The notes below the pieces were generated by a model, which was not told the origin of the DNA, did not search any database, and saw only the letters and a program-made list of their open reading frames with translations. The position numbers and the translations under genes are program-made. A stretch of 64,000 nucleotides of DNA, taken from positions 1-64,000 of the forward strand of contig JAJXWP010000025.1 in assembly GCA_021781575.1 (NCBI GenBank). Reading direction: 5' to 3'. This DNA comes from Pseudomonadota bacterium (GTDB lineage Bacteria > Pseudomonadota > Alphaproteobacteria > Rhodospirillales > Magnetospirillaceae). Positions 1-64,000 of this stretch are shown piece after piece. Position 1 is the stretch's first letter; each line of letters starts with the position of its first letter.

Positions 1-434
1 ATTGGCTCGCGGATTCAATCTGATGGCATGATGTGGCGGTCCCGTACCGACCACGGACGGAAGCGTGATACCGGCGACGAGATTGTCACTCGGGGGACTT
101 GACACCCAACCGCCCATTACGGAAGGGCAAAAGCCAAACCTGGCGGACTGGACCATTTGAACGGTTCAGTGCACCAGGATGATCTTGGCATTCGGTGCAT
201 GGCTGGGCCATCCCAATTGCGTGCTATTCCCGCTGAATGAGATGTTGGCGCATAGATTCGAAGGCTGTACGCCTCGTGCGGACTTTCGGGCTGGAAGGTG
301 TGGCGGGTAGCACGAACGGTCAGTCAGAACCTGGCCATCCCGCATGGCGTTGGCCGGCGTCCGGTCAGCCAAATGACTCCTTTTCCGTCATCAAACAGGC
401 TTGACCAGGCCCCTGCCCCATCTGCCCGATGCCG
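1..434. other. no recognisable gene
   Basis: This stretch has only short overlapping frames with no family resemblance, no convincing ribosome-binding site and no conserved motif. A 43-codon plus-strand frame starting near 179 is the most protein-like but is too short to judge. It lies downstream of the minus-strand hemerythrin gene, so it may hold that gene's terminator and decayed sequence. Confidence 0.5.
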
Positions 435-1031
435 TCAATCCAGGCGACGAGCATGGGATGAAGGCGCGCGGCACTGGTGCATCAGCCAAGGCTGGAATTC
501 CGTCTCCGGCATCCGGTCGATCAAGTCCTCTACGTAGCACTTGTAATCCATATCCTCGAGAAACAGGTCTATAAGGCTACCTTTAAGCGAAAATATGATG
601 GCCTCTGTCGGCACAACACCGATCAGCGACGAAATGGCGCGCATTATGGAATATGCCGCTTCGTGATGACGCGCGTGTTCCTCTAGATGAGGATAGCCTA
701 TTTCATCCAGAAATCTCTCCTCGCGCCTGTAGTGCACCCTTAATTCTTTCTGGAAGGCTACATATTTCTTCGTCAGGTCGCTATTGCAATTCCCCGCCGC
801 AGTCATGTACTGCAGCATCTCCATCAAATGGATATGATCATTCTCGAGGAATTCTACATTAGTGCGAAGACTGGATGATGACCTTCCGCGCTCCAGTGAA
901 ATGGATAGATCCCATTTATCAAGACTTACATAATAACATTGCTGGCACCAGAGCAGATGCGAATTCCCCTTGCCGTTTATGGAGACATGTTTTGTGTCTT
1001 CACCACAACGAGGACAACGTATCGTTATCAC
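435..1031 (-). CDS. zinc-ribbon / hemerythrin-like protein
   Basis: Predicted 198-residue soluble protein. Residues 1-35 carry a CPRC...CQQC pair (Cys 6, 9, 29, 32), a zinc-ribbon pattern. Residues about 60-170 resemble a bacteriohemerythrin four-helix bundle, with an NDHIH segment on helix A, HYRREERFLDEIGYPH on helix B and EEHARHHEAAY on helix C. Hemerythrins bind O2 or NO at a di-iron site. On helix D the usual HxxxxD spacing reads DLFLED, so the final His ligand seems replaced and the metal site may be incomplete. The longer frame from 1169 is rejected: the GTG start at 1031 has a strong AAGGAGG 6 bases upstream and gives the zinc ribbon at the very N terminus. It stands alone, upstream of nothing obvious. 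Function unknown; a redox or gas sensor is an inference. Confidence 0.75.
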   Translation of the reverse strand: MITIRCPRCGEDTKHVSINGKGNSHLLWCQQCYYVSLDKWDLSISLERGRSSSSLRTNVEFLENDHIHLMEMLQYMTAAGNCNSDLTKKYVAFQKELRVHYRREERFLDEIGYPHLEEHARHHEAAYSIMRAISSLIGVVPTEAIIFSLKGSLIDLFLEDMDYKCYVEDLIDRMPETEFQPWLMHQCRAPSSHARRLD

Positions 1032-1474
1032 GGCAACCTCCTTATTCGCATCACACGAGAATGCGGCATAGCCCACCCGGTTTGCACTATAAGACGAGGA
1101 CGTGAAACCATCATCGATGCCACACGATGATATGATGAAATGAATACGCCCCACAGGCGATAACATCAAGGATAATTGATCAACCTTGGATCATCGGCCA
1201 ATATAGACTGGCCACTTGGCCATAGCCAAATGGCGACAAGTGGAAGAAGAAATGCGCGACAAGTTACTTGGCTAGCCGCCGCGATGCCCCGGCGGAAGGT
1301 CGCCGCATCCCCGTTATTCTTGCCGCGCCTCGAGGCGGCGGCAGTACCATCGGCAGAGCTGCAGGATTTTACAATGCGTTGAATTACAGCATGTTGCGAC
1401 GATGTTCTTACGGCTGGATCGAAGAAGGCGATGATCGCGCCGGGCGACCTTGTGTGTTCATGTAATGCCCGGCG
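1032..1474. other. intergenic, nothing recognised
   Basis: About 440 bases between the diguanylate cyclase stop and the hemerythrin start, both minus strand. No coding frame with a supported start and no strong hairpin were seen. It presumably contains the hemerythrin promoter, but no consensus site stands out. Confidence 0.45.
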
Positions 1475-2647
1475 CTATAGTTCAGAGACGAGTTGTTTTT
1501 CCCTGCAGAATGTCTTTCCCCGCCGCTTTTGCTCCAGCATGCGGGCATCGGCCACCTCCAACAATTGATCGGTGGTCCGCCCATCGGTCGGGGCCACTGC
1601 GGTGCCGATACTGACACGCAGCTGGCGGCCCTCCAGGAACGGTGGGTCAAGCGTCCGGATGGCTTCGCAGATTCGCTGGCACAAGGCCGTCTCGTCGCCC
1701 TCGGTAGCCGCTACCAGGACGGCGAACTCGTCCCCGCCCAGGCGCCCGAGAAAATCGGACTCCCGCACCACCCGGCGCAACGCCTTGGCCACCTCGACCA
1801 GGGCAAGATCACCTTTGTCGTGGCCCAACTCGTCGTTGATCGGCTTGAAGCCGTCCAGGTCGAGATAGAGAACCGCGGTCATCCGCCGTTCGCGTGCCGC
1901 CACCGCCAGCAGGTAATCCAAGGTCTCACGGAAATACCGGCGCTTGGCCAACCCGGTCAGGTCGTCATGCCGCGACTCGTGCCGCAGCCGTCGAGCCAGG
2001 TGATCGTTGCGCACCGATACCTGCCACAACGCGAACACTCCCAGCGACAGCGTCGCCAGAACCAGGGCCATGGCGGTGTTCCAGGTGGTGGCCGCGCTCG
2101 ACGAGGATTTCGCCACCTCCCGCAGGATGTCCGTGCGTGTGGCGTTTTCCCCGCCCATCACCGCTTCCATATGCTGCCGCAGCCGCTCCATGCGGGCTTC
2201 GTCCTCGCCGCGCGCCACCTGCGCATGGGCCGCTTCCCAGCCCTTCGTCTCCCGCAACTGGACGATTTTGGCCAAGTCGGCCATTTGCTCCTCGGCACCG
2301 GCCTTGATGTCTTCGGTGGCAGCCCATTCGACCGATGTGGCGCCCGTCGCCTGGCCAAGCAGCGAAGGCAGGTCGCGGGCCAGGTAGACCTTGGCCCGCT
2401 CATAGGGAACCAGATAGCCCCGGTCGCCGGTGATGACATAGCCGCGCACACCCGATTCGGCGTCCACCAGATCGAGATAGACGCGCCGCAGGAGGCTCAG
2501 CCGCTCGCCGGATTGTTCGGCCCGCTGCGTATAAGTGGCGAACTGGTCAGTGGTGTGCCGGTAGGCTTGCCCTTCCCCGAGAACACAAGCTCCGCCGATC
2601 ATCGAAATTGCAACCAGCCCGACGCGGAATCGCTTCTCCCCCCGCAT
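1475..2647 (-). CDS. membrane diguanylate cyclase (CHASE3-GGDEF)
   Basis: 390-residue protein. It begins with a transmembrane helix (about 10-26), then a CHASE3-type periplasmic domain with the signature DAESGVRGYVITGD, a second membrane helix near 190-212, and a C-terminal GGDEF domain that makes cyclic di-GMP from two GTP. The active-site loop is an intact GGDEF, and RESD five residues before it is the RxxD inhibitory site, so product feedback is expected. Only GGDEF is present, with no EAL domain. The ATG at 2647 follows GGAGAG by 6 bases and is preferred to a GTG 12 codons upstream. It is transcribed away from the rlpA-like gene and is probably monocistronic. Its input signal is unknown. 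Confidence 0.9.
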   Translation of the reverse strand: MRGEKRFRVGLVAISMIGGACVLGEGQAYRHTTDQFATYTQRAEQSGERLSLLRRVYLDLVDAESGVRGYVITGDRGYLVPYERAKVYLARDLPSLLGQATGATSVEWAATEDIKAGAEEQMADLAKIVQLRETKGWEAAHAQVARGEDEARMERLRQHMEAVMGGENATRTDILREVAKSSSSAATTWNTAMALVLATLSLGVFALWQVSVRNDHLARRLRHESRHDDLTGLAKRRYFRETLDYLLAVAARERRMTAVLYLDLDGFKPINDELGHDKGDLALVEVAKALRRVVRESDFLGRLGGDEFAVLVAATEGDETALCQRICEAIRTLDPPFLEGRQLRVSIGTAVAPTDGRTTDQLLEVADARMLEQKRRGKTFCREKQLVSEL

Positions 2648-2737
2648 TCCGGTCTCTCCGTACCCTGCTGGGGAGTAAAGCACATTTTGACAGATCGCGA
2701 AACGGTTGCGCCGCGCACAGACGCACCCGGCCCCGCC

Positions 2738-3250
2738 TCATTGGCAGGCCTGCCACAACCGTTCGGTATCGCGGGCCAGAAGCCGCACCCGCACCCGCGC
2801 CGTTCCGGCCCGCACGAAGCCGAGCCGTCGCGCCGCCCGCTTCGACAACTCGATCAGCCGGCCGTGGACGAACGGCCCCCGATCGTTGACCCGCACCACC
2901 ACCGACTTGCCATTGGCCAGATTGGTCACCGACACGACGGCGGGCAGCTGCAAGGTGCGATGGGCTGCCGTCATTTTCGCCTCGTCGTAGATCTCGCCGT
3001 TCGCCGTCAAATGTCCGTTCAGGTCCGGAGAGTACCAGGATGCGATACCGGTCGCCTCGTAATGCCAGTCCGCCTTGGGATAATAGGTATGGCCGTCGAT
3101 GCGATAGGGTGCGCCGACCTGGCAGGCGCCGTGACCTTCGCCGGTCGGCAGGCTGTTCGCGCCGGCGGGAGCCTCCGGCTCGGTATTCGCGCAGGCCGCG
3201 AGAAACGCAAGAACGAATATAGCTCCAACAGTTCTTACCAGGTTTTGCAC
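2738..3250 (-). CDS. rlpA: RlpA-like septal-ring lipoprotein
   Basis: 170-residue predicted lipoprotein. The signal peptide ends in a LAAC lipobox (about residues 17-20), and the mature part contains the double-psi beta-barrel domain of RlpA: TGIASWYSPDLNGHLTANGE, then VVRVNDRGPF and GRLIELSKRAARRLGF. RlpA proteins act at the septum; some are lytic transglycosylases cutting naked glycan strands. The catalytic Asp region (NDRGPF) is present. No C-terminal SPOR domain follows, so it is a short form. The GTG at 3250 begins directly at the signal peptide; the upstream extension to 3352 is not signal-like. Confidence 0.85.
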   Translation of the reverse strand: MQNLVRTVGAIFVLAFLAACANTEPEAPAGANSLPTGEGHGACQVGAPYRIDGHTYYPKADWHYEATGIASWYSPDLNGHLTANGEIYDEAKMTAAHRTLQLPAVVSVTNLANGKSVVVRVNDRGPFVHGRLIELSKRAARRLGFVRAGTARVRVRLLARDTERLWQACQ

Positions 3251-3467
3251 AGCACTTCCCTTCGCCCGAAGCTTCGGACACTGAGCCAAAGAAGTTACCG
3301 GGGGATTATCGCTTTGACCTTTCCACCCGTTGCTTGGATTTTTCCACAGCACCGTCGCCGGTGGCCGGATGCTCCGAGCCGCAGAATCTCGATTATGAAA
3401 AATTAACGGACCTTTCCCTATTCTTCCATTAGGATAGCGGTGCTACCTCGAAAGAAAGGGGGGAACT

Positions 3468-6400
3468 ATGTCGACGACATTGATTGGGCAAGCCTCGGGA
3501 ACCGTCGAGGCGGCCGGTGACAATGACTGGTTTCAGGTTACCTTGCAGGCCGGCACCCAATATGTCTTCGACGTCGGTGGTGGAACCTTATCCACGCCAC
3601 AGGTGTCCCTCTATGATTCGTCCGGCCACCTGATTGCCTCCGGGACTTCCGGCGGCCCGGCCGGCTATGCTGAAACCTCATTCGAGCCGACGGTTGCGGG
3701 CACTTACTACATCGGCGCCTCGGCCTCCGATGCGAGCACCGGCACCTATTCGGTGCACCTGTCGACCGCCCCCTTCGACTATGCCGGCAACACCAGCACC
3801 ACCGGTACCGTCTCGGTCGGCGGCCAGGCGAGCGGAACCCTGTCCGCCGCCGGACAGAACGACTGGTTCAAGGTCAATCTGACCGCCGGTACGCAATACA
3901 CATTCAATGTCAGCAGTTCGGCGCTGGGCGCCGCCCAGGTGACGCTTTACGATTCGACTGGGAAAGAAATCCTAAACGGCAATGACGGCGGCACCCTGGC
4001 CGGAACCGCCGCCGCATTCGGGCCGACCGCCAGCGGAAGCTATTACGTCGGGGTCTCGGATACGGCGGGTGGCACAGGGTCTTTCACCCTTTCGGTCAAC
4101 ACCGCCAATTTCGACTTCGCCGGCAACGCCACCACCACGGGAACGGTGGCCGTCGGCGGCCAGGCATCGGGCACGATCAGCGCCGTTGGGCAAGCCGACT
4201 GGTTCAAGGTCGATCTGACCGCCGGGACCCAGTACGTGTTCGATGTCGGCGGCGGAACCGTGACGCCCAGCGTCTATCTTTACGACGGCTCGGGCAATCT
4301 GCTGGCCGAGGGATTCAACGGCGGTGCCAACGGCGGCGCCCGCACCTCGTTCGAGCCGACCGCCAGCGGCACCTATTACGTGGCGGCCGCCGGTTTCCTG
4401 TCGACCACGGGAACCTACACGGTGTCTGTATCCACCGCGCCCTTCGATGTCGCCGGCAATACGACGACCACCGGAACCGTGTCGGTGGGCGGCCATGTGA
4501 CGGGAACCCTCGGCGTGGTGGGCCAGAGCGAGTGGTACAAAGTCCAGCTCAACAGCGGCTCCGAATACGTCTTCGACCTCGGCGGCGGAACGCTGACCAA
4601 CCCGGATGTCGCGCTTTACGACGCCTCGGGCCACCTCCTGGTCTCGGGAACCACCGGCGGCAGCAACGGCGGCGCCCGCACCTCCTACGAGCCGACGAGC
4701 AGCGGCACCTACTATGTCGCCGCCTCGGGCCAGGCCTCGATCTCGACGCCGGGCACCTTCACCCTGTCCGTGTCGACGGCGCCCTTCGACCACGCCGGCA
4801 ACACGACCACCACCGCCACCGTGACCGTCGGCGGCCAGGCGACGGGAACGCTTGCCACCGTCGGCCAGAGCGACTGGTTCAAGGTCCAACTGACCGCCGG
4901 CACGTCCTACGAATTCAACGTCGGTAATGGGACACTGGCCACGCCCGAGGTGTCGCTATACGACAGCTCGGGCCACCTCCTCGCCTCGGGTACCGGCGGC
5001 GGGGCCAATGGCGCGGCCCAGACGTCGTTCTCCCCGGCAACCAGCGGCACCTATTACGTCGCCGCCTCCAGCACCGGCTCCGGCACCGGCACCTTCACCG
5101 TGTCGGCGGCGACTTACACGGACGATTACCTGGGCAACACCGCGACGACCGGCCGGTTGATGCAGGTGTTCACCGCGGCGACGGCGATCGCCGACTACCA
5201 GCAGGGCCAACTCACCCAGCCGGGGATCGTGATGGACAGCGCCGCCAATGTCCAATCAAGCCTCGACGGGCTGGAAGCGCTGGCCAGTGCCGGATTGCTG
5301 CACACCATTACCTTGACCGATGCCAGCACGCCGACCATCACCGTGTCGGCCACGCAGATGGCGCAGGACCAGAAGGCCATCGAGGCGATCTCGAGCGGCT
5401 ATACGCTCAGCGTCAACGGCTATTCCTCTTCGGTCGCACAATTCATTGCCCAGCAGTCCGATCATTATTTGCCGGGGACCAGCCACCCCGGCAGCGACCA
5501 GGTGGTGGGCTTCCAGACCGCCGACTTCGGCTCGGGCTACGGCGCCGTGGTCCTTGACGGGCCACGCAGCCAGTACACGCTGCAGATCGACGCCAATGAC
5601 GTTGCCAATATCACCGACACAACCTCCCATCAGACCGTCACCGTGACGGGCGCGAATTACCTTTTGTTCGACGGTGCGGCACAAAACTCCGACAGCTACC
5701 ACAGCTATCAGTCGCTCTATTTCGTCGAAGGCACGACCAACGCGCAGATCGCCAGCCTGTACAACGCCGCCTTCCTGCGGCAACCCGATCTGCAGGGTCT
5801 GGAATTCTATGCGACGCCCATCGCCAACAACACCATGAGCCTGCACCAGGCGGCGGTCTACTTCCTCGCCTCGCCCGAATTCCAGAACCTGTACCCGACG
5901 GCGACGGCACCGGCGGATCACGGAGGCCCCAATGACCAGGCTTTCGTCGACACGATCTACCAGAACGTTCTGCACCGCACGCCGTCTGCCTCGGACGTCG
6001 CCTGGTACATGGAGGCGCTGGCGGGGACCTTGCCCGGCCTGTCGGCTCCGGTGGATCGGGCACAGATCCTGATCTACTTCGCCGTCAGCCCGGAAAATCA
6101 GGCGGACATCGGGAACTGGATGATCAACCTCAGTCAGGGCGGCTATGCGGACCCCGGGGCGTTGCTGCCGGCCTCCACGGTGCTTCCCCAGGCGGACCAT
6201 AACAATTACCTGAATACCGCGCTGATCGACCCGACCACCATCGGCAACGGGGTCACCAGCACCGACTACCAGGCAACCGCCAGTGGCGGATCGGCGAGCG
6301 TCACGGTATTGCCCACCGCCCCGGCACAAACGGTCATGATGTCGACCAGTTTCCCCTCGGTGACGGTCCAGGATTCGGGCAGTTCCATCCACAGCAGCAC

Positions 6401-6980
6401 GGTCAACGATACGATCACCGTGGACGGCGGTGCCAACACCTCGATCTTCCTCGGATCGACCGGCATGCATGCGCTGAACCTGCTGGGCGGCACCAGCAGC
6501 ACCGTCTACGGCTTCACGCCGGATACCGGCTCGACCCTGGGGGTCGCCGATTCGGCGGTCCTCGGCGCCAATGTGCAGCTGCTCGACGGGACGACGACGC
6601 CGGTCGATGGTAGCCAGCTGAATTTCGGCGGAGGCACCGTCTACGTGGTGAACATCGGCAACATCGGCAACGGCTCGGCCGCCTCGGTCGCTGCCGCGGC
6701 GAATCACGCCTATCTGGTCGCCGACATCAATGGCACGGGCGCCGCGCCAACGGCCACCGGCGAGTTCATCACCTTCATGGGCCAGGACAGCAGCGGCAAT
6801 ACGGAATTCTGGTTCTTCGGCTCGACGGCCGGCGCGTCGCACGGCCAGGTCCCGGCCACCAGCCTGGTCAACACCGCCGACACCAACGCCAACCACCTGG
6901 TGGACGCCAGCGAAATCACCCATGTCGCGACAGTGGTCGGCGTCGCCCCGACCAGCCTGGTGACAGCAGATCTGGCCTGA
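3468..6980 (+). CDS. large repeat exoprotein with PPC-like domains and DUF4214
   Basis: 1170-residue protein, Gly/Thr/Ser rich and nearly Cys-free, with no N-terminal signal peptide. Residues 4-550 are five tandem beta-sandwich repeats of about 112 residues, each with an S/A-G-T-hydrophobic start, DWFKV or similar, a VSLYD strand, and SGTYYV near the end, matching the bacterial pre-peptidase C-terminal (PPC) pattern. Residues about 760-900 match DUF4214 (LYNAAFLRQPDLQGLEFY and NVLHRTPSASDVAWYMEAL). A C-terminal part follows with a Ca-site-like DTNANHLVDASE segment. In this family such proteins are typically type I secretion substrates at the cell surface; that role is inferred. ATG follows AAGGGGGGAACT. 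No secretion genes adjoin it. Confidence 0.85.
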   Translation: MSTTLIGQASGTVEAAGDNDWFQVTLQAGTQYVFDVGGGTLSTPQVSLYDSSGHLIASGTSGGPAGYAETSFEPTVAGTYYIGASASDASTGTYSVHLSTAPFDYAGNTSTTGTVSVGGQASGTLSAAGQNDWFKVNLTAGTQYTFNVSSSALGAAQVTLYDSTGKEILNGNDGGTLAGTAAAFGPTASGSYYVGVSDTAGGTGSFTLSVNTANFDFAGNATTTGTVAVGGQASGTISAVGQADWFKVDLTAGTQYVFDVGGGTVTPSVYLYDGSGNLLAEGFNGGANGGARTSFEPTASGTYYVAAAGFLSTTGTYTVSVSTAPFDVAGNTTTTGTVSVGGHVTGTLGVVGQSEWYKVQLNSGSEYVFDLGGGTLTNPDVALYDASGHLLVSGTTGGSNGGARTSYEPTSSGTYYVAASGQASISTPGTFTLSVSTAPFDHAGNTTTTATVTVGGQATGTLATVGQSDWFKVQLTAGTSYEFNVGNGTLATPEVSLYDSSGHLLASGTGGGANGAAQTSFSPATSGTYYVAASSTGSGTGTFTVSAATYTDDYLGNTATTGRLMQVFTAATAIADYQQGQLTQPGIVMDSAANVQSSLDGLEALASAGLLHTITLTDASTPTITVSATQMAQDQKAIEAISSGYTLSVNGYSSSVAQFIAQQSDHYLPGTSHPGSDQVVGFQTADFGSGYGAVVLDGPRSQYTLQIDANDVANITDTTSHQTVTVTGANYLLFDGAAQNSDSYHSYQSLYFVEGTTNAQIASLYNAAFLRQPDLQGLEFYATPIANNTMSLHQAAVYFLASPEFQNLYPTATAPADHGGPNDQAFVDTIYQNVLHRTPSASDVAWYMEALAGTLPGLSAPVDRAQILIYFAVSPENQADIGNWMINLSQGGYADPGALLPASTVLPQADHNNYLNTALIDPTTIGNGVTSTDYQATASGGSASVTVLPTAPAQTVMMSTSFPSVTVQDSGSSIHSSTVNDTITVDGGANTSIFLGSTGMHALNLLGGTSSTVYGFTPDTGSTLGVADSAVLGANVQLLDGTTTPVDGSQLNFGGGTVYVVNIGNIGNGSAASVAAAANHAYLVADINGTGAAPTATGEFITFMGQDSSGNTEFWFFGSTAGASHGQVPATSLVNTADTNANHLVDASEITHVATVVGVAPTSLVTADLA
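3480..5135 (+). repeat. five tandem PPC-domain coding repeats, about 336 bp period
   Basis: The segments encoding GTVSVGGQASGTLSAAGQ and its variants recur near 3809, 4145, 4480 and 4818, and a shorter first copy starts near 3485. The nucleotide spacing is close to 336 bp and long stretches are nearly identical, so copy number could change by recombination in frame. Confidence 0.85.
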
Positions 6981-7092
6981 CAAGCGAATACCGAAGGCGA
7001 GCGAAGGCAGGCCATGAATAAATTGAACTGCCCAACACCGAGCTAAGGCGTCGTCCGGGAAATGGCCGCTGCTGGCCATCGGGCCAGCGCGG

Positions 7093-7325
7093 CTATCGTG
7101 TGATGGGGTCGGATCGCCAGACCTTGAAGCGGTCGAGGCCATGGCCGCGGTAGCCCTGTCGACGTAAATCCGTTGCGCCGTGACCCCGGTCCAGGGCCTG
7201 GTCGATTTCGACGGCGGCCTTCAGCGTATGGCCGGCGTAGGGGTTGCCATGCAGGGCGACGATGTGCACGACGAACTGGCCGCCGGCGCAACGGCCATTG
7301 GTGGTGACCCGTTCCAGGTCCTTGA
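7093..7325 (-). pseudogene. IS5-type transposase fragment
   Basis: A minus-strand frame encodes GGQFVVHIVALHGNPYAGHT followed by a GYRGHG segment and KVWRS, which matches the region of IS5-group transposases normally read as GGQFV..ALPGNPYDGHTL and VDKGYRGH. The ORF begins earlier (7401) but that part has no transposase resemblance, and the frame ends just after KVWRSDP. The N-terminal half, the catalytic C-terminal part and the terminal inverted repeats were not found, so this is a decayed remnant. Flanking DNA from 6981 to 7092 and from 7402 to 7555 holds nothing recognisable. Confidence 0.75.
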
Positions 7326-7555
7326 GGTGCAGGGTGCCGCCACGATGCGCCGCGAAATCCAGCCAAACCCCAAGCGTACTGCCGGCCTCAGCGCTCTTCA
7401 CGAACGACTAAGGCGCTTTGTTCATGTCCGTGCCTATCAGAAATGATGTTGGCGGCGAACGGCCAGTAAGCGTTCTTTGTAGGCCGCCTGCCACTGCCGG
7501 GCTATCCCGTGCATGATCGTGTTCATGAGGGTAATGAGCAGGCATGCCGCTTCCG

Positions 7556-8707
7556 TTACCCCACCACGAGATCTTTGCCTTCTCTCCTTTTCTCCATATT
7601 GAGGTCAGAATCTGCGTATCTGGCGGCGATGGACTTGAACTGGTCTTGGAGGGCGACGAAGGCCTCGACGATGTCGGGGTCGAACTGGCTACCCTTGCCC
7701 TCGACGATGAACCGCACAGCCTCCTCGTATGTCATAGCGCTCTTGTAGACGCGCCGGCTGACCAGGGCGTCGTAGACATCCGCCACCGCCATCAGACGGG
7801 CGGCGAGGGGAATGGAGTCGCTGGCCAGCCCGTCGGGATAGCCCCTGCCGTCCCATCTTTCGTGGTGGCTGCGGGCAATCTGCTTGGCGCAGGACAGAAA
7901 GGCGACTGGGGTGCCAAGGGTGCGCTCCGCCTGTTCGATCGCCGCATACCCCAGCGTCGTGTGACTTTTCATGATGGCGAATTCGTCCGGTTCCAGACGG
8001 CCGGGCTTCAGCAGAATGCGGTCGGGAACTCCCACTTTGCCGATATCGTGGAGGGGCGCGGACTTAAACAGCATGGCGATGGTAGGAGCATCAAGGGTGG
8101 CGGCGAAGTGGGGATGGCATTTCAACTTCTCGGCAAGGGCCTTAACGTAGTGCTGGGTGCGGCGGACGTGGTTGCCGGTATCCGTATCGCGAGCCTCGGC
8201 AAGCGAGGCCATGGCCAGGATAGTAACATCCTGGATGGCCACGATGTCGCGGGTACGCTTCGCCACCTCTTGCTCAAGAAAATCCGCCTTGTCGCGGAGA
8301 AAGTCAGCCGTGGCCTTGAGTTTCAGTTGGGCTTCTACCCGTGCCATGACGATCGGCGGACTTATCGGTTTGGTGATGTAATCCACCGCTCCCAGCCATA
8401 GCCCTTTTTCCTCGTTCTTGGTCTCCGCCTTCGCCGTCAGGAAGATGACCGGGATGGAACTGGTGCGGGGGTCGGCCTTGAGCCGCCGGCATACCTCGTA
8501 GCCGTCCATTTCCGGCATCATGATGTCGAGGAGGACCAAGTCGGGCCGCGGCTCGATCGCGGCGATGGCCAGCGCCTTGGCGCCGGATTTGGCGACCTTC
8601 ACCTTGTAGGTATCCATGAGCAGCCGGCTCACCAGCTTGAGATTATCCGGGGTATCATCGACGACAAGAATTGTTGCCTTGCCCGGGGTCGAGTCGGTCA
8701 TGGTCAT
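7556..8707 (-). CDS. response regulator with HD-GYP phosphodiesterase domain
   Basis: 383 residues. Residues about 11-130 form a receiver domain ([10 protein letters not shown], phosphoacceptor Asp in [17 protein letters not shown]). A short coiled coil follows, then an HD-GYP domain (about 170-350) with [10 protein letters not shown] and [14 protein letters not shown], the motifs for hydrolysing cyclic di-GMP. The HD and GYP residues are intact, so it should be an active phosphodiesterase. Its ATG overlaps the stop of the upstream hybrid kinase as ATGA, which points to translational coupling and makes that kinase the likely phosphodonor. It is the last gene of a five-gene co-oriented locus. 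Confidence 0.93.
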
Positions 8708-10845
8708 GGTCCTTGCACGGCACAGACTTCCCGCAGCAAAGCCAACGCGCGGTCGTAGTCGAAGTTGCGGACCGATTCGGCGATCGCTTCGTACCGCTCG
8801 GGGAAGGCTGCGCGAAGGATCGCCGAATTGGCGTCCATCTCGTCCTCGGCCACTGGGTCAGCCTCCTCCAGCAGAGCCGACAATCGCCCGCATACCTCTC
8901 GGACCCTGCCGGCATCCGTTAGCGCCACCATCGGCTGTTCGGATCTACATCCAAGCCCAGCGGTCACCGCGGCGATCCGATGATCGGCCAGCACAAGGTC
9001 GATGTCAGCGCGCGCCAAACCGCCCGGAAGGCCCGGCACGGCAACCCCAGCGGGCAGACTGGTCGCCGCCTGGTCATCAAGGCTCGGCGCCGGAGAAGGG
9101 GTCTGGCCGGCGGGCCGCGATTTCACCCAGCGCGCAAGGGCCCGCCATAGGGCTTTGGGATCGATCGGCTTGGTGACGTAATCATCCATCCCCGCAGCGG
9201 CGCATCTCTCGCGGTCGGCCTGCAGGGCATTGGCCGTCATGGCGACGATCGGCAGGTCCGACAGACCAAGGCGGCGGATCTCCTGCGTAGCGGTGATTCC
9301 ATCCATCACCGGCATGTGCGTGTCCATGAGCACGAGGTCATAGGACCCTCTGGTGGCCAAGCCTAGGGCGACCTCGCCGTTTTCGGCAATGTCCACGGCG
9401 AAGCCTGCGTCGGTCAGCAGTTCGAACGCCACCTGTTGATCGAGGCCGTTGTCTTCGACCAATAGAATGCGCCTGCCGGCCAGATCGGCCAATTCGCGCG
9501 GCACCTCCCCCGGCGCGTTCGACGCCGCACCCGGTTCGACCGCCTCTCCCCCCATAATCCGCATCAAGGTGTCGAACAGAACAGAGGGGACTACCGGCTT
9601 GATGAGCACCGACTCGATACCAAATCCCTTTATCTGCGCGGACATTTCGAACTTGCCATATGCGGTGATGATGATCTGCGTCGGCTCGGGCGAAAGGCCA
9701 AGGGCGCAGATCCGGGCGGCAGTCTCGAGTCCATCCATTTCCGGCATCCGCCAGTCGAGCAGCACGATCTCGATCGGTGCACCGTTGGCGGCGGCCCGCC
9801 CCAGCGCATCGAGAGCCTCAGGCCCCGAGGCGGCCACCTCGACTCGGAACATCATGGCGGACAGCATATCCGCCAGCACGATGCGGGCGAGGTCGTTGTC
9901 ATCGACCACCAGGACGCGCCGCCCCCACAGTTGGGGATGGGGGACCAGCGGCCGTCTTGGCGCTCCTTTGCGCAGGCGGGTTGTAAACCAAAAGGTCGAT
10001 CCTTGTCCGGGAATGCTGTCAACCCCCACTTGGCCGCCCATGAGTTCCACCAGCTTGCGGCAGATCGCCAGCCCCAGGCCGGTACCACCGTACTTGCGCG
10101 TGGTCGAGCTGTCGGCCTGCGAGAAGCTCTGAAACAGCCGCCCCTTCTGCTCCTCCGTCACGCCAATGCCGGTGTCCTGCACCGCGATGTGCAGAAGTAC
10201 GAAATCACCAGAATTTTCGGCCAGCCGAACGGAGATGGTGACCACGCCCGCGTCGGTAAACTTAACCGCGTTGGTGGCGTAATTCGCCAGGATCTGCCCG
10301 AGCCGAAGAGGATCGCCGACCAAGGCAGTTGGCACGCCAGGGTCCATCCGGCAAACCAGTTCCAGCCCCTTGCCGGCCGCCTTTTCAGCAACCAGATCGG
10401 TAGCGGTCTGCAACACCCGCTCAAGGTTGAAATCGATGGCCTCGATGGCGAGCTTGCCAGCGTCGATTTTCGAGAAATCGAGGATGTCGTTGATTATCCC
10501 ACGGAGATGCTCGCTGGCGTTGTGAATCTTGAGCAGATAGTCGCGTTGACGCGCGTCGAGATCGGTCTTCAGCGCCAGATGAGCCATGCCGATGATGGCG
10601 TTCATCGGCGTGCGGATCTCATGACTCATATTGGCCAGGAAGTCCGCCTTCGCCTGAGACGCATATTCTGCAGCCGCCTTGGCCGCAGCGAGATCGCTGA
10701 TCACGCTTTTATACAGATGGTCAGCCTGATCCCTTGACTGCTCCGTATACACTCGCGCTTCTTCGCAGCGAGCCAGCTTCTGCCGGAGAATCCTTAGTTC
10801 CCGCTCCAGTTTTTCGTATTTTTTATGAGTTTTGTCTTTCTCCAA
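8704..10845 (-). CDS. hybrid histidine kinase with two receivers, Hpt core missing
   Basis: 713-residue soluble kinase with no membrane helix. Residues 1-65 are coiled coil, HisKA has the phospho-His at about 75 ([14 protein letters not shown]), and HATPase is at about 185-300 with [13 protein letters not shown]. Two receiver domains lie near 310-425 and 455-575. The C-terminal 120 residues look like the ends of an Hpt domain plus a tail ([19 protein letters not shown]), but the Hpt core with the HTLKG phospho-His motif is not there. The start is a TTG two bases after the FIST stop; no ATG or GTG gives a full HisKA coiled coil. Input probably comes from FIST or a partner, and output goes to the coupled HD-GYP regulator. 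Confidence 0.88.
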
Positions 10846-10846
10846 A

Positions 10847-12022
10847 TCATGACCCCAAAAGGACGGTTACAAAAGTCATGTTATGGTAGTAGGCTGCTTG
10901 CCCTTCCTGGCTTGGCGCAAACTCCCCGTAGCCGTAGAAGCCGCAAAAAGCGACATCCCCCAGGTGGGAGGCGACGAGCTTCGCCTCTTCGGCCGTGCGT
11001 GTGCCGAGCAGGAGCTTGCGGCAAATACAGGAAAAAATTAAAGCACACTCCGGAGTGCCGTCAGCCGGAAACCGCTCCTTGGCCATCCGGATGGAAGCTT
11101 CGCATCCTTGCAGGATGGCCGCGCGGTCTCCAACAGTTATGCGCACCCTAGCCCCCATGGGAACATCACCAAAGAAGGTCACGCCTCTTGTGTTATCGGC
11201 TAGAGAGTTAGGCGCACGAAAATAGTCAACACCCCCATTCGCATCGAGAATAGCCAATGGAAATTCAGGTTTACTGACTCCAACCCCGCCGAGTTGCTTT
11301 TTATAAAATGAAAGAGTTGGCATATTATCTATGGCTTGAACCACCAGACCCGTACTACTTGTAACCGTACCCACCTCCCCAATGGAATTCCAGCCACCGG
11401 CAACCCCGGACGAACTGATGACGTTGCCCGCCACAAGCATGATGGGGAGGGAATCCGATAGAACCTCGTTTCCGAAGAACTGTTGTGTGGACTTGAACGC
11501 AACGCCACTCGGGTAACCCGCCGTGTTTCCAGCCGTTGTTCCGCCAAAAACCGGAACATCAACTCCGAGCAACTCGGTCAGAGATGAGATGACAACGGCC
11601 ATATTTGCGGTCATGCTTTCCGGCAAAGCCAGACATAGACGCAGTGGCAGAGAAGTCTTAGCCCGAGCTGACGCTACAGCTTCGGCGCAAGCCGCTTTGG
11701 TATCGGAGGAAAGATTTCGTCCGAGACCTGTGACGATCTGCACCGAATCGTCGTGGGAGAAAATAGCCAGCGCCGTTGATGCGTCCGCAAAGCCAATAGC
11801 TGAAGAAAGTTCGCCGTCTGTAGAGCCCCCGATCAACGCGATTCCTCTCCATGCGTTGTTGATGGCATCAATTAACGGCTGATGTTCACAATGGTTGGTA
11901 GACAGAAGCAAGGCCACCTTAACTGGTCGCCCCGATAACTGTCTTTGGCATTGCTCAATCAGATCCTCTGCAATATGAAGAGGGTCAACGTCCTCGCTGT
12001 GAGCGACAACCACTTTAAACAT
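10847..12022 (-). CDS. FIST-domain sensory protein
   Basis: 391 residues with FIST_N and FIST_C signatures: [46 protein letters not shown], and a C-terminal [11 protein letters not shown] with FVTVLL at the end. FIST domains are thought to bind small ligands and occur with kinases, chemoreceptors and c-di-GMP enzymes. There is no signal peptide, so it is probably cytoplasmic. The ATG at 12022 lies 61 bases after the chemoreceptor stop, and the gene ends one base before the hybrid kinase start. A highly similar but broken copy is at 23740-24704. The ligand cannot be told from the sequence. Confidence 0.9.
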
Positions 12023-12083
12023 GACATTGCCCTCTTTTCTTCGACAGACATCGTTTGGCCGAACTGGCGTTTCCCATTCAGAC

Positions 12084-14498
12084 TTAGGCGGCCGCTTGTT
12101 GCTTTTGAAGGAACGTCCCTAGCGCACGATCCTCTCTGGACACATGGTCGCGCAGCCATGCTCCCAGATAGTTGAACAGTTCCGTGTCCGCCCCCGGATG
12201 GTCGGATTCGATTTGCTTTTTCAGCATAGCGATGCGGTCGAGGAACTCGCCATGGGAGCGGGTATGGCGGGTGGTTCCGGGAAAACTATGGTCGGCCATC
12301 AGTTTTTCTTCCTCCTTGAAGTGCTCGCGGGTGCTGCTTTCGATTCTGGCGATCGCCGCGATCGCACCCTGGCGGCCGTCGCCCGCCATCATTTGGGTGT
12401 AGAACTGGTTGAAGCTTTCGAAGGCCGCCCGATGATGGCGATCGACCGACGGGATTCCGGTATCGAGGCCGGCATCCCATTTCAGGACCTCCTGCTTGCC
12501 GGCATCGGCGCGGACCAAGTCCAGGAATCGCCGTACTTCGGTGCGCAGAACCGCTGCCTGGCCGGACAGGCCGGATGCCGCGCCACGAATATGCTCGGCC
12601 GCCGTCCCGGTCTCCTTCGCCGCCTCTTCCACCGCGCCGATATTTTGCGACACCTCGCGGGTACCGGCGGCAGCCTGGTCGACGTTGCGGGCAATTTCGT
12701 CGGTGGCCGCGACCGACGAACTGATCTCGCCCATTTCGGTAATGACCTTCGAGATCCTGCTGATGGCCTGGACTGCGGTACCGGTACCTTCTTGAACCGA
12801 CTGGATCTGGCCGGCGATGTTGTTGATGAGTTCGACGATCTCGCCGATTTCTCCGACAGTCTCCGACAGCGCCCGCACTTGGGATGTTGTGTTGCGCGCC
12901 TCGTCCTCGGCGCGGGCGGCCACCGATTGCGACCGTTGCACATGGCACGAGATTTCGGTGATGGACGAGGCCAGTTCCTCGCTGGCCGAAGCGACGGTCT
13001 GCACATTGACCGAGGCATGATGCGCCGCCGAGGCCGCCATGGTGGCCTGGGAACTGGTTTCGGCCGCGATGCGGGCCATCCGGCCCGATGAATCTTCAAG
13101 CTCCGTGGCCGCCGAGGTCACCGCCTGAACCACCTTGCCGACGCTGTCCTCGAACATATTGGCCATCTGGCGCATCGCCGCCAGGCGGTCGGCCTCGGCC
13201 CGGTGCTTGGTCTCCTCCTGGTCGCTCCGCATGCGCTCGACGGCCAGGGCGTTGTCCTTGAACACGGACATCGCCTTGGCTATCTCGCCGATTTCGTCCC
13301 TGCGGTCGTCATGGTCGATCGCCACCGTCATGTCGCCGCCGGCCAGCTTGCGGATCACCCCGACCAGATCGGCGAGCGGTTCGACGACCCGCTGGCCGAC
13401 GAACAGGATCGAGATGAATATGGCCAACAAAACCGTGATGATGCCGACGATGAACAGGACGACGGTACGGTGATGAACGAGGGCGCGGCTTTCGGCGGAC
13501 GACTGGCTGATGTTCGTTCGCACCGTTGTGGTCATCTGATGGATGTCGCCGACAAGCTGGTCTATGATCTTCTTGTCATCGTGGATCAGCGCGCCGGCCT
13601 GCGCCAGCAGATCCAGGCGGTGCACGCAGATCCCCGGCAGGCCAGTGGTGCTGTTGCCGGTCTTGGACAGCGCGTCGTACAGGATTCTCAGGTGGCCGCC
13701 CAGTACGGGGGGCAGCTCCTTCAGGGCGTCCTTCGCCTCCCTCATCGCGCCCCGGTATTTGAAGCCCAGATCCCCAACCGTATCGGCGTTGGTGGTCCGC
13801 GACATTTCGGTCAGGGCGTCACTTGCCGCCTGGATCTGACTTTGCAACGTTTGTAGCGGACGACTGACGGCTAGCGCGTCCGACAGGTCATTGAACACGC
13901 CTTGAGACGGGCTGGCCTTCGCGGTCCTGCTGTCGATGGAAATCCTCATCGTGGTGGTGCTGAGCGCCGGACCGACTTCCGTCTGGATGGCGTCTCTCGC
14001 GTTGGCCGTGTCCACCAACAGCGATTGGATGGCCTGCTCCGCCTTTAGCCGTTGCGCCACCAAGTCGTCGATGTGGCGGAGATTCGCCGAGAGGCGGTCC
14101 ACGGCCACACCGATTTTGTCCAAGTTGGTCGCCCCGCTGCGGAAATCGCGCAGGCGGCGCAGGCTGTCCTCCAGCCCCGCCACTTGGCGACCGATCGCCG
14201 CGAATTGCTGCTTGCGATACTCCTCGGTGGTAGCCGCCGCCAGGGAGGGAGCCGACATGTTCAGCCGTTCGCCGTCACTGGCCAGGGTCAGGGCGACGGT
14301 CATCGCCGGGACGCGCTGGTCGATCATGACGGCCAGGACATCGTTGAGTTGGCCGAAGGAGACGATCGCCAGGGCAAAGCCGGTCATCGCCAGGATGACG
14401 ATCACCACCTGCGCGCCGAACAATCTGCCGCCGATGCCGTGCCGGTAGGCCTGGACTCGTGCCACCCAGGCCCGTGGCGAGGATTTGATCGCCTCCAT
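12084..14498 (-). CDS. chemoreceptor with C-terminal hemerythrin, hairpin tip missing
   Basis: 804 residues. TM1 lies near 26-48, a helical periplasmic sensor of about 290 residues follows, TM2 is near 346-368, then HAMP, a methyl-accepting coiled coil, and a C-terminal bacteriohemerythrin (about 675-800) with WDAGLDTGIPSVDRHH, EHFKEEEKLM, TRSHGEF and HVSREDRALG. Hemerythrin-MCPs sense O2 or NO. The conserved kinase-binding tip normally read as NLLALNATIEAARAGE...GFAVVA is absent: the sequence runs LINNIAGQ straight into IQSVQEGTG. A further segment (AVEEQGA) is missing near SSSVAATDEIARN. It starts 3 bases after the binding-protein stop, so the two are surely cotranscribed. Whether it can still reach CheA is doubtful. 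Confidence 0.9.
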   Translation of the reverse strand: MEAIKSSPRAWVARVQAYRHGIGGRLFGAQVVIVILAMTGFALAIVSFGQLNDVLAVMIDQRVPAMTVALTLASDGERLNMSAPSLAAATTEEYRKQQFAAIGRQVAGLEDSLRRLRDFRSGATNLDKIGVAVDRLSANLRHIDDLVAQRLKAEQAIQSLLVDTANARDAIQTEVGPALSTTTMRISIDSRTAKASPSQGVFNDLSDALAVSRPLQTLQSQIQAASDALTEMSRTTNADTVGDLGFKYRGAMREAKDALKELPPVLGGHLRILYDALSKTGNSTTGLPGICVHRLDLLAQAGALIHDDKKIIDQLVGDIHQMTTTVRTNISQSSAESRALVHHRTVVLFIVGIITVLLAIFISILFVGQRVVEPLADLVGVIRKLAGGDMTVAIDHDDRRDEIGEIAKAMSVFKDNALAVERMRSDQEETKHRAEADRLAAMRQMANMFEDSVGKVVQAVTSAATELEDSSGRMARIAAETSSQATMAASAAHHASVNVQTVASASEELASSITEISCHVQRSQSVAARAEDEARNTTSQVRALSETVGEIGEIVELINNIAGQIQSVQEGTGTAVQAISRISKVITEMGEISSSVAATDEIARNVDQAAAGTREVSQNIGAVEEAAKETGTAAEHIRGAASGLSGQAAVLRTEVRRFLDLVRADAGKQEVLKWDAGLDTGIPSVDRHHRAAFESFNQFYTQMMAGDGRQGAIAAIARIESSTREHFKEEEKLMADHSFPGTTRHTRSHGEFLDRIAMLKKQIESDHPGADTELFNYLGAWLRDHVSREDRALGTFLQKQQAAA

Positions 14499-14501
14499 CC
14501 G

Positions 14502-15761
14502 TCAGTTTCCCTGATACAGGTGCACCTTTCCGGCTTTTTCCACATTGGGGAATATCGAGAACACGGTTTCCTTGAGCCAGCGCCCCGTCTTGGCGTCCTG
14601 GCGCCACTGGCCGGTCGCGACGGGGATCACGGCATAGTTGTGCTGGTTGAATGCGATCTTGCCGGCCACGGTATCGATCGTTGTCGCTCTCAGCGCCTTG
14701 GCGATGGCATCGGACGAGGTGTCGGTCGATCGACGGAGAGCATCGAACAGAACGTCGAGGGCGGCGTCGTCGAGGCCCAGCAGCGGCGAGTAATATTTGC
14801 CGGGATTGCCTTTCTCGTAGGCGTTGATCAGCGCTCTCGCATCATAGCCGCCGAAGGTGGCGTGGCCGGGAAAGGCGCCCGACCAGAAATCGACGCCGGC
14901 GACGCCCTCGGCCAGGGGGCCGACCGACGCCATGGCCTCGGCAAAACCGGTGGCCTTGTCGATCAGGTAGAATTTCGGCTTGAAGCCGGCTTTTTGGGCG
15001 GCGGTCAGGAAATGCGCCAGATCGGGCGGTGTCAGGACGCCGGTCACCGCTTCCACGCCGGCGGCCTTGAATTTGGCGACGATAGGCGAGAAATCGGCCA
15101 GCCCCATTTCGAACCGGCCGGGATCCACGCTGTGCCAGCCTTCCTTGGCGAACGCCGGGTCGAACAGCGAATGGAAGATCAGCCCGTCTGGATCGTTGGG
15201 GTAGAGATAGCCAATCTTGCCATTGAAGCCACCGGGAATCGCCTTCAGTGTATCGATATGGTTGTGGACCAAGTCCGGAACCTGGAAGAAGAAGTGAAAG
15301 CCGTATTCGGTGTCGCGCGGCGCGCCATCCGGGCCGATAAGCCATGACTCGATGGGCGCGCCGGTCGTGACGCACGGAACTTGGTACTTCTCGCACATCG
15401 CGGTCGGCTGATTGGTGGTGTCGGGCGTGAACGAAGCCATCACCACATTGACGCGATCGTGGATGATCGCCTTGGCCGCGGCCGCACCCGAACCGGCGGG
15501 CGTCGATTGCGAGTCGTAATACTTGAACTCGATCATGCAATGCTGGCCGCCGATGGTCAGCCCGCCCGCCTTGTCGAGTTGGGCGACCTTGTAGTCGTCG
15601 ATCCAAGGATGCACCGTGGCCGCCGCCGACAGAGCCCCGGTCTCCGGCAGCACGCGGCCGATCTTGATGGTGCACCCGGCGCCATAGGCGGATCCTATTG
15701 CCGCCCAGGCAAATGCGGCCATGGCGGCGGCAAGCGGTATGCGATGAATCGTTTTATTCAT
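14502..15761 (-). CDS. periplasmic ABC-type substrate-binding protein (branched-chain amino acid/amide type)
   Basis: 419 residues. A clear signal peptide (residues 1-28, ending SAYGA) is followed by a type I periplasmic binding protein of the Leu/Ile/Val and urea/amide family, with IKIGRVLPETGALS, DKAGGLTIGG, EFKYYDSQSTPAGSGAAAA and a later PDLAHFLTAAQKAGF. The ATG at 15761 follows AGGGAGGAAAG; the longer frame to 15965 is not used. No permease or ATPase genes adjoin it. Instead the next gene 3 bases downstream is a chemoreceptor, so it more likely delivers a ligand to that receptor than to a transporter. This is inference. Confidence 0.9.
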   Translation of the reverse strand: MNKTIHRIPLAAAMAAFAWAAIGSAYGAGCTIKIGRVLPETGALSAAATVHPWIDDYKVAQLDKAGGLTIGGQHCMIEFKYYDSQSTPAGSGAAAAKAIIHDRVNVVMASFTPDTTNQPTAMCEKYQVPCVTTGAPIESWLIGPDGAPRDTEYGFHFFFQVPDLVHNHIDTLKAIPGGFNGKIGYLYPNDPDGLIFHSLFDPAFAKEGWHSVDPGRFEMGLADFSPIVAKFKAAGVEAVTGVLTPPDLAHFLTAAQKAGFKPKFYLIDKATGFAEAMASVGPLAEGVAGVDFWSGAFPGHATFGGYDARALINAYEKGNPGKYYSPLLGLDDAALDVLFDALRRSTDTSSDAIAKALRATTIDTVAGKIAFNQHNYAVIPVATGQWRQDAKTGRWLKETVFSIFPNVEKAGKVHLYQGN

Positions 15762-16589
15762 TACTTTCCTCCCTTTGCACGTGACATTGGTGCATTCAAG
15801 CTCGTCATCAGCCGCGTTTGGCCCGACAGCTTTGCCTCCACCCGCTCGACCCGATCCGGGCCTCCGCCGCTTCGACGAAGTCGGCAATGGTTTTGGCAAG
15901 ATTCCGCTTGGGCATACGCCGCTTTTCTCCCGGCCGGCATTAATAAAACGTTCGTTTGTTTGCATCGAGAAGCGACAACATCACGCGTTCAGACGGAGAC
16001 GCGGTCGCCGCTTGATGCTTCTTTGTAATTCAGTATTTTCTAAAATTAGTGCTTCAGCCACCCCTGGCTACTGCCGATATATGACCTACTCCCAAATCCA
16101 ACGAAAGATAAAAATACCTCGCCTACTGTAGAGCCCCTTATATTAGCATTTAATTTTGCAGATCTCCGCAGCCGGGTGTTAATTGGCCCGTTCCACCCAG
16201 GCAGGCTGCTCAGGCAAAATTCGCGCCAATTTGCCGACGGTCGGGGGAAGCGGCCTTCCCCAAGGGATTCAGGCCGGCAGGTCCGCAACGCCAGGGGGCG
16301 TGACCGGAAGCCGTTCTTGCATATGCGGAAAGTAGCTTTCCGATTTTGGGCGTACGCCCCCTGCGGCGGGCACGGCCATTCCCACGGCCATCGACAAGCT
16401 GACGAAGGCCAAGGCGATCATCGATGCCGCAATCTGGCCGACGAATGACGATTAGGGCCCGTTCCGCGACAATCGCGCGATTATCCAGAAACGGACCCTT
16501 ACAACCTGGCGTGAGCTGACCGCGCAGGCTCCTGCGCCGCCAGGCCAGCATGATGGAGTTCCCTGGCACCGTGCCGCGTTGGTGTCACG
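15762..16589. other. 828-base non-coding stretch
   Basis: Lies between the binding-protein start and the end of hupH, both minus strand. The part from about 15950 to 16160 is clearly lower in GC than the surroundings and probably carries the promoter of the binding-protein/chemoreceptor locus. A short plus-strand frame ending at 16455 reads AIPTAIDKLTKAKAIIDAAI, protein-like but only about 38 codons after a stop and without a ribosome-binding site. It may be the tail of a lost gene. Confidence 0.5.
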
Positions 16590-17303
16590 TCAGAGCGCGT
16601 CGATGATCTCCAGCAGCCGCCGGCCGCCGTCCCGCACGTCCTCCGCGGTCGCCCGTACCGCCGCGGGGATGTCGCATATCTCAAGGACGTGCTGGATCGG
16701 CGTGGCCTGGGAGTTGAAGAATCGGGTGTGCCAGATTTGGCGCCGGCCGGTGGAGCGGACGCGGACGAAGCCGTAGCCCCCGGATTCGAAGGCAATCGGC
16801 CCCTCCCCCAGGGCGTCCTCCAGCAGCTGACGGTCTACCGCCGAGAGCGGCAGCAGCGAAAGGCTGACCCCGTGGACGGGCGCCCCCGGCCGCCAGTCGG
16901 CGGCATGGGCGGCCAGTTCTCCGAGGACCGGCAACGCGTTCATGACGCCGTCGGGCAAGGCGTCGGCACTGGGCGGCGACAGGTAGGGCAGGCTCAAGAC
17001 GGCGTCACGGACCTGGACGGGAATCTCGCCGATCTCCAGGCCGAGGCGCCGGCCTCCGCAAACCTGCCAGACGCCGGGACACACCGCCTCGGCGATCACG
17101 GTTTCGTCCTGCAGACGGCCTGTCACCTCGCCACTTCCCAGAACATCGGCAAGCAGGGCCAGATCCGCGTCGGCCAAATCCGCAAGGTCGAAGCCGATCG
17201 ACTCGCCGCCGGCCCAGCCGGCGGCGGCCTCGCCCACCCGGCGCAGCAGCGCGACAACCGGGCTGTCCGCCCCGGGCCGATGGCGCAACGGAGGGCGGTT
17301 CAC
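16590..17303 (-). CDS. hupH: hydrogenase maturation protein HupH/HyaF family
   Basis: 237 residues. The C-terminal half matches the HupH/HyaF family: GGYGFVRVRSTGRRQIWHTR, FFNSQ, LEICDIP and PEDV-like AEDVRDGGRRLLEII. These proteins help mature the Fe-S small subunit of membrane-bound uptake hydrogenases, especially under oxygen. The common GYGxC motif has Val in place of Cys here. The start is a GTG overlapping the hupD stop as GTGA, so it is the last gene of the hydrogenase operon and translationally coupled. HupG/HyaE, the usual partner, is not in this operon. Confidence 0.83.
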   Translation of the reverse strand: MNRPPLRHRPGADSPVVALLRRVGEAAAGWAGGESIGFDLADLADADLALLADVLGSGEVTGRLQDETVIAEAVCPGVWQVCGGRRLGLEIGEIPVQVRDAVLSLPYLSPPSADALPDGVMNALPVLGELAAHAADWRPGAPVHGVSLSLLPLSAVDRQLLEDALGEGPIAFESGGYGFVRVRSTGRRQIWHTRFFNSQATPIQHVLEICDIPAAVRATAEDVRDGGRRLLEIIDAL

Positions 17304-17863
17304 GCCGGGCTCCGTTCGTAATCGGATCGGGCGAGTCCGTGGCCCAGCAGGGCCGGGCGGCCAAAGCCGGGGCGGGCGCGATAGCCCCAGGCCGCCAACT
17401 GCTTCAGCGCCGCCGCCAGGGCCGGTTCCAGTGCCGCCGCCACCACCGGAGTCAACCCCCCTCCCCAGCTGTCGAGGTCGGCCGGCTGCACCCCGACCAG
17501 CAGGATCTCCTCGGGCTGGCGTCCCAGCAGGGCGGCGGCGCTCAACACCTCCTGGAAACCGGTCTGGTGCAGGCTGACCGTCTTCGCCCCCATGAAGCGA
17601 GGCACCTCGTCGCCCCGCGCCAGCATCAGGGTGCCGGGCGAAAGCCCGTAGTCCACCGCGTCGAACACCAGCAGCCGCCGGCAGTCGGCCACCCGATCCA
17701 CCAGATAGATGCCCTGGGTGCCGCCATCGAGAAGCGCCACCCCCTCGGCCATCTCCCAGCCGGCGTTCAACGCCTCGACCGCGCGCACGCCGAATCCCTC
17801 ATCCGCCCACAGCAGGTTGCCGATGCCAAGCACCAGAACCGGAACCGACGGCGCCGGGATCAC
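17300..17863 (-). CDS. hupD: hydrogenase maturation endopeptidase HupD/HyaD
   Basis: 187 residues. The N terminus [20 protein letters not shown] holds the metal-binding Glu, followed by LLDGGTQG and VFDAVDYG (second ligand) and SLHQTGF (His ligand), the complete M52 peptidase pattern. It cleaves the C-terminal peptide of the large subunit after the last Ni-ligand motif once the NiFe centre is in place. Its GTG start overlaps the hupL stop as GTGA and its stop overlaps hupH, giving tight coupling with its substrate. Confidence 0.95.
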
Positions 17864-19653
17864 AGCACCCTCACCACCGCCTTCTCCTGCCCGTCCGGTC
17901 CCATGATATGGGTGGAACAGGCCAGGCAGGGATCGAAGCTGTGAATGGTGCGCAGAATTTCCAGCGGCCGCGACGGATCGGCCATGGGGGTGCCCAGCAG
18001 CGCCGCCTCATAGGCGCCGATGTTGCCCTGGGGATCGCGGGGACTGCCGTTCCAGGTGGTGGGGACCACGCACTGGTAGTTGGCGATGCGACCGTCGGCG
18101 ATCTGGACCCAATGGCCCAGCGCGCCGCGCGGCGCCTCGGAAAAGCCGGACCCCCTGGCGGCCCGGGGCCAGCTGGCCGGCTCCCACTTGTCGGCATTGG
18201 CGGTGGCGAAGTCGCCCGCCTTCAGCGTCGCCATCAGCTTGTTGAAGTAACCCTTCAGTTTGTGGGCGCTCCACTGGCATTCGAGGCCGCGGGCGGCCGT
18301 GCGGCCCAGGGTGGAGAACAGGGCGCCGACCGGCACCCCCAGCTTCTTCAGCACGGCGTCGGTCGGCTCCTTGTAATCGGGGCGGCCCTGGGCATAGCCC
18401 ATCACCCAGCGGGCCAGCGGCCCAACCTCCATGGCGTGGCCACGCCAGCGCGGCGCCTTGAGATAGGAGTATTTGGCTCCTTCGTCGATCCGCCTGATGT
18501 CCGTCTTCTTGCCCTCGGTCGCGGGGCCGAGAACGAAGTTGGGCTCGGTGATGCCGTCGTAGGGATGCAGCCCCTTGCCTTCGTCCGGGTATTTGTACCA
18601 GGAGTGGGTGACGAACTCCCGGATCTGGTCGGGATCATCCAGGCTGACCTGGTGGATCTCGTTGAGGTTGCCATCGATGATGGCGCCCCGGGGAAAGGCC
18701 AGATTGTCCGCCCCGTAATCGTTGGCCTTCTCCGGGAAGTCGCCGTAGCAGAGAAGATTCCTGCCGGCCAGCCCGCCGCCCCACTGGGCCCAGTCCTTGT
18801 AGAACGAGGCCACCGCCAGCAGGTCGGGAATGTAGACCTGCTCGATGAATTCGATCGCCCGGTCGATGATCGAGGACACCAGGTCGAGGCGTTCCATGTT
18901 GACCGCGCCCACGGCGCCCACCGAATCGACGTTGATGGCGCTGGGCACGCCGCCCACCAGCCAATTGGGATGGGGATTCTTGCCGCCGAAGACGGTGTGG
19001 ATCTTGACGATCTCCTTCTGGAAGGTCAGCGCCTCCAGATAGTGGGCCACCGCCATCAGGTTGGCCTCGGGCGGCAGCTTGTAGGCGGGATGTCCCCAGT
19101 AGCCGTTCTTGAACGGCCCCAACTGCCCCGATTCCACGAACCTCGTCAGGCGGAGCTGGAGATCCTTGAAGTAGCCGGGCGATGACAACGGCCAGGAAGA
19201 GAGGCTTCGGGCCAGGGCGCTGGTCGCATTGGGATCGGCCTTCAGCGCGCTGAGCACATCCACCCAGTCCAGTGCATGCAGGTGGTAGAAGTGCACCAGG
19301 TGGTCATGGGTGTAGAGGGTCGCCTGCATGATGTTGCGGATGGTGTTGGCGTTCTCCGGGATGGGTATGCCGAGCGCCGCCTCCACCGCGCGCACCGAGG
19401 TCAGCGCGTGGGTCCCGGTGCAGACGCCGCAGATCCGCTGGGTGAACGCCCAGGCGTCCCGAGGGTCGCGGTCCTTCAGAATCATCTCCAGGCCGCGCCA
19501 CATGGTGCCCACCGAGACCGCGTTGCGGATGACGTTGGCGGAATCGACATTGACTTCAAGCCGCAGATGCCCCTCGATCCGGGTGACCGGATCGATGACC
19601 ACCCGCTTGCCTGAAGGATCAAGGGTGAAGCCGTTGGGAGTGGTGATGGTCAT
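17860..19653 (-). CDS. hupL: uptake [NiFe] hydrogenase large subunit
   Basis: 597 residues, the normal length. The L1 motif [10 protein letters not shown] lies near residue 75, and the C-terminal L2 motif DPCLACSTH supplies the other two Ni-ligating cysteines. After that His a 15-residue tail ([15 protein letters not shown]) should be removed by HupD. It oxidises H2 at the NiFe(CN)2CO site and is exported together with the Tat-bearing small subunit. The ATG at 19653 starts 2 bases after the hupS stop; the long upstream extension of the open frame lies inside hupS and is rejected. Confidence 0.97.
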
Positions 19654-19655
19654 GG

Positions 19656-20744
19656 TCAGCCCTGCTCGTCCTTGTCTCTCTGGCGGGTGTCGCGCAGCCG
19701 CTTCACGGCCGACAGGCCGCCATGCACCGCCGCGACGGCGAGGGCTCCTGTGGCGGCGGTCCTGCCGATGGTGTCGGCATTGGCCTCGATGCCGAATCCG
19801 GCCACCTGGGTAAGTCTGGAGTAGAATGGCCCCTTGTCCCAGAACCCCTCTTCCGAGCAGCCGATGCAGCCGTGACCGGACTTGATGGGAAACGAGATCC
19901 CGTCGTTCCAGCCGACGGTGGAGCAGGCGTTGTAGGTGGTCGGCCCTTTGCAGCCCATCTTGTAGAGGCAGAAGCCCTTGCGCGCGTTCTCGTCGTCCCA
20001 CTTCTCCACGTACTGGCCGGCGTCGAAATGGGCGCGGCGGTAGCACTTGTCGTGGATGCGCTGGGAATAGAACATCATGGGCCGGCCCTGGCGATCCAGC
20101 TCGGGCAGCCGCTCGAAGGTCAGGATGTAGGAGATCACCCCGGTCATCACCTCGGCGATCGGCGGGCAGCCCGGCACTTTGACGATCGGCTTGTCGGTGA
20201 TCACCTTATGCACCGGGGTGGCCTGAGTGGGATTGGGCCGGGCCGCCTGGACGCAGCCGTTGGAGGCGCACGAGCCCCAGGCGATCACCGCCTGGGCATC
20301 CCGGCAGGCGTAGCGCAGCCGTTCGACGAAGGGCTTGCCGCCGACGATGCAATACATGCCGTCGTTGGCCAGCGGAGGATTGCCTTCGACCGCCACGATG
20401 TAGCGGCCCTTGTAGGTTTCAACGATCTCCTCGATGATCGCCTCCGCCTGATGGCCGGCGGCGGCCATGATGGTGTCGTCGTAGTCCAGCGAGATCATGG
20501 ACAGCACCACGTCCTTGACCAGCGGATGGCCCGAGCGGATGAAGGATTCCGAGCAGCAAGTGCATTCCAGCCCGTGCAGCCACAGCACGGGGATGCGGGG
20601 CTTGGTCTCCAGGGCCTGGGCGATCTGCGCGGCGGCGGCCGGCGGCAATCCCAGACTTGCGGCGGTCAGGCCGCAGAATTTCAGAATCGACCGGCGGCTG
20701 ATGCCCTGGCGTCGGAACAGGTCGTAGAAGGTAGCGTCACCCAT
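19656..20744 (-). CDS. hupS: uptake [NiFe] hydrogenase small subunit, oxygen-tolerant type
   Basis: 362 residues. The N terminus has a twin-arginine signal ([10 protein letters not shown]) and the C terminus a hydrophobic anchor helix ([14 protein letters not shown]). Cys motifs for three Fe-S clusters are present: [29 protein letters not shown], and a Cys-rich C-terminal half ([22 protein letters not shown]). The CTCC motif and the second Cys of GSCASNGC correspond to the two extra cysteines of group 1d enzymes, which build a 4Fe-3S proximal cluster and confer O2 tolerance. It passes electrons from HupL to the cytochrome b HupC encoded just upstream. ATG at 20744; the longer open frame overlaps hupC. 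Confidence 0.96.
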
Positions 20745-20761
20745 GGCGTGTGTCTTCCCCG

Positions 20762-21535
20762 CTAAAACTTGCGCTTGAACAGGCGTTCGCCGTTGAACAT
20801 GACGCCGATGACGCTCTGGCCGGACATGATGTCCTCGCGCACCGCGGCATAGACATGGACGATGACGAAGCAGGCGATCGTCCACATGCCCATGCGGTGC
20901 CACAGATGCACGTCGATGGTGTTGCCCCAGATGTCGATCACCCAATAGAAGATGGCGTGCTGCCAGGAATCCCGGCCCGCCGCTTCGGAATACATGGCGA
21001 ACCCGGTGGCGATCATGAACAGCGCGGGATAAAGGAACAGCGCGGTCATCGCCACATGGGCCAGAGGATTGTGGCCCAGATAGCGCAGCGGCTTCCGTTC
21101 CAGGAAGGTCTGCCAGCGCAGCTGATAGGCCAGTTCGCTGGTCCAACGGCGGCTCCAGATCGGCAGGTAGAACACCTGCCGGGCGAAGCGGTTGCCCACC
21201 GCCCCCCACCAAAAGCGGACCAGGATTCCCACCGCGAATACGTATCCGGCGGCGAAATGGGCATAGCGGATATAGCCCATCACGAACCACTCGCTGGCTT
21301 CTCCGTTGGCTGAAGGCAGAGGCACCCCGATCAGGTAGCCGGTGATCATCAAGGTGATGACCGCGCAAACATTGACCCAGTGCCACAGCCGAATTGGCGC
21401 CTCGTAAACGTAGACCGAGCGGTATTCGTCCGCGACCACCGGCTTGGCGTAATCGTCGGCATAGAAATTCTCCTTTTTGCCGTCCGGATCGGCACCCTGA
21501 TCAACTGCCGATGTACTGTCGAATATATACCCCAT
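20762..21535 (-). CDS. hupC: Ni/Fe-hydrogenase b-type cytochrome
   Basis: 257 residues with four predicted membrane helices. Candidate haem His ligands sit in [22 protein letters not shown] and IVHVYAA, the HupC/HyaC/HoxZ pattern. It anchors the hydrogenase dimer and passes electrons from H2 to the quinone pool. An N-terminal extension of about 40 residues precedes the first helix. It is the first gene of the operon, 17 bases ahead of hupS; in most hup operons it follows hupL. The sigma54-type site lies about 65 bases upstream of the ATG. Confidence 0.95.
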
Positions 21536-21599
21536 TTCTTACATTTTAGCTCCGCTCTGCATTGCAACGCTCGCCGCCGCGTTCGCCCAATCGATCCAC

Positions 21600-21615
21600 T
21601 GCAATATTCGCGCCA
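21600..21615 (-). promoter_or_regulatory. sigma54 (-24/-12) promoter of hup operon
   Basis: On the minus strand the sequence TGGCGCGAATATTGCA fits TGGCACG-N4-TTGCW with one mismatch, and GG and GC are separated by exactly 10 bases. The predicted start of transcription is near 21588, giving a leader of about 53 bases before hupC. RpoN-dependent hup promoters driven by HoxA or NifA are known in other alphaproteobacteria. No TGT-N10-ACA NifA-type site was seen between 21616 and 21780. Confidence 0.75.
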
Positions 21616-21835
21616 CACGCTGAACGGCCGATTTCCTGCCGAATGCTCCATGAGCCCGCCGCCCAAATGAAAGGATGATTTCCATTCATGGAAGAATTCT
21701 ATCCAGACGGCGAGGGGGCCGTCGGCGGAATACGCCGTCAAGGGGCCGCGATTCGGGCCGGCGGGGACTCTGGCGCGGATATTGCTTCGGGCGCTCGCCG
21801 ATGAGGAAGCGCCCGCCGGGCGCAGGGAGGAACAC

Positions 21836-23602
21836 ATGACCGAAGCCAACGCCCTGCGGGCGCCACTGAAACGCGAGTACAACGCCCTGGGCAACGCGAT
21901 CCTCGGGGCGGTGTGGTTCATCAACAATGTCAAGATCCGCCGGGCCGGCACCATCATCAGCGGGCTGATGCTCGTCATGCTGGCGGTCGGCGTCGCCAGC
22001 GGGGTGTGGAGCGCGGCCAAAGTGAGCAACATCGGCGACCACTGGCGCAGCTTCGACATCGGCGCCGCGTCGAAGCGCTCGTTGATGGACCAGATCCGGC
22101 ATCGCTTCGGCTATGGCGGGCTGCTGTTTCAGGTCAAGGAGGTGATTCGACGCGACGGGGCCGCCCCGACCGCCATCAGCGCCGCCGAGGAAGCGGCGGG
22201 AAAGATCCGTTCGCTTGTCGCCGCCTATCGCTCGGCCGGGGTTTCCCCGGCCGAGGAGAAGGCGCTGGCCACTCTGGTCGCGGTGGTCGCCGACTATGAG
22301 ACCGTGCTCGACAAGGCCGCCACCACCCCCGGACCGGCCGCCGCGCAGGCGCTCCTGGCGGTGAGGGACGATTCCATCGGCCCGGCGCTCTCCACCCTTT
22401 CCGACGCCATCGGAACCGACATCGAGGTCAGCAGCCGCGCAGTCGATTCGGCGCTGAGCGGACTGACCGTCGCCAACGCCTCGGCCTTGACGCTGAACAC
22501 CGTTCTGCTGCTGGTGCTGGCGGTGTTTTTCCTGTGGTTGACCCGCCATCGGATCGTCGCGCCGCTGGGCGCCATGGCGCATGTGATGGATCGCCTTACC
22601 CATGGCGACAAGGGAGTGGCGGTTCCCTTCCAGGACAAGGCCGACGAAATCGGGGAGATGGCACGTGCCGTCGAGGTGTTCAAGGAGAATGCCATTCGCA
22701 TCGACCGCATGGCCGAGGAGCGGCGGCAGGCCGAACTAGCCGCGGAGGAGGCCAAGCGCCAGCAGATGCAGGCCCTGGCCGACCGATTCGAGCGCGAGGT
22801 CAAGGGGGTGGTGGACGGCGTCTCCGCCGCCGTAGGCGAGTTGCAGACGCTGGCCCACGCCATGACCGCGATGGCGGACCGCGCCCGGGCCAGCACCGGC
22901 GACGTCGCCGCCGCGTCGGCCCGGCTGACCAACGACGTCACCACTTCGGCCTCCGCCGCCGAGGAACTGTCGGTATCGATCCAGGAAATCCGGCGTCAAG
23001 TGAGCGATTCCACCACCATGGCCGCCGCCGCGGTGAAGGAGGCGGAACAGGCCCGCGAGGTCATGGGCGATCTGTCGCGCGCGTCCGAACGAATCGACCA
23101 CATCGTTCAACTGATCGAAGGACTGGCCCACCGCATCGACCTGTTGGCGCTCAACGCCACGATCGAGGCGATGAGAGCCGGTGAATACGGCAAGGGCTTC
23201 GCCGTGGTCGCCGGCGAGGTCAAAAACCTGTCGTCCCAGACCGCCAAGGCCACCGGCGACATCACCGAGCAGATCAACAACATCAAATCGGTGAGTGGCG
23301 ACGCGGTGCGCGCGATCGCCGCGATCAGCGCCGCCATCGAGAAATTGGACACCATCGCCGAGACGGTGGCTTCGGCGGTGGCCCAACAAAGCGACGCCAC
23401 CGGCGAGATCACCCGCGGCATCGACCGGACCGCGTCGGAAACCCGGGTGGTGTCCCAGAACATGAACGAGGTGGCGCAACTCAACACCGACACCGGCGAA
23501 TCCGCCAGGAAGGTGTTGAGCGCCGCCAACCGCCTGGGCGAGAATGCCGCCCTCCTGAACGCCCAGGTCGGCGCCTTCGTCGAGCACGTCCGGGCCGGCT
23601 GA
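21836..23602 (+). CDS. methyl-accepting chemotaxis protein
   Basis: 588 residues. TM1 lies near 36-60, a helical periplasmic domain of about 160 residues follows, then TM2 (LNTVLLLVLAVFFLWL), HAMP, and a complete methyl-accepting domain. The hairpin tip reads LLALNATIEAMRAGEYGKGF, so it can bind CheA/CheW, with Met where Ala is usual. The ATG at 21836 follows GGGAGGAAC; the longer frame from 21782 is not used. It is divergent from hupC, with about 300 bases between the starts that also hold the sigma54 site. The stimulus is unknown; a link with hydrogen or redox state is only suggested by position. Confidence 0.93.
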   Translation: MTEANALRAPLKREYNALGNAILGAVWFINNVKIRRAGTIISGLMLVMLAVGVASGVWSAAKVSNIGDHWRSFDIGAASKRSLMDQIRHRFGYGGLLFQVKEVIRRDGAAPTAISAAEEAAGKIRSLVAAYRSAGVSPAEEKALATLVAVVADYETVLDKAATTPGPAAAQALLAVRDDSIGPALSTLSDAIGTDIEVSSRAVDSALSGLTVANASALTLNTVLLLVLAVFFLWLTRHRIVAPLGAMAHVMDRLTHGDKGVAVPFQDKADEIGEMARAVEVFKENAIRIDRMAEERRQAELAAEEAKRQQMQALADRFEREVKGVVDGVSAAVGELQTLAHAMTAMADRARASTGDVAAASARLTNDVTTSASAAEELSVSIQEIRRQVSDSTTMAAAAVKEAEQAREVMGDLSRASERIDHIVQLIEGLAHRIDLLALNATIEAMRAGEYGKGFAVVAGEVKNLSSQTAKATGDITEQINNIKSVSGDAVRAIAAISAAIEKLDTIAETVASAVAQQSDATGEITRGIDRTASETRVVSQNMNEVAQLNTDTGESARKVLSAANRLGENAALLNAQVGAFVEHVRAG

Positions 23603-23671
23603 CGGCGGGTGATTGGCCGGAACCCAGGACATGAGCGCATCGCGCTTGACCAACGAGAATGGCGTGGCCCA

Positions 23672-23700
23672 GGGCAATCGGGTGAAGCCGATTGCCCTTG
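23672..23700 (+). terminator. hairpin after chemoreceptor gene
   Basis: GGGCAATCGG and CCGATTGCCC form a perfect 10-bp stem around a GTGAAG loop, 70 bases after the chemoreceptor stop, followed by only a weak T tract (TTGTG). It would also act on the opposite strand, at the truncated end of the FIST pseudogene. Confidence 0.55.
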
Positions 23701-23739
23701 TGCCGCCGTCGTCGCGGCCTGGACACGCCCCTTATAATC

Positions 23740-24704
23740 AGCCGCTGGAAAACGCTCCTGGGCCATTCGGATTGAGGCCTCGCACCCCTGCAGGATAGCT
23801 TCCCGGTCGGCAACACTTATACGCACCTTCGCCCCCAAAGGAACGTCGCCAAAGTAAGTCACGCTGTCAATGTTGTTGGCCATCGGGTTTGGTACGCGCA
23901 AATAGCCGATGCCCCCATCCTTATCAAGGATAGCCAATGGGAACTCGGTATTGTTGACCCCGCCTCTTCCTAGCTGCCTTTCATAAAAAGAAATTGTTGG
24001 CTCATTGTTTATCGCGTGAACTACTCCACCCTTGGCGCTCGTAACGGTACCTACTTCCCCGATGGGGTTCCAGCCACAAGCGACCCCGGAAGAAACAGCA
24101 ACGTTGCCAGCGACAAGCATAACGGGGATTGAATCTGAAATAACCTCGCTCCCAAAAAACTGCTGTGTTAATTTTATTCTAACACCACTCGCAAGGGCTG
24201 CCGTATTACCAGCCGTCGTGCCGCCAAACACTGGGACATCTGTACCCAACATCTCTGTCAGCGACGCGATTGTGGCGGCAACATTTGCAGTTGTGCTTTC
24301 TGGAAACGCCAGACAGAGGCGCAGTGGTAGAAAGGTCTTGGCCCGAGCGGACGCTATAGCCTCCGCGCAAGCAGCATTGGTATCAGCGGAAAGATTCCGC
24401 CCGACACCGGTGACGATCTGTATGGAATCGTCATGGGAAAAGACGGCGAGTGTTGTCGACGCATCCGCAAAGCCCACAGCCGAAGAAAGTTCGCCATCGG
24501 TTGATCCTCCGATCAACGCTATTCCTGGCCAGGCGTCGTTGATGGCGTTGACCAATGGTTGGTGGTCGCAGTGGGTCTGGGGGACAGTAGCAAGGCCGCC
24601 TTGGCTGGCCGACCGGACAGCTGATTTTGGCACTGGCCAATCAGATCCTCTGCAATATGCACAGGATCAACGTCTTCGCTGTGAGCGACAACTACCTTAA
24701 ACAT
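23740..24704 (-). pseudogene. truncated, frameshifted FIST-domain gene
   Basis: This is a second copy of the FIST gene at 10847-12022. The first 45 codons ([20 protein letters not shown]...) lie in one frame, then within the segment matching [13 protein letters not shown] the reading shifts to another frame that continues ([49 protein letters not shown]). Similarity stops at RFPAAD near 23740. The last 60-70 residues of FIST_C, including the CGFYGYGEF motif, are missing and are replaced by unrelated sequence. The DNA around the start is nearly identical to the intact copy. No kinase or response-regulator partner is present. Confidence 0.85.
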
Positions 24705-24874
24705 GCCCCCCCTATCGTTCTCTTAGTAGACATTGCTGAGTTGAACCTAGATTTCCAAAACCCGCTGTTCAATTCAAGTGTCGATTTCGCCGTCGTCCAG
24801 GGTGTGCTCCGCATATGCACAGGGCGCTGGAATGTGAATGGCTCGCCCGGACGCGAGCTAGGGCTTGCGGACAT

Positions 24875-25370
24875 TCATTTGAGGGCCAGAAAGGTTCCGA
24901 CGATATAGATGGCGGCGCAGGAGCTGCTGCCCGTCTTGTTGTAGCGTATTGCACTCCTGCGGAATTTCTTGAGATTGCGAAAAAATTCTTCACCAAGTGA
25001 CGGCATCGGTACATCACGAAGTCATACGCAATACGGCGCTCTCGGTCGGCCTTGGGCGGCATAATAGCCGTGGCGCCCCGATTATCGAGTTCGGTCCGGA
25101 TCCAATCGATATCGAAGGCTTTGTCAGCAAGAAGGGGCGAACGCGACTCCGGAAATTAGCAGAGTGACACCAATGCTGTCGTGGTATTGGCCCGGCAGGA
25201 GAACAAAGCGGGCAAGGAAGTTTGCCCAGGGCAAGTATCTTGGTCCTCAATCCGTCGCGGGATCTAAGGATCGCCTGATTTTGAATCCCTCTTTTGCGCC
25301 GGTTCTATGTTGGTGGACGCGGACGATGGTGCCGTCGACAATGATGTATTCGAAGCCGGGACCCCATTGA
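24875..25370 (-). pseudogene. IS5-family transposase remnant with frameshifts
   Basis: Pieces of one transposase can be read in order on the minus strand in different frames: DGTIVRVHQHRTGAK (near 25330), FVLLPGQYHD (near 25190), then LLADKAFDIDWIRTELDNRG, PPKADRERRIAYD, RHLVKNFFA and, in another frame, KKFRRSAIRYNKTG...FLALK ending in TGA at 24875. This order and these motifs (DSTIVRAHQH, ADKAYD, RNxVERFF, RRIATRYDK) are those of the IS5/IS427 group. At least two frameshifts are needed. Terminal inverted repeats and the N terminus were not found. The remaining flanks (24705-24874 and 25371-25486) hold nothing recognisable. Confidence 0.85.
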
Positions 25371-25486
25371 GTGTCACTCACCATCATTCGCGTCAAGAAA
25401 GGATCCCGTCAGATCAACGAGATCCTTCGCTCCGCTCAGAATAACAAGTCTTCGGACAGCCAATTGACGATGGATGTCCACAGGCG

Positions 25487-26614
25487 CTAACCGTCCAGCC
25501 TGTTGGAAACGGCGGACGGCAGCTGGCTCATCTTGCCCAGCAGATATTCCAGGTCGTCGGTCTCGAACTCCACCCCCAGATCGCCGTACTGCGTGAGGAT
25601 CCGTTCGATCATCCGGCGCGAGAAGCGTTCGCGGTCACGGGCCTCGCCGTCGTATTGCATATCGCGCGACACGTCGACGGTCGCCCGCATGGCATGGAAG
25701 AACGCCTGGGGCAGACCGGCCTTTTGAAATATGGCGGTGAATCCGCGGCTGCCCGATTCGTGGATCAGCCGCCGCGCATTCTCGATCGGAACGTCGGCCA
25801 GCCGGGCCAGCGCCGCCTCGAAGAAGGTCTGATCACCCATGCACCCGGCTCGCAGGATGATCGACGGGGTCAGGCGCCGGTTGCGGTGCAGGTGCTCGAT
25901 CAATTTGACCGCATCGGTCTCGGTGTTGGTCAGGCCCAACACGGCCAATTCGCGAGCCTGGACCAGCAGCGCCGAGGCAACCTCGGGCGGCAGGTCGCGC
26001 CGCCTCAGCAGGTGGTTGCGGATGTTCTCCGATACCCGGGTCATCAGGCGTTCGGCCACTGTCACCGGCAGGCCGCGGCGCTCGGCCAGCAGACCGCCGA
26101 TGGCGTCATGGGCGCCGAACTGTTCGGCCACGCGCTCCAACATGCCTTCGGCGAACTGCACCCCCTGATTGGCCACCAGGGCGGCGACCGCCGTCTCGTC
26201 GCAACTTTCCACCACCGCCTCGGCGACCGGCGCCGACACCCTGGCGCGGCTGGCCACCGCAGCACGCTTGTCGCTGCCCTGGCTGCGGACGATGTCGATC
26301 AGGTCATCGTCGGTCAGCACTTCGGAGTAACGCAGCATCGGCAGTGCCACCGCGTCTACGTCGCGAGCCAGGGCGATCGCCACGTCGTGCGGAACCAGCG
26401 GATTTTCCTTAAGCTGCCGGGCCAGGGCCTGGCGGACCCGCACCTCGGCATCCTTCACCATCAGGCGGAAGATATCCTCGGCCATCCTGCGCTCGGACTC
26501 GCTGAGGCGCGGATGCCGGGCGGCAACCTTGTCGGCGATATCGGCCCGTGTCCCGCCGTCCGGCGAGGCCAGCAAACGGGCGACATCTTCTTCGCTCAGC
26601 CTGTCATCCACCAC
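25487..26614 (-). CDS. DUF2336 domain protein
   Basis: 375-residue soluble, mostly helical protein with HEAT-like repeats, matching the alphaproteobacterial DUF2336 family (LSEEDVARLLASPDGGTRAD at the N terminus, LSESERRMAEDIFRLM, and a helical C-terminal half). There is no signal peptide and no enzyme motif. Function is unknown; family members are often near signalling genes. The start is GTG at 26614. It is divergent from ruvX, and the large inverted repeat lies in the 171-base gap between them. Confidence 0.85.
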   Translation of the reverse strand: MVDDRLSEEDVARLLASPDGGTRADIADKVAARHPRLSESERRMAEDIFRLMVKDAEVRVRQALARQLKENPLVPHDVAIALARDVDAVALPMLRYSEVLTDDDLIDIVRSQGSDKRAAVASRARVSAPVAEAVVESCDETAVAALVANQGVQFAEGMLERVAEQFGAHDAIGGLLAERRGLPVTVAERLMTRVSENIRNHLLRRRDLPPEVASALLVQARELAVLGLTNTETDAVKLIEHLHRNRRLTPSIILRAGCMGDQTFFEAALARLADVPIENARRLIHESGSRGFTAIFQKAGLPQAFFHAMRATVDVSRDMQYDGEARDRERFSRRMIERILTQYGDLGVEFETDDLEYLLGKMSQLPSAVSNRLDG

Positions 26615-26727
26615 ATGCCATCCAATTCACTGTCTTCGGCCGCCACCATACAACCGTTGGCAAAGCAGCGACAACTGCCGACTGGCCAAATCGCCTTCGC
26701 CCCTCGCCGGGCGAGGCCTATGATAAT

Positions 26728-26777
26728 CCTATGGCTCTGAGGCAAAATGATGTTTCATTTTGCCTCAGAGCCATAGG
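26728..26777. repeat. perfect 23-bp inverted repeat before ruvX
   Basis: Arms 26728-26750 and 26755-26777 are exact reverse complements around a 4-base loop (TGTT). The left arm starts CCTATGGCTCTGAGG and the right arm ends CAGAGCCATAGG. No T tract follows on either strand, so a classic terminator is unlikely. The AGGA ribosome-binding site of ruvX begins inside the right arm, and its ATG is 8 bases after the arm. Confidence 0.9.
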
Positions 26778-26785
26778 ACAACCAT

Positions 26786-27256
26786 ATGCCCATTGTTTCC
26801 ATTACCGGCCTCAAGCCCTTGCTGCAGCGCGACCAACGTCTGCTCGGCCTTGATCTCGGCACCAAAACCATCGGCCTGGCGCTTTCCGACGTCACCTGCA
26901 CGGTCGCTACGCCGCTTTCCACCATCGCCCGGAAGAAGTTCACTTCGGATGTGAAGGAGCTTCTTCATGTGGTCGATTCCGCGGGCGTCGGTGGCCTTGT
27001 CCTCGGCTTGCCGGTGAGCATGGACGGGTCGGAGGGCCCGCGTTGCCAATCGGTTCGCCAGTTCGCCGCCAACCTTCTGGCCCTGCGCGACCTGCCCTTG
27101 GCCTTCCAGGACGAACGGCTATCCACCGCCGCCGTCACCCGGACGCTGCTGGAGGCCGACGCGTCGCGCAAGCGCCGTGCCGAAGTGGTCGACAAGATGG
27201 CCGCGGCCTACATCCTGCAAGGCGCTCTCGACGCCATGGCCCGCCGTGCCCTGTAA
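26786..27256 (+). CDS. ruvX: putative Holliday junction resolvase / pre-16S rRNA nuclease
   Basis: 156 residues of the YqgF/RuvX family, RNase H fold. [17 protein letters not shown] carries the first catalytic Asp, [13 protein letters not shown] the second region (Glu), and DERLSTAAV plus [11 protein letters not shown] the rest. E. coli YqgF processes the 5' end of 16S rRNA, and a Holliday junction role has been proposed for the family. ATG follows an AGGACAACC element that is partly inside the large hairpin. Confidence 0.95.
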
Positions 27257-27377
27257 TGCCGGATTGACTGGGGCCGTCTAAAGAATAAGTCAAGCTGTCT
27301 TCTGGGCTTCCAAATCCTTCTCGCCTTTGCCGCTTCGTGTTAAAGATATTCGGGCAGTCATATCGAGGCGGCATGAG

Positions 27378-27800
27378 ATGAACACCAGCCACTTCAGAGC
27401 GGGCCACGAAACCGGAGCGCCGGAACGCCGCGTCTTTCCCAAAGGAACGACAATCTTCAAGGAAGGCGAGCGGGCGGACGCCGGCTATATCGTGGAAACC
27501 GGCAATGTCCAGATCTTCAAGATGATCGGCGGTCGGCGGGTACTGCTGGGAACCATCGGCCCCTGGGGCATGTTCGGCGAACTGGGGCTGATCGATGACA
27601 GCCCGCGCATGGCCGCCGCCTATACCACAGAAGACACGGTCTGCATGGTGATTTCCAAGCAAGCGGTCGCGCTGATGCTCGACGCCGCGCCGGCCGGCCT
27701 GCGCCTGCTGGTGCAGTCGATGGCGCAGACCATCCGCAAGGCCGGCGACGACTTGGCCGATTCCCGCTTCCAGCTGCTGGAAAAAGCGAAACTGGCGTAG
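27378..27800 (+). CDS. single-domain cyclic nucleotide-binding protein
   Basis: 140 residues. A cNMP-binding beta-barrel (about 18-130) reads RVFPKGTTIFKEGERADAGY, then GMFGELGLIDDSPRMAAAYT, the phosphate-binding-cassette region. There is no C-terminal helix-turn-helix, so unlike CRP it cannot bind DNA itself. The ATG at 27378 follows GAGGCGG and is preferred to the longer frame from 27327. It converges on the hybrid kinase gene 3 bases away. Partner unknown. Confidence 0.85.
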   Translation: MNTSHFRAGHETGAPERRVFPKGTTIFKEGERADAGYIVETGNVQIFKMIGGRRVLLGTIGPWGMFGELGLIDDSPRMAAAYTTEDTVCMVISKQAVALMLDAAPAGLRLLVQSMAQTIRKAGDDLADSRFQLLEKAKLA

Positions 27801-27803
27801 AGT

Positions 27804-29633
27804 TCAGCCGATCAGTTCCTCGACGACTTCGGCAAGCTGGTGACTGGTCACCGGCTTGTAGACGATGCGGAATTCCGGCGCGTCTCCGCCCCCGGTAATG
27901 CTTGCGCCGGTTTCGCCGGTAAGGATGATCCCGGGGACGGGATGGCCGCACAGGGCACGGATTTTTTCGATCGCTTCGATTCCCACCTGGCCGCTGCGCA
28001 GGCGGTAATCGGCGATCAGCAAGGCGGGGCGCCGCAATGCCTGATGCAAGTGGCGGCACGCTTCCTCGGCCGAACCCGCCATGACCACTTCATAGCCCCA
28101 GCCCTGAAACACGCTCTGCAGGCCGAGCAACACCATCGGGTCATCGTCGACGACAACCACCATCCGGCCTGAACCGGCGGACGCCGCCTCGCCCCCCTCC
28201 TCGCGCCCACCATCATCGATCGCTTCCGCCAATCTCGCCGGGACCTCGACGGCGAATACCGAACCCCGGCCCGGTTCCGACTGCACGTCAACGCGATGGC
28301 CGAGGATGGTGGCCAACCTCTGGACGATCGACAGCCCCAAGCCGAGGCCGCGGGCCTTGTCCCGCTCTGGATTGCCAACCTGGTGGAACTCCTCGAATAT
28401 CCATTCCAACTGGTCGGGCGGAATGCCGATGCCGGTGTCGCGAACCTCGATCCGCGCCAGACTGCCGACGAGGGCTGCGCTGATCACGATTTCGCCCTGC
28501 TCGGTGTAGCGCACCGCGTTTTCCACCAGATTGCGCAGCATACGTCCGAGAAGGTTGCGGTCGCTGGCTACCTGAAGCTCCTCGATCGTGCCGAGGCGCA
28601 CTATCAACCCTTTGCTGGCGGCCACCGGGCGGAACGACGCGGCGATCTCCTCGACCATCGTCCGCAGGGCGAAACTGTCGCTCTGCGGACGAATGATGTT
28701 GACGTCGAGGCGCGACACGTCGAGCAGGCTGTCGAGCAGGTTTTTCAGGATGTCGAGGCCACGCTCCAGCATCACCAGGGCGTCGCGGGCCCGGCGGTCC
28801 GCCACATGGTCGTGCAGCGTCCGGCAGAACAGGAACATGGCCTGCATCGGCTGCCGCAAATCGTGGCTGGCGGCGGCAAGAAAACGGGACTTGGCCTGGT
28901 TGGCCCGTTCGGCGGCGGAGCGGGCCTTCTCCAGCGCCGCCTCGGTACGGCGCCGTTCCGCCACTTCCTCCTGCAACTGGCTATTGGCCACTTCCAGGTC
29001 GACGGTCCGCTGGCGGACCTGCTCCTCCATACTGGTCAGCAGCAAGGCGTTCTGCCGGGCCAATTCGACCCGCCGGATCAGGCTCAGGCGATAATTGCGG
29101 CCGATCACCACCATGCAGAGGACGAACAGCAGGACCATCCCCGCCATCGCCAGGCTGGCCCGATCGCCGAAACTGACCAGGCGTGCCTGCAGCGGCAGGA
29201 TGCTCATCGCCAGATACAGATAAAACGAAGGAGGATGGCTGGCCAGCGCGGTCATCGCCCCCGCCGCCATGCCGCCGAGGACAAAGGCCACCAGCAGCAG
29301 CGACAGAGGGTCGCCGGAGCGCACGAACAGGATGGCCGCCGCACCCCACACCATCCCGGAGACGGTCGATCCGAGCGTGAAGCGGCGCCCCCAGACGGCA
29401 AGGTCTGGCTCGGCCGGGCGGCGCGCCGCATACCGGGCCCAAAGCAGGGTGCGGAGCAGACAAACGGTCATCAGCACAGCGCCCCAGATTAGCAGGATCC
29501 GTGGCTCGGCACGCCCCCACAGCGCGGCGACCACCAGGCTGCCGTTGACGGCATTGGCCGCCAGCACCGGGCCCATCTGCTGATACAGCGTCCGGATGCC
29601 GACGGCGGCGGCTGTCGAACTGTTGGACTTCAT
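27804..29633 (-). CDS. membrane hybrid histidine kinase with C-terminal receiver
   Basis: 609 residues. Residues about 15-185 contain five to six membrane helices. A coiled coil follows (190-245), then HisKA with the phospho-His near 255 in AASHDLRQPM, a HATPase domain with GLGLGLSIVQRL (about 360-470), and a C-terminal receiver (about 487-609) with VVVDDDPMVL, Asp in LLIADYRL and ILTGETG. The receiver on the same chain suggests a phosphorelay or phosphate sink. The ATG at 29633 follows GAGGGAATC. No separate response regulator adjoins it, and its stimulus is unknown. Confidence 0.92.
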   Translation of the reverse strand: MKSNSSTAAAVGIRTLYQQMGPVLAANAVNGSLVVAALWGRAEPRILLIWGAVLMTVCLLRTLLWARYAARRPAEPDLAVWGRRFTLGSTVSGMVWGAAAILFVRSGDPLSLLLVAFVLGGMAAGAMTALASHPPSFYLYLAMSILPLQARLVSFGDRASLAMAGMVLLFVLCMVVIGRNYRLSLIRRVELARQNALLLTSMEEQVRQRTVDLEVANSQLQEEVAERRRTEAALEKARSAAERANQAKSRFLAAASHDLRQPMQAMFLFCRTLHDHVADRRARDALVMLERGLDILKNLLDSLLDVSRLDVNIIRPQSDSFALRTMVEEIAASFRPVAASKGLIVRLGTIEELQVASDRNLLGRMLRNLVENAVRYTEQGEIVISAALVGSLARIEVRDTGIGIPPDQLEWIFEEFHQVGNPERDKARGLGLGLSIVQRLATILGHRVDVQSEPGRGSVFAVEVPARLAEAIDDGGREEGGEAASAGSGRMVVVVDDDPMVLLGLQSVFQGWGYEVVMAGSAEEACRHLHQALRRPALLIADYRLRSGQVGIEAIEKIRALCGHPVPGIILTGETGASITGGGDAPEFRIVYKPVTSHQLAEVVEELIG

Positions 29634-29697
29634 GATTCCCTCGGTGGCCGCAAGGGCTGCCCCAACGCAGGATAGATCAAGTCTATAGGCGGAGGCG

Positions 29698-29727
29698 ACG
29701 GCAAACCCTTGCACGGCAAACCCTTGC
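29698..29727. repeat. tandem duplication of 15 bp
   Basis: ACGGCAAACCCTTGC occurs twice head to tail, in the 127-base gap between the divergent hybrid kinase and pyrB starts. It may be a recent slippage event; it sits about 35 bases before the pyrB ATG, so it lies in the leader or promoter. Confidence 0.85.
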
Positions 29728-29760
29728 CGGTTGGCCACCCTGGACATATAGTCTCCGCCC

Positions 29761-30708
29761 ATGACCAACGTCATCTTCCCACACCGGCATCTGCTCGGTA
29801 TAGAGGGCCTGGCTCCACATGAGATCAGCGCCCTTCTCGATTTATCGGACCAGTTCGTCGAGAAGAACCGCTCCACCGACCGCAAAGCCAGCAGCCTGCG
29901 CGGCCAGACGGTGATCAATCTGTTCTTCGAGAACTCGACCCGCACCCGCACCAGCTTCGAACTGGCCGCGAAACGGCTGGGAGCTGACGTCATCAACATG
30001 CAGGTCTCGGCCAGCTCGGTGGCGAAAGGCGAAACCCTGATCGACACGGCGATGACGCTGAACGCCATGCATATCGACGTGCTGGTGGTGCGTCATCCCG
30101 ATTCGGGCGCGGTCAAGCTGCTGTCGGAAAAGGTCAATTGCGCCGTTATCAACGCCGGCGACGGCTGGCACGAACATCCAACCCAGGCGCTGCTCGACGC
30201 CCTGACCATCCGCCGGCGCAAGGGCCGTCTCGGCGGGCTGACCGTGGCCATCTGCGGGGATGTCCTGCACAGCCGCGTCGCCCGTTCCAACATGCACCTG
30301 TTGTCTACCATGGGGGCCCGCGTCCGTCTGGTCGGGCCGCGCACCCTGATGCCGGCAAAGGCGGAAAAGCTGGGCGTCGAGGTATTCACCGACATGGTCG
30401 AAGGCCTGCGCGATGTTGATATCGTGATGATGCTGCGCGTGCAGAACGAACGCATGCGGGGCAATTTCATTCCGTCGATCCGCGAATACTTCCATTTCTT
30501 TGGCCTCGATTACGACAAGCTGTCGGTGGCCAAGCCCGATGCCCTGATCATGCATCCCGGCCCGATGAACCGTGGTGTCGAGATCGACAGCGATCTGGCC
30601 GACGACGTCGAGCGCTCGGTGATCCGCGAGCAGGTCGAGATGGGCGTGGCGGTCCGCATGGCCTGCCTGAAAGTCGCGACGCACAATTTGGCCATGGGGA
30701 ACGCCTGA
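29761..30708 (+). CDS. pyrB: aspartate carbamoyltransferase catalytic subunit
   Basis: 315 residues. It makes carbamoyl-aspartate, the second step of pyrimidine synthesis. The carbamoyl-phosphate loop [18 protein letters not shown] and [12 protein letters not shown] are intact, as are KGETLIDT and the C-terminal [13 protein letters not shown]. No regulatory pyrI follows. pyrC starts one base after the stop, so the pair is one transcriptional unit, and the pairing may be physical as well. Confidence 0.97.
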
Positions 30709-30709
30709 C

Positions 30710-32017
30710 ATGTCCGCTCGACCGCCCGGCCGCATCGCTTACGTCAATGCCCGTCTGCTCGACCCGGCCAGCGACCTGGATGCCCGGGGCTCACTGCTGA
30801 CCGACGGCGAAGTCATCGTCGATGTCGGCAGCAACCTGTTTGCCGGCGGCGTGCCTTCCGGTATCGAGGTGATCGACTGCCATGGCGCCTGCTTGGCTCC
30901 CGGCCTGGTCGACATGCGCGTCGAACTGCGCGAGCCCGGCGAGGAGCACAAGGAGACCTTGCGCTCGGCCGGTGAGGCGGCGGTCGCCGGCGGCATCACC
31001 TCGATGGTGTGCCTGCCCAATACCAAACCGGTGATCGACGATGTGGCGACAGTGGAATTTGTCGCTCGCCGGGCCCGCAAGATCGGTCTGGCCAAAGTCT
31101 ACCCCTATGCCGCCGCCACCAAGGGGCTGGAGGGCCAGGAGCTGGCCGAGATCGGCATGCTGGCCGAGGCCGGCGCCCTGGCCTTCACCGACGGCACCAA
31201 AGCCATCCGCAACGCCCAGGTCATGCGCCGCGCGCTGTCCTATGCCGCGACCTTCGGGGTGATCATCGTCCAACACCCCGAGGAACCGAGTCTGGCCGAC
31301 GGTGGCGCCATGAACGAGGGCGAGATGGCCTCCCGCCTGGGGCTGGCGGGGATCACACCAGCCGCCGAGGCGATCATGCTGGAGCGCGACATGCGCCTGG
31401 TGGAGGTCACCGGCGGGCGCTATCACGCCGCCCACCTGTCCACCGCGGAAGGCGTGGCAATCGTCCGCCGGGCCAAGGAACGCGGCCTTCCCGTCACCTG
31501 TGACACCGCTCCGCCCTATTTCGCCCTGAACGAACTGGCGGTCAGCGGCTACCGGACCTTCGCCAAGCTGTCGCCGCCTCTGCGCACCGAAGCCGACCGC
31601 CAGGCGGTGGTGCAGGCCATCGCCGACGGGGTGATCGACGCCATTGCCTCCGACCATGCCCCGCAGGATCAGGATTCCAAGCGCCTGCCCTTCGCCCAGG
31701 CGGCATTCGGCGGCATTGGCCTGGAAACGCTGCTGGCGGTCAGCCTCGAGTTGTTCCACAACGGCCATCTGTCGCTGCTGCAGGTGATCGAGCGCTTGAG
31801 CTGGGCCCCTGCCCGGCTGCTGGGGCTCGGTGCCGGCCGACTGAAGGCCGAGGCTCCGGCTGATCTCGTCGTTTTCGATCCCGAACGGGCTTGGCGGGTC
31901 AACTCGGACAAGATGCGCAGTAAATCGAAAAACTCGCCGTTCGACGGGCGCCCCGTTCAGGGCATGGTGCTGCGCACGGTGGTGGACGGTCGCGCGGTGT
32001 TCACCGCGGATGCCTGA
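30710..32017 (+). CDS. pyrC: dihydroorotase-like protein (class I), metal ligands altered
   Basis: 435 residues of the class I dihydroorotase family: PGLVDMRVELREPGEEHKET, SMVCLPNTKPVID, QHPEE, YHAAHLSTAEG, AIASDHAPQ and SPFDGRPVQGMV. Active family members carry DxHxH after PGL; here it is DMRVE, so both metal-binding His are replaced by Arg and Glu. The later His residues and the DHAPQ Asp remain. Such pseudo-dihydroorotases occur next to pyrB in Pseudomonas and support the transcarbamoylase structurally. Whether this one is active is uncertain. One base separates it from pyrB and it overlaps plsY by 8 bases. Confidence 0.88.
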   Translation: MSARPPGRIAYVNARLLDPASDLDARGSLLTDGEVIVDVGSNLFAGGVPSGIEVIDCHGACLAPGLVDMRVELREPGEEHKETLRSAGEAAVAGGITSMVCLPNTKPVIDDVATVEFVARRARKIGLAKVYPYAAATKGLEGQELAEIGMLAEAGALAFTDGTKAIRNAQVMRRALSYAATFGVIIVQHPEEPSLADGGAMNEGEMASRLGLAGITPAAEAIMLERDMRLVEVTGGRYHAAHLSTAEGVAIVRRAKERGLPVTCDTAPPYFALNELAVSGYRTFAKLSPPLRTEADRQAVVQAIADGVIDAIASDHAPQDQDSKRLPFAQAAFGGIGLETLLAVSLELFHNGHLSLLQVIERLSWAPARLLGLGAGRLKAEAPADLVVFDPERAWRVNSDKMRSKSKNSPFDGRPVQGMVLRTVVDGRAVFTADA

Positions 32018-32597
32018 TCTTCTGGCTGCCGTCCTCGGCTATCTGCTCGGCTCGGTCCCCTTTGGCCTGCTGCTGACCCGGCTGGCGGGCCTGGGCGATA
32101 TTCGTGCCATCGGCTCGGGCAACATCGGCGCCACCAATGTCCTGCGCACCGGCCGCAAGGGCTTGGCGGCGGCAACTCTGCTCCTCGACGGCGGCAAGGG
32201 CGCTGTGGCCGCCGCGATTGCGGCGCAGCTGGCCGGCACCGAAGCCGGACTGATCGCCGGGTTCATGGCGGTGTTGGGCCACAATTTTCCTCTCTGGCTG
32301 AAATTCCAGGGCGGCAAAGGCGTGGCCACTACCCTGGGCGTACTGCTGGTGACCGCCTGGCCGGTCGGCTTGGGCGCCTGCCTGACCTGGCTGCTGGTCG
32401 CCAAGCTGTTCCGCATCTCGTCCCTGGCGGCGCTGGCGGCGCTGGCCCTGTCGCCGCTCTATGCCCTGCTTCTGGCAACGCCGCAACATGCCATGTTGGC
32501 CGCCGGCCTGGCGGTCCTCGGGTTTGTTCGCCACCACGGCAATATTCGACGCCTGCTCAAAGGACAAGAGCCAAAGATCGGCGAAAAAAAGCGTTAG
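32010..32597 (+). CDS. plsY: acyl-phosphate glycerol-3-phosphate acyltransferase
   Basis: 195-residue integral membrane enzyme with about five helices. The PlsY loops are intact: GSGNIGATNVLRTGRKG, GHNFPLWLKFQGGKGVAT and the C-terminal RHHGNIRRLLKG. It transfers an acyl group from acyl-phosphate to glycerol-3-phosphate, the first step of phospholipid synthesis. It overlaps the pyrC end. In related genomes dprA usually follows directly; here the aromatic cluster intervenes. Confidence 0.96.
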   Translation: MPDLLAAVLGYLLGSVPFGLLLTRLAGLGDIRAIGSGNIGATNVLRTGRKGLAAATLLLDGGKGAVAAAIAAQLAGTEAGLIAGFMAVLGHNFPLWLKFQGGKGVATTLGVLLVTAWPVGLGACLTWLLVAKLFRISSLAALAALALSPLYALLLATPQHAMLAAGLAVLGFVRHHGNIRRLLKGQEPKIGEKKR

Positions 32598-32653
32598 CAA
32601 GCTGTCTCCGGGCTTGAGCCAGCTCTCCGCGCGAGGGTGTGGTCGAAAAGCCC

Positions 32654-32690
32654 GAAAAATCGGCGCTGGGCCGCCCCATGCCGATTTTTC
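32654..32690. terminator. bidirectional terminator between plsY and the lipoprotein gene
   Basis: GAAAAATCGGC and GCCGATTTTTC are exact reverse complements, 11 bp, around a 15-base loop. The stem bottom itself supplies a T run on both strands, so it can end plsY (57 bases upstream) and the convergent lipoprotein gene (44 bases away). Confidence 0.8.
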
Positions 32691-32733
32691 CTTCCCCGCT
32701 CGGCAGAATGGCCTGGAATCCGGCTCCAACCGG

Positions 32734-33153
32734 TCAGTTGGGCAGGTTGTTGTTGTCGTAGACGATCTTTGTCTGATTCTTGTCGAACAGGATCGGCTCA
32801 GGCTTGCTGCACAGGATCTTCTTGCTTGAGATCAAGCCGAACAGTTCCTGGCTGACTGGCACTTCCTTGCAAAAATTGACCATGCGGGTCTGGCCGGCCG
32901 GCACGGGAATGCGCACCGATCCTTCGGCCGGCGCCGTCGCCGCCTTCTCGCCGTCGAGATAGACGGACGTGTCGCGCGCCACTTCGTTGGCGACAGTCAG
33001 GCACCAGTCGGGCTGCCCGTTGCAGCTGGCCGCGGCTTCGGGCGTCGCGGGCTCGGGTGCCAGCAAGGAGCACGCCGACATAGTCGAACCGGCGACAAGA
33101 AGGACCGCCACCACCGTTCCTTTAGCCAACGAAATCCTACCGACCTGCTTCAT
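32734..33153 (-). CDS. small putative lipoprotein, unknown function
   Basis: 139 residues. A signal peptide (GTVVAVLLVAGSTMSAC) ends in a plausible lipobox, followed by a Pro/Ala-rich linker (LLAPEPATPEAAAS) and a Cys-containing beta-rich domain of about 100 residues with four Cys (CNGQPDWC, NFCKEV, KKILCSKP). No family recognised. The ATG at 33153 follows GGAG by 9 bases. It is co-oriented with the pca genes, 94 bases after pcaB, but its role there is unclear. Confidence 0.7.
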   Translation of the reverse strand: MKQVGRISLAKGTVVAVLLVAGSTMSACSLLAPEPATPEAAASCNGQPDWCLTVANEVARDTSVYLDGEKAATAPAEGSVRIPVPAGQTRMVNFCKEVPVSQELFGLISSKKILCSKPEPILFDKNQTKIVYDNNNLPN

Positions 33154-33247
33154 TCCCAATGTCTCCATTCCCGCCGTTGCCTGACCCGAACGGCCGGAGT
33201 GTCTTACCACAACAGTTGCTCCAGGCAAACCGCGCCGACACGCCAGA

Positions 33248-34300
33248 TCAGCTCCATTCGACGGCGGACAGGAGATCGGCGGCGATGCGCAGGCCGCCGC
33301 CGGTGGCCAGTACCATCTGTGGCAGAATCATCCACTCCACCATCCAGGCACTCCCGGAGCGCTCGTTCTCGTGGATCAGCGCGCCTTGGAAACCGCCTAC
33401 CAGGGTGGAGTTGAAGCGTCCCAGGGCAACGAGGGCTTCGGCCGCCACGGGATTCGATTTTTCCGGCATCGCCGAGGAGCGCCCGGCGGAGCGTAGCCGC
33501 AGCTCGCCGATTTCGTTCTGCGCCATCAGGGCGATGTCCATGCCAAGCTTGCCCAGGCTTCCGCCGATCAGCGACAGCCAGGAGGCGAACTCGCCCAAGC
33601 CGTCGCGCTCGTTGTGCCAGGCTTGCGGGCTGCGGCCGAGGCCCAGAGCGTCAGCGAGATGATCAGCCACGGCGTCGCCATATGTTGCCAACTCGGCCCT
33701 GTCGCCCACGGCCCCACCCAGTTGCACGACAAAGAGCCGCGGCGCCAATTCGGCCAGCCGCCGCCGATGCCGCAGCAGCGGTTCCCGCCAGCTCGCCACC
33801 TTGCGTGCCAGGAGAACCGGGCGGGCCCGCTGCATCCGCGTGTGCCCCATCAGCGTCCGCCCGCCTTCAGCCGCCGCCAGCTTCTCCAGACGGCCGATCA
33901 CCGCTGCCAGCCGCCGGTCCAGGACCTGGGCCGCGGCATTCAGTCGCATGATCAGGGCTGTGTCGACCACGTCCTGGCTGGTCGCCCCATGATGGACGTA
34001 ACGGGCATGCGGCTCGCCGACAACGGTACGAAGCTGCGCCACCAGGTCGGGCACCACCACCCCGTCGCGCGCCGTAGCGGCGGCAAGCTGCACCATGTCC
34101 GGCCGGAAGCCGGTCACGGCGCGGGAAATCTCGACCGCCGCCGCCGCCGGGATCACCCCCAGCTTTGCTTCCGCCTCGGCCAGGGCCGACTCGAAGGCGA
34201 GCATCGCCGCGAGCTCGGCCTCGGCGGTTAAGCTCGCGGCCAGTTCCGGATCCCCCAGCAAACCGCCAAGGAGCGGATGATCGAACGGCGACAGGCTCAT
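33248..34300 (-). CDS. pcaB: 3-carboxy-cis,cis-muconate cycloisomerase
   Basis: 350 residues of the fumarase/argininosuccinate lyase superfamily. YVHHGATSQDVVDTALIMR, MGHTRMQRARPV and the signature GRSSAMPEKSNPVAAE are present. It converts 3-carboxymuconate to 4-carboxymuconolactone. At 350 residues it is shorter than many PcaB proteins (about 450) because the C-terminal part is reduced, as in several alphaproteobacteria. The ATG overlaps the end of the CoA-transferase B gene as ATGA. It is the last pathway gene of the operon. Confidence 0.93.
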   Translation of the reverse strand: MSLSPFDHPLLGGLLGDPELAASLTAEAELAAMLAFESALAEAEAKLGVIPAAAAVEISRAVTGFRPDMVQLAAATARDGVVVPDLVAQLRTVVGEPHARYVHHGATSQDVVDTALIMRLNAAAQVLDRRLAAVIGRLEKLAAAEGGRTLMGHTRMQRARPVLLARKVASWREPLLRHRRRLAELAPRLFVVQLGGAVGDRAELATYGDAVADHLADALGLGRSPQAWHNERDGLGEFASWLSLIGGSLGKLGMDIALMAQNEIGELRLRSAGRSSAMPEKSNPVAAEALVALGRFNSTLVGGFQGALIHENERSGSAWMVEWMILPQMVLATGGGLRIAADLLSAVEWS

Positions 34301-35082
34301 GCCGCACCCTGGGCCCGATGCGCGGCCTTGGTCCGGGCGTAAAGGTCGCGCAGCGTTTGCAGTTCCAAATGGCTTGGCGGCGGCGTTTCCTCGAGATCGC
34401 CGGCGAAGCGGACCCGCCACCCGCAACTGTCCTGGACCATGGCGCGGCTGACACCGGGATGCAGCGAGCGCACGGTGAACTCCTTGCTGTCGGGATCGGG
34501 CCGCCAAACGGCGAGATCAGTCACAAGAAGTGTCGGACCCTTGGTCGTCAAGCCCAGCTTGCGCCGCGCCTCGCCGCCGGTGCCATGCCCGAAAGAGGTG
34601 ACGAAATCGATGGTCTCAACCATGCCGCGGACCGATTGGCGCATGGTGATGAAGATCTCGCCGCACGAACTGGCGATTTCCGGCGCGCCGCCGCCGCCGG
34701 GCAGCCGGACCTTGGGATGGGTATAGGGGCCGATCACCGTTGTGTTGATATTACCGAAGCGGTCAAGCTGGGCGGCGCCAAGGAACCCGACGGAGATGCG
34801 CCCGCCCTGCAGCCAGTAGCGGAACATTTCGGGCACCGACACGGTGGTCAGCGCGGTCTCGCAAAGCTCGCCGTCGCCGATGGACAGCGGCAGCACCTCG
34901 GGCGCGGTGCCCAGGGTGCCCGATTCGTAGATCAAGGTGATGCCCGGCGCATGGGTCAGGCGGGCAACGTTGCAGGCCGCCGACGGCGCTCCGATGCCGA
35001 CGAAGCAGACGTCGTCGTTGCTCAGCGCCCGCGCCGCGGCGATGGTCATCATCTCGTCGGGGGTGAAATCCATGCCGTTCAT
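34297..35082 (-). CDS. pcaJ: 3-oxoadipate CoA-transferase subunit B (CatJ/GctB type)
   Basis: 261 residues of the glutaconate CoA-transferase-like B family. FVGIGAPSAACNVARLTHAP, ITLIYESGTLGTAPEVLPLS with the family Glu, SVGFLGAAQLDRFGNINTT and LPGGGGAPEIAS are visible. With subunit A it moves CoA from succinyl-CoA to 3-oxoadipate. It belongs to the longer CatI/CatJ type, not the classic 210-230 residue PcaI/PcaJ pair. The ATG overlaps the subunit A stop (ATGA). Confidence 0.88.
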   Translation of the reverse strand: MNGMDFTPDEMMTIAAARALSNDDVCFVGIGAPSAACNVARLTHAPGITLIYESGTLGTAPEVLPLSIGDGELCETALTTVSVPEMFRYWLQGGRISVGFLGAAQLDRFGNINTTVIGPYTHPKVRLPGGGGAPEIASSCGEIFITMRQSVRGMVETIDFVTSFGHGTGGEARRKLGLTTKGPTLLVTDLAVWRPDPDSKEFTVRSLHPGVSRAMVQDSCGWRVRFAGDLEETPPPSHLELQTLRDLYARTKAAHRAQGAA

Positions 35083-35936
35083 CCTTTTGTCCGCAAGGGC
35101 CGGACACGTTCGGCGAACGCCTCGGGCCCGACGTCCAGCACATTGGCCTTCATCCAGCCGAGAAAGCTGTCGCGGTCGGCCGAAACCTTGTCCCATTCCA
35201 GATAGGCAGCGTTGTCGCGCCGGTAATGGCCATGGGCATAGGATGGGTGGGCGCCGCCGGGAACCGGACAGACCGCACTGATGGTCCAATGCGGCAGGAC
35301 GCACAGATTGGGATGAAGGTCGTCGAAGTCGTCCACTACTTCCTCCACCGTCACCAGCACCCGCTTGGCGGCCAGCACAGCCTCTTTCTGCACGCCGACA
35401 ATGCCTTCCACCAGCACGTCACCGCGGCGACTGGCCTTCTGGGCGTGGATGACCGCGACGTCGGGGCGGATTGCCGGCACCGCTGCAAGGATTTCCCCGG
35501 TAAACGGACAGGTCACGGTGCGGATGCTGGGATTGACCTTGCGCAGATCCGACCCGAGATAGCCGCGGAATATTGCGCAGGGCAAACCCGCCGCTCCGGC
35601 CTCATAGGCATTGGCCATCGCCGCATGGGAATGTTCCTCGATCTCCGGCCGGTTGGGCCAGCCGTTCTCCACCGTGTCGCGGAGGCGCCGAAGCAGCCCG
35701 ACGCCCGGGTTGCCGGCGAAGGAGAAGACCAGCTTACGCGCCATTCCCATGCCGATCATCTGGTCATAGATGATATCCGGCGTCATCCTGATCAGCGTCA
35801 GGTCCCTCCGTCCCTGGCGAATGGTTTCGTGCGCCGCGGCCATGGGGATCAAATGAGTGAACCCTTCGAAAGCCACCGCGTTGCCGTCGGCGATCAGTTC
35901 GGCGACGGCATCGCCAAGCGACATTATGCACGTCAT
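35079..35936 (-). CDS. pcaI: 3-oxoadipate CoA-transferase subunit A (CatI/GctA type)
   Basis: 285 residues. MSLGDAVAELIADGNAVAFE, FTHLIPMAAAHETIRQGRRD, FSFAGNPGVGLLRR and CPFTGEILAAVPAIRPDVAV match the alpha family of CoA transferases. The substrate assignment rests on the pathway context. ATG follows GGGAGGGAGAACG. It is 15 bases downstream of pobA, so it is part of the same operon. Confidence 0.88.
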   Translation of the reverse strand: MTCIMSLGDAVAELIADGNAVAFEGFTHLIPMAAAHETIRQGRRDLTLIRMTPDIIYDQMIGMGMARKLVFSFAGNPGVGLLRRLRDTVENGWPNRPEIEEHSHAAMANAYEAGAAGLPCAIFRGYLGSDLRKVNPSIRTVTCPFTGEILAAVPAIRPDVAVIHAQKASRRGDVLVEGIVGVQKEAVLAAKRVLVTVEEVVDDFDDLHPNLCVLPHWTISAVCPVPGGAHPSYAHGHYRRDNAAYLEWDKVSADRDSFLGWMKANVLDVGPEAFAERVRPLRTKG

Positions 35937-35951
35937 CGTTCTCCCTCCCGC

Positions 35952-37127
35952 TCAGTACGGCAAGCCGACATAGTTTTCAGCCAGCGCTGTCTGGGCGGCG
36001 CGGGACGACAGGGTGTATTCCAGTTCGGCCCGATGAATGCGGTTCTGGAAACCCTCTGACGCGGCGAAATTATGCAAGAGGCAGGTCATCCACCACGAGA
36101 ACCGTTGCGCCTTCCACACCCGGGCAAGGGCCCGCTCGGCGTAGCGGTCGAGGGTGTCGCCGCGACCCTTGGCATAATGGTCGATCAGTCCTTCCGATAA
36201 GTAATGGACATCTCCAGCCGCCAGGTTGAGGCCCTTGGCGCCGGTCGGGGGGACAATATGGGCAGCGTCCCCAACCAGGAACAGGCGGCCGAAACGCATG
36301 GTCTCGCACACGAAGCTGCGCATCGGCGTCAGGCTCTTCTCGATCAGCGGACCGGTCTTCAGGACGCCGAAATCCGGGTCGCCGATGCGGATCGCGATCT
36401 CGCTCCAGATCCTCTGTTCGGGCCATGCCCCGAGATCCTCGTCCGGCGAGACCTGCAGATAATGGCGCGAGCGCGAGCGCGAGCGCATGCTGCATAAGGC
36501 GAAACCACGCTCGTGCCGGGCATAGATCAGTTCGTCCGAGGGTGGTGGCACCTCGGCCATGATGCCGAGCCAGGCAAAGGGATAGATCCGTTCGAAGCTG
36601 CGCAGCTTGTCAGCGGGAATGCTCTGCCGGCTGATGCCGTGAAAGCCGTCGCAACCGGCGACGAAATCGGCGGTGATCTCCCGCTGCGCGCCGGCCTCGA
36701 CGTAATGGATGCGCGGCCGCCCGCCGTCCAACCCCTCCAGCCGGACGTCTTCCGCCTGGTAGCGGATATCGCCCCCGGCCGCCAAGCGGGCATTGGCCAG
36801 GTCCTTGGTCATTTCGGACTGGCCGTAGACGGTTACCGGAGTGCCGACCAGGTCGAGGAAGCTTACGCGTTGGCGCCGTCCCTCAAGGGCGATCTCGATC
36901 CCGTCATGGGTCAGGCATTCGCGGTCAAGGCGCTCGGCCGCCCCCGCCCGGCGCATCATCTCGACCGCTCCCTGCTCCATGATCCCGGCGCGGACACGGC
37001 CCTCAACGTAAGCGCGTGATTTGCGTTCGAGCACGATCGAGCCGATGCCGTTGAGGTGGAGGATCTGCGACAGGAGCAGACCTGACGGCCCAGCTCCGAT
37101 GATCGCCACCTGGGTATGGGTGGTCAT
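35952..37127 (-). CDS. pobA: 4-hydroxybenzoate 3-monooxygenase
   Basis: 391 residues, the standard length. The FAD dinucleotide fold AIIGAGPSGLLLSQILHLNG, the DG motif GCDGFHGISRQSIP, and the second FAD motif VGDAAHIVPPTGAKGLNLA are present. It hydroxylates 4-hydroxybenzoate to protocatechuate with NADPH and O2, feeding the downstream dioxygenase. A run of GCGCGA hexamers encodes RSRSRSR near residue 215, in place of the usual RSATRSR. The ATG at 37127 is used; the extension to 37475 lies inside pcaG. Confidence 0.96.
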   Translation of the reverse strand: MTTHTQVAIIGAGPSGLLLSQILHLNGIGSIVLERKSRAYVEGRVRAGIMEQGAVEMMRRAGAAERLDRECLTHDGIEIALEGRRQRVSFLDLVGTPVTVYGQSEMTKDLANARLAAGGDIRYQAEDVRLEGLDGGRPRIHYVEAGAQREITADFVAGCDGFHGISRQSIPADKLRSFERIYPFAWLGIMAEVPPPSDELIYARHERGFALCSMRSRSRSRHYLQVSPDEDLGAWPEQRIWSEIAIRIGDPDFGVLKTGPLIEKSLTPMRSFVCETMRFGRLFLVGDAAHIVPPTGAKGLNLAAGDVHYLSEGLIDHYAKGRGDTLDRYAERALARVWKAQRFSWWMTCLLHNFAASEGFQNRIHRAELEYTLSSRAAQTALAENYVGLPY

Positions 37128-37138
37128 GGTCGGCGGTC

Positions 37139-37702
37139 CTAGAAATCGAAGAAGACGGTTTCGCCTTCTCCCTGCATATGGATATCGAAGTGATAGACGA
37201 TGCCGTTGGCGGTCTCCTCCCGGCGGGCCACAAGGCTGTGACGGCGATCGGCGGGAACCGCGGCGAGGACCGGGTCGGCGCGATTGGCCTCGGCGTCGTC
37301 GGAGAAATAGATCCGGGTATAGAGATGGGTCAGCAGCCCTCGCATGAACAGGATGACGGTCAGATGCGGGGCTTGTCCGCCGCCGATCGATCCGGGTTTG
37401 ACGGTATCGAAAATGAAGCGGCTTTCGGCGTCGGTGCCGGTTCCCTGGCGGCCGAACCCCCTGGCGCCCGCCCAACCGTAGCGCCCGTCGCTGTCGGCCT
37501 GCCAGATCTCAACCATGGCGTCGGGAATCGGCTGGCCGTCGCCGTCGAGCACGCGGCCGATAATGCGGACACGGCCGGGCATCTTGTCGTCGGCTAGAGT
37601 GCCGTCGGCGATCTGCCCGTTGGGGTAGTGATATTGCTGAGCGGTCAGGCCATAGGCGAAATAGGGGCCGACGGTCTGCGAGGGAGTTTGCTTGGTCACC
37701 AT
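37139..37702 (-). CDS. pcaG: protocatechuate 3,4-dioxygenase alpha subunit
   Basis: 187 residues. TPSQTVGPYFAYGL, VEIWQADSDGRYGWAGA and HLTVILFMRGLLTHLYTRIY match PcaG. The alpha subunit lacks the iron ligands but completes the active site of the beta subunit. The ATG at 37702 follows GAGAGG and lies 4 bases after the pcaH stop. Together they cleave protocatechuate between its hydroxyls (intradiol) to 3-carboxymuconate. Confidence 0.96.
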   Translation of the reverse strand: MVTKQTPSQTVGPYFAYGLTAQQYHYPNGQIADGTLADDKMPGRVRIIGRVLDGDGQPIPDAMVEIWQADSDGRYGWAGARGFGRQGTGTDAESRFIFDTVKPGSIGGGQAPHLTVILFMRGLLTHLYTRIYFSDDAEANRADPVLAAVPADRRHSLVARREETANGIVYHFDIHMQGEGETVFFDF

Positions 37703-37706
37703 GGCA

Positions 37707-38411
37707 TCACCTCTCGAAGGGTGTTTCGCGGCCGCCGCGCAGCACGATGTCGAAGACGTATCCGAGAGCGAACCCGGGCTCTGTGACATCGATCGAGAAT
37801 GTCGAAACAAGCCGTTCGCGGGCCTCCGCGGGCACCCCGAGATAAATCGGGTCGAGGGTGAGCAGCGGATCCCCGGGAAAATACATCTGGGTCACCAGGC
37901 GCGAGGCGATGGATGGCCCCAGCAGCGAAAAGTGGATGTGGTTCGGCCGCCAGGCATTGGGATGGTTTCCCCAGGGATAGGCACCCGGCTTGATGGTGTA
38001 GAACCGGTAGATGCCGTCCTCGTCGGTGACGCAGCGTCCGCCACCCAGAAAATTCGGGTCCAGCGGCGCGTCATGCTGGTCGACCTTGTGAACATAGCGT
38101 CCGGCGGCATTCGCCTGCCACACTTCCACAAGGGAGTGGCGGATCGGCCGCCCGAGTTCGTCGACCACGCGGCCGGTCACGATGATCCGCTCTCCCAGCG
38201 GTTCGCCGTTGCGGCGGCCGTTGCGGGTCAGATCATTGTCCAGCGGACCGACGCTTTCATCGCCGTAGATGGGACCGGTGGTCTCGGACAGCGATCTGGC
38301 GATCGGGATCAGCGGCTTGGTCGGGGCCCGCAGGGCGGTCGACCGGTACGGAGGATAGTTCAGGGGCGGGTGACTTGCCCAATCTCTCCCGGACGCCGTT
38401 CGTAACGTCAT
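37707..38411 (-). CDS. pcaH: protocatechuate 3,4-dioxygenase beta subunit
   Basis: 234 residues. The non-haem Fe(III) ligands are visible: Tyr in NAAGRYVHKVDQHDAP, Tyr in YRFYTIKPGAYPWGNH, and His pairs in WRPNHIHFSLLG. ATG follows GGAGGGAAACAG and overlaps the end of the pcaL-type gene as ATGA. Confidence 0.97.
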   Translation of the reverse strand: MTLRTASGRDWASHPPLNYPPYRSTALRAPTKPLIPIARSLSETTGPIYGDESVGPLDNDLTRNGRRNGEPLGERIIVTGRVVDELGRPIRHSLVEVWQANAAGRYVHKVDQHDAPLDPNFLGGGRCVTDEDGIYRFYTIKPGAYPWGNHPNAWRPNHIHFSLLGPSIASRLVTQMYFPGDPLLTLDPIYLGVPAEARERLVSTFSIDVTEPGFALGYVFDIVLRGGRETPFER

Positions 38412-39598
38412 CTGTTTCCCTCCATCTCTTTGAATACTTTCTTGGCGATGTGGAATGCCCGGTTGGCCGCCGGCACCCCCGCATAGACCGCCACATGCAG
38501 CAGGGCTTCTTCGACGTCGCCCATCACCGCCCCGGTGTTGGTGGTCGCCCGCACATGCATCGCCACCTCCTCGTCATGGCCGAGCGCGGCCAACAACGCG
38601 ATGGTAATGATGGAACGTTCCCGCCGGCTCAGGCTTGGCCGCGACCACAGTCCTCCCCAGGCGGCCTGGGTGATGAAGCGCTGGAAATCCTCGTCGAGCG
38701 CGGTGCGGTTGGCCTGCGCGCGATCGACATGGGCGTCGCCCAGCACCGAGCGGCGCACCGCCATTCCGGCCTGGAACAAATCCTCGCCGAGCGAAGGTTC
38801 GGACGGCTTCGCGCCGGTGGCCGCGAGGAAGTCCCTGAGGTGGCCGGCCAATCTCTCCGCCTGCTCGATGCAGGGCAGATGGCCGGCATCGGCGATCGTA
38901 GCGAAAGCGGCGCCGCCGATTCTCTCGGCCAGCGAGCGAACCAGAACAGGCGGGGTCGCCACATCCTGGTCGCCCACCAGGCACAGGGTGGGTACGGCGA
39001 TCCGGCCGGCGGCATCCGACAGGTCGGCGTCGCGAATGGCGGCGCAGGTCCCGGCATAACCGCCCGGCGGCGTAGAGGTCAGCATCCGGCGGTATCCGGA
39101 GCAGCGCTGCGGAAAGCTGTGGCGGAAGCTGGGCGTGAACCATCGCTCGAGCACGCTCTCGGCAATGGCCTCGACCCCACCCGCCAGCACAGCGTCGATG
39201 CGCGGGTTCCATTGATCCGGAGAGCCAATGCGATGCGCGGTGTCGCAGAGCACCAGGCCGCTCACCAGATCGGGGCGGCGGTCGGCCAGGCTCAAGGCGA
39301 TCATCCCGCCCACCGACAGGCCGCAGACGACCGCCTTTTCCACCGCCAAGGCGTCCAGCAGCCCGGCAAGGTCATCGACATGGTCGTCGAGCCGATAGGG
39401 AGGCTCGCCCGACGCCGACAGGCCATGGCCCCGCTTGTCATAACGAACGGTGCCGCAGGAGGTGCCGAGAGCACCCACCACCTCGTCCCAGATGCGCAGA
39501 TCGGTGCCCAGCGAATTGACCAGCACCAGCACCGGCCGCCCCGGAACAAGGCGGGCGTCGACATGCAATTCGGCTGTTCCCACGGATTGAAGGCGCAT
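38408..39598 (-). CDS. pcaL: fused 3-oxoadipate enol-lactonase / 4-carboxymuconolactone decarboxylase
   Basis: 396 residues. Residues 1-255 form an alpha/beta hydrolase (PcaD) with nucleophile GLSVGG, acid GDQDVATPP and His in DAGHLPCIE. Residues about 270-396 are a carboxymuconolactone decarboxylase domain (PcaC) with LSRRERSIITIALLAALGHD and EALLHVAVYAGVPAANRAF. The fusion carries out two successive steps, 4-carboxymuconolactone to the enol-lactone to 3-oxoadipate, and is named PcaL in other bacteria. It is the first gene of the operon, divergent from pcaQ. Confidence 0.95.
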   Translation of the reverse strand: MRLQSVGTAELHVDARLVPGRPVLVLVNSLGTDLRIWDEVVGALGTSCGTVRYDKRGHGLSASGEPPYRLDDHVDDLAGLLDALAVEKAVVCGLSVGGMIALSLADRRPDLVSGLVLCDTAHRIGSPDQWNPRIDAVLAGGVEAIAESVLERWFTPSFRHSFPQRCSGYRRMLTSTPPGGYAGTCAAIRDADLSDAAGRIAVPTLCLVGDQDVATPPVLVRSLAERIGGAAFATIADAGHLPCIEQAERLAGHLRDFLAATGAKPSEPSLGEDLFQAGMAVRRSVLGDAHVDRAQANRTALDEDFQRFITQAAWGGLWSRPSLSRRERSIITIALLAALGHDEEVAMHVRATTNTGAVMGDVEEALLHVAVYAGVPAANRAFHIAKKVFKEMEGNR

Positions 39599-39741
39599 GG
39601 ACCGTCCTCTGTCTTTTCCGCCTGACTCGAACCGCCCAGGCGATTTTCTCCCTCCGTTTATTGCATATTCATATTGGTATTAAAAATGATCATATCTTAT
39701 GGTTTCATATCGAAACGGATATGCATTGAGGGCTCCCGGCC
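39599..39741. promoter_or_regulatory. pca operon / pcaQ divergent promoter region
   Basis: 143 bases, AT-rich compared with the flanks from about 39655 to 39725. TGCATAT (39662-39668) and ATATGCA (39719-39725) are reverse complements flanking the AT-rich core, and an inner TGATCA palindrome is present. A LysR-type regulator such as PcaQ would be expected to bind here. The Rhizobium ATAACC-N4-GGTTAA motif was not seen exactly. Confidence 0.5.
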
Positions 39742-40659
39742 GTGCTGGAAAACCGCATCAAGCTTCGCCATTTGTCCTGCTTTCTCGAGGTTGCCGCCCA
39801 ACGCAGTTTCGTTCTTGCCGCCGACCTGCTGAACCTGACTCAGCCAGCGGTGTCGAAGGCAATCGCCGAATTGGAGGATATCCTCGGCACCGCCCTGTTC
39901 GAACGCAGCCGCCGCGGCGTCTTCCTCACTCCCCACGGTGAAGCGTTCCGGCGCTACGCGGGCGCCACGATGACGGCTTTGCGCCAGGGTATCGATACGG
40001 TGGCGCAGGGGCTGACCCGTGGCGGTTATATCCTTTCGGTCGGCGTGCTGCCGACCGTCGCCGCACGGTTGATGCCGTTCGCCGTTCAAGAGGCGAAGGC
40101 GGCGGGGCTGGGCGCGACGCTGCGCGTAATCATCGGCCCCAACGACTATCTCCTCGATCGCCTGCGGCGCGGCGATCTCGACCTGGTGGTCGGGCGGCTG
40201 GCCGCTCCGGCGGCGATGCAGGGTCTGCTGTTCGAACAACTCTATTCGGAAGAGGTGGTGTTCGTTGTCAGGCCCGAACATCCGCTGGCCAGCCAGCCGG
40301 TCACCTTGCGCGACCTCTCCCGCTTCACCGTCCTCCTGCCGACCGCCGACTCGATCATCCGCCCCGCCGTCGATCAATTGCTGATCGCCCACGGCGTGCC
40401 GACCCTTCCCGACGTCATCGAAACTGTTTCCCCTACCTTCGGCCGGCGCTACGCCCGCACATCGGACGCAGTGTGGATCATCTCGAAGGGCGTGGTCGAC
40501 GAAGACATCGCCATCGGCGCGCTGGCCCGCCTGCCGGTGGAAGCCGCCGAGGCGGTGGGACCGGTGGGACTGACCACCAAAGCCGATATTCCCGCTCCGG
40601 TCTCCGCCGACCTGCTGGTCCAGGCCATCAGAAAGGTCGCGGCGACGATCGGTTCGTGA
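39742..40659 (+). CDS. pcaQ: LysR-family activator of the pca operon
   Basis: 305 residues. The N-terminal helix-turn-helix (LRHLSCFLEVAAQRSFVLAA, LTQPAVSKAIAELED) is followed by a substrate-binding domain that matches PcaQ (TADSIIRPAVDQLLIAHGVP, RYARTSDAVWIISKGVVDED). PcaQ activates protocatechuate genes in response to 3-carboxymuconate in rhizobia. The start is GTG, divergent from pcaL with 143 bases between. Confidence 0.93.
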   Translation: MLENRIKLRHLSCFLEVAAQRSFVLAADLLNLTQPAVSKAIAELEDILGTALFERSRRGVFLTPHGEAFRRYAGATMTALRQGIDTVAQGLTRGGYILSVGVLPTVAARLMPFAVQEAKAAGLGATLRVIIGPNDYLLDRLRRGDLDLVVGRLAAPAAMQGLLFEQLYSEEVVFVVRPEHPLASQPVTLRDLSRFTVLLPTADSIIRPAVDQLLIAHGVPTLPDVIETVSPTFGRRYARTSDAVWIISKGVVDEDIAIGALARLPVEAAEAVGPVGLTTKADIPAPVSADLLVQAIRKVAATIGS

Positions 40660-40761
40660 CGTTCACCCAGGTGGCGAGCGAGGCTGCCTAAAGTATCCGG
40701 TTTGGCAACTACCGGCAAAAGATGTTGACGCGAGGCGCGCCGCCTGACAGCCTCGCGGGCA

Positions 40762-41895
40762 ATGTGCACGCCGCCGATTCAAGCCAGGCTCAGTCACGCC
40801 GAACGGGTCGACTGGCTGCGGTTATACCGCAGCGAGAATGTCGGCCCGGCCACTTTCTTCCGTCTGATCGAGCGGTTCGGCAGCGCCGGCCGGGCCTTGG
40901 ACGCCCTGCCCGCCCTGGCGCGCCGCGGCGGCGGCCGGCGCGGCTTCGTCGTCGCCACGAGATCCTCGGCGGAGGCGGAGCTGGAAGCGTTGAGCCGCCT
41001 CGGCGGCCGCATGATCGCCAGCATTGAGCCGGAGTTCCCCACTCCGCTCAAGGCGCTCGATACCACCCCGCTGCTGAACACGCTGGGGGACGCCTCATTG
41101 CTGCGGCGCGACGGGGTTGGCGTGGTCGGGGCGCGCAACGCTTCTGCCGCCGGACGCCGCATGGCCCGGCTCCTGGCGGCGGAACTCGGCGCAGGCGGGC
41201 TGGTGGTGACCTCCGGCCTGGCTCGTGGCGTCGACGCCGCGGCCCATCTCGGCGCCCTGGACAGCGGCACCGTGGCGGTTCTCGCCGGCGGCGTCGACGT
41301 CGTGTATCCATCTGAGAACCGCGCGCTCTATGAGCAGATCCGTGCAACCGGCTGCATTGTTTCGGAAATGGCACACGGCATGGTACCGCAGGCCACCCAC
41401 TTTCCTCGGCGCAACCGCCTGATCGCCGGGCTGTCGCTGGGCGTCGTGGTGGTCGAGGCGGCTGCCCGTTCGGGTTCCCTGATTACCGCCCGGCTGGCTC
41501 TGGACCAGGGGCGCGAAGTCTTCGCCGTCCCCGGCTCGCCGTTCGATGCGCGCTCGGAAGGCCCCAACATGCTGATCAAGCAAGGAGCCACCCTCATCAC
41601 TTCGGCCGCCGATGTCATCGACGCCCTGGGCGGAATGCGCGGCTTTTCGGCGCCGCCGCCACCGCCCGCGGCACCGGCTCCGCCGCCGCCGGACGCCACG
41701 CCGCCGGCTGATCGCGAGGTGGCTGCCGCCCGGCGCGGCATTGTCGAATCATTGGCCGCGGCGCCAGTAGCCGTTGACGAACTGCTCCGTCAGTGCCAAT
41801 TGTCTCCCGCCGTGGTCTCGATGGTCCTGCTTGAGCTCGAACTGGCGGGCCGGCTGGAACGGCATCCGGGCAACCGGGTTTCTCTTCATCCTTGA
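40762..41895 (+). CDS. dprA: DNA processing protein DprA (Smf)
   Basis: 377 residues. It has an N-terminal SAM-like domain (VGPATFFRLIERFG), a Rossmann core with VGVVGARNASAAGRRMARLL, VVTSGLARGVDAAAH, FPRRNRLIAGLS and SGSLITARLALDQGREVFAVPGS, a Pro-rich linker (about 298-320) and a C-terminal winged helix. DprA binds incoming single-stranded DNA and loads RecA during transformation. Its natural neighbour topA follows 40 bases downstream. Confidence 0.96.
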   Translation: MCTPPIQARLSHAERVDWLRLYRSENVGPATFFRLIERFGSAGRALDALPALARRGGGRRGFVVATRSSAEAELEALSRLGGRMIASIEPEFPTPLKALDTTPLLNTLGDASLLRRDGVGVVGARNASAAGRRMARLLAAELGAGGLVVTSGLARGVDAAAHLGALDSGTVAVLAGGVDVVYPSENRALYEQIRATGCIVSEMAHGMVPQATHFPRRNRLIAGLSLGVVVVEAAARSGSLITARLALDQGREVFAVPGSPFDARSEGPNMLIKQGATLITSAADVIDALGGMRGFSAPPPPPAAPAPPPPDATPPADREVAAARRGIVESLAAAPVAVDELLRQCQLSPAVVSMVLLELELAGRLERHPGNRVSLHP

Positions 41896-41935
41896 GGCGA
41901 GGGAAGCCTTTTCAGGGACGCAGCTTGCGGGTTTC

Positions 41936-44518
41936 ATGAAGATCGTCGTCGTCGAATCGCCCGCCAAGGCGAAAACCATCAACAAATACCTTGGGGACGA
42001 CTACAAAGTCATCGCCAGCTATGGCCATATCCGCGATCTGCCCGCCAAGGACGGATCGGTCAAGCCGGATGCCGACTTCTCAATGGAATGGGAAACCGAC
42101 CCCAAGTCCGAACGCCATATCCGCGACATCGCGACAGCGGTCAAGGCGGCGCAAGGACTGATCCTGGCCACCGACCCGGATCGGGAGGGCGAGGCCATTT
42201 CCTGGCATGTCCGCCGTGTCCTGGAAGACCGCAAGGCGCTCAAAGGTATCGACGTAAAGCGCGTCGTGTTCAATGAAATCACCAAATCGGCCGTCCTCGA
42301 GGCCATGCGCAATCCGCGCGAGCTCGACCAGGAGCTGGTGGATGCCTATCTGGCTCGCCGGGCGCTCGACTATCTGGTCGGCTTCACCCTGTCGCCAGTT
42401 CTGTGGCGCAAGCTTCCGGGAAGCCGCTCCGCCGGGCGCGTGCAATCGGTGGCGTTGCGCCTGATCTGCGAGCGCGAGGCGGAAATCGAGCGGTTCCGCT
42501 CGCAGGAATACTGGACACTGGAAGCCGATTTCCTGACTCCGCGCCAAGCCCTGGTCACTGCCCAACTGACCCGTCTCGACGGTGCCAGACTCGACAAGTT
42601 CGCCCTGCCCGACGAGGCGGCGGCGCGCCGGGCCGAGGACCAGGTCGGCGCCGCCCGCTTCCATGTGGGCGCGGTCGAGCGCAAGCAGGTCAAGCGCCAC
42701 CCGTCGCCGCCCTTCACCACCTCGACTCTCCAGCAGGAGGCCTCGCGCAAGCTGCATCTGCAGGCGGCACGCACCATGCAGATCGCCCAGCGCCTCTATG
42801 AAGGCGTCGACATCGGCGGTGAGACGGTCGGACTGATCACCTATATGCGTACCGATGGCGTGCAGATGGCGGCCGAGGCGATCGGCGCCGCCCGTGCCTT
42901 CATCGAAAAGCAATACGGCGGCCCGTTCCTGCCGTCGGCACCGCGCATCTACAAGACAAAGGCGAAGAACGCCCAGGAAGCCCACGAGGCGATCCGCCCC
43001 ACCGATATGTTCCGGCGGCCACAGGAGGTGGCGCCCTATCTGGATCGCGACCAACTGCGCCTCTACGAGCTGATCTGGCGGCGCACGGTGGCCAGCCAGA
43101 TGGAGAGCGCCCTCCTCGACCAGGTGGCGGTGGACATCCTGTCGGAAGACCAGGCCATCGGCTTCCGCGCCACCGGTTCGGTGGTCAAGTTCGAAGGCTT
43201 CCTCACGCTCTACCGCGAGGACCGCGACGAGCCGGAAGACGAAGACGCCGACCGGCTGCTGCCCGAAATGGCCGAGGGCGATACCATGGCGCAACGGGAC
43301 CTGCGCTCTGCGCAGCATTTCACCCAACCGCCGCCGCGCTATTCGGAAGCGAGCCTGGTGAAAAAGCTGGAGGAACTGGGTATCGGCCGGCCCTCCACTT
43401 ACGCTTCGATCCTGACCGTCCTGCAGGACCGTGATTACGTGCGCCTCGACGCAAGACGATTCATTCCGGAAGATCGAGGGCGTGTTGTCACCGCCTTCCT
43501 CGAGAATTTCTTCAATCGCTACGTCCAGTACAATTTCACCGCCGACCTGGAAAACCAGCTGGATGATATCTCGGGCGGGCGAATCGACTGGAAGACGGTC
43601 CTGCGCGACTTCTGGCGGGATTTCTCGGCAGCGGTGGACGAGACCAAGGATCTTCGCGTTTCCCAGGTGCTGGAAACGCTGGACCAGGAATTGGGCCCCC
43701 ATTTTTTTCCCGCAGACGCCAGCGGCGGCGACCCACGCCTTTGCCCCACCTGCAATTCCGGCCGTCTCAGCCTGAAACTGGGCAAGTTCGGCGCCTTCAT
43801 CGGCTGCTCGAATTATCCCGAATGCCGGTATACCCGCCCGCTATCCATGGCGACGGACGCCGGCGGGGCGCCTGAGGACGGCTCCGACAAGCCGAAGGAG
43901 CTGGGGACCGATCCGCAATCGGGCTTGCCGGTGGTTCTGCGCAAGGGGCCCTACGGCTACTACGTCCAGCTTGGCGAAGGCGAAGGCAAGAAGGCCAAGC
44001 CGAAGCGAGTCAGCCTTTACCGCGGCCTGGAGCCCGGTGACGTGACCCTGGACAAGGCGTTGCGCCTGCTCGGCTTGCCGCGGGACATCGGGCCCCACCC
44101 GGAGACCGGGCAGATGATCAGCGCTGGCATCGGCAAGTTCGGGCCCTACCTCAAATATGGCGACCTGTACAAGTCCCTGGGCCGCGGCGACGATGTTCTG
44201 GATGTCGGCATGAACCGCGCCGTCGAACTGCTTGCCGGCGCCAAGGCCAAGAGCCGCGCACCGGCCCAGTCCCTGGGCGACCACCCTGCGGACGGCAAGC
44301 CGGTGACGCTCAACTCGGGGCGCTTCGGCCCTTATGTCAGCCATGGGGGCATCAACGCCAATCTGCCCAAGGGCAAGGATCAGGTCACCCTGGAGGAAGC
44401 GGTCGCCCTGCTCGCCGCCAAGGCGGCAAAGGGGGGCGGCAAAGCGCCGGCCAAGGCGAAGAAGCCGGCCGCCAAACCCAAGGCCAGGCGGGCTGCGGCA
44501 ACGGCCGAAGGTGAATAG
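41936..44518 (+). CDS. topA: DNA topoisomerase I
   Basis: 860 residues. The Toprim domain (KIVVVESPAKAKTINKYLG, LATDPDREGEAISWH), the active Tyr in TVGLITYMRTDGVQM and the type IA gate domains are intact. Near residue 595 there is one zinc finger (CPTCNSGRLSLKLGKFGAF...C..Y..C), then repeated Topo_C modules with FGPYLKYG and FGPYVSHGG, and a Lys/Ala-rich tail. It relaxes negative supercoils. The ATG at 41936 starts MKIVVVES; the longer open frame overlaps dprA and is rejected. Confidence 0.97.
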   Translation: MKIVVVESPAKAKTINKYLGDDYKVIASYGHIRDLPAKDGSVKPDADFSMEWETDPKSERHIRDIATAVKAAQGLILATDPDREGEAISWHVRRVLEDRKALKGIDVKRVVFNEITKSAVLEAMRNPRELDQELVDAYLARRALDYLVGFTLSPVLWRKLPGSRSAGRVQSVALRLICEREAEIERFRSQEYWTLEADFLTPRQALVTAQLTRLDGARLDKFALPDEAAARRAEDQVGAARFHVGAVERKQVKRHPSPPFTTSTLQQEASRKLHLQAARTMQIAQRLYEGVDIGGETVGLITYMRTDGVQMAAEAIGAARAFIEKQYGGPFLPSAPRIYKTKAKNAQEAHEAIRPTDMFRRPQEVAPYLDRDQLRLYELIWRRTVASQMESALLDQVAVDILSEDQAIGFRATGSVVKFEGFLTLYREDRDEPEDEDADRLLPEMAEGDTMAQRDLRSAQHFTQPPPRYSEASLVKKLEELGIGRPSTYASILTVLQDRDYVRLDARRFIPEDRGRVVTAFLENFFNRYVQYNFTADLENQLDDISGGRIDWKTVLRDFWRDFSAAVDETKDLRVSQVLETLDQELGPHFFPADASGGDPRLCPTCNSGRLSLKLGKFGAFIGCSNYPECRYTRPLSMATDAGGAPEDGSDKPKELGTDPQSGLPVVLRKGPYGYYVQLGEGEGKKAKPKRVSLYRGLEPGDVTLDKALRLLGLPRDIGPHPETGQMISAGIGKFGPYLKYGDLYKSLGRGDDVLDVGMNRAVELLAGAKAKSRAPAQSLGDHPADGKPVTLNSGRFGPYVSHGGINANLPKGKDQVTLEEAVALLAAKAAKGGGKAPAKAKKPAAKPKARRAAATAEGE

Positions 44519-44633
44519 GAATTCATCACGGACATCACGGAAACGAGGAATGGCCAGGCGCGCATTTCATTAATCCTCCGTGCCCTTGTCAATCTCCGTG
44601 GTTAATATAGGGGCGACAAAGGATAGCCTGCCG

Positions 44634-46862
44634 ATGCCCAAGCCCCCCAAGCACATTCCGCTTCCCACCCGCCAGCAGCTGCTCGAGTTCATTCGCGAAT
44701 CGCCGGGTCGCGTGGGCAAGCGCGAGCTTGCCCGCGCATTCAACATGACCGGAGAGAACCGCATTATTCTCCGGGAGATGATCAAGGATCTTGAGAAATC
44801 TGGCGAAATAGAGCGAGGCCGTGGAAGGCGCTTTGGCCGGCCCGGTGCTCTCCCCGAGGTAATGGTGGTGGAGATCAGCGGCGTCGACCCCGACGGCGAA
44901 CTTCTGGCCAAGCCCATTACCTGGGCCGAGGAGGGCCGCCCGCCCCGCATCTACATGGCGCCCGGCCGCCGCGGCGAAGCCCCTTTGGGAGTCGGCGACC
45001 GCGTGCTGGCGCGGATGCGCCGGTTGCGGGATGGCATCTACGAGGCACGGGCGGTTCGCCGCATCACCGCCGGGCCAGCCAAGGTTCTTGGCGTCTACCA
45101 ACTGGCCGCCGACGGCAGCGGGCGCCTGCATCCCACGGACCGACGCCAGAAGAGCGACTACACGGTGCTGCCGGCGGATGCGCTGGAAGCGTCGCCGGGC
45201 GAACTGGTCCTGGCCGAGGTCTTGCCGAGCCCCCGCCCCTTCGGTCTGCGGCCGGCCCGCATCGTCGAACGCCTGGGCAGCATGGCCAATCCCCGGTCCA
45301 TCAGCCTGGTGGCCATTCATACCCACGACATCCCCAGCGAGTTTCCCGACGAGGCCTTGGACCAGGCCGATGCCGCCGCCGCCGCTCCGATGGACAGCCG
45401 GACGGACCTTCGTTCTTTCCCCTTGGTCACCATCGACGGCGAGGATGCCCGCGACTTCGACGACGCCGTGTGGGCTGAGAGGGGTGAGGACGGCGGCTGG
45501 CACATCATGGTGGCCATCGCCGACGTGGCCTGGTATGTCCGCCCCGGCGATCCGCTCGACCGGGAAGCCTTCAAGCGTGGCAACTCGGTCTATTTTCCCG
45601 ACCGTGTGGTGCCCATGCTGCCGGAAGCGCTGTCCAACGGCTGGTGCTCGTTGAAGCCCGCCGAAGATCGTCCATGCCTGGCGGCCCATCTTTGGCTCGA
45701 CGCCGAAGGCAACAAGCTGCGCCACCGCTTCCTGCGCGGCATGATGCGCTCGGCGGCGCGCCTCACCTATGAGCAGGTGCAGCGGGCTATCGACGGCGAT
45801 CCCGATGACACCACCGGTCCGCTGCTCGAACCCGTCCTGAAGCCGCTGTACGGGGCATGGCGCGCCCTGTTCGCCGCCCGCCAGCGGCGGGGAGTCCTGG
45901 AACTCGACATTCCCGAGCGGAAGGTGGTGATCGGCGCCGACGGTCATATCGACAAGGTCGTGCCACGCGAACGCTACGACAGCCATCGGGTGATCGAGGA
46001 CTTCATGATCGCCGCCAATGTCGCCGCGGCCGAACAGATCGAGGCTATCAACCGCCCCTGCATGTACCGCGTGCACGATCTTCCCGCCCTCGACAAGCTG
46101 GAGGCGCTGCGCGACTTCCTGTCGACCGTCGGCCTGTCGCTGCCGAAAGGCCAGGTGCTACGACCCGCCGCCTTCAACCAGATCCTTGAGAAGGCCAAGG
46201 AGACCCCGGAGGTCCACCTGATCAACGAGGTGGTGCTGCGCAGCCAGGCCCAGGCCGTCTACAGCCCCGAGAACATCGGCCATTTCGGGTTGGGCTTGGT
46301 GCGCTATGCCCACTTCACCTCGCCCATCCGCCGCTATGCCGACCTTCTGGTCCACCGCGCGCTGATCGACGGGCTGCGCTTCGGCCAAGGCGCCCTGCCC
46401 CCCGATTCGGCCGACCGCTTCGCCGAGATCGGCGAGCATATCTCGACCACCGAGCGCCGCGCCGCCGCGGCCGAGCGCGATGCGCTGAACCGCTTCACCG
46501 CCGTGTTCCTGGCCGATCGTGTCGGCGCCCGCTTCGCCGGCCGGGTCAACGGCGTCACCCGTTTTGGTCTGTTCATCACCCTCGATGAAACCGGCGCCGA
46601 CGGACTGGTCCCCGTTTCCTCACTGCCGGCCGACTACTACGCCCATGACGAGGTCCGCCATTGCCTGGTCGGCAAGCGCATGGGCCTGGTGTTCAGCCTG
46701 GGCGATGCCGTGGAGGTGGAACTGGCGGAAGCCGATCCACTGACCGGCAGCCTGGTGTTCCATCTGCTGCAGGCCCCCGGCGCCGACGGAACGAAGCCGC
46801 TTCGCGCCGCCAGCGGGGTGCGTCCGGGACGTCCCAACCGACGGGAGCGGCGGCGCCGCTGA
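44634..46862 (+). CDS. rnr: ribonuclease R
   Basis: 742 residues. N-terminal winged helix, cold-shock domains, the RNB catalytic domain with TIDGEDARDFDDAVW (metal-binding Asp residues), YARFTSPIRRYADLLVHR-like AHFTSPIRRYADLL, and a C-terminal S1 domain (GRVNGVTRFGLFITLDETGA) ending in an Arg-rich tail. It degrades structured RNA 3' to 5'. ATG at 44634 follows AAAGGATAG by about 7 bases. The 115 bases after topA likely contain a promoter or leader. Confidence 0.96.
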   Translation: MPKPPKHIPLPTRQQLLEFIRESPGRVGKRELARAFNMTGENRIILREMIKDLEKSGEIERGRGRRFGRPGALPEVMVVEISGVDPDGELLAKPITWAEEGRPPRIYMAPGRRGEAPLGVGDRVLARMRRLRDGIYEARAVRRITAGPAKVLGVYQLAADGSGRLHPTDRRQKSDYTVLPADALEASPGELVLAEVLPSPRPFGLRPARIVERLGSMANPRSISLVAIHTHDIPSEFPDEALDQADAAAAAPMDSRTDLRSFPLVTIDGEDARDFDDAVWAERGEDGGWHIMVAIADVAWYVRPGDPLDREAFKRGNSVYFPDRVVPMLPEALSNGWCSLKPAEDRPCLAAHLWLDAEGNKLRHRFLRGMMRSAARLTYEQVQRAIDGDPDDTTGPLLEPVLKPLYGAWRALFAARQRRGVLELDIPERKVVIGADGHIDKVVPRERYDSHRVIEDFMIAANVAAAEQIEAINRPCMYRVHDLPALDKLEALRDFLSTVGLSLPKGQVLRPAAFNQILEKAKETPEVHLINEVVLRSQAQAVYSPENIGHFGLGLVRYAHFTSPIRRYADLLVHRALIDGLRFGQGALPPDSADRFAEIGEHISTTERRAAAAERDALNRFTAVFLADRVGARFAGRVNGVTRFGLFITLDETGADGLVPVSSLPADYYAHDEVRHCLVGKRMGLVFSLGDAVEVELAEADPLTGSLVFHLLQAPGADGTKPLRAASGVRPGRPNRRERRRR

Positions 46863-47010
46863 GTGCAATGCCGACGCCGCCCGGTGGGCCTGTCGTCGTA
46901 TCCTTTTGCACCGCAAGTCACCACCACTTCAGGGTTAGCCAAAATTTCTGTACCGAGAGGACGCTGCTTGGCCATAATCCGTCGCGGTACTTCTTTGGAC
47001 ATACCCCCAG

Positions 47011-48612
47011 GTGAGAGCGTTGACCACGAAGGCCCTATCCCGATGGATCGTTGCCGGCACCCTGTTGATCGCCGGCGCCTGTGCCCCCGTCAGCCAAGCT
47101 GCCGTCGGCCCAGCCAATCAATATTCAGCCAAAACGCCGGATCGGGTTCTGGCTTTCGGTTTCGAAATGATCGAGGAACGGTATCTGACCGATGTGAATA
47201 TCGGCAATGCCGCCTTCGAGGGCCTGAAGGGCCTGTCGGCCATCGATCCGGCTTTGAGTTTCGAACGCCCGAACCCGCACCAGGTGCTCCTGCGTTACCA
47301 GGACAAGCGCGTGGCGGCTTATCCCGCGCCCGAGGATACCGATTCCGATGGTTGGGCGGCGCTGATCATGGGCGTTGCCCACGACGCCGCCGCCGTCTCG
47401 CCGGCGTTGCGCAAGGCCGACGACGAAAAGATCTACCAAGCCGTTTTCGACGCCACTCTGGCCAAGCTTGACTTCTTCTCCCGCTATGCAAGCGCCGCGG
47501 TGGCGCGCGAACATCGGGCATTCCGCAACGGCTTCGGCGGCATCGGCGTGCGATACAAGGTGGAGCCACAGGATATCGTGCTGACCGAGGTCATGCCGAA
47601 GACCCCGGCGGCCGAAGCCAAGCTTGCCGTCGGCGACCATATTTCGGCGATCGATGGAACGCCGATCGCAGGATTTACCCAGAGCGACATTTCCAAGCGC
47701 TTGCGCGGGCCGATCTCCAGCAGCGTAGCGCTGACCGTCGAACACGCGGGCGACCGGCAGATGGCCACCGTCACCCTCCATCGCGGCCTGATCGTCCCGC
47801 CGACGGTCACGATGACAATGAAGGACGGTGTGGCCACTATCGCCATCGCCAGCTTCAATCAGGACACCGCCGCCAGTGTCTCGGACGACGTCAAGCAGGC
47901 CAAGGCCAGCCCGGACTTCAAAGGAGTCGTCCTTGATTTGCGCGGTAATCCGGGCGGTCTGCTGGACCAGGGGGTGGAAGTCGCCGGCCTGTTCATGAAC
48001 CATGGCCGCATCGTCTCGACCCGCGGCCGCCATCCGGCATCCCTGCAAGTGTACGATGCCGCCCCCGGTGCCATCGGCGGCAACATCCCGCTGGTCGTCA
48101 TGGTGGACGGCGGGTCGGCCTCCGCGGCGGAAATCGTCACTGCCGCCCTGCAGGATTCGGGCCGGGCTGTGGTCATCGGCACCAACAGCTATGGCAAGGG
48201 CACGGTCCAGACGGTCATCCGCATGCCAAATGACGGAGAAATGACGCTGACCTGGTCGCGGTTCTACTCTCCGAGCGGCTACGCCCTGCACGGGCTCGGC
48301 GTGCTACCGACCGTCTGCACGGCCGATACGCACGCCCAATCGGCCGCCCTTCTGGAGCCGATCCGTGATGGCCACTCCCATGTCGCCAGCGACATCGCCA
48401 CCTGGCGCGCCTCGACCCTCGATGAGGAGGCGCTACGCAAGCGGCTTCGCGCCGACTGCCCGGCCGAACGGCAGCCGCACCTCGCACTCGACGCCGATCT
48501 GGCCCGGCAGTTGATCCTCGACCACGGGCTCTACGCCCATGCCTTGAGCCTCACCGCTCCCGTTTCGACGGCATCGTCGGCTCCGGCCGGTCTCCCACTC
48601 AACCAACCGTGA
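47011..48612 (+). CDS. C-terminal processing peptidase (S41)
   Basis: 533 residues. A signal peptide (WIVAGTLLIAGACAP) may carry a weak lipobox. A PDZ domain follows (about 165-250, GIGVRYKVEPQDIVLTEVMP and GDHISAIDGTPIAGF), then an S41 protease domain with VVLDLRGNPGGLLDQ, the nucleophile Ser in VDGGSASAAEIV and Lys in YGKGTVQTV. CtpA-type proteases trim or degrade periplasmic proteins, some tied to envelope remodelling. The start is a GTG with a poor ribosome-binding site; a TTG 3 codons later, with AGGTGA before it, is an alternative. Confidence 0.92.
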   Translation: MRALTTKALSRWIVAGTLLIAGACAPVSQAAVGPANQYSAKTPDRVLAFGFEMIEERYLTDVNIGNAAFEGLKGLSAIDPALSFERPNPHQVLLRYQDKRVAAYPAPEDTDSDGWAALIMGVAHDAAAVSPALRKADDEKIYQAVFDATLAKLDFFSRYASAAVAREHRAFRNGFGGIGVRYKVEPQDIVLTEVMPKTPAAEAKLAVGDHISAIDGTPIAGFTQSDISKRLRGPISSSVALTVEHAGDRQMATVTLHRGLIVPPTVTMTMKDGVATIAIASFNQDTAASVSDDVKQAKASPDFKGVVLDLRGNPGGLLDQGVEVAGLFMNHGRIVSTRGRHPASLQVYDAAPGAIGGNIPLVVMVDGGSASAAEIVTAALQDSGRAVVIGTNSYGKGTVQTVIRMPNDGEMTLTWSRFYSPSGYALHGLGVLPTVCTADTHAQSAALLEPIRDGHSHVASDIATWRASTLDEEALRKRLRADCPAERQPHLALDADLARQLILDHGLYAHALSLTAPVSTASSAPAGLPLNQP

Positions 48613-48621
48613 CCAATTTAC

Positions 48622-48649
48622 TTGACACCAACGGCTCAGCCTGTATTTT
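48622..48649 (+). promoter_or_regulatory. sigma70-type promoter of rpmG
   Basis: TTGACA, a perfect -35 hexamer at 48622-48627, is followed after 16 bases by TATTTT at 48644-48649, about 41 bases before the rpmG ATG. This is one of the strongest housekeeping promoters in the window, as expected for a ribosomal protein gene. Confidence 0.75.
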
Positions 48650-48690
48650 GCGCCGCCTGGAGTCGTCACCAAGCATTCGGGATTTTCGTC

Positions 48691-48858
48691 ATGGCAAAGC
48701 CCGCCACCATTCTCATCAAGCTGCTCAGCACTGCTGGCACCGGCTTTTTTTACGTGGCCAAGAAGAACCCGCGTAAGACGACCGAGAAGCTGGAGTTCCG
48801 CAAATACGATCCGGTCGTGCGCAAGCACGTCCAGTTCAAGGAAGCGAAAATTAAATAG
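48691..48858 (+). CDS. rpmG: 50S ribosomal protein L33
   Basis: 55 residues. [40 protein letters not shown] and a basic end match L33. The zinc-binding Cys pairs found in some L33 proteins are absent, so it is the Cys-free form. The longer in-frame ORF from 48622 overlaps its own promoter and is rejected. Confidence 0.97.
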
Positions 48859-48881
48859 AATTCCCCTCGGTAGAATTCAAG

Positions 48882-48915
48882 AACGCCCGCACGATGTTGC
48901 GGGCGTTTTGCTTTC
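48882..48915. terminator. terminator between convergent rpmG and divK
   Basis: AACGCCCGCA and TGCGGGCGTT form a perfect 10-bp stem with a 6-base loop, followed on the plus strand by TTGCTTT. It lies 23 bases after rpmG and directly after the divK stop, so it can serve both convergent genes. Confidence 0.85.
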
Positions 48916-49281
48916 CTATCCCAGGAACTTGGCCACGGTTTGCAGGAAGCTGGTCACAGAGATCGGCTTGGCGATGTAACCGTCGCAACCACCCTGCCGA
49001 ATCTTATCCTCGTCGCCCTTCATGGCGAAGGCGGTGACGGCGATGACCGGGATGGATTTCAGTTCCTCATCCCCCTTCATCAGCCGGGTGATTTCCAGAC
49101 CCGATACCTCGGGCAACTGAATGTCCATGAGGACCAGGTCAGGGCGCCGTTCCCGCGCCAAGTCGAGAGCCTTGCGGCCGTCCCTAGTCTGAATGGTGCT
49201 GTATCCATGCGCCTGCAGCAGATCATTGAAGAGTTTCATGTTCAGATCGTTGTCTTCCACGATCATTATCATCTTCGCCAT
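48916..49281 (-). CDS. divK: DivK-like single-domain response regulator
   Basis: 121 residues, receiver domain only. [20 protein letters not shown], phosphoacceptor Asp in [25 protein letters not shown] and the conserved Lys in YIAKPISV match DivK of alphaproteobacteria, where DivK controls the cell-cycle phosphorelay through DivJ/PleC and CckA. The position near rpmG agrees with related genomes. A candidate promoter lies about 47 bases upstream. Confidence 0.92.
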
Positions 49282-49327
49282 TGCCGCTTCCCTCGGGCGC
49301 TATTTCTTGACAACCTTATTGGCCGGG

Positions 49328-49356
49328 ATCATCCGCGTTTCCCCACCCCAAGTCAA
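49328..49356 (-). promoter_or_regulatory. candidate divK promoter
   Basis: On the minus strand TTGACT (49356-49351) and GATGAT (49333-49328) are separated by 17 bases, a good sigma70-type pair. The predicted start is near 49321, 40 bases before the ATG. It overlaps the last bases of the DUF423 gene. Confidence 0.5.
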
Positions 49357-49733
49357 ATACTGGGGTCGCGCAGCGCCGAGAGGGTCAGGGCCAGCCATCC
49401 CAGAATGAATGACACGCCACCGAACGGAACCACCGGCGTGACCGGCCAAGCCAGCAAAGCCATCACGTAAAGCCCGCCGGAAAACAGCAGAGTGCCGATT
49501 GTGAACAGGCAACCGGCAAGCCAGGCGAACCGACCGTGCGGCCGCTGCAGACGGGCGACGGCCAACAGGGCGAGCGCGTGGTACATCTGGTACCGGGAAG
49601 CCTTTTCCAGCCATTCCTGGACCACCGGAGTGCCTTCCAGGCCGTGCGCCGCGTAGGCGCCAAAGCCTACAGCGACGGCACCGCTGAGGCCGGCGACGGC
49701 AAGCCAGACGCGCTTCCAATCAATCGATGCCAT
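49353..49733 (-). CDS. DUF423 family small membrane protein
   Basis: 126 residues with four predicted membrane helices and the family pattern LSGAVAVGFGAYAAHGLEG, YQMYHALALLAVARL, and a C-terminal PFGGVSFILGWLAL. The function of this family (E. coli YgdD) is not established. It is followed closely by divK, but divK appears to have its own promoter. A perfect CRP-type palindrome lies 137 bases upstream. Confidence 0.92.
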   Translation of the reverse strand: MASIDWKRVWLAVAGLSGAVAVGFGAYAAHGLEGTPVVQEWLEKASRYQMYHALALLAVARLQRPHGRFAWLAGCLFTIGTLLFSGGLYVMALLAWPVTPVVPFGGVSFILGWLALTLSALRDPSI

Positions 49734-49869
49734 GCGACGGCGACCTCCGAAGAAAAAAGGGCCAGGACGAGCCTAGCCCAAGTTTCTCTTGAGGGAAAAA
49801 GATACGGGCGGCCCAACAAGGAGCGCACCGGTATCGGCCGGCGAGTCTACCTCCGATGCGCGATATGGC

Positions 49870-49885
49870 TGTGACGGCCGTCACA
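49870..49885. promoter_or_regulatory. perfect CRP-type palindrome
   Basis: TGTGACGGCCGTCACA is a complete 16-base palindrome equal to the CRP consensus TGTGA-N6-TCACA. It lies 7 bases beyond the stop of the CRP-like gene and about 137 bases upstream of the DUF423 start, on the same strand direction. The adjacent regulator has a CRP-type recognition helix. Confidence 0.75.
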
Positions 49886-49891
49886 GCCGGC

Positions 49892-50593
49892 TTAGCTTCC
49901 ACGCACATCTTCCACAAGAATTGCCAAGCGCGCGATGTCATGAACGACGAGCGCATTTTTCTGCCGCTCGACAATGCCGCTGCGCGCCAGGTCGTTCAGG
50001 ACCCGGGCAACGGTCTCGCGGGTCGTGCTGACCCGGCTGGCGATATCGGCGTGCAGCGGGATCGGGGTTATCGTCGCCTTGCGCCCATCGGCGGTGACGG
50101 CGACGGCCTGGCGCAGCAACTCGGCATGGACGCGGTTGTTGGCGCCCAACGTGCTGAGATCCATGATCCGCTCGTTGGATTGGCGGATCATCCGGGTCAA
50201 CCGCTTCATGATCTCGAGGCCGATCACCGGCTTTCGTCCCAGCAAGCCGAGAAACACCTCGCAGGGCATGGCAGCGGTGATCGCTTCCCCGCCGTGGGCC
50301 ATGACGAAAGCCGAGCGGGGGCTGCCGTCGAGGGCCGCCAGTTCGCCGAAATAGCCGCCGGCGGAAATATCATCGAGCGCCACTTCGCGGCCGGAAACGG
50401 AATAATTCACCACCCGGACGGTGCCTTCGATGATGAAATGGATGTCACGACTTTCGCTCTGGCCGTCGATGATGTGCTCGCCGGCAGCATGCCGACGGAA
50501 CCGCGACTGGCGCGCCAGTTCGTCCCGCTCAGCCTGGCTGAGGGAGGAAAATAGGGAAATACGGTCAAAATTGAAGCTCGCGTCGTGGGCCAT
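49892..50593 (-). CDS. CRP-family transcription regulator
   Basis: 233 residues. A cNMP-binding domain (about 12-125) has GGYFGELAALDGSPRSAFVM, where ELAxxDGxPRSA resembles the cAMP phosphate-binding cassette with the Arg-Ser pair. A C-terminal winged helix has IASRVSTTRETVARVLNDLA; its RE...R residues match the CRP recognition helix that reads TGTGA. This suggests a cAMP-responsive CRP homologue. ATG at 50593 has GAGGTG just upstream. Neighbours are DUF423 and purU on the same strand. Confidence 0.92.
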   Translation of the reverse strand: MAHDASFNFDRISLFSSLSQAERDELARQSRFRRHAAGEHIIDGQSESRDIHFIIEGTVRVVNYSVSGREVALDDISAGGYFGELAALDGSPRSAFVMAHGGEAITAAMPCEVFLGLLGRKPVIGLEIMKRLTRMIRQSNERIMDLSTLGANNRVHAELLRQAVAVTADGRKATITPIPLHADIASRVSTTRETVARVLNDLARSGIVERQKNALVVHDIARLAILVEDVRGS

Positions 50594-50681
50594 CGTCACC
50601 TCGATCGGCTTGATCCTAACCGTTATTCGCCTTCGATCCCACCGTCGACGCGAAAATGCCTGATCCGAGGCTCAAGCCCGC

Positions 50682-51542
50682 TTACTTGAACACAACGGTC
50701 TTCATGCCGTTGATCAGGACGCGATGCTCGATGTGATAGCGCACGGCCCGCGCCAACACCACATTTTCGATATCACGTCCCATCGCCACCAGATCGTCCG
50801 GGGCGTGGGTGTGATCGACCCGTTCCACCGCCTGGTCGATGATCGGCCCCTCGTCCAGGTCCGTGGTCACGTAATGGGCGGTGGCGCCGATCAGCTTCAC
50901 GCCCCGTTGATGCGCTTGGTGGTAAGGCTTCGCTCCCTTGAAGCTGGGAAGGAAGGAGTGATGAATATTGATGCACCGTCCGGACAGCAGGGCGCACAGC
51001 TGGGGGGTGAGAATCTGCATGTAGCGCGCCAACACCACCAGATCAGGGTCGATCTCGTCGAGCAGGGCCAGCAGGTCGCGCGGTTGGCGGGCCTTATCGA
51101 GCTTGTCGACGGCCAGGTGGTGGTAGCGAATGCCGTGCCACTCCACCAGGCTCCGCATATCGGTGTGATTGGAGATCACCGCCGGTATCTCGATGGGCAG
51201 CGACCCTGTCTGGTAGCGATGCAGCAGATCATTGAGGCAGTGGCCGAATTTCGATACCAGGATCACCACTCGCGGCCGCTTGGTGGCGTCATACATATGC
51301 CAGATCATCTGGAAGCGCTGGGCGATCAGCATGAAGCGCTTTTCGATCTCGGCCTTGGCCGGCGACAAGGCCCCCAGCGTGAAGACGATCCGCATGAAAA
51401 AGCGCTTGGAGAACGGATCGCCGTACTGCGCCGCCTCGGTGATGAAGGCGTCGTGCTCGCTCAGGAACCCCGATACCGCCGCGACGATGCCGACGGTGTC
51501 CGGGCAGGTAATGGTCAGGGTGATCGTCTGTCTGTCGGCCAT
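50682..51542 (-). CDS. purU: formyltetrahydrofolate deformylase
   Basis: 286 residues. N-terminal ACT domain (TLTITCPDTVGIVAAVSGFL), then a formyltransferase fold with INIHHSFLPSFKGAKPYHQA, GATAHYVTTDLDEGPIIDQ and NHTD motifs. PurU hydrolyses 10-formyl-THF to formate and THF, balancing one-carbon pools. Normal length. It is followed on the minus strand by the CRP-like gene after an 88-base gap. Confidence 0.96.
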   Translation of the reverse strand: MADRQTITLTITCPDTVGIVAAVSGFLSEHDAFITEAAQYGDPFSKRFFMRIVFTLGALSPAKAEIEKRFMLIAQRFQMIWHMYDATKRPRVVILVSKFGHCLNDLLHRYQTGSLPIEIPAVISNHTDMRSLVEWHGIRYHHLAVDKLDKARQPRDLLALLDEIDPDLVVLARYMQILTPQLCALLSGRCINIHHSFLPSFKGAKPYHQAHQRGVKLIGATAHYVTTDLDEGPIIDQAVERVDHTHAPDDLVAMGRDIENVVLARAVRYHIEHRVLINGMKTVVFK

Positions 51543-51698
51543 GCAAACCTCCGCAACGGCTCATCCAGTAGCCTACCGCGGCGACAGCGCCAAGCGATTT
51601 CGAGTCCGAGGCCGAGGTTCGCGCCGCTTGCATTTTTCGCCCGGATTGACGATGGTCGGCCACCCGATGGCAGACAGCGTTCAGGTCAGGAGGAACCG

Positions 51699-52037
51699 AT
51701 GAAGACTGTTTACTTTAAATCCGGTGACGCCGAGTGGAAATACGAATTAGATGACCAGGAGCACGAGCAGATCATCCGAAACATCATCGAAGATGGTACG
51801 GATTTTGACGAAATGCTCGACGATTCGCTGGAGATACTTCGTGACATCTCGGCGATGGATGACGAAGAACTTGATGAGGATGATCAGATAGACCAGACAA
51901 TTTCCGTCTCGTTCATCTGGCATTACTTTAACACCCTGCCGCCGGACAAAGGCCGCATCGAGGGCGACGTCGTCCTGGTCGAGGACGAGGACGGCTCGGG
52001 GGTGTCCGTCCTTGCGGCCAAGGACGTCATCGAATAG
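51699..52037 (+). CDS. small acidic hypothetical protein
   Basis: 112 residues, very acidic (about one third Asp/Glu) with a block DDEELDEDDQIDQT, no signal peptide and no membrane helix. The start is well supported by AGGAGGAACCG before ATG. It is read inside a much longer open frame that is otherwise antisense to purU. Base composition is lower in GC than its neighbours. No family recognised. It is followed directly by tandem repeats. Confidence 0.7.
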   Translation: MKTVYFKSGDAEWKYELDDQEHEQIIRNIIEDGTDFDEMLDDSLEILRDISAMDDEELDEDDQIDQTISVSFIWHYFNTLPPDKGRIEGDVVLVEDEDGSGVSVLAAKDVIE

Positions 52038-52038
52038 T

Positions 52039-52131
52039 GACACCCCAGGCGTCTTCGAGACGTGACACCTCGCAGGCGTCTTCGAGACGCAACACCTCGC
52101 AGGCGTCATCGAGAAGCGACGCCCATCGGGC
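52039..52131 (+). repeat. three to four imperfect 27-bp tandem repeats
   Basis: Right after the stop of the acidic protein gene, units of the form GACACCTCGCAGGCGTCTTC followed by GAGACG recur about every 27 bases; the first lacks two bases and the last is degenerate. Each holds a GCGTCTTCGAGACGC-type dyad, so the transcript could form a row of small hairpins. Coordinates may be off by one. Confidence 0.75.
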
Positions 52132-52248
52132 GTCCTCCCCTCGATGAGGCACTATGAAAGAACGCCGTCCCGCGAGATGCGGCGCCAGGCGCCGCCGTCC
52201 GCTGGGACGAGGCAACTCGGGGCGACATAGGGACGCTCATCCCGAACA

Positions 52249-52268
52249 GGCCGCCCTTGAGGGCGGCC
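52249..52268. terminator. hairpin after the HHE hemerythrin gene
   Basis: GGCCGCCC and GGGCGGCC form a perfect 8-bp stem with a TTGA loop, 18 bases after the stop of the minus-strand HHE gene. There is no T tract, so termination is only possible, not certain. Confidence 0.45.
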
Positions 52269-52286
52269 GTATCGAAGGGTGATCGA

Positions 52287-52802
52287 TCATGCGCCGGCTG
52301 CGAGGAGCCGGTACCGACCGGCCAGGTCGCTGTCGGTGTCCGCATCGACCAGCGCCGAGATGGCGGCGAGCAAACCCATTTCCTCTTTCTGGATGTGGAA
52401 GATCTCCCGCTCGCACAGCTCCCTGCCCCGCTCATGGAAGTCCACCCATTCGTCGGCGCTGAAGCCTTTGCCGGCCAGAGCGGCGGCCGCCTCTTCGGCC
52501 AATTCCAGGGCCAGCGGCCGAATGACGCCGTGCTCCTCGGTCAGCATGAAAACGATCCCGACCTCGCCTTGCTCGGAAAGAATGGTGAACAACTCATTCT
52601 CTTCGAAGCCGAAATGCCGCTCCACCTCTTTCGCCACGTCGCCCAGGACATCGCCCAGCACCTTGCGCGCCTCGGGCTTCGACAGGTCGGGCGGCCGCTT
52701 CGCCGACTGGCTGGCAAGGTACTCTTCCAGGCGCTGCAGCGAGCGGATCGTCTGAAGATGCTCCTCGTGCAGAAGAGTGCCAATTTGCGTCTGACCGAAC
52801 AT
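52287..52802 (-). CDS. HHE-type hemerythrin protein
   Basis: 171 residues, helical. LLHEEHLQTIRSLQRLEEYL, EVERHFGFEENELFTIL, LTEEHGVIRPLALEL and HIQKEEMGLLAAI supply the His/Glu ligands of the hemerythrin HHE domain. Such proteins occur in NO or Fe-S repair settings (for example RIC/YtfE). The ATG at 52802 follows GGAGAATGCAC; another ATG lies two codons earlier. It is 16 bases downstream of the membrane protein gene and is the last gene of the three-gene unit. Confidence 0.88.
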   Translation of the reverse strand: MFGQTQIGTLLHEEHLQTIRSLQRLEEYLASQSAKRPPDLSKPEARKVLGDVLGDVAKEVERHFGFEENELFTILSEQGEVGIVFMLTEEHGVIRPLALELAEEAAAALAGKGFSADEWVDFHERGRELCEREIFHIQKEEMGLLAAISALVDADTDSDLAGRYRLLAAGA

Positions 52803-52818
52803 GTGCATTCTCCAAATG

Positions 52819-54093
52819 TTATCGCTTGTTTTTCAGATGCCGGGCCAACCGGAACCAAACCAGCCCGGCGAATCCGGCGAAAGCCGCCGCGCCGGTCAGG
52901 CCGGCGGCGGCGCCGAGCCGCACCAGCAGGCCTTGGCCGCTGACGATTCCGCCAGCGATCAAGGTGAGCGCCAGGCAATGGCAGATCAGATGAATTTTCA
53001 GCGGCCGCTCGGCGGTCAGCCGCGACACCAGTACCGGCTTGACGCCGGGGGCCACAGAATACATGGAGGCGAGGAAGGGAAGTATCCGTTGCAGGACCCC
53101 GGTAAGAAACGACAGCAACCAACCGAAGACCAGGACGAAGCCAAAGAGGGTCGCGCTCCAGGATGCCCCCAGCCCCGCAGCTGCAGCCAGGCCGAGACCG
53201 ATGCTGACCGGCATCAGCACCCATCCCAGGCGGATCAGCACGAAGGAGCCACCCAGTTGCTTCTTCATGCGACTTTTCATCACCTTGAACATCGCCCGCA
53301 AATGCATGCCGGTCGCCGCCAGGCCCAGCACCCCGCCGGCGAACACCAGCGCAGGCATCGCCGCGGCCAAGCCGGCCACGGTCACCACCAGAGCACCAGC
53401 GGCCAGCCACGCCGCCCGCTGCCCAAGGCGAGCATCAGCCGGTGGCGACAATCCGAACATCGGAACCAGGACGAAGCTGAAACCCAATGCCAGCATCCCC
53501 ATGAAGCCATAGGCCGCCACCACGGCATGGGCAATGGCCAGACCCCGGTGATCGGGGAGGTAGCCTCCGGCGAAATCGCCGATCAGCAGCAGCCCGAACA
53601 GAGCCAGGGTGACGAGGCTGGCCATGGCCGTCCAGGCATGGTCGGTAACGACCCGCATGTCGCTGACCCGGCGCAGATTATCGGCGATCACGGCGGCATA
53701 GACGGTCAGCCCTGCGACCATCAGGCCACCGCCAAGCTCCATGGACGGCTGGGCCACCGTCGCCATGCCGTGGAGCAAGGCGAGCAGCCCGCTGCAGAAC
53801 ATCCAGAAGGAAACCTTGCAGGCGACGACGGAGCGCAGCGGCTTCTTCGTCGCGACCGGCAGCAGCTGAAAGGCCGCACCCATCGCGGTCATGGCCAGCA
53901 CGCCAAGGGTGACCAGATGCAGCGCCGCCAGCAGGGGGCCCGGGCCGCCCTCGAATCCCGGCAGTTGGTCGCCGTACAGCAACAGCAGGGCCCACGCGGC
54001 CACATGGAAGACCACCGCTGCGCCGAAGAAGCGGAACGGCACGGAAGCTGGGAGCAGGCGGCCGCGGGCGCCTCCAAGGAAATCGGCGAACAT
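52819..54093 (-). CDS. polytopic membrane protein, haem-copper-oxidase-like
   Basis: 424 residues with about twelve predicted membrane helices. A few His lie in or near helices (AALHLVTLGVLAMTAMGAAF, AIAHAVVAAYGFMGMLALGF, LLHGMATV), recalling the layout of subunit I of haem-copper oxidases or NnrS-type proteins, but no complete haem/Cu ligand set was identified. It lies between genes tied to NO metabolism, so a role in NO or low-oxygen physiology is inferred. ATG at 54093 follows the DUF2249 stop by 2 bases. The longer open frame upstream is not real. Confidence 0.75.
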   Translation of the reverse strand: MFADFLGGARGRLLPASVPFRFFGAAVVFHVAAWALLLLYGDQLPGFEGGPGPLLAALHLVTLGVLAMTAMGAAFQLLPVATKKPLRSVVACKVSFWMFCSGLLALLHGMATVAQPSMELGGGLMVAGLTVYAAVIADNLRRVSDMRVVTDHAWTAMASLVTLALFGLLLIGDFAGGYLPDHRGLAIAHAVVAAYGFMGMLALGFSFVLVPMFGLSPPADARLGQRAAWLAAGALVVTVAGLAAAMPALVFAGGVLGLAATGMHLRAMFKVMKSRMKKQLGGSFVLIRLGWVLMPVSIGLGLAAAAGLGASWSATLFGFVLVFGWLLSFLTGVLQRILPFLASMYSVAPGVKPVLVSRLTAERPLKIHLICHCLALTLIAGGIVSGQGLLVRLGAAAGLTGAAAFAGFAGLVWFRLARHLKNKR

Positions 54094-54095
54094 GA

Positions 54096-54626
54096 TCAGT
54101 ATCCGTCGCGCCGCAAACGGATCCGAATGTCTCCGGATTCCCCGGAAATGCCGACCACGCTCCAGCCGATCTCGGCCAATTCCGGGTACAGGTAAAGAGG
54201 ATCGCGGTCCAAATGCGCGGTTACCGCGGTGCCGTCGGCAATGGTACCGCACAGCCGAAGAACCGCCACCATGGGAGCGGGCGGCTGCAAGCCCCGCAGG
54301 TCGATGGAAACGCCGTCGCCGTCGCGGCATACAGGCGCCCCGAGATCCGGCAGTCCATGACAATCTTCGTCGCTCGGCTCGCCCTCCACGCACCCCTTGC
54401 CGTCGCGCGTCAGGCGGATACGCCAATGACGCTCGCCCAGCTTTTGGGCCACCGACGAGAAGCCCATCTGGGCCAGGACGCGGCGCAGCGGAACGGGGTT
54501 GAACGGCGCGTCCAACGTCAAAAGCCCGTCGTTCGGCACCGCCTGGGCGCGCTCGACGACGGTGAGCAGAGGATCCAAGCCGCCCGCCAGCAGTGGGCGC
54601 AGGTCGAAGGGAGCGGTTTCCGTCAT
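54096..54626 (-). CDS. protein with two DUF2249 domains
   Basis: 176 residues with two similar halves: FDLRPLLAGGLDPLLTVVE...LRRVLAQMGF near 8-80 and VSIDLRGLQPPAPMVAVLRL...LYPELAEIGW near 105-170. DUF2249 has a TusA-like fold and is often encoded beside hemerythrins and NO-reduction genes. It is the first gene of the unit that continues with the membrane protein and the HHE protein, about 150 bases downstream of an FNR/DNR-type box. Confidence 0.88.
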   Translation of the reverse strand: MTETAPFDLRPLLAGGLDPLLTVVERAQAVPNDGLLTLDAPFNPVPLRRVLAQMGFSSVAQKLGERHWRIRLTRDGKGCVEGEPSDEDCHGLPDLGAPVCRDGDGVSIDLRGLQPPAPMVAVLRLCGTIADGTAVTAHLDRDPLYLYPELAEIGWSVVGISGESGDIRIRLRRDGY

Positions 54627-54774
54627 GGCATTCCTCGGGTCAGGGCGGTTTCGACGTCATCCTGGCGACCGAAGTGCGGAGGGATCTCGTCGATCCGAGG
54701 AATTTCCTCGATTCCACCCCGGAATGGCAGGATCGGTGACATATGCAGGATTGCCCCGGGATGATCCTTGATTT

Positions 54775-54788
54775 TTGACAAGAATCAA
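54775..54788. promoter_or_regulatory. FNR/DNR-type box upstream of the DUF2249 operon
   Basis: TTGACAAGAATCAA fits TTGAC-N4-ATCAA, a near-perfect FNR/DNR palindrome. It overlaps the stop codon of the DNR-like gene at 54785 and lies about 155 bases before the DUF2249 ATG. A second overlapping dyad, TTGATT with AATCAA, surrounds it. The matching -10 hexamer is weak. Confidence 0.65.
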
Positions 54789-55477
54789 TCCGTCCCGCAA
54801 AAACGGCGCAGCTCCGGCACGTTCTCGATGGTCAATTCCCGGCCCTGCGAGGACACCCCGAGCGGCCGCAAGCGCCCCATGGCGCGCGACAGGCTTTCCG
54901 GTGTTATGCCGATGCGACTGGCCAACTCGCTCTTGGTCAGCGGCAGAACGACAACGGCCCGCCCCACCGCATCCGGCTCTACCAGGGCGAGCAGATAGGA
55001 CCCCAGCCGCTGCACCGGGCTACGGCTCTTGAGATCGGCTATCTCCCCCATCAAGCGCCGTTCCCATCGAGCCAGGGAGGCCACCAGTTTTGCCGCCAGC
55101 CCATGGTCTTCGGCCAGCCGCTTGAGGAAGGGCTGCGCGGGAATCTCCAGCAGGCGGGTGCCCGCCGCCGCCTCGCCGTTCAGCGGGAAGCGACGGCTGG
55201 CAAAGATGGCGCCTTCGGCGAAAGTGTGCCCCTGATCGATGACTTCGATGATCGAGTGGTCGCCACTTTCGGTCAGGGCAAACAGATTGACCCGCCCGGC
55301 CAGTACCAGGAAGAAGCGGTCGGCCGCATCGCCACGGCTGAACAGTAACCCGCCCTCCGGATGTTCGGTGACGAAGGCGGCATCCAGCAACCCGAAGACC
55401 GAACGGCAATCGATCGCGGCAAACAACGGCGCCGACAGCACAATGGCCTCCTCGGCGGCGGACAGTGACGGCGTCAC
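54785..55477 (-). CDS. CRP/FNR-family regulator (DNR-like), gene 2
   Basis: 230 residues. An N-terminal effector barrel (GLLFSRGDAADRFFLVLAGR, VIDQGHTFAEGAIFASRRFP) is followed by a long dimer helix and a winged helix SELASRIGITPESLSRAMGR. The E-S-L-S-R of the recognition helix matches the FNR type that reads TTGA half-sites. There are no N-terminal Cys clusters, so it is not an Fe-S FNR but resembles DNR, which senses NO through haem. GTG start overlapping the upstream regulator (GTGA). Confidence 0.88.
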   Translation of the reverse strand: MTPSLSAAEEAIVLSAPLFAAIDCRSVFGLLDAAFVTEHPEGGLLFSRGDAADRFFLVLAGRVNLFALTESGDHSIIEVIDQGHTFAEGAIFASRRFPLNGEAAAGTRLLEIPAQPFLKRLAEDHGLAAKLVASLARWERRLMGEIADLKSRSPVQRLGSYLLALVEPDAVGRAVVVLPLTKSELASRIGITPESLSRAMGRLRPLGVSSQGRELTIENVPELRRFCGTD

Positions 55478-56184
55478 AGCCCCACCTCCTCGATGCAGAA
55501 GGCGCGCAAAGCCTCGATATCGGCAATGGCGACAACGTTGTCGGCCCGGCTTTCGACGCCCACGGCGGCCAACCGGACCAAGGCGCGCGACAGACTTTCC
55601 GCGGTCATGCCCAGGGCTTCGGCGGCAAGGCGCTTGTCATAGGGAAAGCGGACCACGGCCGGACCTTCCGTCTTCGTGGTCAGGCCCAGCAGGAATCCGG
55701 CGACGCGCTGCGCGGTGGACTTCAGCTTCAACTCGCTGATCTGCCCGACCAGCCCACGCAAGCGGACCGATAGCGAGCGCAACATTCTCAATGCCAAGTC
55801 GAAGCGGTCATCGAGACCGGCCAGGAACGGTGCGGCCGGCACCGACAGGACCTTGGCATAGCCGACGACACGCGCCGAATTTGGGTGCTTGCCGTCGATG
55901 AACAAGGCTGCCTCCCCCAGGACCGAGGGCCGCTTGGCAACCTCGAGGACGCTCTTGCGCCCCCCCTCCTCGACGAACAATTCCACATGCCCGTCAAGCA
56001 CGACAAAAAACCGCGATGCCGCATCGCCGCGGGCGAACAGGATATCTCCGTCAGGATGGGCCTCGGTCTGCGCCGTCGCCAGAAGACTGTGCAGATCCTG
56101 TTCCGCCATGCCGCCGAACAGCGGAGTCAGGGCCAGTTCGAGAAGGCCGTCGCGGCCGAATGGGGCGATGCGGGTGGAGGTCAT
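55474..56184 (-). CDS. CRP/FNR-family regulator (DNR-like), gene 1
   Basis: 236 residues. It has the same layout as its downstream neighbour: LHSLLATAQTEAHPDGDILF, a cNMP-like barrel with FFVVLDGHVELFVEEGG, and a winged helix AAEALGMTAESLSRALVRLA with the FNR-type E-S-L-S-R. It also lacks Fe-S cysteines. The two are diverged tandem paralogues. ATG at 56184 is preferred; a TTG start 13 codons earlier has no better signal. It is divergent from the glycosyltransferase gene. Confidence 0.87.
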   Translation of the reverse strand: MTSTRIAPFGRDGLLELALTPLFGGMAEQDLHSLLATAQTEAHPDGDILFARGDAASRFFVVLDGHVELFVEEGGRKSVLEVAKRPSVLGEAALFIDGKHPNSARVVGYAKVLSVPAAPFLAGLDDRFDLALRMLRSLSVRLRGLVGQISELKLKSTAQRVAGFLLGLTTKTEGPAVVRFPYDKRLAAEALGMTAESLSRALVRLAAVGVESRADNVVAIADIEALRAFCIEEVGL

Positions 56185-56297
56185 GGTCGGTGAAGTTAAC
56201 AGCGCATCAGCAAGCGCGGTCAAGCCGCTACGAATTGCGTGGAGGGCTTGTCGTCGGTATGGAACGGTTTGCCGACCGCGGGCGTTTGTCGTTAGCG

Positions 56298-57629
56298 ATG
56301 ACTGATGACCGAGGTCCGGACCGGACTTTCCCGTCTTTGGTGAGTATCGCGGTGCTGGTCGATTTGATGTGGCGGCCCGACGCGGGAGGCCATGTCAAAT
56401 GCTGGGAGCGGCTGGCCGAAGCCGCGGTGCGCCATCCGGCGGATTTGGATCTTACCGTCCATTTCGAAGCGGAACGGGACGGTCGCCGCGAACTGGCGCC
56501 GAACGTGCGTTATATCTTGCATCGGCCGATTCTCAGCACCTCGCACCTGCCGTTCCTATCCCATGTCCCGGATCATACCGACCTGGCCCCCAGCCAGCCG
56601 CGCCTCAAACGCCACCTCGGCGGCTGCGCCGTCATCCATACGACGGACGCGTATTTCGCCTTTGCCGGCACGGCCGAGCGACTGGTGGCGCGGTACGGGC
56701 TGCCGCTGGTCCACTCGGTGCATACCGACACCCCGGGCTACACGCGCATCTTCACCGCCGAGATTGTCGAGCGTCTGGCCGGCAGCGGGCTGCTCGGGCG
56801 CTGGCTCAATCAGCGCCTGGACTTGCCGGGAAAGGCCGAGCGCTCGATGCTGGATCGGCTGGCCCGCCACCAGAGCCTCTGCCGCTTTGTCCTGGCCTCG
56901 CGGCCGGCCGATTTGCAGCGGGCCTCCGCCATCGTCGGCGACCGCCGAGTGCGGCGACTGCGCCGCGGCGTCGACCACGGGCGGTTTGCACCGCAATGGC
57001 GTGATCGCCATCGACTGCGCCGCCGGCTGGGCGTGCCGTTTGACGCTGCGGTTGTGCTTTTCGTCGGCAGAATGAATCGCGGCAAGAACATTCTCGCCCT
57101 GGCGGAGGCCGTGCGCCAGTTGGTGGAATATGGCCTTCCCGTGCACCTGTTGTGTATCGGCGACGGCGAAGACCGCGAGCGGGTCGCCAGCCTTCTTGGG
57201 CCGGCCGCCACTTGCCCGGGGACCATGGCGCAACAGGACCTGGCGTGGGTGTACGCCTCGGCCGATATCTTTGCCCTGCCCTCCCTGATCGAGATTCACA
57301 GCAACGTCGTGCAAGAAGCCTTGTGTTCCGGCTTGCCGGCGGTCATCTCCGCCGACACGGGACTGCAGGCATTGTTCGGGGCAAGAGGGAACGGCGTCCT
57401 GGTCGCTGGAACCGATGCCGCTTCCTGGGCCGAAACCTTGCGGCCCCTGGTGGTCGATCGATCCTCGGCCGCCGCCATGGGGCGGGCCGGGCGACAATTC
57501 GCCGAGGCCCACCTGCCTTCCTGGGACGACGTGCTTGTCGAAGACCTGTTGCCGGTCTGGCGCGAAGCGGCTGCCACGGCGCCGGCCACGGCCCAACCCT
57601 CGCCGCCATGCCGGCACCGCGCATCCTGA
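56298..57629 (+). CDS. GT4-type glycosyltransferase
   Basis: 443 residues. The C-terminal half has the GT-B/GT4 pattern VVLFVGRMNRGKNILALAEA, DLAWVYASADIFALPSLIEI and an ExxxxxxxEAxxSGLP-like HSNVVQEALCSGLPAVIS. The donor and acceptor are unknown. The ATG at 56298 lacks a good ribosome-binding site; another in-frame ATG at 56259, with GGAGG 13 bases before it, is equally possible. It overlaps the PIG-L gene by 22 bases, so the two act together. Confidence 0.85.
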   Translation: MTDDRGPDRTFPSLVSIAVLVDLMWRPDAGGHVKCWERLAEAAVRHPADLDLTVHFEAERDGRRELAPNVRYILHRPILSTSHLPFLSHVPDHTDLAPSQPRLKRHLGGCAVIHTTDAYFAFAGTAERLVARYGLPLVHSVHTDTPGYTRIFTAEIVERLAGSGLLGRWLNQRLDLPGKAERSMLDRLARHQSLCRFVLASRPADLQRASAIVGDRRVRRLRRGVDHGRFAPQWRDRHRLRRRLGVPFDAAVVLFVGRMNRGKNILALAEAVRQLVEYGLPVHLLCIGDGEDRERVASLLGPAATCPGTMAQQDLAWVYASADIFALPSLIEIHSNVVQEALCSGLPAVISADTGLQALFGARGNGVLVAGTDAASWAETLRPLVVDRSSAAAMGRAGRQFAEAHLPSWDDVLVEDLLPVWREAAATAPATAQPSPPCRHRAS

Positions 57630-58375
57630 TCCTGGCCCCTCACCCCGACGACGAGGTGGTCGGTTGCGCTGCCGCCATCGGCCGGGCGCGAACCGGCGGA
57701 GCGCGGCTCTTCCTCCTGACATTGACCACCGGTGTCCCCGCCGCCGACCGGCTATGGCCATGGGACCGGGCCCGCTGCGGCGACCGCGTCCGCCGCCGCC
57801 GCGACGAAGCGCTGCAGGCCGCCCGGGCCTTGGCGATCGAGCCGGTGGAGAGCCTCGACTTGCCCAGCCGGACGTTGCGGTGCCATTTGCCGATGGCGTT
57901 GGCCGCCGTAGAGCGCGCCTGCGCCGGATGCCGGGCGGGAATGCTGTGGGTTCCCGCCTACGAAGGCGGGCACCAGGACCACGACGCCGCCAACGCCATC
58001 GGAGCGCTGTTCCGCTCGCGGCTGCCGGTATGGGAATTCAGCGAATACAACTTCGCCGGCGGCTCGATTCGCCGACAGGAATTTCCGCAGCCGGCCGGCG
58101 ATGCGATCCGCCTCCACCTGACCTCGGCCGAGATGACGCGAAAGCGCGACCTGCTGACGATCTACCGGTCGGAACGCGGCAATCTCCATCACGTCGGCTG
58201 CCGGCAGGAGACCTTTCGCCCCCTCATCCCCTATGACTACGCCCGGCCGCCCCACCCTGGGCGCCTGTTCTACGAACGTTTTCACTGGTTTCCTATGCCG
58301 CACCCGCGCATCGACCGCACCACCTCGGCCGAGGTGTCGCGCGACCTGGTCGAATTTTTCCGCCGGATGGGATAA
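57608..58375 (+). CDS. PIG-L family N-acetylglucosamine deacetylase-like protein
   Basis: 255 residues. RILILAPHPDDEVVGCAAAI holds the zinc-binding HPDDE motif and YEGGHQDHDAANAIG the second His pair, the LmbE/PIG-L pattern. These enzymes remove acetyl groups from GlcNAc in glycolipids or small thiols. Next to a glycosyltransferase it suggests synthesis of a modified glycolipid or glycoside. It starts inside the end of the glycosyltransferase frame. Confidence 0.9.
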   Translation: MPAPRILILAPHPDDEVVGCAAAIGRARTGGARLFLLTLTTGVPAADRLWPWDRARCGDRVRRRRDEALQAARALAIEPVESLDLPSRTLRCHLPMALAAVERACAGCRAGMLWVPAYEGGHQDHDAANAIGALFRSRLPVWEFSEYNFAGGSIRRQEFPQPAGDAIRLHLTSAEMTRKRDLLTIYRSERGNLHHVGCRQETFRPLIPYDYARPPHPGRLFYERFHWFPMPHPRIDRTTSAEVSRDLVEFFRRMG

Positions 58376-58408
58376 ACCTCCCTGAACGCCAGCCATCGGG
58401 AGTTTCTC

Positions 58409-58894
58409 ATGCCGACCTTCGACATCGTTTCCAAGACCAACATGGCGGAAGTGGACAACGCCCTTGCCGGGATTACCCGCGAAATCGCTCAACGGTTCGA
58501 TTTCAAGGGAAGCAAATGTTCCGTCGAGCGCAACGAAGAGACGATTACCGTCCTGGCCGACGACGATATGAAGCTGAAGCAGATGCACGAACTGCTGAAG
58601 GTCTATTTCACCCGGCGAAACGTCGACCCCAAGGCGCTCGACTTCAAGCCGGTCGAGAAGGCGGCGGGAAACACGGTACGACAAGTGGTGATGGTCAAGC
58701 AGGGTATCGACAAGGATCTGGCAAAAATCCTCGTCAAGGAGATCAAGGACAGCAAAATCAAAGTCCAGGTCACGATCCAGGGCGACGAACTTCGGGTAAC
58801 CGGAAAAAAGCGCGATGACCTGCAAGAGGTCATCGCCCTCGTCAAGAAGCTATCGGTTGAGCAGCCATTGCAGTATGTGAACTTCCGCGACTAA
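58409..58894 (+). CDS. yajQ: YajQ family protein
   Basis: 161 residues. MPTFDIVSKTNMAEVDNAL, QRFDFKGSKCSVER, KEIKDSKIKVQVTIQGDELR and VTGKKRDDLQEVIAL match YajQ. YajQ homologues bind cyclic di-GMP in Xanthomonas and nucleic acid in E. coli. Given the many c-di-GMP genes in this window it may act as an effector, but this is inferred. ATG follows GGGAGTTTCTC. Confidence 0.95.
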   Translation: MPTFDIVSKTNMAEVDNALAGITREIAQRFDFKGSKCSVERNEETITVLADDDMKLKQMHELLKVYFTRRNVDPKALDFKPVEKAAGNTVRQVVMVKQGIDKDLAKILVKEIKDSKIKVQVTIQGDELRVTGKKRDDLQEVIALVKKLSVEQPLQYVNFRD

Positions 58895-58961
58895 GGGTCG
58901 TTGATATTCAGCGCAGAGGAATGGCGCATTCGAAGTCCGGATTTCGTCACATTACTTCGTC

Positions 58962-58986
58962 GTGGCCGGGCTTGAGACCCGGCCAC
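58962..58986. repeat. REP-like hairpin
   Basis: GTGGCCGGGCTTGAGACCCG begins a perfect 9-bp stem (GTGGCCGGG with CCCGGCCAC) around CTTGAGA. It sits between yajQ and the convergent ompW gene. The sequence resembles dispersed intergenic palindromes of alphaproteobacteria and may also work as a terminator. Confidence 0.5.
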
Positions 58987-59063
58987 CCGCGGCAGGCGGC
59001 GCCGCAGGACGTGGATGCCCTGCACAAGGCAGCGCGTGACGATTCCCGGAATATCAACCGCCT

Positions 59064-59747
59064 TTAGAAGCGGTAGCCGATGCCGAAGCCAAGGAGCCAG
59101 GGGTCGATGTCCACCTTGGCCTTGATCGCGCCGGCGGCGGTATCAAGATGGACGTTGGTGCTGAGAAACAGCTTTTTTACGTCGGAGTTGACATACCACC
59201 GGCCGGTAACGTTGTAGTCGAAACCGAATTGCAGGGCAGCACCGACGGCGTCGTCATAATGGGTGCTATAGATCAGGTTCGATGGACCGCCATGCTGGTC
59301 GTAGAAGAATGTATAGTTGATGCCGGCCCCGACATAGGGATTGAACCTCTCGGTCGGAAGGAAATGCCACTGTGCCGTTACTGTCGGCGGCAGCAGTCGG
59401 ACCGAACCCAGGTTCAGCGGCACGCCAAGAATATTCCCCTTTTCCGTGACGTCATGATAGGTGACGCCGGCAATTGCCTCGACCGCGATGTTCGGCGTGA
59501 AGAAATAACTGGCATCCAGTTCCGGTACCCAGTTGTCGGTAACGTCGGCATGACCGCCGATGAACGCGCCCGGGCCGGATAGCGACGTGCCGGTGTCGGG
59601 TAATACCCCCAGTGCCCGGGCACGTACGAGAATGCTGCCGGCCTGGAAGCCGCCGTCGTCGGTCTCCGCCGCTTTGACCGCGGTAGCGCCGACCAGCAGG
59701 CCAACGGCAGCGGCCGAGGCCACAAGAAAGCAGGAACGTTTGAACAT
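59064..59747 (-). CDS. ompW: OmpW family outer membrane protein
   Basis: 227 residues. A signal peptide (SCFLVASAAAVGLLVGATAV) is followed by an eight-strand barrel: ILVRARALGVLPDTG, DVTDNWVPELDASYFF, NPYVGAGINYTFFYD, and a C-terminal WLLGFGIGYRF ending in Phe, the outer-membrane insertion signal. OmpW forms a small hydrophobic channel. ATG at 59747. A perfect FNR-type palindrome lies about 146 bases upstream, in line with FNR control of ompW in enterobacteria. Confidence 0.95.
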   Translation of the reverse strand: MFKRSCFLVASAAAVGLLVGATAVKAAETDDGGFQAGSILVRARALGVLPDTGTSLSGPGAFIGGHADVTDNWVPELDASYFFTPNIAVEAIAGVTYHDVTEKGNILGVPLNLGSVRLLPPTVTAQWHFLPTERFNPYVGAGINYTFFYDQHGGPSNLIYSTHYDDAVGAALQFGFDYNVTGRWYVNSDVKKLFLSTNVHLDTAAGAIKAKVDIDPWLLGFGIGYRF

Positions 59748-59859
59748 CTTAAGATACCCCCAGCAATGGATCGCCACTGCGGAAGGGACCACCTCCACCA
59801 ACCACCTTTCCCGCCCCACGGTTGATAAAGGCTTGCGCCACATATCCGCATCGGCGCTA

Positions 59860-59900
59860 ACTTTACCCGCACGCGGATTGTGCTCTTTGATCTATATCAA
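59860..59900 (-). promoter_or_regulatory. FNR-type class II promoter of ompW
   Basis: TTGATCTATATCAA at 59887-59900 is a perfect FNR palindrome (TTGAT-N4-ATCAA). On the minus strand TAAAGT at 59865-59860 sits where a -10 should be, giving a start near 59853 and the box centre at about -41, the classic class II position. The predicted leader is about 105 bases. Confidence 0.8.
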
Positions 59901-60043
59901 TACTCCCACATATTTTATGTGTATTGCGACATTTATGCCACATTCCTGCCGCTCGGCCTCGATAGTCGCCAGCGGATGATTCCGGCCGCAATCCCACCCT
60001 TGCGGCGCCCCCAACCGATGAATTGTGGGCCGCTACCCGGTGG

Positions 60044-60814
60044 TCAATGAGTCGTCACCGGGCCGCCTTCGCCGGTTTCTTCACCAACCGACCGAGCCGC
60101 GCGTTGGATGGCGCCGCTCGCCCGACGCACCGCCTGTCGTCCGGCATCACGGGCCGATTCCACCAGCCCGGCGCTGGCCTCGCCCAGCATTTCCGCCTCA
60201 CGCCGGCTGCGCGGCAGAGCAGCCCCCATCGCCACCCCGGCGACTACCGCCACCATCCCGATCAGCAGCGGATGATCCTGGAATACGTCGGAGCTTCGGC
60301 CGGCCCATTCGCCGGCGCGATTCCGCACGCTGACCGACAGCCGCCGCATACGGTGCGTCGCCTTGCGAGCCCGCTCTCGTACTTGGCCTGTGAACTCCTG
60401 GGCGCTTTCTCCGAGATTGCGGGCCAGTTCTCCGGTCCGTTCGCGCGCCGCATCGCTCAATTCCGCGATGCGGCCCGAACCGTTGCCGCTCTCGCCGGCA
60501 CCATGTCCCGCCCATTCTTCGCGCTCATAGCCTTCGGCGCCGGGTTCGGCGGCCTCCTCGAGCCGGGACGCCGCCGGCCGTATGCTCGACAGCGCCAGCC
60601 ATCCCAAGCCAAGGCCGACCAGCGCCAAGGGCACCGGATTGTCCCGCACCAGATCCATCAGGTGCGAATCTCTGATACTGACACTACGCATGGTTTCCAT
60701 GGCCTCATCGACTATACGATTGGGAGACAACTTACGTTCGATGGCCTGCAGCGTATCCGCCAAGTCGCTGCGGGTCTTCTCGATCTCGCCTTGGATATCG
60801 TCCGTTTGGCTCAT
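60044..60814 (-). CDS. DUF3618 membrane protein
   Basis: 256 residues. The N terminus DIQGEIEKTRSDLADTLQAI with ERKLSP is the DUF3618 signature. A membrane helix follows (NPVPLALVGLGLGWLALSS), then a long Arg/Glu-rich helix like a late-embryogenesis or apolipoprotein coil, and a second hydrophobic segment (PLLIGMVAVVAGVAMGAAL). Function unknown; commonly found in envelope-stress gene sets. The ATG overlaps the holin-like gene stop. Confidence 0.85.
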   Translation of the reverse strand: MSQTDDIQGEIEKTRSDLADTLQAIERKLSPNRIVDEAMETMRSVSIRDSHLMDLVRDNPVPLALVGLGLGWLALSSIRPAASRLEEAAEPGAEGYEREEWAGHGAGESGNGSGRIAELSDAARERTGELARNLGESAQEFTGQVRERARKATHRMRRLSVSVRNRAGEWAGRSSDVFQDHPLLIGMVAVVAGVAMGAALPRSRREAEMLGEASAGLVESARDAGRQAVRRASGAIQRAARSVGEETGEGGPVTTH

Positions 60815-61221
60815 AGAGTCCGCCCCCTCGGGGTCTGTTCTTTGGCCCAGCTGGTCGTATCCCGAAGCGAGGCGATGGTTTTGCTCGGCGCCAGCCGTTC
60901 CGCTTTCAGCACCACCAAGCCCCGCATCAGCACTGCAGCGCCGATCAACAGCACCGCAATTCCCAGCACCAGCGCCGACTGCCAATAGCCAATGGACTGC
61001 GCCAAACCGATGATCGCCGCGGCCAGCAGGGCCTCGAGCGCCAGCAGCAGGATCACCCCACCCACAGCCAGTTCTCCGACGCCGGATCCCGCCTGAGCGA
61101 CCTTGTCGGCCAATTCGGCTTTGGCCAAGGCGATCTCCTGGCGGAACAATTGGGCGGTTTCACGGCTGAGTTCGGTGAGTAGAGTGCCGAAGGATCGCTC
61201 CGGTTTCACGCTGTCGTTCAT
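60811..61221 (-). CDS. holin-X-like / DUF1469 membrane protein
   Basis: 136 residues. An amphipathic N terminus (LLTELSRETAQLFRQEIALA, KAELADK) is followed by two membrane helices (VGGVILLLALEALLAAAIIG and a second near 80-100). It matches the phage-holin-family/DUF1469 (YqjE-like) proteins, which are bacterial envelope proteins and not evidence of a prophage. The ATG overlaps the upstream gene stop and its stop overlaps the DUF3618 gene: a three-gene overlapping operon. Confidence 0.88.
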   Translation of the reverse strand: MNDSVKPERSFGTLLTELSRETAQLFRQEIALAKAELADKVAQAGSGVGELAVGGVILLLALEALLAAAIIGLAQSIGYWQSALVLGIAVLLIGAAVLMRGLVVLKAERLAPSKTIASLRDTTSWAKEQTPRGRTL

Positions 61222-61754
61222 GGCGTATCTCTCGTCGACAAGGGGCCGGCCGCCTCGCTCGCTGCGGCGCTTGCGCTTTGCACCACGTCGGCCGTCGCCT
61301 GGCGGATATCGCCGGCCACGGTTCCGGCCGCTTCGGAACGTTGGGTGCGGTCTGTGTTTCTGGCCAAGCGCGCCAGCATGAACCCGGTGACCAGGGCGCC
61401 GCCGACGAACAGCATCGGCTGCCGGCGCGCAAAGTCCTCCATATCGACCACGAGGTCTTCAACCGGCCGGTCCTTCAACGCGTCAACGACGCGATCCACT
61501 TGGCGGGCCGCGTAGTTCGCGTAACGTCCGGCCGGAATGTTCTGCTTTTCCAGTTCCCGTGCGGTGTCGTGGAGCGCTTGGGCGACTCCGCCCAAGCGGG
61601 AGCACACCTTGCCTTTCTGCGAGTCGGCCATGCCGCGGACGGCTGCCTTGGCCTCCTCCACCACGCTGCCCGTGCGTACTCCCTCCTCCTCGGCAACGCC
61701 GCCGGAAACCTCGGGACCGGACGTCACGCCGATTCGGCTGTGCCGCTCCGCCAT
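61218..61754 (-). CDS. membrane-anchored hypothetical protein of the DUF3618 operon
   Basis: 178 residues. A charged helical N-terminal part (HDTARELEKQNIPAGRYANY, QVDRVVDALKDRPVEDLV) is followed by one membrane helix (PMLFVGGALVTGFMLARLA) and an Ala/Ser-rich tail. It resembles the proteins annotated as nutrient-deprivation-induced in alphaproteobacteria. ATG follows GAGGAGGG by 7 bases. It is the first gene of the operon. No enzymatic motif. Confidence 0.75.
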   Translation of the reverse strand: MAERHSRIGVTSGPEVSGGVAEEEGVRTGSVVEEAKAAVRGMADSQKGKVCSRLGGVAQALHDTARELEKQNIPAGRYANYAARQVDRVVDALKDRPVEDLVVDMEDFARRQPMLFVGGALVTGFMLARLARNTDRTQRSEAAGTVAGDIRQATADVVQSASAAASEAAGPLSTRDTP

Positions 61755-61847
61755 ATGTCAGCCCTCCTCTTCCCGAAACGTCTTTGCATGCCGGCAAACA
61801 GGCGTCGAGGGCATTGGTTCCCAACCTGCCGTGACGCCGGCCCCGTC

Positions 61848-62291
61848 TCAGCGGTGAAATCCGCCGGAGGAATGCGGGACGGCCGCAACCGTCGGCACCG
61901 CCGCCCAGCCGAAATAGGCGGAGATCACGGCAGAGACCGCGTGCAGCCAGATGTCGTTGGAATAAAGCGGCACCAGCCCGAACACCGTGTCGAGACCCGG
62001 GATCACGCCGAAAATGGTCAATATGGCATAGATGACCGCCAGTCCACGCGCATAGAGCCGCGATGCGGCCAGATTGCGCCAGGCGGCGATACCCCACAGG
62101 CCGAGCAGGATGTGCACAAGGTTATGCAGTACGTTCACGGGAAACAGGCCGAACAAATAGCCGTAGTAGGCCGGCACCGCCATTGCCGGCCCACCCTGTG
62201 GCGGCGGGCTCAACAACGCCGGAATAAATCCCAAAATTCCGACGATCAGAAAGATCAACCCGAACAACAAGGAGAAATAGCGTATTTTCAT
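61848..62291 (-). CDS. DUF4383 membrane protein
   Basis: 147 residues with four membrane helices. FSLLFGLIFLIVGILGFIPA, FGLFPVNVLHNLVHILLGLW (the NxxHxxxHxxxG signature) and LYSNDIWLHAVSAVISAYFG match DUF4383. Function unknown. ATG at 62291 is used. It is co-oriented with the stress operon and with the cytochrome gene. Confidence 0.87.
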   Translation of the reverse strand: MKIRYFSLLFGLIFLIVGILGFIPALLSPPPQGGPAMAVPAYYGYLFGLFPVNVLHNLVHILLGLWGIAAWRNLAASRLYARGLAVIYAILTIFGVIPGLDTVFGLVPLYSNDIWLHAVSAVISAYFGWAAVPTVAAVPHSSGGFHR

Positions 62292-62323
62292 GACAATCCC
62301 CGCATCGCCCACAATACGAGCAA

Positions 62324-62710
62324 TCAGTGCTTTCCGCCCAGTGTTTCCAGGTATGAGATAACATCCTCACGCTCTTTCGGATCCTTTACCCCGGGAAAGG
62401 CCATCTTATTCCCCGGCACAACGGCTTTTGGATTTGTTAAATACTTATTGAGATTCTCCGGCGTCCAGACGATATGTGCGTTTTTCATCGCGGGAGAATA
62501 GTTGAACCCAGGCTCGGTCCCCGACATCCTGCCGACGACGCCATACAGGCTGGGGCCGATGCGGTTCTTCCCCGGCTCGGCGGTGTGGCAGGCCTTGCAG
62601 CGGGTGAAAACCTTGGCTCCCGCCTCGGGATTGCCGGCCGCCTGAGCGGTTCCGGCCGCGATGACGCCACCCGCGATCACCGATATGACTAACCCGATAG
62701 TCCGTCTCAT
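62324..62710 (-). CDS. class I cytochrome c
   Basis: 128 residues. Signal peptide (LVISVIAGGVIAAGTAQA), then haem motif CKACHTA, GPSLYGVVGR, a PxxxMxFPG-type Met ligand (NKMAFPGVKD) and C-terminal DVISYLETL. It resembles mitochondrial-type cytochrome c2 and shuttles electrons in the periplasm. ATG at 62710 follows GGAGGGTTGCCC. Its position beside stress genes gives no specific partner. Confidence 0.95.
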   Translation of the reverse strand: MRRTIGLVISVIAGGVIAAGTAQAAGNPEAGAKVFTRCKACHTAEPGKNRIGPSLYGVVGRMSGTEPGFNYSPAMKNAHIVWTPENLNKYLTNPKAVVPGNKMAFPGVKDPKEREDVISYLETLGGKH

Positions 62711-62827
62711 GGGCAACCCTCCTAAACCGTTGGCACTAACAACACCGCCCAGGGCGTGGGGTTCCAGGGGTCAATCTTTGGTGGATTTGCGGGTGACCGC
62801 TGTCGGCGGCCTGCCTACATCCCGGGT

Positions 62828-64000
62828 ATGCCGGGATGCTCAATCATCGCCGTGCCGGGTCACAATTGCTGGCGGCAGGCAAAGGCCGAGCGCATCGCCT
62901 TTCTTGTCGACGGCGAAGCCTATTTCAGCGCACTGAAGGCGACGATGCAGCAGGCGCATCGGTCGATTCTCATCGTTGGCTGGGAGTTTGACAGCCGCAC
63001 CCGCCTCGAACGCGGCCCGAACGCCACGCCCCCTGACACGGTCGGCGAATTGCTGCGCAGATTGGTTCGAACCCGCCCCGAACTCCAGGTGCATGTGCTT
63101 ATCTGGGATCCGGCTCTGCTCTATGCCTTCGATCGCGAGTTTCTGCCGGTGGTCAAGCATGACTGGCTAAGCCATCCGCGCCTGCATTTCCACCTCGACG
63201 ACAGTCACCCCCTGGGAGCTTCCCACCATCAAAAGATCGTGGTGATTGACGACCAGGTCGGCTTCCTTGGCGGGATGGATATTTCTGCCAAGCGCTGGGA
63301 CACTTCAGGACATCTTCCCGGCGACCCCCGGCGGAGCGATCCCGGCTTTCCCGCCTACCCTCCGTTCCATGACCTGCAGGTAGCCCTATCGGGCCCGGCC
63401 GCCACCACTCTCGCCGAGATTGCGCGATCGCGCTGGCGAAACGCCACCGGCCGAAGCCTCAGCCCGCCTCCACCCGCGACGCACGATCCGTGGCCTGCCG
63501 GCCTTGCGGCGGATGCCGAGAACGTTGTCGTGGCCTTTTCCCGAACGGCGCCGCCCTGGGAGGGTGAAGGAGCAATCCGCGAAGTCGAGCACTTGTTCAC
63601 CGACATGGTGCTCGCGGCCCGCCGACATATCTATATAGAGAACCAGTATTTTGCCTCGCGCGTCGTAGCCCGTGCCCTGGCGCGGCGGCTGCACGAAGAC
63701 AATCCTCCGGAGATCGCCGTGGTCACCTCCGGTTACTCGTCGAGCTTTCTCGAGCGCAACACCATGGGCATGTCGAGAGTGCGTCTGCAGGAGCGGCTGC
63801 AGGCCCTGGACCACGGCGCACGCCTGCGGCTCTATGCACCGCAGATCGGTGAAGGGTTTTTGAAGATTCACTCCAAGGTGATGATCACCGACGGCCGGCT
63901 GCTGCGCATCGGCTCAGCCAATCTCAACAATCGGTCCATGGGGCTCGATACCGAGTGCGACTTCTTTTTGGAAGATGCGGGCCGCCCGGATGTCGCTGCG
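62828..64000 (+). CDS. phospholipase D-like protein, cut by the window end
   Basis: 391 codons are visible with no stop before the window ends. Two phospholipase D signatures are seen: HHQKIVVIDDQVGFLGGMDI near residues 138-157 and IHSKVMITDGRLLRIGSANL followed by NNRSMG near the end. Both HKD sets are complete, so an active phosphodiesterase or transphosphatidylase (for example a cardiolipin synthase relative) is expected. The ATG at 62828 has no clear ribosome-binding site and the true start may differ. It is divergent from cytochrome c. Confidence 0.88.
   Translation, partial: MPGCSIIAVPGHNCWRQAKAERIAFLVDGEAYFSALKATMQQAHRSILIVGWEFDSRTRLERGPNATPPDTVGELLRRLVRTRPELQVHVLIWDPALLYAFDREFLPVVKHDWLSHPRLHFHLDDSHPLGASHHQKIVVIDDQVGFLGGMDISAKRWDTSGHLPGDPRRSDPGFPAYPPFHDLQVALSGPAATTLAEIARSRWRNATGRSLSPPPPATHDPWPAGLAADAENVVVAFSRTAPPWEGEGAIREVEHLFTDMVLAARRHIYIENQYFASRVVARALARRLHEDNPPEIAVVTSGYSSSFLERNTMGMSRVRLQERLQALDHGARLRLYAPQIGEGFLKIHSKVMITDGRLLRIGSANLNNRSMGLDTECDFFLEDAGRPDVAA

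Follow-up and report, generated by a model that had tools for sequence, protein, structure and literature searches.

The perfect hairpin before ruvX in a Magnetospirillaceae genome is very probably the end module of a dispersed REP/BIME-like repeat

The described systems closest to the element analysed here are the GTAG REPs and BIMEs with their RAYT/TnpA_REP transposases, in which many short palindromes occur in a mosaic arrangement (PMC3733652, PMC6006769, PMC8266576). GTAG REPs are reported to carry a GTAG or GTGG tag 5' of a hairpin with a stem of 5-13 bp (PMC3733652), and the stems of REP/BIME elements and REPINs are reported to show alternative complementary bases (PMC3733652, PMC3116915). 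A REPIN is defined as two conserved REPs in inverted orientation that flank a spacer, and REPINs have been linked to RAYTs (PMC3116915). One REP transposase of Stenotrophomonas is described as tolerating changes of GTAG in binding, while its cleavage was reduced when GTAG was changed to CTAG (PMC8266576). Hairpin modules are also described at the ends of IS200/IS605 elements as subterminal hairpins (PMC6006769), and the CREE of Neisseria is presented as a small repeat that can lie 5' of genes and change how they are expressed, with effects that involve RNase III and promoters (PMC2649163). No description of a family of CTAG palindromes was found in the accessible open PMC literature, which does not prove that such a family is unpublished.

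The window, i.e., the whole stretch of 64,000 nucleotides that was analysed, contains a conspicuous palindrome directly before ruvX. Very probably, it forms the palindromic end of an 86-bp copy of a REP/BIME-like repeat of modular build, whose copies are scattered over this genome and those of a few related species. The relevant features are:

139-178, no strand assigned: probable second, shorter palindrome of the family beside the linker-like GGCAAAAGCCAAA (16.3 bits, E 0.069, weak alone)
25487-26614, minus strand: divergent neighbour encoding an SpbR family / DUF2336 protein, also found beside ruvX in the congener G003
26693-26701, plus strand: shortened left linker GCCTTCGCC (family form GCCTTGGTTTTTGCC), placed by eye in comparison with other copies, with an approximate boundary
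26702-26716, plus strand: GC-rich hub CCTCGCCGGGCGAGG, a small hairpin whose motif CTCGCCGGGCGRGG recurs in the same genome
26717-26727, plus strand: right linker CCTATGATAAT (family form TNTGATAGAC), recognised by the hub-plus-linker pattern and resembling a -10 box, with no promoter scored
26727-26778, no strand assigned: perfect palindrome with arms of 24 bp and a loop of 4, of which 26728-26777 aligns gap-free with the 50-nt palindrome of the family
26775-26778, plus strand: Shine-Dalgarno sequence AGGA of ruvX inside the right arm, read from the sequence, with a computed opening energy
26786-27256, plus strand: ruvX (YqgF), 156 aa (TIGR00250, PF03652), with a start codon that aligns with that of the congener

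The palindrome is an inverted repeat without a mismatch (arms at 26727-26750 and 26755-26778) that encloses the loop TGTT, spans 52 nt in all and is unique in the window among perfect hairpins with arms of at least 14 bp and loops of up to 20. The original prediction of a perfect 23-bp repeat, forming a 50-base hairpin that ends 8 bases before the ruvX ATG, was correct regarding the perfection of the stem and its location directly before the gene; the arms are one base pair longer than given there, and the spacing to the ATG at 26786 is 7 nt. The AGGA, which had been said to begin in the right arm, lies wholly inside it. RNA folding of 26690-26830 resulted in -68.6 kcal/mol (z = -9.4), with none of 200 shuffles being equally stable, and in -44.4 kcal/mol for the hairpin by itself, in agreement with the extreme RNA stability that had been expected. 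The T tract of a terminator is absent after the stem, as had also been noted, and no terminator-like site was found within 26550-26900. An intrinsic terminator is ruled out by the missing T tract, which leaves the suggested halting of upstream transcripts unsupported. The search of 26400-27100 against Rfam 15 provided no family assignment either: none of the 10 matches at E up to 1 exceeded its gathering score, and the best one, mir-5615, remained far below it (33.5 bits vs 82).

The palindrome is a member of a dispersed repeat family. A covariance model was built from 12 other copies, with the ruvX copy left out, and its best match in the window is 26728-26777 with 60.8 bits (E 1.2e-13). The identical alignment without structure scored the same palindrome with 22.5 bits (E 5.1e-6); the E-values of both models are rough due to short calibration, and the two arms of a palindrome are not independent evidence. 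When the ruvX arm was compared with one main left palindrome, which was chosen after seeing the copy, 17 of 23 letters were equal, a value reached by none of 200,000 arm shuffles; for the inner 19 letters, the observed agreement was reached by 23 of 200,000. In addition, the hub CTCGCCGGGCGAGG and a TNTGATA linker adjoin the palindrome, as in other copies of the family. Within this family, the ruvX copy stands apart: the letters that it has at arm positions 5, 6, 14 and 20 recur in 1, 1, 2 and 0, respectively, of 41 other distinct copies, and 34 of these 41 carry G at position 5. Instead of CTAG at both feet, it reads CTAT...ATAG, with the partner arm altered to match. Searching the genome for further copies recovered members of the family and no identical ones: BLAST of both strands returned only the ruvX locus, and 20 arm bases had no other match there with up to 3 mismatches. 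Five arm matches with 3 mismatches in four other genomes were not accepted as family members. The small palindromic mobile sequence that had been offered as an alternative is supported, with the other copies being compensated variants rather than identical ones.

The copy at ruvX (26693-26778) consists of the shortened left linker, the hub, the right linker CCTATGATAAT and one palindrome. Elsewhere, the family forms a mosaic that starts with a palindrome of about 50 nt (CTAGTGCACTGACACAAACTGA-AGAT-TCAGTTTGTGTCAGTGCACTAG and variants), followed by the linker CCTTGGTTTTTGCC and the GC hub, which appears either as a short hairpin or as a longer GC module. On the other side of the hub, a linker that reads GTCTTTGATAGAC or CTATGATAGAC leads to another palindrome, mostly a shorter one (CCTGGTGCAGTGAACC...GGTTCACTGCACTAGG); partial copies of the repeat are also present. 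The hub motif CTCGCCGGGCGRGG occurs 35 times in the same genome, five of them in one tandem array, compared with no occurrence of the reversed pattern. The pattern combining hub and TNTGATA was searched in 55 genomes and matched in four of them, with 19 matches in the own genome, including the ruvX copy, 6 in G003, 3 in G004, 1 in G018 and none in the controls. A longer linker pattern, by which the ruvX copy is not matched, has 38 matches in the own genome vs 3 in its control. A hub is located within 45 nt of the palindrome in 23 of 43 copies (22 of 42 if the ruvX copy is left out), compared with 23 of 5011 places chosen at random. At 125-382 of L141 (own genome, G000, contig C77), a 67-bp unit made of the repeat's GC module is present as 3.9 tandem copies.

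At E up to 1, strand-wise model matches numbered 71 in the own genome, 44 in G003 and 62 in G004, with many palindromes matching on both strands; these correspond to at least 31, 16 and 32 distinct places, respectively. The other two genomes of the genus, G001 and G002, had no model match, leaving three positive genomes of five. With the stricter threshold of E up to 1e-6, the model was positive in 6 of 55 genomes of the bacterial family, covering 3 of 17 genera.

To describe the evolution of the arms, stretches were fetched around the 30 other listed places in the own genome and, for G003 and G004, around 13 of 16 and 23 of 32 listed places, respectively. The alignment comprised the 43 places matched over exactly 50 nt, with one strand each and with shorter and longer matches excluded, and it takes in the window's palindrome and most of the model seeds. 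In this alignment, 90.9% of the cells pair. Changes on both sides of a pair were found in 90 cells (shuffled mean 29.1) and in 16 of the 23 pairs (shuffled mean 8.8), neither of which was reached in 500 shuffles. The shuffle test is inflated because the copies are related to one another, and a bias toward pairing is built into the model; the safer control is therefore the one with slid versions of the alignment, which contained 9-16 double-changed cells. Compensated variation of the arms is thus a property of the family. Among the non-Watson-Crick cells at pairs 2-23, there were 37 G.T, 32 A.C and 36 others, i.e., no RNA-strand bias in the pairing pattern. Although the strand of each copy was picked by a model that accepts G.U, G.T and A.C are nearly equal. 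If selection acted on an RNA made from one strand, G.U should be tolerated more often than A.C; the near equality therefore points to a maintenance of the arms at the DNA level. Their complementarity could be preserved because the element has to fold as single-stranded DNA or because one arm serves as template for the other during replication. Pairs 2-23 are without a mismatch in 11 of the 42 distinct copies, the one at ruvX among them, so a perfect stem does not by itself set ruvX apart. What looked like a puzzling lone hairpin is a member of a repeat family whose arms change yet stay self-complementary, without a sign of RNA-strand bias. A general question thereby becomes testable, namely whether the pairing of dispersed bacterial palindromes is preserved because they are selected to fold as single-stranded DNA or because one arm corrects the other.

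In the congener G003, ruvX is flanked by the same divergent gene (85% identity over 373 aa), and 91 nt across the start of this gene and the intergenic DNA are common to both genomes, with 84% identity. The distance between CAAATC and the ATG is 93 nt in the window vs 25 nt in G003, where the hairpin is absent, and the repeat copy begins where the homology with the G003 leader stops (last alignable base 26692). About 50 nt between spbR and ruvX (26640-26692) are nearly identical in G003 and presumably contain the divergent promoters. For a broader comparison, 110 regions upstream of ruvX protein matches, consisting of the own region and sets of 29 and 80, were scanned in strand orientation for perfect arms with loops of 3-8. 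Some genomes are present in both sets, and the regions do not represent 110 independent species; in some loci, the protein match starts inside the gene, and two regions are shorter than 200 nt. Apart from the own region, none of the 109 regions has a perfect arm of at least 12 bp, the next best arm being 10 bp long, and the GC hub is found only in the own region. A conserved hairpin of ruvX is not what these upstream regions show. Within a flank of 1.5 kb, the spbR neighbour is kept only by G003 among the 29 relatives checked, and for this reason the other relatives are not strict empty sites. Because no target-site duplication is visible at the ruvX copy and only G003 of the 29 keeps the neighbour, insertion rather than loss is judged from one empty site. 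The repeat copy would have arrived by insertion into the ruvX leader.

Compared with the described systems, the element is probably best read as REP/BIME-like and probably once mobile, with a stem longer than, and a tag other than, those of the GTAG REPs. Like GTAG REPs and BIMEs, as they are described, it occurs in a mosaic arrangement and in many dispersed copies with compensated stems, splits into sub-families that differ in their complementary stem bases and carries a tetranucleotide where the hairpin has its foot; a further parallel is a RAYT-like gene of the congener that ends in a CTAG-type repeat. Unlike GTAG REPs, the family carries CTAG at both feet (CTAT in the ruvX copy), its 50-nt type has stems of about 22-24 bp (24 at ruvX) instead of the reported 5-13 bp, and it includes a GC-rich hub and linkers. 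Because the tag and the stem length do not fit and no intact RAYT is seen in the own genome, the family was not filed as GTAG REP. The CGTC REP, described with a CGTC tag and a stem of 8-9 bp (PMC3733652), does not agree with the sequence of the family. The described REPINs are likewise dispersed hairpin elements with compensatory changes (PMC3116915), whereas the unit considered here is a single long, often perfect palindrome joined to a hub. Similar to IS200/IS605 elements (PMC6006769), hairpin modules are located at the ends of the element, and an IS200/IS605 transposase is present in the own genome; however, its scanned locus has no arm of at least 10 bp with up to one mismatch. CREE (PMC2649163) resembles the copy at ruvX as a small repeat that can lie 5' of genes. 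Overall, the family is of moderate interest for its long, compensated stems and its CTAG tag.

A search for the mobilising enzyme showed that PF01797 is represented in the own genome only by an IS200/IS605 transposase (NF033573) and a fragment. No intact REP-type transposase (RAYT) was found in this draft of 114 contigs, and all 24 rows obtained with a RAYT query lie within query residues 171-230. The IS200/IS605 transposase (L218, contig C18) is accompanied by a long divergent frame, which we take to be TnpB-like, and a similar pair of frames exists in G003 (L217). The ends of IS200/IS605 elements were rejected as the source of the palindrome, as eight Y1-transposase loci had no hairpin arm of at least 10 bp with up to one mismatch. 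Due to this limit of one mismatch, the scan missed less perfect palindromes beside RAYT loci, which were later found with up to 4 mismatches.

In contrast to the own genome, three copies of a REP-type transposase are located on one contig of G003. The copy that was scanned encodes 230 aa and matches NF047646 with 74.4 bits, under the NCBIfam cut-off of 80. The last 40 codons of this transposase (L222 1171-1863, contig C58) and its stop, the TAG of CTAG, are a unit of a different dispersed palindromic repeat with CTAG ends. For the other two copies, the match to the query is limited to residues 1-191, and the 88 matches to the protein in G003 are mostly to its C-terminal repeat end. The genus therefore has a REP-like partnership in which CTAG is the tag. 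We infer its link to the window's palindrome family from the tag and the co-location only, and the sequence of the palindrome beside the transposase differs from that of the window's family. The element would have moved as a single-stranded hairpin via a REP-associated Y1 (HUH) transposase. In 8 of 28 copies in the own genome (L265, L267, L269, L277, L278, L282, L286, L292), a flanking frame ends in the outer bases of the palindrome, with the TAG of CTAG as if it were a stop codon; this count stems from a heuristic simple ORF rule, includes frames that are poor as coding sequences and carries no weight. A far-reaching extension would treat the family as long-stem REPs of a class guided by CTAG. 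An atypical REP transposase, whose gene can end in such a repeat, would have spread them within part of the bacterial family, the arms would diversify freely by re-templating, and at ruvX a palindrome would have been taken over as ribosome-binding site of a housekeeping gene, making its translation dependent on the opening of the hairpin or on RNase III. Taken as a whole, this scenario has a rather small chance of being correct.

For ruvX itself, the right arm would now supply the Shine-Dalgarno sequence, and the leader transcript would carry a partly masked, weakened start. Opening the four Shine-Dalgarno bases was computed to cost 9.8 kcal/mol, compared with 5.1 and 7.0 kcal/mol for two candidate stretches of G003, and opening -14 to -3 costs 17.4 vs 8.9 kcal/mol, with the folded windows being of unequal lengths (221 nt here and 145 nt in G003). 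Since the Shine-Dalgarno sequence is located at the foot of the stem, the translation start would be weakened and not necessarily blocked. This weakening would not hold if transcription starts downstream of the hairpin or if RNase III cuts the stem, and a perfect stem of more than 20 bp is a possible substrate of this enzyme. In the folding model, the masking of the ribosome site is plausible as a side effect of the repeat copy.

Alternatively, the hairpin could be a selected cis-regulatory element that hides the Shine-Dalgarno sequence, with ruvX translation requiring melting of the stem, the aid of another factor or cleavage of the perfect 24-bp stem by RNase III. The position of AGGA wholly in the right arm, the conserved ATG and the nearly doubled cost of opening -14 to -3 relative to the congener would fit such a switch, as would the description of CREE in Neisseria as bound and cut by RNase III (PMC2649163). 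However, the hairpin is absent from G003 and from the 109 other ruvX upstream regions scanned, and the repeat family, with its held-out model and covariation, explains it. Furthermore, the family-wide ratio of G.T to A.C shows no RNA-strand bias, and the four Shine-Dalgarno bases cost only about 3-5 kcal/mol more than the candidates of the congener, computed in folded windows of unequal lengths. A purpose-built regulatory hairpin at ruvX is therefore unlikely. Of the original proposal that the hairpin masks the ribosome-binding site and may block translation, the masking geometry stands, while a selected switch does not. The palindrome probably landed on the ribosome-binding site of ruvX rather than being a conserved switch of this gene, and a hairpin over a ribosome site need not be a regulator.

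Even less probable is an outward promoter in the repeat, with TATGATAAT in the right linker acting as a -10 box that drives ruvX and with a transcript that carries the palindrome at its 5' end. The recurrence of the linker TATGATA/TTTGATAGA beside palindromes and the description of CREE in Neisseria as able to create promoters at its ends (PMC2649163) are consistent with it, but no sigma-70-like promoter was scored within 26550-26900, and the rows of the longer linker pattern mostly read TTTGATAGAC instead of TATGATAAT. The exact arm sequence has no second occurrence in the own genome. Assembly or chimeric artefacts can create inverted repeats, but a chance or assembly-made palindrome that belongs to no family is scarcely credible given the match of the held-out model, the equal length, the equal loop position and the flanking hub and linker. 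Elsewhere in the window, the shorter palindrome at 139-178 reads CCTGGCGGACTGGACC...GGTTCAGTGCACCAGG and is likewise accompanied by a linker-like sequence, GGCAAAAGCCAAA.
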